Shown here piece after piece: positions 1 through 39,520 of a DNA stretch of 39,520 bases; position 1 is the stretch's first letter, and every line of letters starts with the position of its first letter. The notes below the pieces were generated by a model. It ran no database searches and was not told the DNA's origin. It was given only the letters and a program-made list of their open reading frames with translations. Origin of the DNA: Polyangiaceae bacterium. GTDB taxonomy: Bacteria; Myxococcota_A; Polyangia; Nannocystales; Nannocystaceae. Position numbers and translations under genes: made by a program. The stretch spans positions 1-39,520 of the forward strand of contig JALSIN010000446.1 of assembly GCA_026989935.1 (NCBI GenBank), read 5' to 3'.

Positions 1-458
1 GCCCGCTCGCAGTCCGCGACCGCCCGCTCGCAGGCAGAACGGTAGGCATCCTCTCCCTCGTGGCGCTGGGCCAGATCACAGATGCGATCCGACAGATCAC
101 AGATCGCTGCCGAAAGCTCGCACACCTGCTCGCAGCGCGCCGGGGGTTCGCCCTTCCCCCCAGCCCTCGCGCCACGGACCCCGCGCCGGGTATCGGCGGC
201 GGCGTCCTCGGCGACCGCGACCTCACTGGCCCGCGCCGGCACCGGCCCGGCCGCACCGCCCGCGGGCGGATGCACGGCGGCCAGGCGCCGCTCGTAGGCT
301 TCGAGCCGCGCCAGGAGAGCCGGAAGGTCATCGGTGGGTTCGGCGGGCGCCTCCGGTGACACCGCCTCCTCCGCCGCAGTGGGGGATTCGAGCGCAGGCG
401 TGGCCTTCCGGCGTGCGCTGCAAGCGGTGAGCAAGGCGAGCACCGCCACCAGCAACAC
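1..458 (-). CDS. Putative lipoprotein with Cys-rich helical motif (C-terminus beyond window)
   Basis: A GTG start at 458 opens a frame that runs off the left edge, so only about 152 N-terminal residues are visible. The first residues (LLVAVLALLTACSARR) form a short signal peptide with a lipobox Cys. An acidic, Ala/Pro-rich linker follows. Near residue 115 there is a patterned segment, CEQVCELSAAICDLSDRICDL, with Cys residues spaced as in a paired helical motif, continuing to a further CERAVADCERA segment. The regular Cys spacing suggests disulfide-linked helices in the periplasm or on the outer membrane. The gene lies 28 bases downstream of the TPR gene and is probably the last visible member of the sigma-factor operon. 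I do not recognise a named family and assign no function. The start could differ slightly, because several GTG/TTG codons are adjacent. Confidence 0.6.
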   Translation of the reverse strand, partial: MLLVAVLALLTACSARRKATPALESPTAAEEAVSPEAPAEPTDDLPALLARLEAYERRLAAVHPPAGGAAGPVPARASEVAVAEDAAADTRRGVRGARAGGKGEPPARCEQVCELSAAICDLSDRICDLAQRHEGEDAYRSACERAVADCER

Positions 459-486
459 ACGGGCGCGGGGGACGTACGCGATGAGA

Positions 487-1023
487 TCAGGGCACCTGAG
501 CATCGTCTTCGAGCAGTCGTTCGAGCAGTGCGCGGTTCATGGCGAGCGCCGTCTGGTACGCGGCGAGCGCCTCGTCGTCCCGCCCCTCGGCCTCGTAGAT
601 CTCGCCGAGGATCGCGTACAGACGGGCGGTGAAGGCGTCCTCGTCGCCACCGTCGGCCCCCCGCGCCTCGAGGTGGGCCTCGATCCGCCGGCGGACCGCC
701 GCCCGTACGTCGGGATCGCCGGCGTCGAGCCGAAGGCGTGCCCAGCGGCCCAGCAGCGCCGCGCGCAGCGGCCGCCCCACCGCCGGGTCCACCGCGGCGG
801 GCCACGGCCCGGTCAGCGCCTCGTCCAGCGCCCGAGCGGCCTCGTCGAGCGCTCCCCGACCCTCCAGGAGATCCGCGCGCGCCTCGGCGGCCTCCACCAG
901 TTGCGCGAGCGCCACCGTGGCGGCCCGGCGACGGGCCGCCCCGACGGACAGGCCGCCAGCGGCCACCAGGCAGACCCCCAGCACCACGACCGCGACCCGA
1001 CGCCACGTCGCAGGGCGTCTCAT
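487..1023 (-). CDS. Membrane-anchored TPR-type protein
   Basis: The protein has 178 residues. An N-terminal hydrophobic segment at about 8-29 can act as a membrane anchor or uncleaved signal. The rest is Ala/Arg/Glu-rich helix. Near the C-terminus (about 136-170) a TPR-like repeat is readable (LYAILGEIYEAEGRDDEALAAYQTAL). The ATG at 1023 overlaps the stop of the anti-sigma-like gene in ATGA, which implies translational coupling. Order and coupling suggest an accessory of the ECF sigma system, perhaps scaffolding envelope proteins, but that role is inference. Helical repeats of this kind are common in myxobacterial ECF clusters. No catalytic motif is seen. Confidence 0.7.
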   Translation of the reverse strand: MRRPATWRRVAVVVLGVCLVAAGGLSVGAARRRAATVALAQLVEAAEARADLLEGRGALDEAARALDEALTGPWPAAVDPAVGRPLRAALLGRWARLRLDAGDPDVRAAVRRRIEAHLEARGADGGDEDAFTARLYAILGEIYEAEGRDDEALAAYQTALAMNRALLERLLEDDAQVP

Positions 1024-1565
1024 GGCACGCGCCCCCTCGACTCGTCGCGCAGGTCGCCCACCCATGCGCGCAACAGCCCCCGGCGCGCCGCCGTCACCCG
1101 GCGGGCCAGACGCGCGCGCTCGACCGGGACGAGCTGCGCGAACTGGGCCTCGAGCACGGCCGCCGTCCCCGCGGCGTCCGGCTCGGCCGGCGCGGGAACG
1201 GCCGGCGACGAAGCCCGGGCCGCCGTCGCATCGGCCGGCGACGACCCGCCCTCCGGTCGCAGGACCACGAAGAGCGCCAGCGCGGCCGCCGCACCCGCGA
1301 GACCTCCGATCCAGAGGGGGAGCCGCCAGCGCACGCGCCGGGGCCGGACCTCGGCCAGGACCGCCTCGAACACGCGGCCGGCGGTCTCGTCGTCGAGGGC
1401 CGGCGCCGCCGCGGCGTGACGCAGCAACCGCACCGCCGCGAGTTCGTCCTCGACCGACCCGCGCTCCCCGCACGCCGCCTGGCCACGTCGCAGGTCCTCC
1501 TCCCACGACGCGGACAGGGCATCGGGGGTCGGCCGCGAGGGCGGTGGGGACGACGGTTCGTGCAT
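1020..1565 (-). CDS. Probable anti-sigma factor, single-pass membrane protein
   Basis: The protein has 181 residues. A cytoplasmic helical N-terminal part (about 15-75) includes a CGERGSVEDELAAVRLLRH segment, and one transmembrane helix lies at about 82-102 (LPLWIGGLAGAAAALALFVVL). The C-terminal part is an Ala/Pro-rich extracytoplasmic segment ending in an Arg-rich helix. This topology, directly downstream of an ECF sigma gene on the same strand, is the usual arrangement for a membrane anti-sigma factor. The zinc-binding HxxxCxxC signature of ZAS-type anti-sigmas is absent, so the family is not certain. The gene is separated from the sigma gene by 372 bases, longer than usual. A TAAGCT hexamer at 1607-1602 with GAGG near the start could give it its own promoter. 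Confidence 0.65.
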   Translation of the reverse strand: MHEPSSPPPSRPTPDALSASWEEDLRRGQAACGERGSVEDELAAVRLLRHAAAAPALDDETAGRVFEAVLAEVRPRRVRWRLPLWIGGLAGAAAALALFVVLRPEGGSSPADATAARASSPAVPAPAEPDAAGTAAVLEAQFAQLVPVERARLARRVTAARRGLLRAWVGDLRDESRGRVP

Positions 1566-1937
1566 GGGACCTCGCTCGACGGAACGCCGCCGGCACCGGA
1601 CAGCTTACGCCGCCGCGCGGCCGCGGGAAAACCGAGCCGTGCGGGCCGGACGCAGGCCTCCCTGGCCGCCCCGGGTCGGACTCGGGCCGAACCGCCCCGC
1701 GCCGGCCGGGTGCACCGGCGCCCGGGGCCGTGCCAGCCCCCACCGCGCCGCACCCGCGAGGCATCCAGCCGCCGGCGGGTCGCGGGTCGGCCGAGACGAA
1801 GCGGTCCCCCGGAACGGCCGACCCCCGCGCCCGACCGTGGAGGTCGGCGGCCCGCCGGCCCAACGGGCCCCCACCACGGTTCGCGGGCCAGGCCGGCCCG
1901 CCGACCTGGCGCTGGGGGCGCGCCAGCCACGCGGGGA
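1566..1937. other. 372-base spacer inside the sigma/anti-sigma operon
   Basis: No convincing gene is present. The open frames are Gly/Arg/Pro-rich low-complexity translations typical of very GC-rich DNA. The stretch is full of GGCCGGC- and GGGCCGC-type words that could fold strongly in RNA. On the minus strand a TAAGCT hexamer (1607-1602), 36 bases before the anti-sigma ATG, is the only promoter-like sequence noticed. Confidence 0.5.
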
Positions 1938-2540
1938 TCAGCCGTCCCCATGCCCCCCTTGCGCCTGCCACGCCTTGCGAAAGGCGCGCACCGCCCGGTA
2001 CAGCAGGACGTCGAGGTTGCCCACCGTCACGCCGAGCTGCTCGGCGCAGTCGGCCCGCCCGCGGCCTTCGAGCAGCCGCATGCGCAGGACCTGGGCGTAG
2101 CGCGGGTTCAGGGTCTCCAGGACCGCGTCGATCCGGGCCCGAAGCTGCCGGCGAAAGACCTCGTCGTCCGGGGCCAGCGCCCCGTTCGCCCCCTGCGCCC
2201 CGGGAACCGCCTCGAGCAGCTCGGCGTAGGCCCCGCGCAGGCGCTGGCGCCGCCCCGACGCCCGGAGCAGATCGCGGGCCTTGTTGCGCGCGAGCGTCGC
2301 CAGGTACGGCCACAGCCCGCCCTCGCGCCACTCGTACCGATCCAGCGCGCGAAAGAACGCGATGAACGTCTCGCGCAGCGCGTCCTCGGCGTCGTCGCGA
2401 TCGCCGAGCATGGGGGCGAGCACCCGCGCGTACAGCGGCCGGGCGTAGGCGCGGTACAGGCGCCCGAACGCGGCCCTGTCGCCCCGCCGAGCCCGCTCGA
2501 CGAGACGACCTTCGTCGGGCAGCCGCGGCGCCGAGGCCAT
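1938..2540 (-). CDS. ECF-family RNA polymerase sigma factor
   Basis: This 200-residue protein has the two-domain layout of sigma-70 family ECF factors. Region 2 spans about 10-97, with DAEDALRETFIAFFRALDRY followed by LWPYLATLARNKARDLLR, the region 2.2-2.4 helices that bind core polymerase and the -10 element. Region 4 spans about 130-190 (LNPRYAQVLRMRLLEGRGR, then AEQLGVTVGNLDVLLYRAVRAFRKAW), a helix-turn-helix that would read the -35 element. It heads a minus-strand operon with the anti-sigma-like, TPR and lipoprotein genes, so it probably controls an envelope-related response. The ATG is supported by a -10-like TAGGCT that ends nine bases upstream and whose TAG is an in-frame stop. The target regulon cannot be read from the sequence. 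Confidence 0.93.
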   Translation of the reverse strand: MASAPRLPDEGRLVERARRGDRAAFGRLYRAYARPLYARVLAPMLGDRDDAEDALRETFIAFFRALDRYEWREGGLWPYLATLARNKARDLLRASGRRQRLRGAYAELLEAVPGAQGANGALAPDDEVFRRQLRARIDAVLETLNPRYAQVLRMRLLEGRGRADCAEQLGVTVGNLDVLLYRAVRAFRKAWQAQGGHGDG

Positions 2541-2549
2541 CGCCGGGCA

Positions 2550-2557
2550 AGCCTACA
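2550..2557 (-). promoter_or_regulatory. -10-like element of the ECF sigma gene
   Basis: The minus strand reads TGTAGGCT. The TAGGCT hexamer ends nine bases before the ATG at 2540, so a normally spaced start site would leave about 3 nt of leader. No good -35 hexamer is seen. Confidence 0.55.
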
Positions 2558-2651
2558 CCGAGCCGCCCGCGGGCCGGCGAGCGCGCACACGGCCCCGACG
2601 CCGGGCCCCTCGTCCCTCGTGAAATCGTACGGCCGGGGCCCGCGGCGGGGT

Positions 2652-2740
2652 GTGGCACCGAACGCGCCACCCAGCGGCGATCGCCGTGCGGGGGGCACGA
2701 GCCCTGGTGGTCCGCCGGCATGGCGTGGCACCGAACGCGC
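2652..2740 (+). repeat. Pair of exact 16-bp direct repeats (gtggcaccgaacgcgc)
   Basis: The 16-mer gtggcaccgaacgcgc occurs at 2652-2667 and 2725-2740, start-to-start distance 73 bp. Flanks are similar (ggtg or ggcg before; cacc or gacc after). It may be a regulator binding site pair for the divergent genes. It keeps the GG-N10-GC skeleton of a sigma-54 promoter but lacks the TTGC core. Confidence 0.5.
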
Positions 2741-2968
2741 GACCGAAAACCACGCACACCGGTCCGCCCGATCCGAAGGGCGCCCCCCACCGGTCGCACG
2801 CCGGGGCCCTCGGGCTCGGCCTGCCGCAGGCTCGACCTGGTGCCGGGCCGGGTGCCCCGGGGACGCGCGGCCGTGCCCCGCCCGCGGACACTGGCGGCGG
2901 TGATCGTCGCATCCTGGACGGCCCGCGGACCAACCGCCCCACCCCTGGCCACGGCGCCGGTTCCCCCT

Positions 2969-2974
2969 CATGCT
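2969..2974 (+). promoter_or_regulatory. Weak -10-like element of the pseudouridine synthase gene
   Basis: CATGCT ends nine bases before the ATG at 2984, the same geometry as the other leaderless-type promoters here, but the first base departs from TANNCT. Confidence 0.3.
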
Positions 2975-2983
2975 CGGGGCGCC

Positions 2984-3739
2984 ATGCCGCGCCTCGACCT
3001 GTTGCTCGCGCGCGCCACGGGCCTCGGGCGGCGCCGGGCCACGGCGGCGATCCGCGCCGGGCGGCTGCGGGCGGCGGACGGCACCGTGCTGCGGGACGCC
3101 AAGGTCCGGATCCCGCCCGCGGACCTGCCCCTGGCCGCTGTCCTCGACGACCGGCCGGTCCTGCTGCGCGAGCACGTGCACCTGCGGATGCACAAGCCGC
3201 ACGGCGTGGTCACGGCCTTGCGCGACGCCCGGCACCCGACCGCCTTCGACCTGCTGGAAGGCGCCCCCCTCGCCCGCCACCTGCGCGCCGTCGGGCGGCT
3301 CGACCTCGACACCACGGGCCTTTTGCTCTGGACGACCGACGGCAGGCTGCTGCATCGCCTCGCCCACCCGCGCTACGCCGTCCCCCGCACCTACGAGGCC
3401 CTGCTCGCGGGCGCCCCGGAGCCCCTGCCGGCCGCGGGCCTCGTCCTCGACGACGGGCACCGCCCGCGGATCCTCGACCTTGCCCCGGTGCCCGAGACCC
3501 GGGCCCATCCCGCCCTGCTGCGCCCGGCCGGCGGCCCCATCTACCGCATCCGCCTCGTGGGCGGTCGCTTCCACGAGGTCAAGCGGATCTTCGCCGCGCT
3601 CGGCACGCGCGTGCGGGCCCTTTGCCGCACGCAGTACGGTTCCATCGACCTGCCGCCCGCGCTCGCACCGGGCGCCTACGACGAGGTGGACCTTCCGGGC
3701 ATTGCCCGCGAACGACCTCCACTCCCGACCGGTGCCTAG
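2984..3739 (+). CDS. RsuA/RluB/E/F-type pseudouridine synthase
   Basis: This 251-residue protein would isomerise a uridine in ribosomal RNA to pseudouridine. Residues 1-60 resemble the S4 RNA-binding fold (LLARATGLGRRRATAAIRAGRL). The catalytic domain carries the family signature GRLDLDTTGLLLWTTDG at 104-120, with Asp107 as the expected nucleophile. It also has HKPHGVVTA at about 70 and a C-terminal FHEVKRIFAALGTRV segment that matches the conserved region of this family. The open frame extends far upstream, but the ATG at 2984 begins exactly at the S4 domain (MPRLDLLLARATG) and was chosen for that reason. Which rRNA site it modifies cannot be decided here. Its TAG stop shares the palindrome CTAG with the stop of the convergent lipoprotein gene. 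Confidence 0.93.
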   Translation: MPRLDLLLARATGLGRRRATAAIRAGRLRAADGTVLRDAKVRIPPADLPLAAVLDDRPVLLREHVHLRMHKPHGVVTALRDARHPTAFDLLEGAPLARHLRAVGRLDLDTTGLLLWTTDGRLLHRLAHPRYAVPRTYEALLAGAPEPLPAAGLVLDDGHRPRILDLAPVPETRAHPALLRPAGGPIYRIRLVGGRFHEVKRIFAALGTRVRALCRTQYGSIDLPPALAPGAYDEVDLPGIARERPPLPTGA

Positions 3740-4428
3740 GGCTTGTAGGCGCAAAAATCCACGTCGTTCGACTTGAAGAAGCAACTCATACCCTGGGGAC
3801 ACAGCCACAAGAGGAGCGGGTCGCAGGACAGACGGCAGATGTCACCCGTACCACAGATTGGCGTGGCCAACCCACTGGGCGCCTCCGGACAATCTCCGTC
3901 GCTGTTGCACGACTTCGTGCAGTAGCTCCCCGTTACCACCATGAAATCCACCCCCCCCTCCTCCTGGTGACACACAAGTCCCGCCTCGCACTCCGACGAG
4001 TCCGTGCACGGCCCCTCGTAGAGGCCGAGTCCGCCGCCCCCCGTCGTCGTCGAACCGGCCCCCGTCGTCGTCGAGCCACCTCCGGTCGTCGTCGAGCCAC
4101 CTCCGGTCGTCGTCGAACCCGCCCCCGTCGTCGAGCCGAGGCCGCCGGTGCTCGAGGCCCCCGCCGTACCGCCGGCCGGACCGGTCACCGACGACGCCCC
4201 GGAGGCGCTATCCGAACCCTGGGACGTCGCGGTGGCGTGGCCGCTCGTCGTAGTCGCCGGACCCGATCCTGGAGCATCCGACGTACTGCCCGTCGCAGCC
4301 CCACCGCTGGCGTCGGTGCCGGAGCCGCCCAGGCCCTGCGTGGGCGGCGAGCAGGCGACGAGCGCGAGGGCCAACACCCAGGGGCCAGGGGCCCGATGAG
4401 ACGAAAACGAACGTCCCCGTGCATCCAT
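3736..4428 (-). CDS. Secreted Cys-rich lipoprotein with Thr/Gly repeat linker
   Basis: The protein has 230 residues. A signal peptide (VLALALVAC) ends in a lipobox Cys at residue 26, predicting an outer-membrane or periplasmic lipoprotein. Residues about 30-145 are an unstructured Ser/Thr/Gly linker, including tandem GSTTTGGG/GSTTTGAG units. The C-terminal 80 residues hold at least ten Cys (CTDSSECEAGLVCHQ, YCTKSCNSDGDCPE, CGTGDICRLSCD, CPQGMSCF), probably a disulfide-stabilised surface domain of the kind repeated in many myxobacterial lipoproteins. The ATG at 4428 was chosen because it gives a good signal peptide and has a TGG-TACACT element seven bases upstream. Function is unknown; surface display is inferred. 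Confidence 0.82.
   Translation of the reverse strand: MDARGRSFSSHRAPGPWVLALALVACSPPTQGLGGSGTDASGGAATGSTSDAPGSGPATTTSGHATATSQGSDSASGASSVTGPAGGTAGASSTGGLGSTTGAGSTTTGGGSTTTGGGSTTTGAGSTTTGGGGLGLYEGPCTDSSECEAGLVCHQEEGGVDFMVVTGSYCTKSCNSDGDCPEAPSGLATPICGTGDICRLSCDPLLLWLCPQGMSCFFKSNDVDFCAYKP
4041..4138 (-). repeat. Tandem 24-bp repeats coding GSTTTGxG linker
   Basis: About four copies of a 24-bp unit built on gtcgtcgtcgagccacctcc lie inside the lipoprotein linker. Unit length is a multiple of three, so copy-number change keeps the frame. Confidence 0.75.
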
Positions 4429-4435
4429 GGGCCGA

Positions 4436-4444
4436 AGTGTACCA
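4436..4444 (-). promoter_or_regulatory. Extended -10 element of the Cys-rich lipoprotein gene
   Basis: The minus strand reads TGGTACACT. The hexamer ends seven bases before the ATG, predicting about 1 nt of leader. Confidence 0.5.
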
Positions 4445-4446
4445 CG

Positions 4447-4463
4447 AAAAACGCCGTTTGCGT
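4447..4463 (-). terminator. Possible weak intrinsic terminator after yacG
   Basis: The minus strand reads ACGC-AAACG-GCGT and then T residues: a 4-bp stem (5 with a GU pair) directly followed by a short U run. It sits between yacG and the next gene's own -10 element. The stem is short, so confidence is low. Confidence 0.3.
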
Positions 4464-4501
4464 CCCTCTGGGCGCGATCGGCCCCACCCCGCACCAGCCG
4501 C

Positions 4502-4723
4502 CTATCCTTCGGAGCCCGCGCCCGGCACGTCCACGCCGCCCGTACCGTCCGCAGGCGGGGCGGCGGCCTCGGTCCCCGGGATCCGCATCGCCTCGTCGAG
4601 CCAGGCTCCCAGGTCCACGAGGCGACAGCGGCTGGAGCAAAACGGAAACGCCGGTGCCCCCCGGCCCGCCACCGGCCCGCCGCAGACCGGACAGGCCCGC
4701 GGCGGCGCGCGCCCGGGTTTCAT
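4502..4723 (-). CDS. yacG: YacG-type zinc-finger protein (DNA gyrase inhibitor family)
   Basis: This 73-residue protein has the four-Cys zinc motif of the YacG family: CPVC at 11-14 and FCSSRC at 28-33, followed by the characteristic RLVDLGAWLDEAMRIPG. In E. coli YacG binds GyrB and inhibits gyrase. That activity is family knowledge, not visible here. The family is usually about 60-70 residues, so this is full length with a short acidic Gly/Pro tail. Its ATG overlaps the thiolase stop in ATGA, so the two are translationally coupled, although no functional link is obvious. Confidence 0.9.
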   Translation of the reverse strand: MKPGRAPPRACPVCGGPVAGRGAPAFPFCSSRCRLVDLGAWLDEAMRIPGTEAAAPPADGTGGVDVPGAGSEG

Positions 4724-5907
4724 ACCTTCACCACGAGGGCCGCGGCCGTGTCGCCCGCGGCGCAGCCGGCGAACAGCACGTACCCGCCCCCGCGGTCGAT
4801 CGCCTCCTCGATGCCCTCCATGAGCAGCCGCGCCCCCGTGGGCCCCTGGGGATGACCGTACACCAGCGAACTTCCCGTGCGGTTGAACGCCTCCGGGGCG
4901 ATCTCCATCTCACGGGAGAAGTACACGTCGTTGACGGCGAAGGGGTTGTGCGTCTTGACCGCCGCGAGGTCCTTCACCCCGATCCCCGCGGCCTCGAGGG
5001 CTCGCCGCGCCGCCGGCACCACGGCCTTGGCCATCATGCCCTTTTCGACCCGCGCGGTGGCGTACGAGACGACCTCCACCGGCGCCTCGCCGCCCGAGAG
5101 CGCCGCCGCCCGATCCTTCGTGCACACCACGAGCCCGGCGTTTCCGTCGGCGGGGTGCGTCTGGGTCCCGAACGTGACCGTCCCGTCCCGCAGGACCGGG
5201 CGCAGCTTGGCCAGCCCCTCCTTCGTGGTGGGGAACACCCCCTCGTCGTGCTCGACCACACGGACCACCTTGCGCCCCGTGGGATTGACCTCGTAGGGCG
5301 CGACGAAGAACCGCGCGTGGAAGCCGTCCTCGACCGCCTGCCGGTACTGCTCGGTGCGCAGGAGCGTCATGGCCTCCTGCTCCTCGCGGGAGATCTGCTC
5401 GCTGCGGGCAACGTTCTCGGCCGTCTCCACCATGGCGTTCTTCGCCCATGGGTCACAGTTGAACGAATCCCACACCCAGTCTTCGGCGTCGGGCTTGCCG
5501 CCCGGGCCGGCGGGGTTCGGGTAGACCACGTGTGGACCGTTGCTGCACTTGTCGGCGAGGACCACCAAGGTGGCCTCGGAGCCGCCGCAAGCGACGGAAC
5601 CGGCGGCGTGGGCCACGGCCGCCGCGGAGGTGGCGCAGGCCTGGCTGACCATGGCGCCGGTCACCCCGGGCGCCCCCACCAGCGCCGCCAGGTACGGCGC
5701 GCCGTAGAACACCTGCTTGCTCGGGATCGTCCAGCCCAGGACCACCTGATCGAGCACCTCGGGCGCGATCCCGCGGCGGGCGAGCCCCTTCACGGCGACG
5801 TCGGCGGCGAAGCGGATCGGGTGCAGGTCGGCGAACGATCCCTGCCACTTGCAAAAGGGCGTGGACCAGTAGGCGCGCCGGGGGATGAAGACGTTGGAAA
5901 AGCGCAT
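4720..5907 (-). CDS. Thiolase-family acetyl-CoA acyltransferase
   Basis: The protein has 395 residues, normal length for a thiolase, an enzyme that makes or breaks the carbon-carbon bond of 3-ketoacyl-CoA. The nucleophilic Cys is in SQACATSAAAV (Cys91). The remaining catalytic elements are readable as KTHNPFAVND (His near 320), GHPQGPTGAR (His near 352) and a C-terminal FAGCAAGDTAAALV (Cys near 382). The C-terminal motif is CAAGD rather than the usual CxGGG, and the region before the second His lacks the NxxGG of biosynthetic thiolases, so it is a divergent subgroup of unknown chain-length specificity. A clear Shine-Dalgarno AAGGAG (5919-5914) sits six bases before the ATG. The promoter-like TGC-TAGCAT lies 45 bases upstream, giving an ordinary leader. 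Confidence 0.9.
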   Translation of the reverse strand: MRFSNVFIPRRAYWSTPFCKWQGSFADLHPIRFAADVAVKGLARRGIAPEVLDQVVLGWTIPSKQVFYGAPYLAALVGAPGVTGAMVSQACATSAAAVAHAAGSVACGGSEATLVVLADKCSNGPHVVYPNPAGPGGKPDAEDWVWDSFNCDPWAKNAMVETAENVARSEQISREEQEAMTLLRTEQYRQAVEDGFHARFFVAPYEVNPTGRKVVRVVEHDEGVFPTTKEGLAKLRPVLRDGTVTFGTQTHPADGNAGLVVCTKDRAAALSGGEAPVEVVSYATARVEKGMMAKAVVPAARRALEAAGIGVKDLAAVKTHNPFAVNDVYFSREMEIAPEAFNRTGSSLVYGHPQGPTGARLLMEGIEEAIDRGGGYVLFAGCAAGDTAAALVVKV

Positions 5908-5913
5908 GGGGAA

Positions 5914-5919
5914 CTCCTT
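5914..5919 (-). promoter_or_regulatory. Shine-Dalgarno site of the thiolase gene
   Basis: AAGGAG on the minus strand, spaced six bases from the ATG at 5907. It fixes this start and contrasts with the many genes here without such a site. Confidence 0.8.
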
Positions 5920-5952
5920 TTCGAGCGGCCGCAGGCGAACGGCGGCGGGCGC

Positions 5953-5961
5953 ATGCTAGCA
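5953..5961 (-). promoter_or_regulatory. Extended -10 element of the thiolase gene
   Basis: The minus strand reads TGCTAGCAT, identical to the element before the VWA lipoprotein gene, but 45 bases before its start codon. The region 5908-6035 otherwise shows nothing else recognisable. Confidence 0.45.
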
Positions 5962-6035
5962 ACGAACCGGCCCGGCGCGGACCGCCCGGCGTGGAGGGAT
6001 GTCACACCCGCCCGTACCCGCGCGCAGCCGGCGCC

Positions 6036-7160
6036 CTACAGGGCGTCGAGGGCTTCGAGGACCTGCGCCAACCGGGGCAGGACGTGCTCCTCGAACGCCA
6101 GCACGGCCTCGACCAGGGTGGCGTAGTGATCCATCAAGAGCGCCTGGCGCGCGTCGCACAGTTGCTCCTGCCGGAACGACTCGTCGTGGAGGGTCTCGGT
6201 GATCGTGCCGTCCACCAGGTGCCCCAGGGAGGCCACGAGGTTCTCGGGCACGAGCCGGTGGTCGCCGGCCACGTGGCTCGGATCGAAGATGACGGGCAGG
6301 ATCGTGCTCCTGCGCGCGTAGGTGATCGCGTTGAAGTCGGGCTGGTTGCGGCAGTAGCCGCCCTTCGTAAAGAGCGTCTTCATGCCGCGCTCGCACAGCA
6401 CGATGTCGAGGTTGCCCTGGTTGGCCACGTACTCGGCGGCGTAGAACCACTCGCTCGCCTCGTTGCCGAACCCACGCTTGAGGATCACCGGGCGCGCAAG
6501 GCGCCCCACCGCTTCGAGCAGGTCGAAGTTCTGGGCGTTGCGCGTGCCGATCTGCAGCATGTCGGCGTGCTCGGCGATCTCCGCGGCGAGGTTGTGGTCC
6601 ATCACCTCGGTGGCGTAGGGGATCCCGGTCTCCTCGCGCGCGGCGTCGAGCATGGCGATCCCCTTCATCCCGAGCCCGCGCCAGTCCGTCGGGCGCGTGC
6701 GCGGCTTGAACGCCCCTCCGCGCAAGATGACGCGGTCTTCGATCCCGTAGCGCTCGGCGATGGTCCGGGCCGCCCGCGCGATCGCGAGGGTCTGCGCCAT
6801 GGTCTGCGGGGAGTCCGGCCCCACGAAGAAGACGTGCCGGCCGGCCCCGATGCGTCGTACCTTTCCGTCGAGCCCCGGCACCTCCACCACGCGCCGCGGG
6901 CGCCGCACCACACCGCCTTCGCCCCGCGCGACGCGGGCGATGTTCTTGTGGTCGCTTTCGACCCGAAACGCCTTGCGCACCCCCGGCAGGTTGCGGATGA
7001 ACCCCTCGCGCGTCGAAAACTCGCGTGTATCCCCGATCACGTGCAGCGTGCAGTAGATCCCATCGCCCTCCGTGGTCTCCACGCGGTTGCCGAACCGGGC
7101 CGCGAGTTCCCGGATCTGCGTGATGGTCGCGCGCCGGCCTTTTTCGACTTCGATGATCAT
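6036..7160 (-). CDS. 3-deoxy-7-phosphoheptulonate (DAHP) synthase-like protein
   Basis: The 374-residue protein has the AroF/KdsA-type layout: an N-terminal ferredoxin-like regulatory domain (1-75, beginning MIIEVEKGRRATITQIREL) and a TIM barrel. DAHP synthase joins phosphoenolpyruvate and erythrose 4-phosphate as the first step of the shikimate pathway. Diagnostic motifs are LRGGAFKPRTRP at 146-157, ADMLQIGTRNAQNF at 199-212, ILKRGFGNEASEWFYAAEYV and DPSH at 293-296. Three metal ligands are expected at His296, Glu322 and Asp336. The fourth, normally Cys in AGPCSVE, is replaced: the motif reads VGPDSPQT with Asp116. Coupled by ATGA overlap to the CheB-like gene. It could be a true DAHP synthase or a related aldolase with altered metal use. 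Confidence 0.85.
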   Translation of the reverse strand: MIIEVEKGRRATITQIRELAARFGNRVETTEGDGIYCTLHVIGDTREFSTREGFIRNLPGVRKAFRVESDHKNIARVARGEGGVVRRPRRVVEVPGLDGKVRRIGAGRHVFFVGPDSPQTMAQTLAIARAARTIAERYGIEDRVILRGGAFKPRTRPTDWRGLGMKGIAMLDAAREETGIPYATEVMDHNLAAEIAEHADMLQIGTRNAQNFDLLEAVGRLARPVILKRGFGNEASEWFYAAEYVANQGNLDIVLCERGMKTLFTKGGYCRNQPDFNAITYARRSTILPVIFDPSHVAGDHRLVPENLVASLGHLVDGTITETLHDESFRQEQLCDARQALLMDHYATLVEAVLAFEEHVLPRLAQVLEALDAL

Positions 7161-8203
7161 GCCGCCGGCGAGCGTCGCGCGGGAACGTTGGCGGCGCAAT
7201 CCCCCGTGACGAGCCGGCGCACGATGGCGACATAGGCAGGGATGGACAACAGGACGGAGGGAAGCTTCTCGGTGCACGCCGCCTGAACGAGCGCCTGGTG
7301 CCGGCAGGCCGCCGGCTCGATGGCGGCCACCGCTCCACCCGCGTCCAGGACGGCACGGGCCCCCCACACCCCTTCGTCCCCCAGCCCGGAGCCGAACGTC
7401 ACGAACACCCGTTGGCCCGCGTCCACCAGGTTCGTCAACGTGAGGTCGAGATCCGGTCCCGGACGCTCGCGCCCCAGCGGCGCCGCCGCAAAGAAGATCC
7501 CCGGTTCGAGGCCAGCCGGATTGGCCGGCAACACGAAGACGGGTCCTTTCGCCAGGCGCGCCAGGCGACTGCGAAAGGCCGCGCGCTTCGACGGCAAGTG
7601 ATGCACCACCACGACGAAGGGGACCGAACTCGGAGCCAGCGCGGCGAGGACCCTGTCGATCTGCTCGTCGGCCCCCTCGGCGCCGGCAAAAACAGCCACG
7701 TCGATCCCGCGAGCCACGGCCTCTGCCAGCGCCGGGGGTGTCGGGTCGAGATGGCGCAGGCCGCCGGGCCGCGTCGAACGCCGCGTGTGCCGAGCCCGGG
7801 CCGCCGCTGCGTTCAGACGCGTGCGCAGGGTACGGTCGTCCACGGCGGCCGGGTCGGCCGGCAGCCGACGGCAGCCCACGAGCGGCGCCCCCTCGTCCCC
7901 CACGGCGAAGACGACGGCGTGGCCCTCCACCGAGGCCGCCAGGGTGACGGCCTCGGCGCGACCGAGCGATGGCAGCAGCACGACCACGTCGGCGCCTTCG
8001 ACGCCTTCGCGGGCATCCTGCCCTTTGGACGGATCCACGCAGGCGACCTCGTGCAGGGCCACCGCGCGCAGCCGGGCGAGCCATGGCCCGTGCCCGCCGC
8101 GCCCCACCAGCACGATGCGAGCGCGTGTCCTCGTGGAGGCGGCCACGGCCCGCTCATCGGCCGTCAGGCACCGGCGCTTGAGAGATCCGCGGCCGGCCGC
8201 CAT
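7157..8203 (-). CDS. Degenerate CheB-like protein (pseudo-receiver plus methylesterase-like domain)
   Basis: The protein has 348 residues. Residues 29-140 resemble a receiver fold (RIVLVGRGGHGPWLARL, ADVVVLLPS), but the phosphoacceptor Asp position reads Leu. Residues 165-330 resemble the CheB methylesterase: VAVFAGAEGADEQIDRVLAAL in place of the Ser-bearing GxSxGG segment, VVVVHHLPSKRAAF matching the QHMP His region (His202), and FGSGLGDEGVWGARAVLDAGG matching the GMGxDG loop. The catalytic Ser is Glu176 and the loop Asp is shifted or changed to Glu, so esterase activity is unlikely. It overlaps the DAHP-synthase-like gene by ATGA and lies 15 bases after the aminotransferase gene. No chemotaxis genes are nearby. 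A regulatory or substrate-binding role is inference. Confidence 0.7.
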   Translation of the reverse strand: MAAGRGSLKRRCLTADERAVAASTRTRARIVLVGRGGHGPWLARLRAVALHEVACVDPSKGQDAREGVEGADVVVLLPSLGRAEAVTLAASVEGHAVVFAVGDEGAPLVGCRRLPADPAAVDDRTLRTRLNAAAARARHTRRSTRPGGLRHLDPTPPALAEAVARGIDVAVFAGAEGADEQIDRVLAALAPSSVPFVVVVHHLPSKRAAFRSRLARLAKGPVFVLPANPAGLEPGIFFAAAPLGRERPGPDLDLTLTNLVDAGQRVFVTFGSGLGDEGVWGARAVLDAGGAVAAIEPAACRHQALVQAACTEKLPSVLLSIPAYVAIVRRLVTGDCAANVPARRSPAA

Positions 8204-8218
8204 GGCCCCACGGCCCGG

Positions 8219-9424
8219 TCATGACACGGCGGCCAGCGCCCCGGCCAGGGCGTCGAGCCCGAGGGCGAGGGTCTCGTCGTCCGTCGCAAAGGACAGGCGC
8301 AGCCCTCCCGGCGCCCCGAACGGCGTACCGGGCACGCACGCGACGCCCGCCGTCTCGAGCAGGTGGGTGCAAAGGGCCACGTCGTCGGCGAACGGTCGTC
8401 CCGCCCCGCAAAAGGCCGAGGCGTCCACGAAGACGTAGAACGCGCCGTCCGGCGGATGGGCGCGAAGGCCCGGGATCTTCGCCAGCCGATCCACCACGAG
8501 CCGGCGACGGCGCACGAACGCCTCGCGCATGGCACGACAGTCTTCTTCGCAGGCAGGATCGGCCAGCGCCACCGTGGCGGCGATCTGCGAGGGGGTGGCG
8601 GCCCCGGAGGTCGTCTGCCCCTGCACGGCGACGACCGCCCGCACGACCTCGGGCGGCGCGTACAGGAAACCCACGCGGTAGCCGGTCATGGCGTGGCTCT
8701 TCGACACGCCGTCCACCGCCACGATGCGGTCGAATCCGGGCGCGGCCACGAAGGCCGAGACGGCCTCGAAGCCGTCGTAGGTGATCTTGCGGTAGATGTC
8801 GTCGGTCACGAGCACGGCGCGTGGGGCCCGGCGCTCGACGGCCTCGGCCACGCGCCGGATGGTGTCCGCACGAAGGCCCACCCCCGTGGGGTTCGATGGG
8901 CTGTTGAGCACGACGATCCGCACCCGCTCGTCGAGGGCCTCGGCCAGCGCCTCGGGATCGAGGCGGTAGCCGTCCTCGGCGCGGGTGGGCACCACGACCG
9001 TCTGCGCGCCGGCAAGCTGCGCCATCACCGGGTAGCTGACCCAGTACGGTGCCACGAGCAGCACGCGGTCGGACGGTTCGAGGAGCACACGGAACAGGTT
9101 CGCGAGCGCCTGCTTGGCCCCGCAGGTCACGGCGATCTCCTCGGGGGACACCGGTCGGCCGTGGAACGCGGCAAGATCGTCGGCCGCCGCCCGGCGCAGC
9201 GCCGGCAGCCCCGCCACGGGCGCATAGCGCATGGCCTCGTCGCGCACGCGCTCGCTGACGGCGAGACGCACCGGCGCGGGCGGCCGGGCGTCCGGCTCGC
9301 CGGCGCTAAGGTCGTAGATGGTGCGCCCCTCGGCCCGCAGCGCGCGGGCCTTGGCCGACACGGCGAGCGTGGCCGACGGCCGAAGCGATCGTGCAAGCGT
9401 GGACAATGTGAAGGGCGAGGTCAT
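8219..9424 (-). CDS. Class I/II PLP-dependent aminotransferase (aspartate/prephenate type)
   Basis: The 401-residue protein has the fold-type I aminotransferase signatures: SAGEPDARPPAPV near the N-terminus, YWVSYPVMAQLAGA, NSPSNPTG at 174-181 (Asn binding the PLP ring hydroxyl), VTDDIYRKITYDG with the PLP-ring Asp, and SKSHAMTGYRVGF with the Schiff-base Lys242. These match the subgroup Ib aspartate aminotransferases, several of which also transaminate prephenate to arogenate. Coupling to a DAHP-synthase-like gene makes an aromatic amino acid role plausible, but substrate choice cannot be read from motifs alone. The ATG at 9424 overlaps the rsmD stop in ATGA. Confidence 0.93.
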   Translation of the reverse strand: MTSPFTLSTLARSLRPSATLAVSAKARALRAEGRTIYDLSAGEPDARPPAPVRLAVSERVRDEAMRYAPVAGLPALRRAAADDLAAFHGRPVSPEEIAVTCGAKQALANLFRVLLEPSDRVLLVAPYWVSYPVMAQLAGAQTVVVPTRAEDGYRLDPEALAEALDERVRIVVLNSPSNPTGVGLRADTIRRVAEAVERRAPRAVLVTDDIYRKITYDGFEAVSAFVAAPGFDRIVAVDGVSKSHAMTGYRVGFLYAPPEVVRAVVAVQGQTTSGAATPSQIAATVALADPACEEDCRAMREAFVRRRRLVVDRLAKIPGLRAHPPDGAFYVFVDASAFCGAGRPFADDVALCTHLLETAGVACVPGTPFGAPGGLRLSFATDDETLALGLDALAGALAAVS

Positions 9425-10002
9425 GACGTGGCGTCGTCCGTCGGGCGCAGAAAGATCTCGAACAGCGCCTGCCCATAGCGGCGCCGCCGGAGCAACCGCC
9501 AGGCTGGCGGCGGATCGAGCGTGACGGCCCGGCCGCGGTGGACCGGCCGGTGGGACACTACCACGCCGCCCGGCGCCAGGAAGCCCCCCGCCTCGACGGC
9601 CTCGAAGACCGCGACGAGGTCGCCCGCGTCCCGGTAGGGGGGGTCGGCGACGACGATGTCGAACGGGGCGCCGCATGGGCCCGCCAGATACGTCGCCACG
9701 CTCTGTCGGCGCACGGCCACCCGGTCTGCGAAGCCGATCCGCCGCGCCTCCGCCTCGATCCTTCGGGCCAACCGGGCGTCCTGCTCCACCAGGAGGCTCG
9801 CCGCCGCGCCACGGCTGAGCAACTCGAACGACACGATCCCCGACCCCGCATAAAGGTCCAGGATATGCGCCCCATCGATGCGGTCGCATAGGATCGATCC
9901 GATCGCCTCGCGCACCCGCGCTGGCACGGGTCGAGCCGGCGTCCGTGGAGGCAACGGGGCGAGCCGCCGTCCCTTGGCCGTGCCGCCGGTGATCCGGAGC
10001 AA
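9421..10002 (-). CDS. rsmD: 16S rRNA (guanine(966)-N(2))-methyltransferase RsmD
   Basis: The 193-residue protein begins LRITGGTAKGRRL, the typical RsmD N-terminus that contacts RNA. It has the SAM-binding motif LDLYAGSGIVSFE at 49-61 and the N6/N2-methyltransferase motif VVADPPY at 117-123. Length agrees with the family. The enzyme methylates a guanine in the small-subunit rRNA. A TTG start at 10002 was chosen because it begins exactly at the conserved motif and is preceded by a purine-rich GAGGGAAGGGG Shine-Dalgarno sequence that overlaps the stop of the upstream peptidase gene. It is followed by the aminotransferase with a 4-base overlap. Confidence 0.93.
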   Translation of the reverse strand: MLRITGGTAKGRRLAPLPPRTPARPVPARVREAIGSILCDRIDGAHILDLYAGSGIVSFELLSRGAAASLLVEQDARLARRIEAEARRIGFADRVAVRRQSVATYLAGPCGAPFDIVVADPPYRDAGDLVAVFEAVEAGGFLAPGGVVVSHRPVHRGRAVTLDPPPAWRLLRRRRYGQALFEIFLRPTDDATS

Positions 10003-10015
10003 CGCGCCCCTTCCC

Positions 10016-11041
10016 TCAGACTCCCGCGCCGCAGGCGACGCAGGCATCGTGCACGACAGCCCCCGCGTACAGTCGGCGGTCCTCGGCTTCGAGCCGGGCG
10101 AGTCCCGCGCGCACGTGACGTCGCCGGCGCCACCAGGCGACCCCGACGAGGGGCAACAACAACGCAAACGGCAGCCCGCCGCCGGCCGCGAGCGCATACC
10201 ACACGAAGCGATCGGGCAATGCGGACCGCCAGCTTCGCACCAGTTCCGGCAGCGTCCGCCCGTAGGCGCGCACGGCCGCCGCCTCGAGGCGGTAGCCGGC
10301 GGCCAGCTCATAGAGCATCTGACGAAACGATGCACCCGTCCCGTCCACGCTGCGCAGGTACGCCACGAAGTCGCGTGCGGCGGCGTAGGCCACCTGCACC
10401 GTGGCGGGATCGTCGGAGGCGAACGCACGCTCGAGCTCGGTCATCTCCGGCACGCCCGGCCCGAACACCGCGCCCGCCAGGGCCTCCGCGCGTGCGAGGC
10501 TGATCTTCCCCTCCAGGGCCTCGGCCACTCCCTCGTGCAGCCAGCGCGGCACCTTGCGCCCGCCGACGGCACGATAGAGGGCGACGTGGGCCATCTCGTG
10601 ACGCAACAAGCTCGCCAGGTCGGTGCGGTCGCCATCGGGGCCGTGGCGGGCCAGCACGATCTCGCCAACCTCGGGCCGGGCGACCCCCGCCACCCACCGC
10701 GGCATCCCCGTGGCCGTCGCCACCGTCCCGGCGTGATCGACCAGGTGGATCGTCAGCGCGTCGTCCAGATCGCCTTCCAGTTCATGCTCTACCGTTGACC
10801 AAAAATGTGGCGCATTCTCGACGAGGAAGGCCGCCTCGTCTTCCAGGCCCGGCTCGTAGCGCAGCACGATCCGTCCGACGCGGGCGGTGCGAACGGCGGA
10901 CGCCACGGCAAATCCCGCCGCACCGGCGGTCTCGGCCCTGGCGCCGGTCGAAAGCCCCACGAAGGCCGCGACGAACACCAGTGCGCGAAGGATGCGCAAC
11001 CAGCGCCGGAGGGCGGCGGGGGGACGGCCAGGCCGGATCAT
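10016..11041 (-). CDS. Membrane-anchored zinc metallopeptidase of the MA (gluzincin) type
   Basis: The protein has 341 residues. A signal peptide (LRILRALVFVAAFVGLSTGARA, ending near 36) exports the chain. The catalytic motif is HEMAH at 148-152, followed by VPRWLHEGVAEALEGK with Glu170 as the expected third zinc ligand, the classic peptidase-MA-like spacing. A second hydrophobic segment near 275-300 (ALAAGGGLPFALLLPLVGVAW) followed by WRRRRHVR anchors the C-terminus with a cytoplasmic tail ending in CVACGAGV. The enzyme would therefore cleave proteins on the periplasmic side. It overlaps the upstream repeat-protein gene by ATGA and belongs to the PilZ operon. Substrate unknown. Confidence 0.85.
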   Translation of the reverse strand: MIRPGRPPAALRRWLRILRALVFVAAFVGLSTGARAETAGAAGFAVASAVRTARVGRIVLRYEPGLEDEAAFLVENAPHFWSTVEHELEGDLDDALTIHLVDHAGTVATATGMPRWVAGVARPEVGEIVLARHGPDGDRTDLASLLRHEMAHVALYRAVGGRKVPRWLHEGVAEALEGKISLARAEALAGAVFGPGVPEMTELERAFASDDPATVQVAYAAARDFVAYLRSVDGTGASFRQMLYELAAGYRLEAAAVRAYGRTLPELVRSWRSALPDRFVWYALAAGGGLPFALLLPLVGVAWWRRRRHVRAGLARLEAEDRRLYAGAVVHDACVACGAGV

Positions 11042-12342
11042 GGGTGCACCTTGAGCACGACCTGCTCCTTGCGCAAGGTGCCGGCGACCAGGATCGCCAC
11101 GGCCGCGCCGAGAACGAGGACGACGGTGGTGCCGATGAGGGCCGCCCGGGCCTTGGGGCCGAGCCGAACCCACCGGCGCCTGGGGCGCACCCCCTCGGCC
11201 ACGAGACGTTCGTGCTCGGCCCACAGCGCCTCGAACAGGCGCGGATCCCGCGCTGCGGCCTTTCCGCGAATGGGGAGCGGCCGATCGAGCCGGCAGTCGT
11301 GGGGCAACAAGACCGGGTGGGCTCGACCGGGGACGTAGCCGACCACCACCACGAGGTCCTCGCGGCCCTCACGGCAGATCTCTCGGGGCGGCGGCGCTCC
11401 GGCGCGCAACCGGCGCACACGCAGGTCCAAACCGCGGGCCGCCCGGGCCGATGCCTCGAGCTGCGCCACGATCCGCCGCTCCTCCCGCGTCCCCGGCGCT
11501 TCCGGCGAGAACCCCACCGCCACCCGGACCACGGTGCGTTTCGTCACGACCTTCGGGGCCGGGGGCGTGCGCCCGCCCTCCCCTCCCCGGCCCGACGCCA
11601 CCCCCCCCGCCTCCCCGGCGACCGCCCGGCCCGACGCTTCCCCCCGCGCCTCCCCGGCGACCGCCCGGCCCGACGTCCGCCCCTCCGGCCAGGGGACGGC
11701 CCGCGGGCCAGCCGGCGCCCGAGGGTCCGGTCTCGACGCCCCCCACGACACGACTTTCGGGCGTGCCCACGACGCGCCCGACACGACCTTCGGGCGTGCC
11801 CACGACGCGCCCGACACGACCTTAGGGCGTGCCCACGACACGACCTTCGGGCGTGCCCGGGGGGCACCGGCCCACGGGCCGCCCCACGACCTCGGCTCGC
11901 CGTCCGACACGACCTTCGGGCCTGCCCACGCGCCCGACACGACCTTCGGGCCTGCCCACGCGACCTTCGGGCCGGCCCACGAAGCCCACGACACGACCTT
12001 CGGGCGTGCCCACGACACGACCTTCGGGCGTGGTCGGGGGGTACCGGCCCACGGGCCGGCCCACGACCTCGGGTCGGCCCACGACACGACCTTCGGGCGT
12101 GGCCACGACCCCCGCGACACGACCTTCGGGCCGGCCCACGAAGCCCACGACACGACCTTCGGGCGTGCCCACGACACGACCTTCGGGCGTGGCCGGGGGG
12201 TACCGGCCCACGGGCCGGCCCAAGACCTCGGGTCGGCGGCGGCGGGGGCAGGCGCGTGCGGCGTATGCGCCACGGCCGGCGATGCGAGCCCAAGGCAGAG
12301 CGTCACCAGCGCCGCGAGCACGCGCTCGGCCGAGCCCGGCAA
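11038..12342 (-). CDS. Exported single-pass membrane protein with PKVVS repeat array
   Basis: The protein has 434 residues from a TTG start at 12342, six bases after the PilZ stop. It has a signal peptide (LAALVTLCLGLASPAVA), then about 165 residues made of variants of ARPKVVSWA and three longer DPRSWAGPWAGTP-type units. A Pro/Gly linker leads to a conserved-looking domain of about 120 residues with two Cys (EICREGREDLVVVVGYV and LLPHDCRLDRPLPI). A transmembrane helix (ALIGTTVVLVLGAAVAILVAG) and short basic tail end the protein. The frame is supported by the signal peptide, the C-terminal helix and the fact that repeat spacings are multiples of three. The repeats are rich in Trp, Lys, Val and Pro, suggesting an extended, sticky extracytoplasmic stalk. 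No family is recognised and no function is assigned. Confidence 0.75.
   Translation of the reverse strand: MPGSAERVLAALVTLCLGLASPAVAHTPHAPAPAAADPRSWAGPWAGTPRPRPKVVSWARPKVVSWASWAGPKVVSRGSWPRPKVVSWADPRSWAGPWAGTPRPRPKVVSWARPKVVSWASWAGPKVAWAGPKVVSGAWAGPKVVSDGEPRSWGGPWAGAPRARPKVVSWARPKVVSGASWARPKVVSGASWARPKVVSWGASRPDPRAPAGPRAVPWPEGRTSGRAVAGEARGEASGRAVAGEAGGVASGRGGEGGRTPPAPKVVTKRTVVRVAVGFSPEAPGTREERRIVAQLEASARAARGLDLRVRRLRAGAPPPREICREGREDLVVVVGYVPGRAHPVLLPHDCRLDRPLPIRGKAAARDPRLFEALWAEHERLVAEGVRPRRRWVRLGPKARAALIGTTVVLVLGAAVAILVAGTLRKEQVVLKVHP
11742..12233 (-). repeat. Coding minisatellite (PKVVS repeats) with higher-order units
   Basis: About 13 copies of a core cacgaccttcgggc (PKVV on the minus strand), in units of 18-33 bp. 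Three larger blocks carrying the cgggccggcc segment start at 11875, 12052 and 12211, spaced 177 and 159 bp, both multiples of three. Spacing and copies vary, indicating slippage or recombination with the frame kept. Confidence 0.9.
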
Positions 12343-12348
12343 GGCGCC

Positions 12349-12684
12349 CTATCCCTGCTGCTTTCGGAAGAGAGCGTTCACCGCATAGACCTCGCGCGGC
12401 CGTAGGCCTGCCGTAAACTGCACACCGAAGCGCTGCGTATCGATCGGGTCCACCCAGCGCACCGTCGCCTCCACGGCAATCGGCTCGTCCAGGCCCGCCA
12501 GTTCGATCGCCAGGGCCACCTTCTCGTCCAGCGCCCAGGGTCGGCCAGCGGCCGCCCGGCAACAGGCGCCACCCAAGGACAGGTCCACGACGGTGCCCTC
12601 CACGTTGGCGCCGCCTCCCTGGATCCGCACGGGACAACCCACGTGGACGCGGGGGTGTTTCCTTCGCTCGGTCGAACCGGTCAC
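12349..12684 (-). CDS. PilZ-domain protein (probable cyclic di-GMP receptor)
   Basis: The protein is 111 residues, a single PilZ domain. The N-terminus ERRKHPRVHV carries the RxxxR motif and GTVVDLSLGGACC the DxSxxG motif that together bind cyclic di-GMP; VRWVDPIDTQRFGVQF closes the barrel. It is cytoplasmic and has no partner domain, so it probably passes the signal on by protein contact. It leads an operon with the PKVVS-repeat membrane protein and a membrane peptidase. The GTG start at 12684 fits the domain boundary and has a TAAGCC hexamer eight bases upstream. Confidence 0.9.
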   Translation of the reverse strand: MTGSTERRKHPRVHVGCPVRIQGGGANVEGTVVDLSLGGACCRAAAGRPWALDEKVALAIELAGLDEPIAVEATVRWVDPIDTQRFGVQFTAGLRPREVYAVNALFRKQQG

Positions 12685-12692
12685 GAACGAGG

Positions 12693-12698
12693 GGCTTA
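12693..12698 (-). promoter_or_regulatory. Weak -10-like element of the PilZ gene
   Basis: TAAGCC on the minus strand ends eight bases before the GTG at 12684. It departs from TANNCT at the last base, so it is only a candidate. Confidence 0.3.
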
Positions 12699-12718
12699 CC
12701 CCCGGGGCGGCCGGCGCG

Positions 12719-14791
12719 TCAATCGCCCCCCGGCCCGTGTGCCCCCCGAGGCGGCCGCGTGCGTGTGCGAAAGTAGCGCCGCAACGCCTCCATGCGACGC
12801 CGGTCCTCCGGTGGGGCGCGTCGGCGGCAAGGGGCGGCCTCCTCGCTGTCGGGCGCCGCCCCCCACCGGATCTCGGGGCAGTCGAGCGGGTGATAGGCCA
12901 TCTCGAAGCGCTCCTTGCGGGCCACGATCTCCGCCAGGGTCAGCCGCTGCTTCGACCCATCGCTGCGCACGTACCCGATGGCGAACGCGGGATCCGCCAG
13001 GAGCTCGTCGCGCAGCCGCGAAAGCGCCGTGACCGTCTCGTCCACGCGCTCGGGCGGCACGTCGAACGCCGCCGGGTCACGCCGCACGCGCGCGGGAAAC
13101 CCCTCCACCACGTCGATGGCGATGAGAAGCCGCAGGTCCCGTGCCGGCGTCGAGTATGCCTCCCATGGTCCGGTGGTCTCGAAGATCGCGGCCCCCTCGG
13201 GCATCGGGATCGGGCGGTCCGGATGGGCGGCGACGAACGCCACGCCGTTTTCCACCGACCGCACCCGCACCCGCACGGAAGCCGCCAGGTGCTCGACGAG
13301 CTGCCGCATCACCGCGAAGGGGTCCCGCACACCGGGGCTGATGAGCCGGTCCATGGTGTCGTAGAAGGTCTCGGCGTCCATCGCCGTCCGGTCGCCCGCA
13401 TAGGCGGTGTCCGGCCGCGCGGCGATGGCTTCGTTCGAGGCGGGCCGAAACGACGCACCCGCACGCACGATGGGACGAAACGCCTTGAAGCCGCTCTCGC
13501 CCAGGGTCGGGTCGGGGTTCCACAGGAAATTCCCCTGCCAAAACGGCTTGCGCGTCAGGCTGCCGTCCGGTTGGCCGTCCACGGCGAACAGCACCCCCGG
13601 CCGGCCACCCGACGGGGGCATCCATCCAACGACCACGAAGATGTGCCCGTAGGGATCGGCGTAGATGGTCCCCGGGCGCACCCCCTGGTGGGAAAGCGCC
13701 ACCGGGTAGAAGTCGCTGCGGCCGGTGTCGTGGGGCACGCGCCCGTTGCCGGAGTGCACACCCCACGCGAGGGTCCGCGACAGCAGGCGTCCCACCCGCG
13801 CGACCGGGTCGTCGCCGTCCACCCGATCGATCTTCGCCACCAGGTCCATCCACGGGCCGCAGGCGGGCGGGCGGCCGACGCCGCGCGAGCAGTGCCGAAA
13901 CCCCATGGGCAGACCTCGTTTCCATCCAAAGTAGGCCCGAAGAAAGTACGGGGTGTCGGCACAGTCGGGCTGCAGGAACAGGCCGCCCTCTTCGGGGCGG
14001 CGGTCCTCCCCGAGACCCAGGCTGTTCCACAACAGGTTGTGCGCCGGGTCCGACGTGCGCTCGTGCAGCGCGCGGTGGGCGATCGTCTCGTCGCGCGCGC
14101 CGCGGAACAGTTCGCGTACGAACGCGGCGTACAAAGCCTCCTCGGCCGGGGTCCAGGTGCGGCGAATGGGCCACGGATCCTCCATGGACCGCGACGGGGC
14201 CACCGGCCGGCCCCTCGGGCGCACGCGCACCGTACGACAGGCGACCACCGCGCCGTCGCGCGCCACCTCGGCGACGAACCGACCGGCACGGGCGGGGACG
14301 GCTTCGAGGATCACGGCGTCCGGCTCGCCCCAATCGGCGCGCACCTGGGCTTCCACCGCGGTGCCGTCCGCGTCACGCAGGCGTATCGCAAGGGTGGGCC
14401 GAAGTGGATCGCCATCGAAGGTGGCCGCCAACACGCGCAGCGGCCGACCGGCGCGGGGGCGGTCGGGCGCAACGAGGACCCCCACGTCCGGCGGGTCGCG
14501 ACGCGGACATGGCCCGTCGATGGGGCCGTCGTACGGTCGTGGGCGGTCCGGCCGAACGGGCATCGCCGCCGTCCTTCGCGGGGGCGGCTCCGCGGCCGCC
14601 TGGGCCGGCCGAGGGGCGGGGGCCTCGGTGGGCGGCGGCGCCGGGACGTGAGCGCCCGGGGTGGGACCTGGGCCGTCGGTGCCGGTGCGGCACGCAACCG
14701 GTCCCACGGCTGCGATCACCCCCGCCACGAACCATCCACACGCACGGCGTGTGCAAGGGCCGCGAAGGACGCGATGTGCGAGCGGTACCAT
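12719..14791 (-). CDS. Large lipoprotein with transglutaminase-like Cys/His/Asp set
   Basis: The protein has about 690 residues. The signal peptide (WFVAGVIAAVGPVAC) ends in a lipobox Cys at 34. A Pro/Ala-rich linker and a beta-rich N-terminal part (about 100-195, resembling an immunoglobulin-like sandwich) follow. The central part has LQPDCADTPYFLRAYFGWKRGLPMGF (Cys near 277), YADPYGHIFVVVGW (His near 383) and FAVDGQPDGS (Asp near 405). The order and local context match papain-fold transglutaminase-like proteins, so a protease, amidase or cross-linking activity on the cell surface is possible. Family assignment is inference from motif order. ATG 14791 was preferred to a GTG two codons upstream. 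Confidence 0.75.
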   Translation of the reverse strand: MVPLAHRVLRGPCTRRACGWFVAGVIAAVGPVACRTGTDGPGPTPGAHVPAPPPTEAPAPRPAQAAAEPPPRRTAAMPVRPDRPRPYDGPIDGPCPRRDPPDVGVLVAPDRPRAGRPLRVLAATFDGDPLRPTLAIRLRDADGTAVEAQVRADWGEPDAVILEAVPARAGRFVAEVARDGAVVACRTVRVRPRGRPVAPSRSMEDPWPIRRTWTPAEEALYAAFVRELFRGARDETIAHRALHERTSDPAHNLLWNSLGLGEDRRPEEGGLFLQPDCADTPYFLRAYFGWKRGLPMGFRHCSRGVGRPPACGPWMDLVAKIDRVDGDDPVARVGRLLSRTLAWGVHSGNGRVPHDTGRSDFYPVALSHQGVRPGTIYADPYGHIFVVVGWMPPSGGRPGVLFAVDGQPDGSLTRKPFWQGNFLWNPDPTLGESGFKAFRPIVRAGASFRPASNEAIAARPDTAYAGDRTAMDAETFYDTMDRLISPGVRDPFAVMRQLVEHLAASVRVRVRSVENGVAFVAAHPDRPIPMPEGAAIFETTGPWEAYSTPARDLRLLIAIDVVEGFPARVRRDPAAFDVPPERVDETVTALSRLRDELLADPAFAIGYVRSDGSKQRLTLAEIVARKERFEMAYHPLDCPEIRWGAAPDSEEAAPCRRRAPPEDRRRMEALRRYFRTRTRPPRGAHGPGGD

Positions 14792-14904
14792 CTGCACCGG
14801 CCGCGATCATGCCCTGCCCCATCGGACCCGTCCAACGGTCTTCGACGAAAACGACGTTCGCCCCGGGCACGTTTCGATCACGCACGCGGGCGCCGCGACC
14901 GTGG

Positions 14905-14911
14905 TATCGAT
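14905..14911 (+). promoter_or_regulatory. Possible -10 element of the dehydrogenase gene
   Basis: TATCGAT ends six bases before the ATG at 14917. It departs from the TANNCT pattern, so it is a weak candidate. Confidence 0.3.
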
Positions 14912-14916
14912 GGGCC

Positions 14917-16125
14917 ATGCGTGCGCTGATCGCCGACAAGATCGCCCCCGTGGGCCGACAGGGCCTCGCCGACCTCGGTCTCGACGTCGTGTTCGCCCCG
15001 GACACCACGGCCGAGGCGCTGCCCCAGGCCATGGCCGAGCACGATCCCACGGTGGTGGTCGTGCGCTCGACGAAGGTGACGGAGGCGTCGATCGCCGCAG
15101 GGCGGCAGCTCGCCCTGGTGGTGCGGGCAGGGGCCGGCGTCAACACCATCGACCTGGCGGCGGCGAGCCGACGCGGGGTGTTCGTCGCCAACTGCCCGGG
15201 GAAGAACGCGGTGGCCGTGGCGGAGCTGGCCATCGGGTTGCTGCTCGCGCTCGACCGCCGGATCGTCGATGCGAACGCCGACCTCCATGCCGGCACGTGG
15301 AACAAGAAGAAGTACGGCACCGGGCGTGGTCTGTTCGGCCGAACCCTCGGTCTGGTGGGTTTCGGGGCGATCGCCCGTGCGGTTGCCGCCCGCGCCGCCG
15401 GGCTCGGGATGCGCGTGCTGGCCTATAGCCGCACCCTCGACGACGAAACGGCGCGCGCCCACGGCGTCGAGCGGGCGCCAGACCTCGACGCCATGCTCGA
15501 ACGAGTGGACGCGCTGAGCATCCACGTGCCGCTGAACGACATGACACGACACCTGTTCGACGAGACGCGGCTGCGGCGGCTGCCGAAGGGGGCCTACCTC
15601 GTCCATACGGCCCGGGGCGGCGTGGTGGACGACGCCGCCCTGGCGAAGCTCGTGGCCGAGGGGCACCTGCGCGCGGGGCTCGACGTGTTCGAGGGGGAGC
15701 CCGGCGCCGGGACCGCGCCGTTCGACTCACCCCTGCGGGGGGTGGCCGGGGTGGTGGGCACCCCTCACATCGGTGCGTCCACCGCCCAGGCCGAGCACGC
15801 GACCGGCGAGGAGGTCATCCGCGTCGTGCGCCGATACCTCGAAACGGGCACCCCTGCCAATGCGGTGAACGTGATGCGCGATCGGCCCGCGCGCTGGACG
15901 GTGGTCGTGCGTCACCGCGACCGCGTGGGCGTCCTCGCGGGGGTCCTCGGCGCCCTGCGCGAGGCGGCCCTGAACGTGCAGGAGATGCAAAACGTGGTGT
16001 TCGCCGGGGACGAAGCCGCGTGCGCCACGATCACCCTCGAACGGGAACCGCCCGCAGACCTCGTAGCTCGCCTTTCGGCCTCTCCGGAGGTTTTTGCCGT
16101 GGACGTACGGGCGATCGGAGGTTGA
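14917..16125 (+). CDS. serA: D-3-phosphoglycerate dehydrogenase-like protein with ACT domain
   Basis: The protein has 402 residues. The substrate domain begins MRALIADKIAPVG. The NAD-binding motif is GLVGFGAIARAVA at 145-157, and the catalytic residues of D-2-hydroxyacid dehydrogenases appear as TARGG (Arg233), DVFEGEP (Glu near 259-261) and TPHIGAST (His284). A C-terminal ACT domain (about 328-400, RVGVLAGVLGALREAALNVQEMQNVVF) can bind serine for feedback control. This short form without the intervening domain fits serine biosynthesis enzymes, oxidising 3-phosphoglycerate to 3-phosphohydroxypyruvate. The open frame continues upstream, but MRALIADK is the natural domain start. It is followed after two bases by the CbiX-type gene. 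Confidence 0.9.
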   Translation: MRALIADKIAPVGRQGLADLGLDVVFAPDTTAEALPQAMAEHDPTVVVVRSTKVTEASIAAGRQLALVVRAGAGVNTIDLAAASRRGVFVANCPGKNAVAVAELAIGLLLALDRRIVDANADLHAGTWNKKKYGTGRGLFGRTLGLVGFGAIARAVAARAAGLGMRVLAYSRTLDDETARAHGVERAPDLDAMLERVDALSIHVPLNDMTRHLFDETRLRRLPKGAYLVHTARGGVVDDAALAKLVAEGHLRAGLDVFEGEPGAGTAPFDSPLRGVAGVVGTPHIGASTAQAEHATGEEVIRVVRRYLETGTPANAVNVMRDRPARWTVVVRHRDRVGVLAGVLGALREAALNVQEMQNVVFAGDEAACATITLEREPPADLVARLSASPEVFAVDVRAIGG

Positions 16126-16127
16126 CG

Positions 16128-16619
16128 ATGGCGGGCGGCGACCGCGGCGTGGTGCTGCTTGCCCACGGAAGCGCCGATCCAGCGTGGAAAGAAGCCGTGG
16201 CGGCCGTGTGTCGCCGCGTCGAAGATGTGCACGCCGTGCCTTGCGCCGTCGCGGTGCTGCACCCGTCGGGCCCCTCCCTCGACGAGGCCGTGTCCACCCT
16301 CGAGGCCCGGGGTTGCCGCACCCTCGAGGTGGTGGCCTGGTTCCTCGCGGCGGGGAGGCACGTCACCCGCGACCTCCCCGATCTGGTGCGGGCCGTCGCC
16401 GCCCGCCGCCCGCACGCCTCGATCACGCTGCGCCCAGGCGCCCTGGGTGAAGACCCGCGCGTCCTGGACGCCCTCGCGACCGCCGCGGTCCGGGGGCCCC
16501 ATCCAGCCGCCGCCCCCGATCCCGCACCGCGCCGGGACACCGCCTCCCACGCCGGACCGACCGCCGGGCGGACGGCGCCAACGACGCCTGCCCCACCCGA
16601 AGATCCCGCCAGCGATTGA
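16128..16619 (+). CDS. Short CbiX/SirB-type chelatase
   Basis: This 163-residue single-domain protein has the two metal-binding signatures of the CbiX/sirohydrochlorin chelatase family: VVLLAHGSADPAW with His13 and VVAWFLAAGRHVTRDLP with His78. The family inserts cobalt, nickel or iron into sirohydrochlorin for cobalamin or siroheme. Archaeal CbiXS and some bacterial forms have this length and act as homodimers. The C-terminal 40 residues are Pro/Ala/Thr-rich and not part of the fold. It starts two bases after the dehydrogenase stop, so it is co-transcribed with it. The metal cannot be predicted, and no other tetrapyrrole gene is in the window. Confidence 0.85.
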   Translation: MAGGDRGVVLLAHGSADPAWKEAVAAVCRRVEDVHAVPCAVAVLHPSGPSLDEAVSTLEARGCRTLEVVAWFLAAGRHVTRDLPDLVRAVAARRPHASITLRPGALGEDPRVLDALATAAVRGPHPAAAPDPAPRRDTASHAGPTAGRTAPTTPAPPEDPASD

Positions 16620-16678
16620 ACACGGGGCTCCTGCCGCCCCGACAGGGATCGCACGACCTTGCAGCGGGAGGAGACGAC

Positions 16679-16708
16679 GGGCCGGCGCTCGCCGGCCCCG
16701 CAGGGGCC
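16679..16708 (+). promoter_or_regulatory. Two overlapping, mutually exclusive stem-loops
   Basis: gggccggcg-ct-cgccggccc (16679-16698, 9-bp arms) and ggcccc-gca-ggggcc (16694-16708, 6-bp arms) share bases 16694-16698, so only one can form at a time. It begins 60 bases after the CbiX-type stop. No U run follows, so it is not a standard terminator. Confidence 0.45.
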
Positions 16709-16792
16709 GTCGAACGAGTTCCTTGCCAGGCAAGCAGCGGCCGGTGGGCATCGGTCGCACTTTTGGATGACTCGGGCGACTCGGAGGAGCGA

Positions 16793-16823
16793 CGACGCCT
16801 TTCCCCGTTTTTGCGGGGCGTCG
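16793..16823. promoter_or_regulatory. Stem-loop with U-rich loop
   Basis: cgacg and cgtcg arms enclose a second ccccgtttttgcgggg pairing. It may be a structural or termination element in the convergent region. Confidence 0.35.
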
Positions 16824-17476
16824 CCGCGCCCTCCCGAACCGGCGCCGCAAAGCGCCCGCGCCATCCGTGTTCTCGAAACGAGTTTTCGGAGGCCCCCGAA
16901 CCGCGAGACGCGTGTACTCGCCCCAGAGCGCGGGGGTTCGCGACACGCCGCGTTGGAGCCCTGGGGATGGCCCCCATCCGTGTACGGTCCGGGAGCCGGG
17001 ACGCGCACCGGCACCGGCGCGGGCACGGCAACTGCAACGGTTTATTTCATCCACTGCTGGTCTTTTCGGAGACGGCGGCGACGACGCGCACCGGCACAGG
17101 GACGGACATCCGTGACCGTGCCGGTATGCGTTCCCGCAACCGACCACGCCCCGCCGGTCCAGATGGCGCCGCCCCCGAGGTGGCGTGCGACAGGACCTGC
17201 CGGTCGGAACCGGGCGTACCGAAACGTCCGAACCTACCCGCGGGACGATGCCCGGCAGTGCATCCAACACGGGAGGCACGAAAACGGAACCGGCGACCGC
17301 AACGCGCAAGGCACCGGCACCGACACGGGGTACCGGGGGGCGAGTGGGCGCTGCAGGTGGAGCGGGCTCCCGGGGACACGGTTGCGGGTGGGCGTCGGCA
17401 TGGCCGTGGACGTGGACGTCCGCATGCCCGCAGGCGACCACGTCCGCGCCGGCCCGAACGAAACGGGCGCGCCCCT

Positions 17477-17563
17477 CGGCACGGTGCCGGAGCGCGGTGG
17501 CTCGACGGGCGCGCCCCCGGTGTCTTGGGGCCTTGCCCCGGACGACCGCCCGCACGGATGCGG
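17477..17563 (-). promoter_or_regulatory. Cluster of three stem-loops downstream of thrB
   Basis: Perfect inverted repeats at 17477-17489 (6-bp arms), 17527-17539 (ggggc-ctt-gcccc) and 17550-17563 (ccgca-cgga-tgcgg) lie within 110 bases after the thrB stop. A 13-mer acgggcgcgcccc is repeated at 17463-17475 and 17505-17517. They may form the thrB 3' end; no U run is seen. Confidence 0.4.
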
Positions 17564-17586
17564 CTTCCGGCAAGCTTCGCGGGCTC

Positions 17587-18540
17587 TCAATGCAGGGGCT
17601 GCGAGACGACTTCGGCGCCCCCCGCGATGGCACAAACCGCGCCGCGCCCGGGCACCCCGGCCATCTCGAACTGCTCGGCGAGGATCGCGAGCAAGGACTC
17701 GGCGTGGCGCGCGTGCATGGGCACGGCGAACACCGTCGGTCCCGCGCCGCTGAGCCCGCACGCCAGTGCCCCCGCCTCGTGGGCGGCCGCCTTGGCGGCC
17801 GAGAAGCCCGGGACCAGATGGGCCCGCGCCGGCTCGGCGAACAGATCCACCATCGACGCCCCGAGCAACGCACGGTCCCCCACGTGAAGCGCGTGGATCA
17901 TCATGCCCAGCCGCGCCGCCTGGAGCACGTGGTCGTCCCGGTCCACCGCGGCCGGGAGGACGGCCCGCGCCGCCTTCGTCTCGACGGTGCACCCCGGCGT
18001 GTAGACGACGATGGACAGGTCGTCGGGCACCGGGAGCCGGCACAGCCGCAACGGCCCGCGTGGGATCGCCAGCACGATGCCGCCGAGGGCGCAGGGGGCC
18101 ACGTTGTCCACGTGCGCCGCGCCGCATGCGACCGCCTCCCCCTTGCGCGCGGCCTCCACGATGGCCTCGACCGGCGGATCGATCCCCAGGGCGGCCGCTG
18201 CGGCGACGGCGCCGGCCACCGCGCTGGCCCCGCTCGAACCGAGCCCGCTGCCCAGCGGCAGCCCCTTGTGCACGCGCAACTCCAGTCCGGCGTCGAGACC
18301 GGCCGCGTCGCGCAGGGCGCGGGCGGCGACGGCCGCGGTGTTGCGGTCCGCTTCCTTGGGTACCTTCTCGGCTCCCAGGCCCGCATCGCCGGTGACCTCC
18401 ACCACCACGACCTCGCGACCCCTCGTCCGGCGCGCCGCCACGTGATCGTAGAACGCATCGACGGCCAGCCCCAGGCAATCGAACCCGGGCCCGAGGTTCG
18501 AGACCGTGGCCGGGGCCCGCGCCTGTACCCAACCCGCCAT
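17587..18540 (-). CDS. thrB: Homoserine kinase
   Basis: The 317-residue GHMP kinase phosphorylates homoserine in the threonine pathway. The N-terminus ARAPATVSNLGPGFDCLGLAVD is the homoserine kinase signature, and the phosphate-binding loop GLPLGSGLGSSGASAV is at 93-108. GCTVETKAARAVLP and GLSGAGPTVFAV match the conserved later motifs of the family. Length is typical. The ATG at 18540 starts exactly at the conserved N-terminus and lies 13 bases after the DsbA-like lipoprotein stop, so the two genes form an operon, although no functional link is obvious. The homoserine dehydrogenase and threonine synthase genes are not in the window. Confidence 0.94.
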   Translation of the reverse strand: MAGWVQARAPATVSNLGPGFDCLGLAVDAFYDHVAARRTRGREVVVVEVTGDAGLGAEKVPKEADRNTAAVAARALRDAAGLDAGLELRVHKGLPLGSGLGSSGASAVAGAVAAAAALGIDPPVEAIVEAARKGEAVACGAAHVDNVAPCALGGIVLAIPRGPLRLCRLPVPDDLSIVVYTPGCTVETKAARAVLPAAVDRDDHVLQAARLGMMIHALHVGDRALLGASMVDLFAEPARAHLVPGFSAAKAAAHEAGALACGLSGAGPTVFAVPMHARHAESLLAILAEQFEMAGVPGRGAVCAIAGGAEVVSQPLH

Positions 18541-18553
18541 GGCGGCTGCGCCC

Positions 18554-19501
18554 CTAGCGCTTGAGCGCCTCGTCGATCCAGCCCTCGACGGTGCCGCCGA
18601 ACAACAGCTCGTTGTATTCGCGCCCGTTGACGTAGACCGTGGGGGTCCCCGGGATCTCGAGCTTCTCCCCCTCGGCCCGGTCCTCGGCCACGCGGGCCTT
18701 GGCCTTCTCACTGCGGAAGTCACGCTCGAACTGCTTCATGTCGAGGCCGAGTTGGCGGGCGAATCCCATGATCCGCTCGTCCGAGAGGTCTTCTTGATTC
18801 TCGAACAGCAGGTCGTGCATCTCCCAGAACTTGCCCTGGGCGCGCGCGGCCTCCGCAGCGATCGCTGCGTTCTTGCCCTGCGGGTGCATGCGCAGCGGGA
18901 AGTACTTGAACACCAGCTTGGCGCGCCCCCCGAACTTGTCCACGGCCCGGCGCAGCACCGGGGCCTCGGCACGGCAGTGGGGGCACTGGAAGTCCGCGAA
19001 CACGACGACCGCCACGGGCGCGCGCGGGTTCCCCCACACGGGGCGATCCTCGATGTCGATCTCCCGCGGGGTGAGCGCCTTGCGCAAGAACGCCAGTTCC
19101 TTCTTGATCGCGGTGGCGGTCGCCCCCTCGGCCAGGCGGTCGGCCACGAACTGCGCCAGCACCAGGGAGTCCCGGCACGACGGATCGTCGGCCAGCGACC
19201 GGGCGAGCGAGTGCGGCTTGCCGCAGGCACTCGGCTCGAGGTTGATCACATCGAAGAAGGCGCTCTTTTGCGCGTCCGACAGGCCCGAAAGGTCCACCCC
19301 CGGCGCCTCGGTGAGTGCCGAGGCCGGCGCCGCGGAAGCGCCCGACGATGGCGAGGCCGCACTGGACGGATCGTTCTTGGCGGGCGCCTTGCCGGCCCCG
19401 TCCTGCCCGCCCGGCGCTTCCGCCGCCGGCGGCGTGCAGGCGGGCGTGCAGGCCGTCACGAACAGCGAGACCGCAGCGAGGAATCGACTCGTGGCCGTCA
19501 C
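18554..19501 (-). CDS. DsbA/thioredoxin-like lipoprotein (thiol-disulfide oxidoreductase)
   Basis: The protein has 315 residues. The signal peptide (FLAAVSLFVTAC) gives a lipobox Cys at 18, then an Ala/Pro/Ser linker. A helical segment at 70-145 has a CGKPHSLARSLADDPSC element. The thioredoxin fold contains FADFQCPHCRAEAPVL with the CPHC active site at 173-176 and the cis-Pro loop IPGTPTVYVNG. This is the DsbA-like thioredoxin_4 arrangement; it would oxidise or shuffle disulfides in exported proteins, fitting the many Cys-rich lipoproteins encoded here. The GTG start at 19501 was chosen because it heads the signal peptide and has a TGC-TAGCCT element eight bases upstream, although the frame stays open further. 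Confidence 0.9.
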   Translation of the reverse strand: MTATSRFLAAVSLFVTACTPACTPPAAEAPGGQDGAGKAPAKNDPSSAASPSSGASAAPASALTEAPGVDLSGLSDAQKSAFFDVINLEPSACGKPHSLARSLADDPSCRDSLVLAQFVADRLAEGATATAIKKELAFLRKALTPREIDIEDRPVWGNPRAPVAVVVFADFQCPHCRAEAPVLRRAVDKFGGRAKLVFKYFPLRMHPQGKNAAIAAEAARAQGKFWEMHDLLFENQEDLSDERIMGFARQLGLDMKQFERDFRSEKAKARVAEDRAEGEKLEIPGTPTVYVNGREYNELLFGGTVEGWIDEALKR

Positions 19502-19509
19502 GTCCGCGC

Positions 19510-19518
19510 AGGCTAGCA
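19510..19518 (-). promoter_or_regulatory. Extended -10 element of the DsbA-like lipoprotein gene
   Basis: The minus strand reads TGCTAGCCT, ending eight bases before the GTG. TTGCAC lies 18 bases upstream of the hexamer and is a fair -35. Confidence 0.6.
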
Positions 19519-19576
19519 GCGGGCCACGGTGCGGTGCAAACGGGTCTGCCCGGGGGCAGGCGGAGCCTCCGCGGCG

Positions 19577-19614
19577 CGCGCGGCCCGGCGTTGACAGCCG
19601 CGCCGGGCCGCGCG
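19577..19614. promoter_or_regulatory. Perfect 14-bp inverted repeat around the etfBA -35 box
   Basis: Arms cgcgcggcccggcg (19577-19590) and cgccgggccgcgcg (19601-19614) enclose the ten bases ttgacagccg, which contain the TTGACA -35. The placement suggests an operator or a cruciform-forming site. Confidence 0.65.
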
Positions 19615-19619
19615 ATTGT
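19591..19619 (+). promoter_or_regulatory. Sigma-70-type promoter of etfBA
   Basis: A perfect TTGACA (19591-19596), a 17-base spacer and GATTGT (19614-19619). The predicted transcript starts near 19626 and keeps the Shine-Dalgarno site. Confidence 0.65.
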
Positions 19620-19631
19620 TCGCGCCCCCGC

Positions 19632-19638
19632 AAGGAGG
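19632..19638 (+). promoter_or_regulatory. Shine-Dalgarno site fixing the etfB TTG start
   Basis: AAGGAGG, five bases before TTG 19644. It decides this start against upstream in-frame codons. Confidence 0.85.
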
Positions 19639-19643
19639 AAGCC

Positions 19644-20462
19644 TTGAAGATCCTGGTCACCGTCAAGCGGATCCCCGATCCCGATGAGCCCCTGAAGTTC
19701 TCCGGCGGCGTGCTCGACACGTCGGCGGTCAAGTGGGTGCCGAACACCTTCGACGAGTACGCGATGGAGACGGCCCTGCGCCTGGCCGAGCACGTCGGCG
19801 GCTCCCAGCGCCTGGCCGAGGTGATCGTGATGAGCATCTGCCCCGCCGGGCAGCGCCAGCACGTCACGCAGTTCCTCGCCATGGGGGGGGACCGGGCGGT
19901 GGTCGTGGACCACGACGATCGCGCCCTCGACGCGCAAACCGTCGCCGAGGCCATCGCAGCCGTCTGGAAGCGGGAATCGTGCGATCTCCTCATCGCCGGC
20001 AAGCTCGCCCAGGACATGGAGGGCAACGAGGTCGCCCAGCGCGCGGCGGCTTTGCTCGGCCTGCCGCAGGCAACGTTCGCGGCCACGGTGGCCTGGGACC
20101 GGGAGGCCGGTTCCCTGACCGTGGGCCGCGAGGTGGACGACGGCGTGGAATCCAAGAAGATCCCGCTGCCCGCCGTGGTGAGCGTGGATCTTCGCGTGGT
20201 CCTGCCCCACAGCGTCAAGAACGGCGCCACCCCGGACGACCACGCCTACCAGGAGGGCCCGCGGCTCGCCTCCCTGCGCGGGATCACCATGGCCAAGCGC
20301 AAGAAGGTGGACGTGGTGTCCCTGGCGGATCTCGGGGTCGAGGCGAAGAACACAAGCCCCATCGTCCACGCCGAGCCGCCGCCGCCGCGGCCGCCCGGGC
20401 AGATCGTCGAGTCGGTGGACGAACTGGTCGAAAAGCTCGCCACGGAGGCCAAGGTTCTATGA
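19644..20462 (+). CDS. etfB: Electron transfer flavoprotein, beta subunit
   Basis: The 272-residue protein begins [18 protein letters not shown], the standard EtfB N-terminus. Other family motifs are [49 protein letters not shown] and the C-terminal [13 protein letters not shown] followed by the recognition-loop region that docks dehydrogenases. With EtfA it forms the FAD/AMP-binding heterodimer that carries electrons from acyl-CoA and other dehydrogenases to the membrane quinone pool. The start is TTG with a strong Shine-Dalgarno sequence and a consensus-like promoter. The stop overlaps the etfA ATG. The thiolase elsewhere in the window fits fatty acid oxidation, but no dehydrogenase gene is adjacent. 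Confidence 0.95.
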
Positions 20463-21433
20463 GCACCGTTCTTTTCATCGTCGAGACCCACCAGGGCAAG
20501 GCCGCCACGGCCAGCCTCCACGGGATCACCTGTGCCGCCCGCGTCGCCGCCGCCCACGGGGCGGAGCTTGCGCTGCTCGTCCTCGGGGCGGACGACACGG
20601 CCGCCCGCCAGGTGGCCGCCGAGGGCTACGGCGCGGCGAAGGTCCTCGCCGGCGTGCACGAGGCCCTCGGAACGTTCACGGCCGAGGCTTACGGCGACGC
20701 CATCGCCGAGGTCGCCCGGGCCACGGGCGCGATCGCCGTCGGGGCCACCGCGACTTCGTCGTCTCGCGACGCGCTGCCCCGGGCGGCGGCGATGCTCCGC
20801 GCCCCTCTCGTCTCGGAGGTGGTGGCCGTCCAGGACGCGGGGCTGTTGCGCCGGCCGGTCGCCGCAGGCCGTGCGCTGGTGGACACGAAGATCGAAGCCG
20901 CCCCCTACCTCTTCACGGTGCGCGCCAGCGAGTTCCCGGCCGCCGAGGCGTCGGCTGCCGCGCCCGTGGAGACCGTGGCAGTGGGCGATCCCGACCCGCG
21001 CGGTGCGCAGGTGCTCGGGATCGAGCGCACCGAAAGCGCCAGGCCGCCCCTGACCGAGGCGAAGGTCATCGTCTCCGGCGGCCGCGGCATGGGCAGCGGC
21101 GAGAACTTCAAGCACCTCGAAGCCCTGGCGGACCTGCTCGGCGCAGCGGTCGGGGCGAGCCGTGCCGCGACGGACGCCGGCATGGTGCCGGCCGACCTGC
21201 AGGTGGGCCAGACCGGCAAGGTGGTGGCCCCCGACCTGTACATCGCGGTGGGGATCTCCGGCGCGATCCAGCACCTGGCGGGCATGAAGGGCTCGAAGGT
21301 CATCGTCGCGATCAACAAGGATCCCGAGGCCCCGATCTTCCAGGTCGCCGACTACGGTCTCGTGGCCAAGTGGGAGGACACGCTCCCCCGCCTGACCGAA
21401 CTCGTGCGCGCCCGCAGGACCGCCGAGGCGTAG
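20459..21433 (+). CDS. etfA: Electron transfer flavoprotein, alpha subunit
   Basis: The 324-residue protein starts [23 protein letters not shown]. The FAD-binding C-terminal domain is clear: [39 protein letters not shown] (family consensus GaSRaavDaGwvp), [20 protein letters not shown], and [21 protein letters not shown]. It overlaps etfB by four bases (ATGA), as expected for subunits made in equal amount. The C-terminus is standard. A hairpin followed by T residues at 21466-21500 may end the operon. Confidence 0.96.
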
Positions 21434-21465
21434 CCGCCCGAGGCCCTACGACCGCCCCCGCGCCC

Positions 21466-21500
21466 GCGCCCCCCTCTTTCGGGGCCGGGCGCCTGCTTTT
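21466..21500 (+). terminator. Possible terminator after etfA
   Basis: gcgccc and gggcgc arms with an inner ccc/ggg pairing (loop tctttc), followed four bases later by tttt. The interruption and short T run lower confidence. It abuts the next promoter element. Confidence 0.35.
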
Positions 21501-21508
21501 GATACGCT
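21500..21508 (+). promoter_or_regulatory. Extended -10 element of the first sensor kinase gene
   Basis: TGATACGCT, ending six bases before the ATG at 21515, so the transcript would start at or next to the A of ATG. Confidence 0.55.
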
Positions 21509-21514
21509 GCGAAC

Positions 21515-23164
21515 ATGCCCTCGACGGCGCGCGAACACCTGCCTGCGTTGGCGCGTCTTTTGGTCGTGACGCTCGGCTGCGTGCTCCTTTCCGAGGCCCT
21601 CGCAGCCGCGATGCTGTGGGCGGCCGGCTGGCCGGCACGTGCCACGGCCCCGCAAATCCACCGCGCGCTTGTGGTCATGGCGGCCAGCGGGGGGATCGCC
21701 GCCGTCGCCACCCTCTTTTTCGCGCTGTTTCGTCTGCTCGGGAACCTGCCCTCGGCGGCCGTCCCCACGGTGCCCCCGACGGTCCGCACGGTGCTGCTGT
21801 TCGTCCCCTGGCTCGTCGCGATGCTGATCGACGAGCGCGTCGTCACCGCGCCTGCCGCCGCCTTTCGCTGGGCGTTGCCGGTCGCCTGTGCGCTCGGGGC
21901 CGCCGGCATCGCGACGACGATCCCCACGGGCGCCCTGCTCGCGACGGGAACACACCCGGTCCGTGACGATGCGGACGCGGTGTACGATCCGCCGCGCCCC
22001 CTGTCGTCGCGGCTCGCCCACGACCTGTTGTTCGCGGCGCTCGCGGCCTGCCTCGTATCCGCGACCTTCGTCTACCCCAGGGTCGAAGACCCGACCTTTC
22101 CGGAAGGCCCCCTGTGGCTGCCGCCAGCGGCCATGGCGGTGGTCTCCATCGTGCTGGCAGGCATTTCGGCGCGAGCGCTCGGCCGCTCGCTCCGCGTGGA
22201 CCTCGACACCATCGCCACCCGCCTCGACGCCCTCGGCTACAACGTCACGGTGACCGCCCCGTGGCGTATCGCGCCGACCAGCCTCGACGACGTCGGAGCG
22301 CTCGAGCAGCGCCTCGACCGCCTGCGCGTCCGCCTCGAAAAGGACGCGGCAAGCTACCAGGAAGCGCTCGAACGCGCCCGGGACGCAGACCTTGCCAAGG
22401 TCAACTTCCTCAGCGCCGTAAGCCACGAGATCCGGACCCCGCTGACCACTGTGGACGGGTTCGCTCAGATTCTGCTCGAACGGCCGCTGGCGCCGGCACA
22501 GGCCGACGATGTCCGCCTCATCCGCGCCGGCGCCCAGCAGCTTCTCGAGCTCGTCACGGACACCCTCGACATTTCCCTCATCGAGTCGGGGGAGTTGCGC
22601 CTCGAGTTCGACCGCACGGACGTGACAGAGATCGCGGCGCAGGTCGTGGAGGTGCACCAGTCCTTGCTGCGCGACAAACCGGTGCGCATGGATCTCGAGA
22701 TCGGACCGGACGTGCCGCCCGTGGTGTGTGACCGCCGGCGCGTGCGACAGATCCTCACGAACCTGGTCAGCAACGCCATCAAGTTCACCGACGAAGGGGC
22801 CATCGTGGTCGAGGTGCGCCACGCGGCGGATCGCGGGGCCGTGGTCCTGCGCGTTTCCGACACCGGCGTCGGCATCGCCCCCGAGGAGATCGAGCACATC
22901 TTCGAGGAGTACAAGCAGGTCGGGCCCGTCAAGCGGCGCTCGAAGGGCACCGGGCTCGGCCTCGCGATCGCCCGTCGCATCGCCGAGCACCACGGCGGGT
23001 CACTGCGCTGCACGTCCGAGCCGGGGCGGGGATCGACGTTTACGCTCACGCTGCCACTCGACCCGGGACACCGTCGCACGCGGATCGAGATGAGTCCCTC
23101 CGACGGAGTCCAGGCGCTGGGAGCCCGACGCCCCGGCCCCGGCCCCGGAAAGGAACGCGCGTGA
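21515..23164 (+). CDS. Membrane sensor histidine kinase, intact catalytic core
   Basis: The protein has 549 residues. Six predicted transmembrane helices lie within 12-223, with no large extracytoplasmic domain, so it may sense something in the membrane. A short coiled linker (about 260-295) leads to the HisKA domain with [11 protein letters not shown], His304 as phosphoacceptor. The ATPase domain is complete: N box NLVSNAIKF (417-424), G1 DTGVGIAP (449-456), F-box-like HIFEEYKQV and G2 [18 protein letters not shown] (478-495). No receiver domain or response regulator gene is adjacent, so it is an orphan kinase apart from its overlapping partner. The stop overlaps the GTG of the next gene. 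Confidence 0.92.
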
Positions 23165-25191
23165 CGCAGCCGACCCACACCGCGCTGTCGCGGGAGGAAC
23201 GACGCGCCTCGCTCGATCTCTACGGGCGCCTGGCCCTGGCGGTCGCCGGGGTGTGGAGCGCGACGTACGCCCTCGCCCTTGCCTGGGCGGAGGCGGCCAT
23301 CCTGGGGACCGCCCCTGCCGAACGGGCGAGTACCTGGGCCTGGGCGACTCCGGCGATCGTGACGTACGTGGGCCTGCTCGTCCAACTCGCCGTCTCGTGT
23401 CCCGTGTTGACGTGGCCCGAGCGCGCCTGGGCCACCGCCCGCCCCGGCCGCCTCCTGCCGAGGCTCGGGCTCGTGCTGGCCACACCCGCCCTGCCGGTGA
23501 TCGCTGCGCGCCTTCGCCGGGCGACGCGGCCCCCCGACATGACCTCCTACGTCCAACTCCTCGGGCTGCCACAACTCATCGTCATCCAGACGACCGCATG
23601 GGGAGGGCTGTCCCTGGCCGTCAGCGCCATTGGAATCGCGGCCCACTACGACTGGCCGGTCACGACCACGGTCCTCCTGCTCGCGCTGTGGCTTGCCGCC
23701 TTCGCCCCCTTCGTGGCGTTTGCCGGTGTCGCGGCCCGAAAGGCGGTGGTCGCCCGCGCCACGGCGTTTCCGGGCGCGATCACCCTCCACTCGGCGGGCG
23801 GCGCCCGCTTCGCCGTCCGATGGGCCGCTTCCGCCGCCTTGCTGGCGCAGGCCATCGTGCTGGTGCCGCTGCTGTCGGGCAAGCTCTGGATCGAGCAGTA
23901 TCGCATCGTACGCGCCGAACGACACGCGCGGTCCATCGCCGCCCAGGTCCAGCACTTCACCGCTTCGTCCGCCCACGCGGCACTCGGCGCCTTCCTGGCG
24001 CGGCACCCCGACGTCGCCGTCGCGCTTTCGACCGGGCGCGTCTACGGAGCCGTCGAACGGGTCGTCGAGGCCCGCGAGGGGCTCGTGGATCTCGACGACG
24101 ACGGCTGGCCGGACCGGGTGGTCGTCCCGATCCCCACGGGGCGGGTGATCGTGGACACGGGCCCACGCGACGTTGTCCCGGCCGCCACCTTCCTGCTGGC
24201 GCTGGTCGCCCTCGGGGGCGGTCTCATCCTGTCGATCGCCCGCTACGCGCGCATGCTCGACCGAGATCTCGCACACGCGCGGGCGTACGTGGACGCCCTG
24301 CTCGAAGACACGCCGCCCTCCCTGCCGGACGTGCGCGCCATCCGAACCTCGGACGTGCGCAGCCTGGTCGAAGCGGTCTCGCGCCTCGTGGACCGGACCA
24401 TCGAAACCAACATCGCCCGCTACGTCGCCACCGAGAAGACGCGCGAGGCCGAGCGGGTCAAGAGTCAATTCCTCGCCAACATGAGTCACGATCTGCGCTC
24501 GCCGCTCAACGCGGTCCTCGGTTTCTCCGAACTCTTGCTGACGGGGATCGACGGCGAACTGGACGAGGAAGACCGCGCGATGGTGGGCCAGATTCATGAA
24601 AGCGGTCGGCACCTGCTGTCGCAGATCGACGACATCCTCGACATGGCGAAGGTGGAGGCCGGACGGATGCACCTTTCACCCGAACCCACACCACCCGTGA
24701 CGCTGCTGTCCCGAGCGACGGCCGCCGTGCGCAAAGACCTGGGCGAGGCCGTCACACTCCGAACGCAGGCGGCGCCGGGCCTGCCGCCGGTCCACGTGGA
24801 CGGCTACCGGACCGCCCAGGCCATCGAGAACGTCCTGCGGTTCGCGGCCATCCATGCGGGCGACCGCCCCGTGGACGTGACCCTCCGGCCCCATGACCGC
24901 CCCGACGGGAGGTTCGTCCTCGTGCGGATCCACGCCGACACGCGCGCACTGTCCGCCGCCGACCTCGGACGTGCCCGCCGGGGGTTCTTGCGAATCCCGG
25001 GACAACCCGGTCTCGGCCTGGGGCTTCCCCTCGCCTCGGCGCTGCTCGACCTGCAGGGCGGCCGTTTGCGCGTCGAGGAAGGCCCGGACGGGGTCGTGTT
25101 CACCCTCGAGTTGCCGGCGCCGCACATGAGCCGAAAGCTCATCCTGGGCGAGACGCCCCCGGAGGGCCTCGACTTCGAGAACTCCCGTTGA
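23161..25191 (+). CDS. Sensor histidine kinase with degenerate ATPase domain
   Basis: The 676-residue protein has a GTG start overlapping the previous stop (GTGA). It has about five to six N-terminal membrane helices (23-190), a further helix at 224-243, an extracytoplasmic sensor segment (about 247-338, with DLDDDGWPDRVVVPIPTGRV), and a last helix at 340-360. HisKA is intact (QFLANMSHDLRSPLNAVLGFSELL, His443). The ATPase domain is eroded: the N box reads AIENVLRFAAIHAG without the second Asn and Lys, the G1 box DTGxG reads HADTRALS, and only GQPGLGLGLPLA resembles G2. It may be phosphorylated or controlled by the kinase before it rather than use ATP itself. That is inference. Confidence 0.88.
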   Translation: MTQPTHTALSREERRASLDLYGRLALAVAGVWSATYALALAWAEAAILGTAPAERASTWAWATPAIVTYVGLLVQLAVSCPVLTWPERAWATARPGRLLPRLGLVLATPALPVIAARLRRATRPPDMTSYVQLLGLPQLIVIQTTAWGGLSLAVSAIGIAAHYDWPVTTTVLLLALWLAAFAPFVAFAGVAARKAVVARATAFPGAITLHSAGGARFAVRWAASAALLAQAIVLVPLLSGKLWIEQYRIVRAERHARSIAAQVQHFTASSAHAALGAFLARHPDVAVALSTGRVYGAVERVVEAREGLVDLDDDGWPDRVVVPIPTGRVIVDTGPRDVVPAATFLLALVALGGGLILSIARYARMLDRDLAHARAYVDALLEDTPPSLPDVRAIRTSDVRSLVEAVSRLVDRTIETNIARYVATEKTREAERVKSQFLANMSHDLRSPLNAVLGFSELLLTGIDGELDEEDRAMVGQIHESGRHLLSQIDDILDMAKVEAGRMHLSPEPTPPVTLLSRATAAVRKDLGEAVTLRTQAAPGLPPVHVDGYRTAQAIENVLRFAAIHAGDRPVDVTLRPHDRPDGRFVLVRIHADTRALSAADLGRARRGFLRIPGQPGLGLGLPLASALLDLQGGRLRVEEGPDGVVFTLELPAPHMSRKLILGETPPEGLDFENSR

Positions 25192-25198
25192 CCGCGCC

Positions 25199-25213
25199 CC
25201 CTTGCCCCAAGGG
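25199..25213 (+). terminator. Hairpin after the second kinase gene
   Basis: cccttg-ccc-caaggg begins eight bases after the stop codon. No T run follows, so termination is uncertain. Confidence 0.3.
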
Positions 25214-25233
25214 CGACGGCGCTGTCCCCCATC

Positions 25234-25247
25234 GAAGGACGTCCTTC
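25234..25247. promoter_or_regulatory. Perfect 14-bp palindrome gaaggacgtccttc, possible operator
   Basis: Exact dyad symmetry with no spacer, 92 bases upstream of the VWA lipoprotein ATG, in the only intergenic stretch between the kinases and the lipoprotein gene. Confidence 0.45.
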
Positions 25248-25321
25248 ACCGTAGCGCAAAAGACGCACCGGCGAGTACGAAATCGCCCCCCTCGCCCCAG
25301 GCATGACCGGGCCGTCGGACA

Positions 25322-25330
25322 TGCTAGCAT
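25322..25330 (+). promoter_or_regulatory. Extended -10 element of the VWA lipoprotein gene
   Basis: TGCTAGCAT, ending nine bases before the ATG at 25340. The TAG is an in-frame stop, so the start cannot lie upstream. Confidence 0.6.
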
Positions 25331-25339
25331 CATGGGGCC

Positions 25340-26434
25340 ATGGTCTATCGTCGCGTCGAACCCTTCCGTTTTCCATCGTTGTTGCCTGTCATCGTTCGTG
25401 GCGCGTTGGGGACTCTGCTGGCGGTGGTGGGATGTGCGGACAGGGACGAAGGCGGCCGGCGCACGAACACGGGTGCCAGCAGCCTCACCACGGTCACCGC
25501 CGGTGCGACCGATACCGCCGGCGGAACGGGTGCCTCCTCAGCCGGCAGCGACGACGGGGGGGTCAAGCTCGATGTCGGAAACGGCATGGGCACCGGCAAC
25601 AACTCCGGAGACAACATGAGCGACGGCTGCAAGAAGGTGGACCTGTTGTTCGTCGTGGACAACTCCGGCTCCATGCTGGACGAACAGGTCAACCTCGTCG
25701 CCAGCGTGCCGGGGTTCGTCAACCAGATCCAGACGCAGCTCGCCGACACCGAAGGGTACCACGTGGGTGTCATCACCTCCGACGCCTACAGCTTCAACGA
25801 GCTCGGTTGCGGCATCGAAGGCGCCCTCGTGACCCGCACCGGCGGCGCGGACGCGAGCAACGCGGTGTGCACTCCGTTCGCCTCGGGCCTGCGGTTCATG
25901 ACCGAACAGGACGACCTGGCGACGAAGTTTCCGTGCGCGGCCCAGGTGGGCACGGAAGGTGACGGCAACGAGCGCCCGATGCAGACCATGATCGCGGCTC
26001 TGTCCGATGCCATGAACGCCCCCGGCGCCTGCAACGAGGGCTTCTTGCGCGACGACGCGCTGCTGGTCCTCGTCATCATCACGGACGAGGAGGACGACCA
26101 CGAGGTGGACGGCTGCCTGCAACAACCGCAGCCCGGGTCGGCCGGCGATCCGCCCCAGTGGTTCGACGCCGTGGTCGCCGCCAAGGACGGCATCGAGTCC
26201 AACATCGTCGTCTTGAGCCTCGTCGGCCCCAAGCCGCCGAACGCCTGTCCCGCCCTCGACAAGTGCGCCGGGGGCATCGACGGCGCCGAGCAGGCCACGC
26301 GCATCATCGAGTTCACGGAAATGTTCACGTACGGCTTCGTCGGGCAGGTCTGTGCGCCCACCTACGAGCCGTTCTTCCAGGAGGCCATCTCGATCATCGA
26401 GTCGGCCTGCGACGACTTCGTGCCACCGGGCTAG
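25340..26434 (+). CDS. VWA-domain surface lipoprotein
   Basis: The protein has 364 residues. A signal peptide (GALGTLLAVVGC) gives a lipobox Cys at 32, then a Ser/Thr/Gly linker to about 95. The von Willebrand A fold begins KKVDLLFVVDNSGSM at 98-112, the DxSxS metal-ion-dependent adhesion site, and includes LLVLVIITDEEDDHE and paired Cys throughout. It ends ACDDFVPPG, almost identical to the end of the partial gene at 38840-39520, so the two are paralogs. VWA proteins bind other proteins through the metal ion. Here it would be displayed on the outer surface or periplasm; the ligand is unknown. Followed after 28 bases by the agmatinase-like gene, which has its own -10-like element. Confidence 0.9.
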   Translation: MVYRRVEPFRFPSLLPVIVRGALGTLLAVVGCADRDEGGRRTNTGASSLTTVTAGATDTAGGTGASSAGSDDGGVKLDVGNGMGTGNNSGDNMSDGCKKVDLLFVVDNSGSMLDEQVNLVASVPGFVNQIQTQLADTEGYHVGVITSDAYSFNELGCGIEGALVTRTGGADASNAVCTPFASGLRFMTEQDDLATKFPCAAQVGTEGDGNERPMQTMIAALSDAMNAPGACNEGFLRDDALLVLVIITDEEDDHEVDGCLQQPQPGSAGDPPQWFDAVVAAKDGIESNIVVLSLVGPKPPNACPALDKCAGGIDGAEQATRIIEFTEMFTYGFVGQVCAPTYEPFFQEAISIIESACDDFVPPG

Positions 26435-26446
26435 ACACCCGATCCC

Positions 26447-26455
26447 TGCTACCCT
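26447..26455 (+). promoter_or_regulatory. Extended -10 element of the agmatinase-like gene
   Basis: TGCTACCCT ends seven bases before the ATG at 26463, in the 28-base gap after the lipoprotein gene. Confidence 0.5.
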
Positions 26456-26462
26456 GCGGGCC

Positions 26463-27434
26463 ATGACCGGCCCCGCCACAGGGCTGCGACCCGCCGAGCC
26501 GCCGTTTGTCGCGGCGTGCGGATCCACGGGCGCTGCCGCGGCGCGTGCGGTGATCCTGGGGATCCCATACGACGGCGCGACGAGCTATCGGGCAGGGGCG
26601 CGCGCCGCACCGGCCGCCATTCGCGCCGCCTCCCACAGCATCGAAAGCTACGCGCCGCCGTTCGGCGCGGACCTCGACGACGGGTCGGTGTTCGACGCGG
26701 GGGATCTGGCGGTCCCCGAGGACCTCGCCCCGGACGCGTTCGTGCCCTGGGCGACGAGCGCCCTGTCCGAGCTGGACCGCCGCCTGCCCGCAGTGCCCCG
26801 CCTCGTGCTCGGGGGCGACCACGGCGCCGCCCTGCCGGCCCTCCTCGCCGCCTGCGCCCGACACCCGGACCTGCGGATCCTCCACATCGACGCCCACGGG
26901 GACCTGCGCGCGTCCTACGACGGCACGCCGTACTCCCACGCCTGCGTGATGGCCCGGGTCCTCGAGGCCCTGGGGCCCGAGGGGATCGTGGCGACCTGGG
27001 GCATCCGCTCGGGCCCGCCCGAGGAGTTCACACGGGCCCGGACGGACCGACGGATCCTCGCCCTCGGGACGGATCCGGACGCAGGCCCGGCCCTGGCGGC
27101 ACGGTGGGCCTTCGGGGCCGCGCCCGTGTACGTCACGTTCGACCTGGACGGCCTCGACGTGGGGGAGCTACCGGGCACCGGCACGCCGGAGCCCGGCGGG
27201 CTGCCGCTGGCGGCCGTCGAGCGCGCGCTGTGCCGGCTCGCCCGCGGCCGCGCCCCAGTCGTCGGTGCGGACCTGACCGAGTTGTCGCCGCCCCTGGATC
27301 CATCGGGCCTGTCGGCGGTGACGGCAGCACGCGCCGCCCGGGCGTTGCTGTTCGCGCTGGGCGCCGGCACCCGGCCGGCGGGGACACGCGACGGTCAGGC
27401 CGACGCGCCGGCTTCTTCGAGCTTGCGCCGATAG
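26463..27434 (+). CDS. Agmatinase/ureohydrolase family protein
   Basis: The 323-residue protein has the binuclear manganese motifs of the arginase/agmatinase family: GGDHG (His120), HIDAHGDLR (Asp143, His145, Asp147), and TFDLDGLD (Asp227, Asp229), followed by GTGTPEPGG. The GTGTPEPGG motif is typical of agmatinases and related guanidino hydrolases, which release urea from agmatine or a similar substrate. DGLDVGELPGTG replaces the more usual DPxxAPGTG, so substrate specificity is open. Start ATG 26463 directly precedes the N-terminal extension. Its last 40 bases overlap the 3' end of the convergent fmt gene. Confidence 0.88.
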   Translation: MTGPATGLRPAEPPFVAACGSTGAAAARAVILGIPYDGATSYRAGARAAPAAIRAASHSIESYAPPFGADLDDGSVFDAGDLAVPEDLAPDAFVPWATSALSELDRRLPAVPRLVLGGDHGAALPALLAACARHPDLRILHIDAHGDLRASYDGTPYSHACVMARVLEALGPEGIVATWGIRSGPPEEFTRARTDRRILALGTDPDAGPALAARWAFGAAPVYVTFDLDGLDVGELPGTGTPEPGGLPLAAVERALCRLARGRAPVVGADLTELSPPLDPSGLSAVTAARAARALLFALGAGTRPAGTRDGQADAPASSSLRR

Positions 27435-28333
27435 CCCGCCCAAAACGCCGCCGCCGGCAGGACCTTGCGGCCCGCCGGCTGCACGCGGCCGAAGCCCACG
27501 CACGTGCCCTCGCCCGCGCGCACCATCCAGCGACCGCCGGCGAGTCCCACCACCGTGCCCGGCGGACCTGCGGTGGGGCACGCGACGACCTCGGCGTCGT
27601 ACAGCTTCAGGCGCAGCCCGCCGACCTCGGCGTGGGCGCCCGGCCACGGGGTCATGGCGCGCACCCGCCGGACCAGGCGGTCCGCCGGCTCGGCGAAGTC
27701 GAGCCGCCCCTCCCCCGCCTCGATGCGCGGCGCGTAGGTCGCCCTCGCCTCGTCCTGGGGGACCGCCGCAGGCAGGTCGGGAAAGCCTTGCAGCAGCGCC
27801 GCGATCCGCCGTGCGCCGAGCTCGGAAAGGCGCGCCCCGAGCTCGCCGGCGGTCTCCCGCGGGTCGATGGCGAGGCGGGCCTGGTCGAGGACCGGGCCGG
27901 TGTCGAGCCCCTCGTCCATCTGCATGATCGAGATCCCGGTCACCTCGTCCCCGGCGAGGATCGCCCGCTGGATCGGGGCCGCCCCGCGCCAGCGCGGCAG
28001 CAGCGAAAAGTGCACGTTGAGACACCCGCGCGTCGGCGCGGCCAGCACGTCCGGCGGAAGGATCCGCCCGTAGGCCGCCACCACGGCGAGATCCACCGCC
28101 AGACCGGCAATCCTCGCGGCGAGCCGGCCGTCCCGCACCTTGCGCGGCTGGTCCACCGGCACGCCGAGGGCCTCGGCCGCCACCTTCACCGCCGGCGGGC
28201 GCGTCTTGCGGCTCCGCCCCACGGGCCGGTCGGGTTGGGTGACGACCGCCACGAGGTCGGAGGCTCGGGCGACTGCCTCCAAGATCGGTACCACGAGGGC
28301 GGGGGTTCCCAGGAACACGGTGCGGGGTTTCAT
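27395..28333 (-). CDS. fmt: Methionyl-tRNA formyltransferase
   Basis: The 312-residue protein formylates the initiator Met-tRNA. It has the N-terminal Rossmann part (RTVFLGTPALVVPILEAV), VVAAYGRILPPDVL, the catalytic segment NVHFSLLPRWRGAAPIQRAI, and the MDEGLDTGPVL motif with the catalytic Asp. The C-terminal OB-like domain continues to the end. Length is typical. The ATG overlaps the stop of the receiver/DUF4388 gene by ATGA. The final 40 bases overlap the agmatinase-like gene on the other strand. No def gene, often its neighbour, is visible. Confidence 0.96.
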   Translation of the reverse strand: MKPRTVFLGTPALVVPILEAVARASDLVAVVTQPDRPVGRSRKTRPPAVKVAAEALGVPVDQPRKVRDGRLAARIAGLAVDLAVVAAYGRILPPDVLAAPTRGCLNVHFSLLPRWRGAAPIQRAILAGDEVTGISIMQMDEGLDTGPVLDQARLAIDPRETAGELGARLSELGARRIAALLQGFPDLPAAVPQDEARATYAPRIEAGEGRLDFAEPADRLVRRVRAMTPWPGAHAEVGGLRLKLYDAEVVACPTAGPPGTVVGLAGGRWMVRAGEGTCVGFGRVQPAGRKVLPAAAFWAGYRRKLEEAGASA

Positions 28334-30195
28334 GCGGGCTCCAGCTGCGAAAGGTACGCGGTGCGCAGGGCGTCGTCGGTCAGGATCGCCTCGGCCTGAT
28401 CCACGACGGTGCGGATCTCGTCGAGCGCCGCGCCCATGCGCGCCCGGACTTCGGGGTCGAGGCGATCCTGGGCGAACACCTCGCGCAAATCCGCGGCCGC
28501 GCGCCGCACCGCCTCGACGTCGGCCGTGCGCTCGACCCCCAGCACCTCGAACAAATCGCCCGCCCGGACGCGCTCGATCATGTCGAGGATCCGCGCCTCG
28601 TCCACGGCCTCGTCCGCGGCGCCCGCCTCCGGCACCGGCTCGGGCAACAGGTCGAGCCGGTCCTCGACGTGCAGCACGTAGACCAGCGGCCAAAACCGCA
28701 CGTTGCGATCCGCCCAGCGCTCCTCCAGGACCTCGAGGCGAACCCGCCCGTCGAGCGCCGCCACGAGCGCCACCTCGTCGTCCGTAAGGCCATAGGCGTC
28801 CTGCCATGCGCGGCGGTCGTAGTCTCCGGCCGGTGGGGGGCGCACCCGAGCCGCGAGCACCGGCCCCGTCGCGGCGCGCAGGGCCGCCCGCGGCACGAAG
28901 CGGTCGATCCCCTCCAACAGGAACCGCCCCGGCGGCAGGTCCAGTTCCACCGGCACGTCCGTCGCAGCGTCCGGATCGAGGGTGAAGGTCCCCGCCAGGC
29001 AACGCAGCACGCTGGCGGCCACGTCGCGCACGTGCTGTCGCAGCACGTCGGGCAGTTCGCCGGCCTTGAGGAACCCGGCCTCGACGAGCAGCGTCCCGGC
29101 GCGGCGCGGATCCTTGGCGACCAGTCGGCACGCCGCGTCGAACTGCCGCCTTGAGATCCGGCCGCGGGCGAGCAGGCCCGACAGCAACCGATCTTCCGGC
29201 GCGGTCCCCTGCGCCGAGAGCACCACCCCCTCCCGGAGCCACAGCGTCTTGCGCCCGACCGGCACCTCGAAGACGACCGTGCCCGAAAATCGGATCCGGT
29301 GGAGCTTCGACAGCAGCCGTGCCGGCTCGAGGTCGGCCAGGTCGCCCGTGCGGTCCACCGGCAAGGTCCCGAGCGCCCGCCGCACCGGCACGAAGGGGGG
29401 CGAGGCCGCCGTGGCGGAGGGCACGGGCGTTTCGGACACCTCACGCACACCGATGGCCGGCTGGGTCCGCGCGTCGTCGGACACGGGCGCGGTTCGCCCG
29501 GGCGGGACGACGAGCGGCGCCGGCGTCTCGGACGCCGGCCGCAACACGGCCGACAGGTCCGCGTCGAGCGCCCGGATCCCGCTGTCGGCGGGCCCCGGGT
29601 CATCCGCCCCCACGAAGGCGAGGTCGTCGTCCAGCGGCGTCTTGGGGGGCTTGGCCGCACCGCCGCGGGATCGGTCCACCCGCTCCAAGGTCCTGCGGAC
29701 CCGCCGCAGCGCCCCGTCCTCGCCCACCCCGGGCGGGTCCGCCGCCGGCGGCTCGTCCAGCACGACCGTCCGGTCCGGCGCCGCGTCCTCCGGCCGCCCG
29801 GCCGCACCGGTCGCCAGGTCCGCCGGCGCGGCGCCCCCCACAAGCTCGGCCAGCACGCCGCAAAGCTCTCCGCCCGCGTCGCTGCGCTCCACGAACTCGT
29901 CCGCCCCGAGGTCCAGCACACCTGCGAGATCCTCCACGTCGCGGCCCATCGAACCGACGAGCACCACCGGCACGGCCGCCCCGCGGCGACCACGGCGCAG
30001 GGCGGCCATGGCACGGGAGACGTCCTGCCCGTCCATCTCGATCACGATCGCGCTCGGGAGCACGGCCGCGGCCTCGACGGCACGCGCAAGATCCGAAAGG
30101 TCGCACGGGATCGGGTCGGCGCCGGCCTCCTTCGCAGCGCGCGCGAGACCGGCGAACGCCCCGTCCGAGGCGACGATGAGAACCGGCGGTCCCAA
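28330..30195 (-). CDS. Receiver-like/DUF4388 protein with DnaJ-like C-terminus
   Basis: The protein has 621 residues. Residues 1-125 resemble a response-regulator receiver (VLIVASDGAFAGLARAA, VPVVLVGS, LGADEFVERS). The acidic pocket and phosphoacceptor Asp (IVIEMDG) look altered, and the conserved Lys is not evident. A disordered Pro/Asp-rich linker runs to about 265. Residues about 275-400 fit DUF4388 (PATAN), a domain common in myxobacterial regulators (LSKLHRIRFSGTVVFEV, LLSGLLARGRISRRQF). The last 75 residues (DLFEVLGVERTADVEAVRRAAADL, ending LTDDALRTAYLSQLEP) read like a J-domain without HPD. The TTG start is forced: the TAG in the -10 element is an in-frame stop 15 bases upstream and no other start codon lies between. 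Role unknown, likely signalling. Confidence 0.82.
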   Translation of the reverse strand: MGPPVLIVASDGAFAGLARAAKEAGADPIPCDLSDLARAVEAAAVLPSAIVIEMDGQDVSRAMAALRRGRRGAAVPVVLVGSMGRDVEDLAGVLDLGADEFVERSDAGGELCGVLAELVGGAAPADLATGAAGRPEDAAPDRTVVLDEPPAADPPGVGEDGALRRVRRTLERVDRSRGGAAKPPKTPLDDDLAFVGADDPGPADSGIRALDADLSAVLRPASETPAPLVVPPGRTAPVSDDARTQPAIGVREVSETPVPSATAASPPFVPVRRALGTLPVDRTGDLADLEPARLLSKLHRIRFSGTVVFEVPVGRKTLWLREGVVLSAQGTAPEDRLLSGLLARGRISRRQFDAACRLVAKDPRRAGTLLVEAGFLKAGELPDVLRQHVRDVAASVLRCLAGTFTLDPDAATDVPVELDLPPGRFLLEGIDRFVPRAALRAATGPVLAARVRPPPAGDYDRRAWQDAYGLTDDEVALVAALDGRVRLEVLEERWADRNVRFWPLVYVLHVEDRLDLLPEPVPEAGAADEAVDEARILDMIERVRAGDLFEVLGVERTADVEAVRRAAADLREVFAQDRLDPEVRARMGAALDEIRTVVDQAEAILTDDALRTAYLSQLEPA

Positions 30196-30204
30196 GGCGC
30201 CGGC

Positions 30205-30213
30205 AGTCTAGCA
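30205..30213 (-). promoter_or_regulatory. Extended -10 element of the receiver/DUF4388 gene
   Basis: The minus strand reads TGCTAGACT, ending nine bases before TTG 30195; it sits in the 49-base gap after priA. Confidence 0.55.
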
Positions 30214-30244
30214 GTCCCGTCCCCCGCTTCCGCGCCGCACGCTC

Positions 30245-32706
<2,462 letters not shown>

Positions 32707-32710
<4 letters not shown>

Positions 32711-33303
32711 CGCCCCGGCCGCTGCTCCGCCCGCCGCTGGGCATGGGACTGGTAGAGGGCCTGCACGATGGCGCGCCGTTCCACGAACCGAGCGTAGGCC
32801 GAAAGCGCGGCGAGCCCCAGCCCGACCCCGACCGCACCGCGCACGCCCCACCCCTCGAAGAAGGCCGCGATCCCCGCCGGGCTCGCGGCCGCCGCCCGGG
32901 CGCAGGCCGCGGCCAGGGGCGCACCCACGGCCGCGGCGAGCGCCGTCCCGAGCGCCACACCGCCGGCCATCGCGAGGCTCGATCGCCGCACCCGCACGCC
33001 GGAAAACCGCGCACGCGCGGCCCGATCCACCGGGCGCACGCCGAGCGCCGCAAGCCCCGCCAGCACCACGAGGGCCACCGTCCCGGCGACCCCCACCATC
33101 GTCCCGAGCAGGTCAGCGAGCGCGGAAGACGAGCCGATGCGCCCGACCGACGCGATCGATGCCGGCAGGCGCGCGGCCCCCGACGCGACGACCGCCGCGA
33201 AGCCCAGCGCGGCCACCACCGGCCCGACGGACGGCCGGATCCCGGCCGCGTACGCGCGGCGGACCCGGGCCGCGGACGGGGGCAGCGGGCGATCGTCCGG
33301 CAC
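32707..33303 (-). CDS. Short FlhB/YscU-like membrane protein
   Basis: The protein has 198 residues. The N-terminal segment LPPSAARVRRAYAAGIRPSVGPVVAAL resembles the FlhB/YscU motif PTxxRLRxARxxGxVxxS that precedes the first helix. About four hydrophobic segments follow, then SAYARFVERRAIVQALYQSH, similar to the region before the cytoplasmic domain of this export-gate family. The NPTH autocleavage domain is absent, so it is a shortened relative and cannot switch export substrates the same way. No flagellar or type III secretion genes are near. The GTG at 33303 has TACAGT seven bases upstream. The assignment rests on weak motif similarity; it could be an unrelated membrane protein coupled to priA. 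Confidence 0.5.
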
Positions 33304-33310
33304 GCGCGAA

Positions 33311-33316
33311 ACTGTA
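33311..33316 (-). promoter_or_regulatory. -10-like element of the FlhB-like/priA operon
   Basis: TACAGT on the minus strand, ending seven bases before GTG 33303. It lacks the TG of the extended form. Confidence 0.45.
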
Positions 33317-33369
33317 GCGGTTCGACCGCCGCGCCCGCGAATTCCCCGGACGTTCACCCCGGCGCGCCG

Positions 33370-33378
33370 TGCTAGGCT
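33370..33378 (+). promoter_or_regulatory. Extended -10 element of the RCC1 lipoprotein gene
   Basis: TGCTAGGCT ends nine bases before GTG 33388; the TAG is in frame and blocks an upstream start. Confidence 0.6.
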
Positions 33379-33387
33379 CCGCGATCC

Positions 33388-35667
33388 GTGCGGATCCGAG
33401 AGATCACGATCGCCGCGCTGCTCTCGTGCGCCTGCGAGATCGGCGCACCACCGCGGCCGCCGACCTCGTCCCCGGCGCGCTCCCAGGGCACGCCCGGGAC
33501 GACGGCCTCCGCCCCGCGCCCCGCCGGGCCGACCGCCCCGCAAGGCCCCGCGCCCATCGTCGCCCTGGCCGCCGGCGGCACCCACACCTGCGCCCTCGAC
33601 GAGGCCGGCGCCGTGGCCTGCTGGGGCGGCGGTGCCCACGGCCAGCTCGGCGACGGCACCCGCACCTCGCGCGGCACCGCGGCGAAGGTCCCGGCGGTCC
33701 GCGGGGCCAGGGCCATCGCCGCCGGCGAGGCGCACACCTGCGTGCAAACCGAGCGCGGCGGCGTCTACTGCTGGGGGCGCAACGACGACGGCCAGACCGG
33801 CAGCGGCCGGTCCGCCGCGGTGATCACGACCCCGGTGGCCGTCGCGGGCCTGCGCGACGCCCAGGCCCTCGCCGCCGGCGGGGATCGCACCTGTGCCACC
33901 ACCCGCCGCGGTCCCGTCTACTGCTGGGGCCGCGGGGGCGACGGCGTGTTCGGGCCCGGTGCACCGGCGATCGCGCGCACCCCGGTGCGGGTCCCCGCAC
34001 TCGACGGGGCGACGGCGCTCGCCGTCGGCCGGGACCACCTGTGCGGGATCGTGCGGGGCGAGGTCCGATGCCTCGGATCGAACGAAAAGGGCCAGCGGGG
34101 CAGCGGCCGCAACGGCGGCGCGGTCCCCGGGACGAAAGGGGCCACGGCGCTGGTGGCCGGGGCCGAGCACACCTGTGCCGTCGTGGGCACGAGCCTGCGC
34201 TGCTGGGGCGCCGCATCCGCCCTCGGTCGCAAGGGTGCCAGGACCGCGCCCGGGGTCGTGGCGACGAGCCTGGCAGGCCCGGAGAAGGTCACGGCCCTCA
34301 CGGCGGGCGACGCCCACACCTGCCTGCTGTCCCAGGCCGGCCGCGTGCGCTGCTTCGGCGACGGCGACGGCGGCCGGATCGGACGGACGAAGACCGCCCG
34401 TGCCCCCGTGCCCGTGACGGGCCTGGGCCGGACCACCGCCCTGGCGGCGGGTGCAGCCCACACCTGCGCCGTGACCGGAACCCGCGTGGTGGCCTGCTGG
34501 GGCGACAACGACGACGGCGCCCTCGGCGACGGCAGCACCGGCGCGGGCGACCGCACCGTCCCCGTCCCGGTGCCCGACCTCGCGGACGTGGCCGAGCTCG
34601 ACGCGGGCCGCGCCTTCGTCTGCGCCCGCACCTCGGACGGCGCGGTGTTCTGCTGGGGCAACGGCCGCGACGGCCAGCTCGGCACCGGGCGCACCCGGGA
34701 CGCGACGGCGCCGGTGCGTGTCCCCCTGCCCGATCGCGCCCGCGCGATCGCCACGGGGCACCGGCACGCGTGCGCCGCCCTGGAGGACGGCACCCTCCAT
34801 TGCTTCGGATCGGACGAAGCCGGCCAGAGCAGCGGCCGCCCGGGCGCCGCGCGCCGCCCTCGACCGTCCCGGGTGGCGGACCTGGCCGACGTGGTGGAGG
34901 TCGCGGCCGGCGCGCGGCACACCTGCGCGCGCACGCGGACCGGCGTCGTGCGCTGCTTCGGCGGGGACGACGACGGCCAGCTCGGGGCGGGCGCCGCCGG
35001 CAAGGGCCCCGCCCTGGTTACCGTCGCCGGCCTGTCGAAGGTCGCGGAGATCGCGGCGGGCGATCGCCACACCTGCGCCCGCACCGAAGCCGGTACGGTC
35101 TGGTGCTGGGGCCGCAACCAGTTCGGGCAGCTCGGCGACGCCGCCGACGCGCGAAACCTCTCGAAGCCGCATCCCCGGCCGGTGCGCGTACGAGCCGTGA
35201 CGGCCGCGGCGGCGATCACCGCGGGCGACGAGTTTACCTGCCTGGCCCGCCGCAACGGCACGGCCGCCTGCTTCGGGCGCAACGACGGCGGGCAGCTCGG
35301 CTCCGGCACCACGATGCACTGGCTGACCCGCGTCCCGGTCAAGGGCCTCGACGGGGTCCTCGCCCTGGACGCGGGGGCCCGCCACGCCTGCGCCGTGCGC
35401 CGCAGCGGGCAGGTGGCCTGCTGGGGCGACGGGGCCCGCGGCCAGCTCGGCAACGGCGACACGGCGGCCCGTCCCCTGCCGGCGGCGGTCGTGGGACTGG
35501 CCGACGCGGTCGCGGTGGCGGCCGGCGAGACGGTCACCTGCGTCCTTCGCCGGGACCGCACGGTGGCGTGCTTCGGCGCCGACGACCGGGGCCAGATCGG
35601 CGACGGCGGCGTCCCGTGGTCGAGCCGCCCGATCACCGTTCGTGGGCTGGCGAAAACCGACGGGTAG
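33388..35667 (+). CDS. RCC1-repeat lipoprotein, 14 repeats
   Basis: The protein has 759 residues. A short signal peptide (IREITIAALLSCAC) ends with a lipobox Cys, then a Pro/Thr linker to about 55. The remainder is fourteen RCC1/BNR-like repeats of about 50 residues, each built as AAGxxHTCAxxxxGxVxCWGxNxxGQLGxG. Fourteen repeats equal two seven-bladed propellers. Two Cys per repeat (in HTC and CWG) are conserved throughout, suggesting one disulfide per blade, suited to an extracellular protein. Repeats 4-6 and 9 are the most divergent. It probably acts as a binding platform on the cell surface; the ligand is unknown. The GTG start is supported by the adjacent -10 element with its in-frame TAG. 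Confidence 0.92.
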   Translation: MRIREITIAALLSCACEIGAPPRPPTSSPARSQGTPGTTASAPRPAGPTAPQGPAPIVALAAGGTHTCALDEAGAVACWGGGAHGQLGDGTRTSRGTAAKVPAVRGARAIAAGEAHTCVQTERGGVYCWGRNDDGQTGSGRSAAVITTPVAVAGLRDAQALAAGGDRTCATTRRGPVYCWGRGGDGVFGPGAPAIARTPVRVPALDGATALAVGRDHLCGIVRGEVRCLGSNEKGQRGSGRNGGAVPGTKGATALVAGAEHTCAVVGTSLRCWGAASALGRKGARTAPGVVATSLAGPEKVTALTAGDAHTCLLSQAGRVRCFGDGDGGRIGRTKTARAPVPVTGLGRTTALAAGAAHTCAVTGTRVVACWGDNDDGALGDGSTGAGDRTVPVPVPDLADVAELDAGRAFVCARTSDGAVFCWGNGRDGQLGTGRTRDATAPVRVPLPDRARAIATGHRHACAALEDGTLHCFGSDEAGQSSGRPGAARRPRPSRVADLADVVEVAAGARHTCARTRTGVVRCFGGDDDGQLGAGAAGKGPALVTVAGLSKVAEIAAGDRHTCARTEAGTVWCWGRNQFGQLGDAADARNLSKPHPRPVRVRAVTAAAAITAGDEFTCLARRNGTAACFGRNDGGQLGSGTTMHWLTRVPVKGLDGVLALDAGARHACAVRRSGQVACWGDGARGQLGNGDTAARPLPAAVVGLADAVAVAAGETVTCVLRRDRTVACFGADDRGQIGDGGVPWSSRPITVRGLAKTDG

Positions 35668-35715
35668 CACCCCGGCCGGCCCCGTCCCGGCGCCGTCGTA
35701 CCGGCGCGGGCTCAC

Positions 35716-37041
35716 CTAGGGCTTGCGAGGCAACACCCACGGATCGGCGTCGAATCGATCGTACTCGGTGGCGCCTTCGTCGGCGACGTACACGACCACC
35801 ACGCTCAAGTCGCCCGCATCCGAAAGCGACGGCTCCCCCACGCCGACCACGTGCCCGGGCGCCCCCGCGGGCGCCGGCCCCGGCGTCACCACCAGCTCCG
35901 CCGGCCCCCATGCGTCGAACGCCACGGCGATGTTCGCGCTGTCTTCGTGCCGACTGCGGTAGACGGACAGCACGCCGTCCCGATCCGACGCAAAGTACAA
36001 CCACCAGTCCGCCCCCTCGCGGACCAGGTGTCCCGTCATCGTGGTCGGGCCGGCGTTGATCGTCGGGCCGAGCGGGGCCGGGGCCGACCACGTCTGTCCG
36101 TCGTCCGCGCTCACGGCGTACTGGATCTCGACCATCGGGTCGTCCACCCCGTCGTTGTCCCACAGCAGCACGAGCGTGCCGGCGTCGAGCCGCTCGAGGT
36201 GTGGGTTGTCCTCCTGCCCCGGCGTGTTGACCGGCGGCGGCAGCGGCTCGAAGGCGGAAAACGGCGGATCGTGGTCCACACCGCGCGCCCAGTACAGGTC
36301 GTTGGCCGCCTGATCGGTCGAGACCGACACGACCACGTCTTGGGTACCGTCGCCGTTGTCGAGGGCCTGGAAGGCCCCGTCCCAACGGTAGGGGTTCGCG
36401 ATGTTCGAGCGCTGCCACGGTCCGAACGGTTCGTCCACGCTGGCGCGGGTGGCGTGGGCGATGTCGCTGTGCAGCACGTTGCGGCATCCCCAGGGGTTCA
36501 TCGTAAGGTCCATGCCCAGATCGGGCCCACGCAGAAACGGGGTGACGTCCGGACAAGCCGGGTTCTGCGCGAAGAACGTCGCAAACTGGATCACATCGGC
36601 CGGCGCATAGAAAGCGTACAGGTGCAGCCCGTCGCGACTGACGAACACGCCGTCCTCCCAGCCCAACGTCGCGAGCGGCCGCCGCTGGGGCTGCGCGAAC
36701 ACGTCCGCGAGGGCGACCTCCAGCACCGCCTGCGCCTTGATCGCGTCCCAGTCCGGCCCATCGCCCCGCCCCCCGGTCCCCGAGGCGCTCCCCGTGCCGC
36801 CGGACGAACCGCTCCCGGTCGCCGAGCCGATCCCGGTCCCACCGTCCGAAGCGATGCCGGTGTCCGCGACCGTCGCGCCCTGCGTGCCGGTGCCGGTGTC
36901 GCCGCCCCCGCCGCCCCCGCCGCCCGTCGTACACGAGCAAACGAACGCGACGAAGACGGCCCGGCGCCAAGCCTGCGGGCGGTGCCGAGGGGGTTCCATG
37001 GCGAACCCGAGGCGCCGAAAGAAGCGCGGCGGAAGGCCCAT
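35716..37041 (-). CDS. Lipoprotein with sialidase-like beta-propeller
   Basis: The protein has about 441 residues. A twin-Arg-rich N-region and hydrophobic stretch (AWRRAVFVAFVCSC) end in a lipobox Cys near 35-37, followed by a Gly/Thr/Ser linker (TGTGTQG, GSGSSGGTG). The mature part has beta-strand repeats with Asp-box-like elements (SADDGQTWSAP, SRDGLHLYAFY, ASDRDGVLSVYRSR), as in sialidase or glycosyl-hydrolase-like propellers. It would be an exported surface protein, perhaps carbohydrate-binding; catalytic residues are not identifiable. A start at 37041 is preferred because TATGCT ends twelve bases upstream. An ATG at 36999 would give a shorter signal peptide and is a serious alternative, since neither has a Shine-Dalgarno sequence. 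Confidence 0.8.
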   Translation of the reverse strand: MGLPPRFFRRLGFAMEPPRHRPQAWRRAVFVAFVCSCTTGGGGGGGGDTGTGTQGATVADTGIASDGGTGIGSATGSGSSGGTGSASGTGGRGDGPDWDAIKAQAVLEVALADVFAQPQRRPLATLGWEDGVFVSRDGLHLYAFYAPADVIQFATFFAQNPACPDVTPFLRGPDLGMDLTMNPWGCRNVLHSDIAHATRASVDEPFGPWQRSNIANPYRWDGAFQALDNGDGTQDVVVSVSTDQAANDLYWARGVDHDPPFSAFEPLPPPVNTPGQEDNPHLERLDAGTLVLLWDNDGVDDPMVEIQYAVSADDGQTWSAPAPLGPTINAGPTTMTGHLVREGADWWLYFASDRDGVLSVYRSRHEDSANIAVAFDAWGPAELVVTPGPAPAGAPGHVVGVGEPSLSDAGDLSVVVVYVADEGATEYDRFDADPWVLPRKP

Positions 37042-37053
37042 CGTTCGCAGATC

Positions 37054-37059
37054 AGCATA
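37054..37059 (-). promoter_or_regulatory. -10-like element of the sialidase-like lipoprotein gene
   Basis: TATGCT on the minus strand, preceded by GC, twelve bases before ATG 37041; a leader of about 6 nt would result. Confidence 0.4.
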
Positions 37060-37169
37060 GCGCGCGCGAAGCCGGTGCGCACGGCGTTTGCGCCAGCCGC
37101 GCTGCGTCGGGTGACGAGGCCGGCCCGCGACCCGCGCCCGGCAGGTCGGCGGCGTGCGACCGTCGCCCC

Positions 37170-38819
37170 ATGGCTGCGACACGACGCCTCTTCGCCACGA
37201 TCCTCGGCTGGAGCTGCGCCTGTGCGGCGACGCCCGAGCGCGCGACCGGCCCAACGGCCGGATCGAGCGGCGGCCCCGGCACCGCGGCGACCGGCGGGAC
37301 CGACCGACCCGGCACGGCCTCGACGACCGCCGGCCCCACGACGGCCGCCGCGGACACGGGCAACGCCAGCACCTCAGGTCCGAAGTTCGACGTTGCCATC
37401 GACGGCGGCCTGCCGCCCGTGGACGAGAGCACCTGTGCCGCGGCGGCCGCGGCCCTCAGCAGCGCCGGCTGCGCCTTCGCCCCCATCGTCGCCAACCAGA
37501 ACTGGACCCGCACCTGGGGGCTGGCGGTCGGTAACCCGCAGGCCGTGCCGGCGCAGGTGACGTGGACCGGCCTCGATGGTGCCCTCCTGGACGAGGCCAC
37601 GATCGCCCCGGGCACGATGCACGTGTTCACCCTGGAGGGGAACAGCCCACAGCTCGCCGTGCACCAGTCGTCCCTGGACACCCAGGTGACGCTCCAGGCC
37701 ATGCGGCTGGAAAGCGACGTCCCCGTGGTCGCCTACCAGTTCACCCCCTACGCGGACAGCCAGGTGGCAAGCTCCGACGCCTCGCTGCTGCTGCCCGAGC
37801 ACGCCTGGGACGACGACTACTACGTCGTCAACTACGCCAACGACGGCACGCCGTGGCTGATCGTCGTCGCCATGACCGACGGCACCGAGGTGACCGTCAC
37901 CGCGCCGGCCACCTTCGAGGGGATCACGCAACCCGCCCCCGGGATCCCCCCGCTCTCGGCCGGGCAGTCCTTTACGACGACGCTCGACGCCCGCATGGTG
38001 CTGAGGCTGATCCCGTCCCAGGTGGCGCCGAACGTGGACCTGACCGGCTTTCGCGTGCAGAGCACGGCCGACGTGGCCGTCTTTGCGGGCACACCGTCCA
38101 TGAGCATCCCCGGCCCCGGGATGAACTTCTACAAGGACTACCTCGAAGAGCAGCTCCCGCCGGTCTCGACATGGGGCACCGAAGTCGTCGGCGTGAAGTT
38201 CCGCGAGCGCGGCGGCGAGGTGGACCTCTACCGCTTCGTCGCCTCCGAGGACGGGACGGTGATCCAGTTGTCCGGAGACGTCACCGACACAATCACACTC
38301 GATGCGGGCGAGTTCGCGCAGGTGGCCACGGCCGGCTCGTTCGTGGCGACCAGCGACACCCCCTTCCTCGCGGCCCATTTCCTCACCAGCCAGGACCAGA
38401 CGACGGGCCCGAAGGATCCGGTCGCCTACCCCGGTGAAGGAGAGTCGGGCAACTGCATCCCCGGCGGCGGGAACACCACGCTCCTGGGGGACCCGACCTA
38501 CGCCGTGCTCGTCCCCTCCGATCAATTCCGCACCGACTACGTGTTCCTGGCGCCGGCCACCTACGCCTGGGACAGCCTGACCGTCGTGGCCCCCGCGGCC
38601 GCCTGGGACGCGCTGCGGCTCGACGGGGCCCCGCTGCCCGTGCCGGGCGAACCGGTGGCCGGCGGTCCCTGGGCGCGGGCGAGCTTCCCGATCACCGACG
38701 GGGTGCACACGATCACCGGGACGACCCCGGTCGGGATCGAGGTCTACGGCTACGACTGCGGCGTGGCCTACGCCTATCCCGGCGGGCTGCGGCTCGCCAA
38801 GATCAATCCCGCGGGTTGA
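37170..38819 (+). CDS. IgGFc-binding-like secreted protein
   Basis: The protein has 549 residues. The signal region (RRLFATILGWSCACAA) has a possible lipobox Cys near 16-18, followed by a Thr/Gly/Ala linker to about 70. The body shows repeated motifs seen in the bacterial IgGFc-binding family: VPVVAYQFTPY, SSDASLLLPEHAWDDDYYVVNY, LIVVAMTDGTEVTVTAP, FRVQSTADVAVFAGTPSM, and YAVLVPSDQFRTDYVFLAP. The name comes from mammalian mucin-like homologs. In myxobacteria these are exported proteins of unknown role, not proven antibody binders. The ATG at 37170 has no visible -10 element or Shine-Dalgarno sequence. It ends 20 bases before the convergent VWA-type gene. Confidence 0.8.
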   Translation: MAATRRLFATILGWSCACAATPERATGPTAGSSGGPGTAATGGTDRPGTASTTAGPTTAAADTGNASTSGPKFDVAIDGGLPPVDESTCAAAAAALSSAGCAFAPIVANQNWTRTWGLAVGNPQAVPAQVTWTGLDGALLDEATIAPGTMHVFTLEGNSPQLAVHQSSLDTQVTLQAMRLESDVPVVAYQFTPYADSQVASSDASLLLPEHAWDDDYYVVNYANDGTPWLIVVAMTDGTEVTVTAPATFEGITQPAPGIPPLSAGQSFTTTLDARMVLRLIPSQVAPNVDLTGFRVQSTADVAVFAGTPSMSIPGPGMNFYKDYLEEQLPPVSTWGTEVVGVKFRERGGEVDLYRFVASEDGTVIQLSGDVTDTITLDAGEFAQVATAGSFVATSDTPFLAAHFLTSQDQTTGPKDPVAYPGEGESGNCIPGGGNTTLLGDPTYAVLVPSDQFRTDYVFLAPATYAWDSLTVVAPAAAWDALRLDGAPLPVPGEPVAGGPWARASFPITDGVHTITGTTPVGIEVYGYDCGVAYAYPGGLRLAKINPAG

Positions 38820-38839
38820 GCCGACGACGCCCCGCCAGC

Positions 38840-39520
38840 CTAGCCCTGCGGCGGGACGAAGTCGTCGCAGGTGGTGTCGATGATGCCGACCGCCTCGAGA
38901 AAGAAGCTGTCGTAGCTCGACTCGCAGATGCTGCCGAAGAAGCCGCGCTCCCCCCAGCTATCGACGAACTCGCGCAGCCGCGGGCTCGGCTCGGCCACCC
39001 CGCCGTTGTTCGGGTCGCCGGGCGGACACACGGGGTTCGGCAGATCCTGGTCGCCGAACAGGCCGAGCACCACGATGGCGCTCTCGTCGCCGTTCTTGGC
39101 CGCGATGAGCGCCTGGCGCCAGCCCTCCACGGTGCCGTTCGATCCGTCCCCGGCGTCGTCGTTTTCGTCCGTGATGAAGGTGACCACCAGGATCGCATCG
39201 TCGCGCAAGAACCCCTCGTTGCAGGCGCCCGCCTCACCCATGCCGCTGACGGCGTTGACCATGGCCTCCATCGGCTTTTCGGGATCGAGCGTCGATCCCG
39301 TCCCCACCTTCGCGGCACAGGAGAACTTACCCACCAGGTCCTGCTCGGTCGTATCGATGTAGCGTGCGCCGCTGGAGAAGTCACAAAACGTGTTGGTCGA
39401 ACCGGCCCCCTTCGGGTAGACGACCCCGGCGCCGAGGACGTCCTCGCAGGGTTCGGGCTGGGTCACGCCGCACATATACTCCGGAGCCACCACGCAGGAC
39501 CCGAAGATGGGGCAGATCAT
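38840..39520 (-). CDS. VWA-type lipoprotein, C-terminal part (N-terminus beyond window)
   Basis: 226 C-terminal residues are visible; the N-terminus, including the expected signal peptide and metal-ion site, lies beyond the right edge. The segments FSCAAKVGTGS, GACNEGFLRDDAILVVTFITDENDD and TTCDDFVPPQG align with the VWA lipoprotein at 25340-26434 (FPCAAQVGTEG, GACNEGFLRDDALLVLVIITDEEDD, SACDDFVPPG). The two are clear paralogs about 13 kb apart. Cys positions are conserved. It probably has the same kind of surface role. It is convergent with the IgGFc-binding-like gene. Confidence 0.88.
   Translation of the reverse strand: MICPIFGSCVVAPEYMCGVTQPEPCEDVLGAGVVYPKGAGSTNTFCDFSSGARYIDTTEQDLVGKFSCAAKVGTGSTLDPEKPMEAMVNAVSGMGEAGACNEGFLRDDAILVVTFITDENDDAGDGSNGTVEGWRQALIAAKNGDESAIVVLGLFGDQDLPNPVCPPGDPNNGGVAEPSPRLREFVDSWGERGFFGSICESSYDSFFLEAVGIIDTTCDDFVPPQG

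Follow-up and report, generated by a model that had tools for sequence, protein, structure and literature searches.

Genes and features of the locus

The window analyzed here, a stretch of DNA of 39,520 nucleotides, is contig C446 of a 4.47-Mb MAG (471 contigs) from the Nannocystaceae, Myxococcota. It contains a run of minus-strand genes encoding, in order, a 692-aa putative lipoprotein, a PilZ protein, a repeat-bearing membrane protein (here referred to as REP), a peptidase, RsmD, an aminotransferase, a CheB-like protein, DAHP synthase and a thiolase. The initial annotation had described the PilZ, REP and peptidase genes as adjacent or overlapping on one strand, and this was confirmed: all three lie on the minus strand between 10016 and 12684, the TTG start of REP follows the PilZ stop after 6 bp, and REP and the peptidase overlap in an ATGA. 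The three genes were also taken to make up an operon; they are present in one run, but this run is longer, with the lipoprotein gene upstream and rsmD, the aminotransferase gene and more genes downstream.

The PilZ protein (12349..12684, minus strand; 111 aa) stands alone, matches PF07238 with 68.9 bits against a cut-off of 22.5 and has no membrane segment. Its RxxxR and DxSxxG motifs are invariant in the family alignment. The peptidase (10016..11041, minus strand, with its ATG at 11041) is a membrane-anchored HExxH protein of the Peptidase_MA superfamily, identified by Pfam, by its invariant motif and by the ATGA overlap with REP. It passes the threshold of Peptidase_MA_2 (PF13485) narrowly, with 32.8 bits against 32.4. 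The HEMAH motif is encoded at 10586-10600 and the invariant third-ligand Glu at 10532-10534 (both minus strand), and H148, E149, H152 and E170 are invariant in 26 peptidase sequences. Because the protein has a signal sequence and one C-terminal helix with a trailing RRRR, its active site is predicted to face the periplasm.

The gene upstream of PilZ encodes a putative lipoprotein (12719..14797, minus strand; 692 aa, start codon uncertain), which we characterized by its invariant residues, a structural model and its distribution, since neither Pfam nor NCBIfam gave a match. Its N-terminal domain is Ig-like, and the fold search matched this domain alone. Cys278, His384 and Asp406 are invariant, Cys278 is placed near the head of a helix in the model, and the order of the three residues would suit a transglutaminase-like triad. 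The gene is present in 88 of 144 class genomes and is linked to the unit in the Nannocystaceae only; at 20 lipoprotein loci away from the unit, none of the three genes adjoined.

On the other side, rsmD (9421..10002, minus strand; 16S rRNA methyltransferase, TIGR00095 with 110.3 bits, Pfam and synteny) is a downstream neighbour kept in the family and is not thought to belong to the unit. The CheB methylesterase-like protein (7157-8203, minus strand; 35.1 bits) lies amid metabolic genes, and no other chemotaxis genes were recognized near it. An IgGFc-binding-family protein, likely a surface protein, is encoded at 37170-38819 on the plus strand (PF17517, 207.7 bits). The window genome has 10 GGDEF domains, so c-di-GMP should be present.

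Conserved core and local repeat of REP

REP (11038..12342, minus strand; 434 aa) was recognized by its open frame, signal peptide and single C-terminal transmembrane helix, and has neither a Pfam match nor an adhesin domain. Its conserved parts are a 170-aa domain, the transmembrane helix (about 11077-11157) and a short tail, VVLKVHP, together at 11041..11556 (minus strand). The last 173 residues can be aligned in 24 genomes with 17 invariant columns, and two invariant cysteines of the core would suit a periplasmic disulphide. In the AlphaFold model (mean pLDDT 89) an alpha/beta domain, predicted with confidence, leads into a long helix. The fold matches of the core, to anticodon-binding-type domains and PelC, were weak, with a best E of 0.018 and TM-scores of about 0.2-0.4; the match to PelC (TolB-N/PelC-like fold) had an E of about 0.09 and a TM-score of about 0.3-0.4. 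Sequence-profile searches of the PDB with the REP core, the peptidase and the upstream lipoprotein returned nothing credible, and matches to HisF over about 45 residues look spurious. Among 241 class genomes the core was confined to the Nannocystaceae, where 28 of 29 genomes have it. The arginines directly before the helix contradict the positive-inside rule for an exported domain.

The PKVVS repeat region (11728..12237, minus strand) is delimited by its tandem repeats, by motif counts (13 PKVV, 12 PKVVS) and by third-position GC, which is 0.88 in the PKVVS frame versus 0.65 and 0.75 in the other frames. This frame links the signal peptide to the conserved core uninterrupted. At the DNA level there are significant arrays with units of 24, 33 and 177 bp, the last being a higher-order duplication atop the two shorter units at 11776-12140. 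Arrays of this kind can be distorted by assembly from short reads. In a whole-genome search the repeat unit occurred here and at one other site with two mismatches. None of the relatives has any PKVVS repeat; a variable linker joins their signal peptide and core in its place, and the repeat is absent even from a genome of the same genus (G001) with 81% core identity. The linker of the window is basic (38 K/R versus 10 D/E), whereas those of the relatives, read by eye, look proline-rich and acidic. The sequence PKVVTKRTVV at the head of the core would be a plausible seed of the repeat. A disordered linker has thus been lengthened by the PKVVS repeat in a lineage-specific manner, local to one genome. 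REP had initially been read as a repeat stalk and likened to a Lap-type adhesin; we rejected that reading, as the repeat is missing from every relative and its basic linker is set against acidic-looking ones, which also leaves the idea of an adhesin cut free without support. Two further tandem repeats were seen in the window, at 4037-4133 and 36772-36861; since their units of 21 and 42 bp are multiples of three, in-frame minisatellite growth may be general in this GC-rich genome.

Conservation of the gene order

Within the Nannocystaceae (family f1; other codes such as f4, f8, f9, f12, f20 and f23 denote further families), the recurrent order is lipoprotein, PilZ, REP, peptidase, rsmD and aminotransferase. 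The window genome has PilZ, REP and peptidase together, and so do 16 of the 25 other family loci, among them that of G015, which is split over contigs and was placed by hits on a second contig. In G002 PilZ directly precedes the peptidase and REP is missing. At the three loci of genus g8 about 1.4 kb separates REP and the peptidase. The named relatives are Nannocystis, Enhygromyxa and Paraliomyxa, of which the latter two carry the trio. Eight loci, from genera g4, g10 and g12, have no PilZ, and their peptidases form one branch (SH-aLRT 95), which includes Nannocystis and in which REP and the peptidase remain. No close PilZ was found elsewhere in the g4, g10 and g12 genomes, so that a single loss of PilZ is the simplest reading. 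As the other two genes were kept in this branch, PilZ would be a modulator at most.

We then considered the other families. The full trio with PilZ in front is found at 10 of 13 loci in f12 (PilZ at 13 of 13, the anchored protein being called at 10) and at the single locus of f23, and in f24 PilZ lies directly before the peptidase at one of two loci. More generally, a gene for a C-terminally anchored, short-tailed protein lies just upstream of the peptidase at 23 of 50 class loci outside the Nannocystaceae. Of 81 control genes 4 gave the same result, and among these four there is one PilZ-linked anchored protein (p = 2.5e-8, with related genomes counted that are not independent). The anchored protein and the peptidase are paired without PilZ in f25, f31, f22, f14 and f11. 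Conversely, PilZ lies right before the anchored protein with no adjoining peptidase in f20, f16, f9 and at one f4 locus. At the peptidase loci of other classes PilZ was found in 0 of 20, one of which has a doubtful upstream gene. In f8 (L059, L066) a PilZ-like gene is encoded close to the peptidase on the other strand; the two matches are weak and lack the c-di-GMP motifs in the part checked.

The peptidase itself is widespread: 232 of 290 genomes of the class and 144 of 189 genomes of the phylum have it, and in most cases no PilZ adjoins. The anchored proteins of f12 and of f20/f4 are homologous (hhalign 97.6%, E 2.8e-12), and a PEGA domain is above the cut-off in those of f20, f4 and f23 and weak in f12. 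Kinship of REP with the anchored proteins of f12, f20 and f4 was not detectable (hhalign of A1 against A5 and A6, probability <1%). Co-conservation of the three-gene order had been set beforehand as the test of the unit, and the order of PilZ, anchored protein and peptidase is indeed conserved beyond chance in three families.

The linked PilZ lineage

The PilZ proteins linked to these loci (n = 31) form one group in the tree, with support of 99/99, versus 24 other PilZ proteins, nearly all of which come from the window genome and four genomes of the trio or family. The C-terminal signature GxQFxxGLRAxxVWA, in the form of the pattern used, is found in 30 of 31 linked PilZ and in 0 of 24 others. 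The linked PilZ proteins thus share common ancestry. Their c-di-GMP motifs, RxxxR and [D/N]xSxxG, are intact in all 31, and they are predicted to bind c-di-GMP. By chance, a PilZ neighbour of this kind would be expected at 0.2-0.4% per locus.

Close members of this lineage are widespread, being present in 128 of 251 genomes of the class. Where a family lacks the trio, the gene is usually located elsewhere, and we therefore rejected a PilZ subfamily confined to the neighbourhood of the peptidase. In such families the orthologous PilZ gene, read by eye, is often near a probable phosphatidylserine synthase gene (L203, L204, L205, L213, L219 and L220).

Comparison with known systems

In the Lap system, LapD links c-di-GMP to a transglutaminase-fold protease in the periplasm (PMC4359373), and DvhD-DvhG of Desulfovibrio achieves the same coupling with different parts (PMC13090378). 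The likeness to the present unit is in logic only, namely a c-di-GMP receptor inside, a membrane relay and a periplasmic protease. Here the receptor would be a soluble PilZ instead of a transmembrane GGDEF-EAL or HD-GYP protein, and the protease is a self-anchored HExxH metallopeptidase instead of a soluble cysteine protease; unlike in Lap, no conserved large repeat adhesin accompanies the unit. The LapG family (PF06035) was found in 0 of 39 genomes, with Caulobacter matched as positive control, in agreement with the initial statement that no component matches LapG. LapD_MoxY_N (PF16448) was likewise found in 0 of 39 genomes, yet the control genomes gave no match either. With the LapG family absent from the 39 genomes and no conserved adhesin, the unit is not a member of Lap, though it could work in a similar way. 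In favour of the Lap-type logic proposed initially are the conserved order, the motifs in all linked PilZ and the 10 GGDEF domains, but the part of the repeat adhesin is not supported.

The PilZ proteins of M. xanthus (PlpA, PixA, PixB and others) are stand-alone or small c-di-GMP effectors, and this set was reported as not conserved in the Nannocystineae (PMC8316039). They resemble the linked PilZ in having a PilZ domain with RxxxR, but that paper does not describe any of them as the partner of a membrane peptidase. The PEGA anchored proteins of f12, f20, f4 and f23 are similar to REP in having a signal peptide, periplasmic domains, a single C-terminal helix and a tail of some 10 residues, and in their place after PilZ. 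REP, however, has no PEGA domain, and the common features are place, apparent topology and tail only. A literature search for a gene set of PilZ, anchored protein and peptidase found nothing relevant.

Proposed mechanism and alternatives

Judged by its conserved gene order the unit is real, and the mechanism proposed for it is plausible. Our main reading, to which we give a probability of roughly 0.4, is a three-protein envelope unit of Polyangiia-type Myxococcota in which PilZ would act via the anchored protein on the peptidase. The inner membrane would carry the peptidase by its anchor, the zinc site facing the periplasm. The middle protein would be exported but stay attached through a single C-terminal helix, so that its folded domain lies beside the peptidase as an adaptor, inhibitor or sensor. 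PilZ would be the cytosolic receptor, whose c-di-GMP-bound form may alter periplasmic proteolysis by acting on either the middle protein or the peptidase's cytosolic tail. A LapD-like relay would thus be divided among separate proteins, with a metallopeptidase replacing LapG. We infer the topology, c-di-GMP binding, physical contact and direction of control. PilZ pairs with the anchored protein and the anchored protein pairs with the peptidase; together with the trio, these overlapping pairs make the anchored protein look like a hub and suggest that it is the relay between the cytosolic PilZ and the periplasmic peptidase.

We counted for this mechanism the gene overlap, the order in f1, f12 and f23, the two kinds of pair in further families, the homology between the anchored proteins of f12 and f20/f4, the single PilZ lineage with its intact motifs, the low chance expectation for such a PilZ neighbour and the presence of GGDEF domains. 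Counted against it are the loss of PilZ in the branch that contains Nannocystis and the occurrence of the same lineage elsewhere in many families, both of which call for caution, as well as the missing kinship of REP with the anchored proteins of other families and the arginines before the REP helix. A wider version is rather unlikely in our judgement: an inside-out c-di-GMP switch of periplasmic proteolysis without LapD and LapG, composed of a soluble PilZ, a bitopic relay and an inner-membrane metallopeptidase, that would be old in the class and have the transglutaminase-like lipoprotein as a further part in the Nannocystaceae.

The main rival is that the anchored protein and the peptidase are a housekeeping pair for processing or quality control in the envelope, with PilZ retained through shared transcription or its own tie to the anchored protein and proteolysis not controlled by c-di-GMP. 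Several observations favour a pair of this kind: the peptidase occurs widely in class and phylum, mostly with no PilZ beside it, one branch has lost PilZ, and the run extends into rsmD and metabolic genes. Against it, the same PilZ lineage precedes the two genes in three families and has all its motifs intact there. We consider this rival nearly as likely as our main reading. In the remaining two readings the peptidase would cut the anchored protein itself. It may mature a protein of envelope assembly or polysaccharide export that PilZ regulates, which would fit the weak fold matches found for the REP core (PelC, anticodon-binding-type domains), the PEGA domain in f20, f4 and f23 (weakly in f12) and the pairs of PilZ and anchored protein without peptidase. 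Every fold match, however, has E >0.01 with TM-scores of about 0.2-0.4, and no polysaccharide genes were recognized at the locus, which make this reading improbable. Slightly less probable still is that the anchored protein is a substrate, an envelope or surface protein released by the peptidase as LapA is by LapG, as initially proposed. The overlap of the REP and peptidase genes and the proximity of anchored protein and peptidase in many families are in line with it, but REP is short and single-pass with neither adhesin domain nor Pfam match, the repeat is absent from relatives, and what is conserved is the membrane-proximal domain.

Significance of the unit

What is conserved at this locus is not the conspicuous repeat, which belongs to one genome. 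To our knowledge, many myxobacterial c-di-GMP receptors are without a known output, and the presence of one PilZ lineage beside a membrane peptidase provides a concrete candidate output for such a receptor. If the proposed control by PilZ is true, the unit would be a third protein make-up for the logic of Lap and Dvh, in which proteolysis in the envelope is controlled from inside.
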